A stretch of 6,305 nt of DNA, taken from Thermoleophilaceae bacterium. Lineage in GTDB: Bacteria > Actinomycetota > Thermoleophilia > Solirubrobacterales > Thermoleophilaceae. Shown one piece after another: positions 1-6,305 of the stretch. The stretch lies in the NCBI GenBank assembly GCA_013812485.1, contig JACCTJ010000246.1, forward strand, positions 1 to 6,305, given 5' to 3'. A model generated the notes under the pieces. That model ran no database searches and had not been told where the DNA came from. It saw nothing but the letters and a program-made list of their open reading frames with translations. The position numbers and the translations under genes are program-made. The stretch's first letter is position 1; each line of letters starts with the position of its first letter.

Positions 1-57
1 CGCGTCGGCGTCAAGCTCGCCTCCGATGGGCTCCTCGGGACGCGGCGGACCGCCTGA
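1..57 (+). CDS. possible C-terminal tail of an upstream gene (partial)
   Basis: Frame 1 is open from the window edge to a TGA at 55-57 and gives 18 residues starting RVGVKLASDG. Only the tail is present, so no family can be assigned. CoxE-like VWA genes are often preceded by a MoxR-type AAA ATPase gene, and such an ATPase would be a natural neighbour, but these residues do not identify one. If it is real, it overlaps the ATG used below for the VWA gene by 32 bp, which would argue for a later VWA start. An 18-codon open frame is expected by chance in DNA this GC-rich. Confidence 0.22.
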   Translation, partial: RVGVKLASDGLLGTRRTA

Positions 58-1552
58 GGGCGGCGATCGCGCTCCGCGGCCGCCCGACGGCTTGCGGGCG
101 GCCTCACCTCAGAGCGGCCTGATCGGCGGCGCTCGTCGCTCCGGCGGCCTGTACGGCGGCCTGCCTTCCCGTCAGGGGCCGCCCGGCTTCGACGCACGGG
201 TGCTCGAGCTCGGCGACGAGCTGCGCCGCGAGGGCCTGGCGATCGGGACCTCGGAGCTGCTCGACGCCTTTGGCGCCCTGAGCGAGGTCGGCTGGGCGGA
301 GCCCGTCGCTTTCCGCGAGGCGCTCGCGACCACGCTGGCCAAGTCGCAGGAGGACCGGCGCGTGTTCGACGCCCTGTTCGACCGGTTCTTCTTCCGGGCC
401 GTGGAGCGCGAAGCGGTCGAGAAGGGCCTGACCGAGCGCCGCTTATCGGCCGACGGCGAGGGCGACGGCCGGGAGATCGACTTCGACTCGCTGCGCGAGG
501 CCGTCCGGGCGGCCATCCGCGGGGGCTCCGACGGCGAGATGCGCGACCTGGCCCGGCTCTCGATCGCCGCGCTCGGGCGCCAGGGCGAGGGGTCGGGCGT
601 GGTCGGCGTCGACGTTCAGCGCATCCGCCGCTCGCTCGGCCTGAGGGGCGATCCGACCGGCGAGGCCGAGGCCCGCGGCGATCCCGAGGCACTCCCGACC
701 GAGCGCCTGCGCGAGTTCGAGCGCCACCTGCGGCTCGAGCTCGAGCGCGAGAGCGTCGAGCGGACCCGGTCGCTGCCGCCCGCGCGACCGCTGCGCGAGC
801 TCGACCGGGCGCTGCCGAGCGCGCCGCTCCAGGATCTGGCCGCCGTTCACCGCGTCGCTGCGCAGCTTAAGCGCCGCCTCGCGACCCAGCAACGGGCGGC
901 CGGAGGCCGACGCCGCACTCACGTGGTCGACGTGCGCCGGACCATGCGCGCCTCGCTCGAGACCGGCGGCGTCCCGCTGCGCCTGCACCACCGCCCCCGC
1001 CGACCGCGCCGGCCCGAGGTCTACCTCCTGTGCGACGTCTCCACGAGCGTTACGAGCGCGAGCGTGTTCTTCCTCTCTGTCCTGCACGCTCTCCACGACG
1101 CCTTCCGCAAGCTGCGCTCGTTCGTCTTCGTCGAGCGAATCTCCGAGGTCACCGAGCTGTTCGCCCGCGAGCGCTCGTTCGAGGCCATTTCCCGCGCAAT
1201 CGCCAGCGATGCCGGGGTGGCCGACGTCTCGGGCTACACCGACTACGGGCGCGTGTGGCTCGAGTTCCTGGCCGAGACCGTGGACGACCTCGGCCCGCGC
1301 TCGACGGTGATCGTCCTCGGGGACGCGCGCACGAACGGGCGCGAGCCCCACGCCGCCGCCTTCGGCCGCGTGGCCGAGCGGGCCGGACGGACCTTTTGGA
1401 TGAACCCCGAGCCGAAGCTCTACTGGAACTACGGGGACTCGGTCATGCGTGCCTACGAGCCGTACTGCGACGGCGTGTTCGAGTGCTGGTCGACGCGGCA
1501 GCTCGAAGGGTTCGTGAACGCCCTGACCTCAACCCGGGTCGCTGCGCCCTGA
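26..1552 (+). CDS. CoxE-like VWA domain protein
   Basis: Encodes up to 508 residues resembling the CoxE family of VWA proteins, which usually work with a MoxR-type AAA ATPase in maturing or inserting cofactors into metalloenzymes such as CO dehydrogenase. The N-terminal conserved part begins near residue 55 (FDARVLELGDELRREGL) and is rich in charged helices. A basic, proline-rich linker lies around residues 290-330. The VWA domain starts near residue 330. Its MIDAS motif is intact: D337-x-S339-x-S341, Thr405 in GYTDYG, and Asp433 in VLGDARTN. No signal peptide or membrane segment is seen, so it is probably cytoplasmic. The start is uncertain: ATG 26 has no Shine-Dalgarno sequence, the frame stays open to the window edge, and residues 1-50 are low-complexity Gly/Pro/Arg. 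GTG at 200 lies at the edge of the conserved part. No oxidoreductase gene is visible here, so the target enzyme is unknown. Confidence 0.85.
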   Translation: MGSSGRGGPPEGGDRAPRPPDGLRAASPQSGLIGGARRSGGLYGGLPSRQGPPGFDARVLELGDELRREGLAIGTSELLDAFGALSEVGWAEPVAFREALATTLAKSQEDRRVFDALFDRFFFRAVEREAVEKGLTERRLSADGEGDGREIDFDSLREAVRAAIRGGSDGEMRDLARLSIAALGRQGEGSGVVGVDVQRIRRSLGLRGDPTGEAEARGDPEALPTERLREFERHLRLELERESVERTRSLPPARPLRELDRALPSAPLQDLAAVHRVAAQLKRRLATQQRAAGGRRRTHVVDVRRTMRASLETGGVPLRLHHRPRRPRRPEVYLLCDVSTSVTSASVFFLSVLHALHDAFRKLRSFVFVERISEVTELFARERSFEAISRAIASDAGVADVSGYTDYGRVWLEFLAETVDDLGPRSTVIVLGDARTNGREPHAAAFGRVAERAGRTFWMNPEPKLYWNYGDSVMRAYEPYCDGVFECWSTRQLEGFVNALTSTRVAAP

Positions 1553-1573
1553 GGGGATGGTGAGCACTCGCCT

Positions 1574-1587
1574 CGAGAGTTCTCTCG
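1574..1587. repeat. 14-bp perfect palindrome upstream of the DGPF promoter
   Basis: CGAGAG-TT-CTCTCG is an inverted repeat 22 bp after the VWA stop codon and 7 bp upstream of the candidate -35 element at 1595. As RNA the loop would be very tight and there is no following T-run, so an intrinsic terminator is unlikely. As DNA it is the right size for a dimeric regulator half-site pair, but no matching copy lies upstream of the VOC promoter. Its function is unknown. Confidence 0.35.
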
Positions 1588-1594
1588 TTCGCGA

Positions 1595-1624
1595 TGTAGA
1601 GATCGACGCGACCGCTCCGACCCA
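1595..1624 (+). promoter_or_regulatory. candidate ECF42-type promoter of the DGPF-sigma operon
   Basis: The -35-like element TGTAGA (1595-1600) is followed by a 17-nt spacer and a -10-like CGACCCA (1618-1624). The element matches the one at 3330-3359 at 25 of 30 positions, including all of GCTCCGACCCA. From memory, ECF42 sigma factors recognise TGTCGA at -35 and a CGA-containing -10, which fits. Transcription would start near 1630, leaving a leader of roughly 45 nt before the DGPF ATG at 1674. The -35 differs from the consensus by one base (A for C). Being upstream of the sigma factor's own operon, it implies autoregulation. Confidence 0.68.
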
Positions 1625-1660
1625 CTGGCAAGAGCACCCCCGCCGGGGCGCTGAACCGAA

Positions 1661-1668
1661 AGAGGGTG
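1661..1668 (+). promoter_or_regulatory. ribosome binding site of the DGPF gene
   Basis: The purine-rich AGAGGGTG lies 5 nt before ATG 1674. It fixes the start there rather than at the in-frame ATG at 1557, which would place the promoter element inside the coding sequence. Confidence 0.7.
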
Positions 1669-1673
1669 ACGCA

Positions 1674-2036
1674 ATGAAGTACATGATCATGACGTTCGGC
1701 GAGGCCTCAGCCATGATGGAGACCAAGTCGGCGGACTGGATCAGGAAGATGATCGAGTTCATGCACACGCTCAACGACGATCTCCGTGAGGCCGGCGAGC
1801 TCGTCGACGCGCAGGGGCTCACCGACGGAAGCCAGGCCAAGACCGTCCGCTTTCAGAACGGCACCCCCGTCCCTACCGACGGGCCGTTCGCCGAATCGAA
1901 GGAATCGCTCGTCGGCTACTGGATCGTCGACGTCGAGGGCGAGCCGCGGGCGATCGAGATCGCCTCGCGGATCGTCGCCTTCGTCGAAGCGCCGATCGAG
2001 GTGCGCCGGGTCGCGGACGGGCCGCCAGAGGTGTGA
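1674..2036 (+). CDS. YCII-related (DGPF) domain protein
   Basis: A 120-residue protein of the YCII/DGPF family, a small alpha-beta fold of the dimeric ferredoxin-like type. It begins with the characteristic MKYMIMTFGE strand, continues with a helix around residues 20-42 ending in EAGELVDAQGL, and carries the signature DGPF at 69-72 within TDGPFAESKE, then GYWIVDVE. The length is normal for the family and no membrane segment is present. In actinobacteria such genes are the standard neighbours of ECF42 sigma factors, although their biochemical role is not established. Here the stop TGA (2034-2036) overlaps the GTG start of the sigma gene, so the two are almost certainly co-transcribed and translationally coupled. 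The start at ATG 1674 is supported by the Shine-Dalgarno sequence and by the conserved N-terminus. Confidence 0.93.
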   Translation: MKYMIMTFGEASAMMETKSADWIRKMIEFMHTLNDDLREAGELVDAQGLTDGSQAKTVRFQNGTPVPTDGPFAESKESLVGYWIVDVEGEPRAIEIASRIVAFVEAPIEVRRVADGPPEV

Positions 2037-3250
2037 GCACCGAAGCTCGCATCGAGGACCTGCTGCGTGAGCTCGCGCCGCAGGTCCTCGCAATGCTCGT
2101 ACGGCGGCACGGGCAGTTCGACGCCTGTGAGGATGCCGTCCAGGAGGCACTGGTCGCGGCGGCGCTGCAGTGGCCGAAGGAGGGCGTCCCCGACAGCCCG
2201 CGATCATGGCTCGCGACCGTCGCCTCCCGCCGTCTGGTCGACGAATGGCGGAGCGAGGGCGCCCGGGAGCGTCGGGAGGAGAGCGCCGCGGCGCTGGAGC
2301 TGCCTGTCCAGACGCATCCTCCCGCCGAGGACGACACGCTCACGCTGCTCTTCCTCTGCTGCCACCCATCGCTCTCCCCGCCGTCGCAGCTGGCCCTCAC
2401 GCTGCGTGCGGTCGGCGGGCTGTCGACGGCGGAGATCGCGCACGCCTTTTTCGTTCCCGAAGCCACGATGGCCCAGCGGATCAGCCGCGCGAAGCGGAGC
2501 ATCAAGAGCACGGGCATCCGCTTCGACCTGCCGCCGGAGCCGGAGCGGGCCGACCGCCTGCGCGTCGTACTCCACGTGCTCTACCTCGTCTTCAACGAGG
2601 GCTACACGGCGAGCTCGGGCCCTGCGCTGCAGCGGGCCGACCTCACAAACGAGGCGATCCGGCTGACGCGCATGCTCCGCCGACGCCTGCCCGAGGAGGG
2701 CGAGGTCGCCGGTCTGCTGGCGCTCATGCTGCTGACCGATGCCCGGCGGGCGGCCCGGACGGAAGTGGACGGGTCGCTCGTCCCGCTCGACGAGCAACGT
2801 CGCGAGCTCTGGAACACGGCCCAGATCGAGGAGGGCGTAGCGCTGGTCACCCGCACCCTCGGCACGGTGCCGATCGGGCCCTACCAGCTCCAGGCAGCGA
2901 TGGCCGCGGTGCACGACGAGGCGCCGAGCGCAGCGGAGACGGATTGGCCGCAGATCCTGGCGCTGTACGAGGTCCTCGAACAGGTGTCGCCGAGTCCGGT
3001 CGTGACGCTCAATCGAGCCGTTGCCGTCGCCATGGTCGACGGGCCCCGTGCCGGCCTCGCCCTGCTCGGAACCCTCGACGCGGAGGACCGCATGGCCCGC
3101 AACCATCGCCTCGATGCCGTGCGGGGCCACCTGCTCGAGCTCGCTGGGGACACGGACGCGGCGCGCGAGGCCTACGCTCGGGCGGCCAGGATGACCGCGA
3201 GCGTTCCAGAGCAGCGCTATCTCGCGCTGCGGGCCGCCCAGGTCGGTTAG
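2033..3250 (+). CDS. ECF42-like RNA polymerase sigma factor with C-terminal extension
   Basis: A 405-residue sigma-70 family factor. Region 2 spans about residues 10-75, with FDACEDAVQEAL and then SWLATVASRRLVDEWR. Region 4 spans about 100-160, with the helix-turn-helix LSTAEIAHAFFVPEATMAQR and SRAKRSI. The rest is a 240-residue extension (DUF6596-like plus TPR-like helices): LYLVFNEGY at 183-191, LLALMLLTDARR near 228-239, GPYQLQAAMAAVH at 282-294, and a final helical pair ending GDTDAAREAYARAA. This is about twice the size of a plain ECF factor and typical of the ECF42 group, in which the extension is thought to replace an anti-sigma factor as the control element; no anti-sigma gene is seen here. 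The GTG start overlaps the DGPF stop in the sequence GTGA. The reading frame is intact. Its probable targets are the two promoter elements at 1595 and 3330. Confidence 0.94.
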   Translation: MSTEARIEDLLRELAPQVLAMLVRRHGQFDACEDAVQEALVAAALQWPKEGVPDSPRSWLATVASRRLVDEWRSEGARERREESAAALELPVQTHPPAEDDTLTLLFLCCHPSLSPPSQLALTLRAVGGLSTAEIAHAFFVPEATMAQRISRAKRSIKSTGIRFDLPPEPERADRLRVVLHVLYLVFNEGYTASSGPALQRADLTNEAIRLTRMLRRRLPEEGEVAGLLALMLLTDARRAARTEVDGSLVPLDEQRRELWNTAQIEEGVALVTRTLGTVPIGPYQLQAAMAAVHDEAPSAAETDWPQILALYEVLEQVSPSPVVTLNRAVAVAMVDGPRAGLALLGTLDAEDRMARNHRLDAVRGHLLELAGDTDAAREAYARAARMTASVPEQRYLALRAAQVG

Positions 3251-3264
3251 TCATGGCTTCTTGC

Positions 3265-3282
3265 GCAGGTCTCCGAACCTGC
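3265..3282. terminator. weak hairpin after the sigma gene
   Basis: GCAGGT-CTCCGA-ACCTGC is a perfect 6-bp stem with a 6-nt loop, 14 nt past the sigma-factor stop. No T-run follows, so it would be at most a weak or Rho-assisted terminator, or an RNA 3'-end stabiliser. Its position between two separately promoted units is the main support. Confidence 0.3.
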
Positions 3283-3329
3283 CGCGCGCCAATGCGCCGT
3301 TACCGCTCAAAGCCCGTTTTCTTGGCGCA

Positions 3330-3359
3330 TGTCGAGAACCACGCGGCGGCTCCGACCCA
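3330..3359 (+). promoter_or_regulatory. candidate ECF42-type promoter of the VOC gene
   Basis: The -35-like TGTCGA (3330-3335), a 17-nt spacer and the -10-like CGACCCA (3353-3359) repeat the element at 1595-1624 with five mismatches in 30. The -35 here equals the TGTCGA I recall for ECF42 promoters exactly. Transcription would start near 3365, giving a leader of about 60 nt before ATG 3426. A 7-bp inverted repeat, ATGCGCC (3292-3298) and GGCGCAT (3324-3330), ends at the first base of the -35. The site places the VOC gene under the neighbouring sigma factor. Confidence 0.7.
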
Positions 3360-3375
3360 GTCGAATAACCACCAC

Positions 3376-3382
3376 AGGAGGT
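3376..3382 (+). promoter_or_regulatory. orphan perfect Shine-Dalgarno sequence in the VOC leader
   Basis: AGGAGGT is a full anti-16S match, yet no ATG, GTG or TTG follows at a usable distance; the nearest start-like codon is ATC at 3389. It lies in the predicted leader of the VOC mRNA, 43 nt before the real start. It may be a chance match, a ribosome standby site, or the remnant of a lost start. Confidence 0.3.
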
Positions 3383-3412
3383 CGCGACATCGGCGATCTC
3401 GACGCGAACGAG

Positions 3413-3420
3413 AAGAGGAG
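3413..3420 (+). promoter_or_regulatory. ribosome binding site of the VOC gene
   Basis: AAGAGGAG ends 5 nt before ATG 3426 and fixes that start. Confidence 0.7.
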
Positions 3421-3425
3421 TCAAC

Positions 3426-3818
3426 ATGACCACCCAGGCATCCCTCATCACCGGCACCGACTTCGTCATGGTGCCCACGAAGGACTTCGACGCGGCGGTG
3501 GAGTTCTTCGGCACGGTGCTCGGCCTACCGTTGTCGAAGCGCTACGGGCAGTCGCCCGGGGCCGAGTTCGAGACCGGCAACCTCACGCTCAGCGTGATGG
3601 AGTCCGAAGCGTTCGGGATCGAGTTCACCCCGAACAGGAACCCGATCGCGTTGCGCGTCAGCGACGTCGACGCCGCTCGGAGCGAGCTCGAATCACACGG
3701 CGTCTCGTTCGTTACCCAGTTCGACAGCGGAGTCTGCCATCAGGCCATCTTCCACGACCCGGACGGCAACGCGTTCGTGCTGCACCACCGCTACGCGCCG
3801 CCCTCGCCCAAAGGCTGA
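3426..3818 (+). CDS. VOC (glyoxalase/bleomycin-resistance fold) family protein
   Basis: A 130-residue single-domain protein with two beta-alpha-beta-beta-beta halves. The first half has FVMVPTKDFDAAVEFFGTVLG (about 13-33); the second has IALRVSDVDAARSELESHGV (74-93) and the closing DPDGNAFVLHH (111-121). Length and layout are normal. The four positions that usually hold metal ligands in glyoxalase-type members are, by my alignment, Phe13, Ser56, Pro73 and Val118, so a canonical His/Glu metal site is absent. The protein may bind a small molecule or use another chemistry; the substrate cannot be named. The Shine-Dalgarno sequence is strong. It follows the sigma gene after 175 bp and has its own copy of the sigma-module promoter, so it is a likely regulon member. 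It converges with the MerR gene, leaving 30 bp between the two stops. Confidence 0.9.
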   Translation: MTTQASLITGTDFVMVPTKDFDAAVEFFGTVLGLPLSKRYGQSPGAEFETGNLTLSVMESEAFGIEFTPNRNPIALRVSDVDAARSELESHGVSFVTQFDSGVCHQAIFHDPDGNAFVLHHRYAPPSPKG

Positions 3819-3848
3819 CCTCGGCTGGTCCGACGCTCCCCGGCTGCG

Positions 3849-4694
3849 CTAGTGGCGGCGCGAGCGGTGCCGGCCCTCGGCGCCTCGCTCGAGCTCACGC
3901 CCGAACGCCTGCTCGACGGCGCGGGTCATCTTGCGCTGGAAGACGGCGAGCAGCGCCTCCGAGGCGAGCGGCCGAACCCGCTCGAGGGCCTCCCGGACCT
4001 CGGGGAGGCGCTCGTCCGGGCGCCCGGCCGCCTCGAACGGCCGCCAGAGCTGCTCGAGGAAGAGCTTGACGAAGGCCTCGGCCACGCCCTCGGAGTGGCG
4101 GCTGAGCTGTTCGAGGACACGGATGGTGGCCTCAGGCGCCACTCCGAGCCGGGCGAGCTCCTCGCCGGCGCTGAGCAGGGTCGGGCTTGGGACCTCGTAG
4201 CGGCCCTGGCCCACGGGCGCCAACAGGCCGAGCTTGATCGACTTGGCCAGCAGCTTTCCCTCGTAGGCGTCACCGAAGCGCGCGGGGAGGTCGGCCTCGT
4301 CGAGGAACTCGGGAGCCTCCTGCTCGAACGGCGTGGTCAGCGCGCGCTTGAAGCCGAGCAGCTCCTCCGTCGAGCCGGCACCCGCCCCGGCCAGCAGGCG
4401 GTCGATCGCCTTGAGGTTGAAGCCGTCGGCCTGCATCTCCGCGATCAGGCGCAGCCGGGTCACGTGCTCGCCCCCGTAGAAGCCGGTGCGACCCCGGATG
4501 GTCGGCGGGGGCAGCAGCCCGCGCGACTGGTGCGCGCGGATGTTGCGCACGGTCATGCCGGTCTTTCCTGCGAGCTGCTCGATGGTCAGCTCGTCCTCTG
4601 CGCCCGCCTCGGCGCGGCCGCCGCCACTCGCGCCGTTGCCTGCGGCGCCGGCGTCCTCCCCCTCCTCGGCGAAGTGGGTGTTTCTACTCGCCAT
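3849..4694 (-). CDS. MerR-family transcriptional regulator
   Basis: A 281-residue regulator. Residues 1-34 are a Gly/Ala/Glu-rich, probably disordered leader. The winged helix-turn-helix spans about 36-105: LTIEQLAGKTGMTVRNIRAHQSRGLLPPP, then the wing GRTGFYGGEHVTRLRLIAEM and the helix GFNLKAIDRLL. The C-terminal effector region (about 110-270) is mostly helical, ends in the basic tail RHRSRRH and contains no cysteine, so thiol-based metal sensing as in MerR, CueR or ZntR is excluded. The ligand is unknown. The start is set by an in-frame TAA not far upstream; ATG 4694 is the first start after it and has no Shine-Dalgarno sequence. The gene is divergent from the broken membrane-protein gene and could regulate it from the shared 126-bp gap, or regulate itself. 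Confidence 0.9.
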   Translation of the reverse strand: MASRNTHFAEEGEDAGAAGNGASGGGRAEAGAEDELTIEQLAGKTGMTVRNIRAHQSRGLLPPPTIRGRTGFYGGEHVTRLRLIAEMQADGFNLKAIDRLLAGAGAGSTEELLGFKRALTTPFEQEAPEFLDEADLPARFGDAYEGKLLAKSIKLGLLAPVGQGRYEVPSPTLLSAGEELARLGVAPEATIRVLEQLSRHSEGVAEAFVKLFLEQLWRPFEAAGRPDERLPEVREALERVRPLASEALLAVFQRKMTRAVEQAFGRELERGAEGRHRSRRH

Positions 4695-4708
4695 CGGTCG
4701 GGAACTTT

Positions 4709-4739
4709 ACCGTAGCCATGCTCCATCGTTTGATGTAAC
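4709..4739 (-). promoter_or_regulatory. possible promoter of the MerR gene with a 19-bp spacer
   Basis: Read on the minus strand, GTTACA (4739-4734) and TACGGT (4714-4709) are separated by 19 bp, the long spacer typical of promoters acted on by MerR proteins. The region is locally AT-richer than its surroundings. The implied start of transcription is only about 8 nt before ATG 4694, which fits the missing Shine-Dalgarno sequence and suggests a leaderless or near-leaderless mRNA. Both hexamers are weak, so the call is tentative. Confidence 0.3.
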
Positions 4740-4751
4740 AGAAATAGGGGA

Positions 4752-4770
4752 CGGGGTTGCGGAAACCCCG
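4752..4770. repeat. 7-bp inverted repeat in the divergent gap
   Basis: CGGGGTT-GCGGA-AACCCCG is a perfect stem with a 5-nt loop, between the MerR start and the membrane-gene start. On the minus strand it is followed by TCCCCTATTTCT, so it could end minus-strand transcripts entering from the right. It could also be an operator shared by the divergent genes. Nothing else decides between these. Confidence 0.4.
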
Positions 4771-4808
4771 AGGGGGCGCGGTCCGCCAGCGTCCCGGCCA
4801 CCGACGAG

Positions 4809-4815
4809 AAGGAGA
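4809..4815 (+). promoter_or_regulatory. ribosome binding site of the broken membrane-protein gene
   Basis: AAGGAGA lies 5 nt before ATG 4821. This strong site shows where the original gene began, even though the frame from this ATG stops after 26 codons. Confidence 0.6.
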
Positions 4816-4820
4816 TCGAG

Positions 4821-5816
4821 ATGGAAGCCATCCGGTCCGCAGGGCGATCGCCGGCCTCGCCGCCGGCGAGCCCGCGGGCGGAGCGGCCACCGAGGACCTG
4901 ATCCCCGCGACGATCGCCGCGGCGCTGCTCTCGATCGGCGCCGTCGCCTTCGGCGAGGCCCATCGCCGCGGCCGCACGCAGGTCCTGAGTCGGCTCGCCG
5001 CGTTCGCCGGCCGCGTCCGGGTCTGCCCGGCTGGGTCGCCCTGCCCTCGCTGATGGCTGCGGTCGCGCTGGTCACCGCGTGCTTCGGCTTCCCCACATCG
5101 ACGACGGCCGCGACGCCGGCCCGTTCGCCAACACCTCCCACTTCTTCATCCTCGCCGGCCTCGGCGGCATCGTGCTCTCGGGCACACGGCCATGCTGCTC
5201 GGCGCCGGCAGCGAGCGCACGCGCACCTCGCTCGAGCTGCTCGAGGGCTGGCACGCGCCGCTCGGCGGCGTGCTGATCTTCCTGTGCGCCGGGTTCTACG
5301 TCCTCCTCAACGGGACGATGGCCACCGTACGCCTCGATCCCGCCGCGCGCCGACGGCGCCGAGTGGATGCGCGTGCTCGCCTGGCAGGGGGGCGGCAGCC
5401 GCCTCGAGCATCTGCGCGAGTCCGCACCCGGCACCTACCGTACGATGCGACCGCTGCCCGTGCACGCGAGTGGAAGGCGTTCGTGCGCCTCCACGACGGC
5501 CGCTCGCCGCGCGCACTGCCGATCTACATGCCCCGCGAGACCGCCATCCCCGCCCCCGAGATCCCCGCCGAGCCGGCCTTTGCGCGCTCCTTCGTGCCCG
5601 ACAAGCGGCCTCCAGCGCGAGGCGGTGGGCTCGAGCGCGCTCCAGCTGCCGGCCTACGGGCTGCTCGCAGGCGTAGCGGCGGTCTGGCTCGCGACGATGA
5701 CCCGGCTCGGCCGGGCGGGCATCGATCCGACGGGCGGCCCGCCCGAGCGCGGCACCTCGCGCCGGCGGGAGGTCAGCACGCCCGCAACACGGGCCGGCGG
5801 TCTCACCGCCTCGTGA
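4821..5816 (+). pseudogene. frameshifted, internally deleted multi-pass membrane protein
   Basis: Starts at ATG 4821 (MEAIRSA). A coherent protein can be followed only by changing frame seven times: frame 3 to about 4838; frame 2 to about 5020 (AIAGLAAGEPAGG, then the helix LIPATIAAALLSIGAVAFGE); frame 1 to about 5092 (GWVALPSLMAAVALVTACFGF); frame 3 to about 5186 (HIDDGRDAGPFANTSHFFIL); frame 2 to about 5345 (LLEGWHAPLGGVLIFLCAGF); frame 3 to about 5467 (EWMRVLAWQGGGSRLEHL); frame 2 to about 5610 (EWKAFVRLHDGRSPRALPIY); frame 3 to TGA 5816 (LQREAVGSS, then the helix LLAGVAAVWLATMTRLG). The HIDDGRDAGPFANTSHFF part resembles, from memory, uncharacterised actinobacterial membrane proteins that have extra residues between FGF and HID and many more helices. 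The C-terminal EWMRVLAW/EWKAFVRLHDG part may be a second domain or a second gene joined by deletion. Function unknown. Confidence 0.65.
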
Positions 5817-6305
5817 CGACCGACCTGGGCGGCAGGCGCGTCCTTCTGACGGGCGGACTCGCGTGCTCGTCAACAACGCGGGCATCGGCACCGCGAGCGA
5901 GATCGGACAGGGCTGTTGCGACCTCGAGCGGGCCGTACTCGAGGTCAACCTCTTCGGCGCTTGGCACGTCGCCGCCGCCGCCCTTCCCCACCTGCTCGAG
6001 ACCCGAGGCCAGGTGGTCAGCGTGGCCTCGCTGCTAGCGGTGGTGACCGTCCCCTACTCCGCCAGCAAGCGCGGCCTGTGCGCGCTCGGTGACACGCTCC
6101 GGCTCGAGTACGGTGACCGTCTCGCGGTGACCACGGTCTACCCCGGCTACGCGGCCACGCCGATCCACGGCCCCGCCGCGGAGCGCTCGGGCCAGAGCCT
6201 GGCCGGGATCGCCCCCGAGGAGACGCCGCAGGACGCCGCGCGCGCGATCGAGCGCCGCCCGCGCGACACCGCGAACACCTGGCAGGGCGCGGTCGTGCTC
6301 CGCGC
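5813..6305 (+). pseudogene. short-chain dehydrogenase/reductase, internally deleted, runs off the window
   Basis: GTG 5813 overlaps the preceding TGA 5814-5816 and begins VTTDLGGRRVLLTGG in frame 2, the first strand and opening of the TGxxxGxG nucleotide-binding motif of classical SDR enzymes. The frame then degenerates. In frame 1 from about 5863 the SDR resumes at VLVNNAGIG, with EVNLFGAW (the conserved Asn), VVSVAS (the probable catalytic Ser), YSASK (catalytic Tyr and Lys) and VYPGYAATPI, open to base 6305. Only about 17 bp separate the two parts, where an intact enzyme has roughly 55-60 residues, including the rest of the glycine motif, the cofactor-selecting second strand and the DVT region. 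As read, it could not bind NAD(P). Substrate unknown. The overlap suggests it was co-translated with the membrane gene. Confidence 0.75.

Follow-up and report, generated by a model that had tools for sequence, protein, structure and literature searches.

A predicted ECF42 promoter pair connects a DGPF-sigma factor operon with a VOC gene in a compact block of a Thermoleophilaceae genome

The window, as we call the whole analysed stretch of 6,305 nucleotides, carries in this order a VWA (CoxE-like) gene, a DGPF/YCII gene, an ECF sigma factor gene, a VOC gene and a convergent MerR-family gene (Table 1). The GTG start of the sigma gene overlaps the stop codon of the DGPF gene directly upstream. 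The DGPF protein had one solved relative at E 0.01, PA1349 (1s7i). In the sigma factor, regions 2 and 4 are present with both Pfam families above the cut-off; region 4 ends near residue 156 and is followed by a long C-terminal extension with DUF6596 at residues 175-275. No other DUF6596 gene turned up in the draft genome, which is 75 % complete. The available parts of two reports describe ECF42 factors by a C-terminal TPR extension, a YCII/DGPF neighbour and the lack of an identifiable anti-sigma factor, and predict their control through protein interaction (PMC8999054, PMC6180224). No TPR family appeared in the extension among the Pfam matches at E 0.001, and no anti-sigma gene among the six scanned proteins of the 6.3-kb contig. 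A TGTCG-type -35 and a CGWC-type -10 with a 17-base spacer before the DGPF gene, a further ECF42 trait, were found, the -35 of element 1 reading TGTAGA. The MerR-family protein is weakly FtsR-like, its match to NF050798 being below the cut-off.

Table 1. Features of the window, with positions counted from its first nucleotide
Feature	Position	Strand	Basis or remark
VWA (CoxE-like) protein gene, left flank	26..1552	+	PF05762; common to same-genus genomes
Block missing from same-genus genome G001 (locus L277)	1529..3875		blastn of window, junction alignment
Element 1, predicted sigma promoter of DGPF-sigma operon	1595..1624	+	TGTAGA-N17-CGACCCA
DGPF/YCII-domain protein, 120 aa	1674..2036	+	PF03795, E 5.7e-9; TDGPFAE in sequence
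ECF42-type sigma factor, 405 aa	2033..3250	+	PF04542, PF08281, PF20239 (E 8.5e-35)
Element 2, predicted sigma promoter of VOC gene	3330..3359	+	TGTCGA-N17-CGACCCA
VOC (glyoxalase/bleomycin-resistance fold) protein, 130 aa	3426..3818	+	PF00903, E 6.9e-13
MerR-family regulator gene, right flank, convergent to block	3849..4694	-	PF13411

Two 30-bp elements start 79 bp upstream of the DGPF gene and 96 bp upstream of the VOC gene. Direct comparison confirmed what the original prediction had claimed, an identity at 25 of 30 positions and equal spacing, both copies being of the form TGTMGA-N17-CGACCCA; the sigma gene lies between them, as had been stated. The pattern did not occur in any of 200 dinucleotide-preserving shuffles of the window. 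No ungapped 30-base alignment of the two leaders scores higher than the element pair (25 identities); the maxima were 22 across 2000 dinucleotide-shuffled leader pairs and 24 across 2000 random pairs of window segments. A chance similarity of the leaders was ruled out by these controls. With element 1 masked, the best leader match dropped to 17, and since the shuffle mean was 17.5, the leaders are otherwise dissimilar, as had been claimed as well. A duplication of the whole leader was thereby dismissed. Element 1 carries the majority letters of relatives at 19 of 22 conserved motif positions, element 2 at all 22. No sigma-70-type promoter was found in positions 1540-3900. The fold of positions 3251-3325 was not unusual (z -1.0), and the scan detected no terminator between the sigma and VOC genes, so that transcription of the sigma operon could also run on into the VOC gene.

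The source draft genome comprises 1,814,152 bases in 369 contigs and is 75 % complete. A random occurrence across the genome had been named as an outcome speaking against the elements; the exact pattern TGTMGA-N17-CGACCC was present twice in the draft genome, both times inside the window, and the reversed-pattern control gave none. The proposed genome search for additional targets bore out the sites of the DGPF and VOC genes and yielded no further exact site. A regulon spread across the own genome was accordingly discarded on the exact sites of this 75 % complete draft. Allowing one mismatch in TGTNGA-N15-TCCGAC gave 18 further sites vs 8 for the control, among which there may be a few weak extra targets, and further sites may lie in the missing quarter of the genome.

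Conservation of the element was examined at the loci of 80 sigma relatives, 61 with a DGPF-like gene before the sigma gene and 19 without a detected one. A DGPF gene was scored as present if tblastn at E 1e-4 detected it in the 700 bp preceding the sigma gene, a rule that may overlook distant DGPF relatives. In 35 of the 61 DGPF-bearing relatives, TGTNGA-N17-CGAC lay no more than 150 bp from the DGPF start, and 17 more had a relaxed form with one or two changes and/or an 18-base spacer. The proposed alignment of orthologous modules was in this way answered positively, an element of either form preceding the DGPF gene in 52 of 61 cases. Controls, which included the own locus, gave 0 of 618 sigma-coding windows and, on the reverse strand, 6 (core) and 28 (relaxed) of 6476. 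No recognisable site within 150 bp of the DGPF start was present in the remaining nine relatives. Three of these (L023, L070, L075) seem, by eye, to carry a degenerate one. Among the 19 relatives in which no DGPF gene was detected, ten being Amycolatopsis, no site lay in the vicinity of the sigma gene; a search out to 2.5 kb gave a match with a 15-base spacer at 1.8 kb distance in locus L034 and matches on the reverse strand in L039 and L050. A second TGTNGA-N17-CGAC on the sigma strand was present in none of the 80 loci. The majority reading of the 35 core sites is ATGTCGAGAAC-N8-GGCTCCGACCCA; conserved outside the search string are T22 (35 of 35), C23 (34), G20 (33) and G7 (29). A study of ECF42 factors in Streptomyces venezuelae reportedly noted TGTCGA / CGA(T)C motifs before DGPF operons.

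A fairer test of specificity used 201 related genomes chosen without regard to the motif. Thirteen were carriers, defined by a best sigma match scoring 430 bits or more. The exact site was present in 9 of 13 carriers vs 5 of the 188 others (Fisher p 1.1e-9), in 8 of 12 vs 5 of 188 after removal of the window's own genome (p 1.1e-8), and in 9 of 17 vs 5 of 184 with a looser carrier set. TGTMGAR-N14-TCCGACC occurred 23 times in the 201 genomes, 17 times in carriers and 6 times in the others; the reversed control occurred once in carriers and 5 times in the others, so that the 6 sites of the 188 non-carriers are background. Four of the 13 carrier genomes had no exact site; one of these, G060, has TGTCGA-N17-CGAC before its DGPF gene. 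In carrier G087 the site is followed by no known family and seems to be a chance occurrence. Members of this sigma clade are found in records titled Actinomycetota, Dormibacterota and Chloroflexi. In four same-order loci from other ECF42 clades, TGTCGA-N17-CGTC precedes the DGPF gene (L102, L103 and L106) or the sigma gene (L111); these sites were detected with a pattern that permits this form, for which there is no control count. The site tracks the clade and other same-order ECF42 clades show CGTC; the extended -10 (YTCCGACC) hence appears to belong to a phylum-spanning sigma clade and not to the host lineage. The original prediction had considered this extension possibly lineage-specific, which it does not appear to be, the sigma clade with which it goes being found in several phyla. 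Its assignment of the -35 and -10 parts to the ECF42 motif stood: the element tracks the sigma clade, and the 17-base spacing equals that of the mapped S. meliloti ECF42 promoters in the available text of PMC6180224.

Other predicted targets were surveyed in 47 genomes, 46 of them distinct (G215 repeats G188). They were picked mostly for a site before DGPF or for the best same-order sigma match, and the 76 distinct sites are for this reason not an unbiased sample. The survey gave 78 sites in total vs 2 reversed controls. Twenty-eight of the 76 sites lie before DGPF genes, recognised by identity with known DGPF-upstream sites or by blastp. Among the 48 others, 36 precede a gene with a Pfam family: RibD_C (12), the VOC superfamily (9), MFS (7), DUF899 (2), epoxide hydrolase (2), DUF6069 (2), GST (1) and MDMPI (1). 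Twelve sites had no family for the nearest frame and may be chance occurrences. The Pfam scan covered 50 frames from 46 of the 48 sites; L159 and L177, unscanned, were counted as without family, as were L147, with a SpoIIE frame at 87 nt, and L152, with a RimP frame at 300 nt downstream, where a nearer frame had no family. Gene starts were set mechanically at the first start codon of the open frame; the chosen start follows the 30-mer by 23-57 nt in 27 of the 36 cases and by 5-10 or 78-109 nt in the other nine.

The nine VOC-superfamily targets consist of six PF06983 proteins, a family which we take to have the VOC fold, and three of PF00903/PF18029. The PF00903-type targets (3 of the 48 sites) all fall within ten genomes that hold 28 of the 48 sites and contain 425 PF00903 genes in 81 Mb. 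At about one gene per kb, 0.15 such targets are expected for 28 sites and 0.25 for 48; the excess is about twenty times and twelve times the expectation, respectively, in genomes selected with knowledge of the sites. G115 has a layout resembling that of the window: about 25 bp beyond its sigma gene lies a site that is followed by an MFS gene, in the position of the window's VOC gene. Two Pseudonocardia loci, L170 and L172, have a back-to-back pair of elements, from which the sigma operon runs one way and a RibD_C gene the other. The titles and abstract openings covered, a body that leaves out most subscription literature, hold no description of the RibD-C/VOC/MFS set as an ECF42 regulon.

Relatives of the VOC gene are common in the order, with 153 of 201 genomes positive at E 1e-20, the own genome included. 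None of the 29 best non-self matches had the element in the up to 300 upstream bases available for each, and no VOC relative was found in the locus DNA around the 80 sigma relatives (tblastn E 1e-4, more than 60 residues). In L198 the closest VOC orthologue (72 %) adjoins a distant pair of DGPF (35 %) and sigma (41 %) genes. With the 29 nearest orthologues lacking the element, the link of the VOC gene to it looks local, and a role as conserved regulon member was ruled out for the orthologues examined. The predicted membership of the VOC gene in the regulon held in part: the element stands before the gene here and before VOC-superfamily genes elsewhere, but it was absent from all 29 orthologues.

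The VOC protein aligned weakly with FosA chains (1lqk/9e43) at E 2e-4. At the positions of the FosA metal ligands, which we take to be His7, His64 and Glu110, this weak alignment places F13, P73 and V118 instead of the FosA residues. Among 30 orthologue rows, the window included, F13 is present in 30 and P73 in 28, and position 118 is mixed (A 9, D 8, M 6 and others). D12-F13, E47, C104, H120, R122 and Y123 are invariant in these rows, and H121 is present in 28. The residue pattern suggests a ligand-binding or metal-independent role of the protein.

The block of DGPF, sigma and VOC genes is missing from the same-genus genome G001. There, at locus L277, the VWA and MerR genes point towards each other, with a gap of about 92 bp between the aligned stretches; 2347 bp separate the same two aligned points in the window. 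The VWA protein has 84 % amino acid identity in G002 and 90 % over 209 aa in G001, the MerR-family protein 75 % in G001. The two flanking genes have their counterparts, likewise arranged, on a single same-genus contig, which makes a chimeric contig unlikely as source of the odd neighbourhood. No target-site duplication was found at the block ends, the longest shared word being 7 bases. A quick tree of 108 sigma proteins placed rows of Dormibacterota, Chloroflexota and Geodermatophilaceae nearest to the window's factor (77-82 % identity), with a support of only 82; the factor falls firmly into a group of 48 rows (support 99) in which no row is marked as belonging to the same order. Within the genus, the best sigma match was 49 % identical in G003 and reached E 5.2e-86 in G001 (own match 2.0e-260); G002 had no match at 1e-30. 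As a same-genus genome has these flanks about 92 bp from each other, with no block in between, the DGPF, sigma and VOC genes were probably gained as one unit. Gain of the block is the simplest reading, with an arrival of the VOC gene together with the block or a later joining both possible.

We interpret the 30-bp elements as ECF42 promoters. The factor whose gene lies between the two copies would use them to activate its own DGPF-sigma operon as well as the VOC gene; we put the probability of this sequence-based reading at about 0.86. RNA polymerase with the window's sigma factor would read TGTCGA as -35 and (YTC)CGAC as -10. A signal may act via the C-terminal extension of the sigma factor, possibly involving the DGPF protein, and would set off positive feedback on the operon. 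The VOC protein would be induced at the same time from a promoter whose match to the consensus is no worse than that of element 1, and may bind or handle a toxic small molecule. The block would in this way form a predicted small self-reinforcing regulatory unit. Elsewhere, the same sigma clade may drive larger gene sets with RibD-C, VOC, MFS, DUF899, epoxide hydrolase and GST genes.

The conserved stretch exceeds a minimal -35/-10 pair, and this would suit binding sites of another regulator, a repressor or activator for which the sigma gene is merely one target. We consider such a regulator very unlikely, because the presence of the site follows the sigma clade across the 201 genomes and the two blocks have the geometry of ECF promoters, with the spacing of the mapped ECF42 promoters in the accessible part of PMC6180224. 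The different -10 of the four other-clade ECF42 loci, seen there without a control count, likewise fits the sigma factor as the reader of the element. A functional promoter before the DGPF gene only, with a decayed or incidental copy before a VOC gene that is expressed otherwise, e.g., by read-through, would agree with the element-free VOC orthologues (29 of 29 examined), with the missing terminator signal between the sigma and VOC genes and with the distance of 96 bp to the VOC start vs 51-87 bp before DGPF in 36 core cases. A decayed site is hard to reconcile, however, with a VOC copy closer to the family consensus (22 of 22) than the DGPF copy (19 of 22); no sigma-70-type promoter was detected in the surrounding 1540-3900, and VOC-superfamily genes follow the same element at nine sites in other genomes. 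We give little credence to this alternative and prefer two working ECF42 promoters.

On a broader scale, the DGPF-ECF42-VOC block may represent a minimal portable regulon: 2.3 kb with an own sigma factor, a private promoter and one promoter-tagged effector, of which one insertion would add a complete detoxification circuit. This is a possible but somewhat doubtful extension of the two-promoter reading. If it is true, any gene acquiring the 30-bp tag would join the regulon, since sigma clade and extended promoter occur together in Actinomycetota, Dormibacterota and Chloroflexota. Little is known about the signals and roles of ECF42 factors; likely regulons can be read from genomes by means of the extended motif, which is sharp enough for this. 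The recurrence of RibD-C reductases, VOC, MFS, epoxide hydrolase and DUF899 proteins suggests a response to toxic small molecules. The control of glyoxalase-like genes by an ECF42 factor has already been reported from Sinorhizobium meliloti (available text of PMC6180224); the clade-wide extended motif, the readable regulon and the compact gained block are added here.

Several ECF42 systems can be set beside the window, as far as the available sections of the two reports describe them. ECF-10 of Pseudomonas putida belongs to ECF42 and has been connected with antibiotic and oxidative stress and biofilm formation (PMC8999054, PMC6180224); its gene context resembles that of RpoE10 of S. meliloti (PMC6180224). 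By its description, it shares the ECF group with the window's factor. Sven_0747, Sven_4377 and Sven_7131 of Streptomyces venezuelae are actinobacterial ECF42 factors with a C-terminal extension, like the window's factor, and need this extension for activity (PMC8999054). Overexpression of RpoE10, an ECF42 factor, raised two operons, SMc01149-SMc01148 and SMb20475-SMb20474, each with a glyoxalase-like gene and with TGTCGG-N17-CGTC sites at mapped starts (PMC6180224); spacer lengths were counted by us from the promoter sequences printed there. By locus number, one of these operons adjoins rpoE10 (PMC6180224). According to the same partial text, RpoE10 did not raise its own DGPF-sigma operon, hence autoregulation is not universal among ECF42 factors (PMC6180224). 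The window shares with RpoE10 the YCII/DGPF-sigma pair, the TGTCG-N17-CG(A/T)C geometry and glyoxalase-like targets, but differs from this alphaproteobacterial system, with its -35 TGTCGG and -10 CGTC, by TGTMGA and the extended YTCCGACC (PMC6180224).

The VWA (CoxE-like) and MerR-family genes that flank the DGPF-sigma-VOC block in the window are immediate neighbours in L277, a locus from a genome of the same genus, and the entire block is missing there. A target-site duplication was not detectable in this comparison. The right-hand end of the window resembles disrupted frames of a membrane protein together with a fragment of a short-chain dehydrogenase truncated at the contig end, all of which would be either pseudogenes or assembly errors.

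Segments of the window and loci compared
Feature	Window position	Loci
Block comparison, same genus	1529-3875	L277 (G001:C319)
VOC gene and orthologues	3426-3818	L197-L225
Right-hand end	4740-6305	
Amycolatopsis sigma relatives (10 loci)		L025, L028, L032, L038, L039, L044, L045, L050, L053, L072

In the ten Amycolatopsis loci, neither a DGPF-like gene preceding the sigma gene nor an element close to the sigma-gene start was detected. Two Pseudonocardia loci (L170, L172) carry two copies of the 30-bp element back-to-back, predicted by position to drive a DGPF-sigma operon in one direction and a RibD_C-family gene in the other. TGTCGA-N17-CGTC precedes DGPF or sigma genes at L102, L103, L106 and L111, loci of other ECF42 clades in the same order. 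These sigma clades would differ in their -10 sequence, presenting material to map specificity residues.

The closest VOC orthologue (72 %; L198, genome G099) adjoins a distant pair of DGPF (35 %) and sigma (41 %) genes, thus VOC and ECF42-like genes may have come together more than once. Across this orthologue family, in which FosA-type metal ligands are absent at the positions of a weak alignment to FosA, the cysteine within DSGVC is invariant and a C-terminal HHRY is retained.
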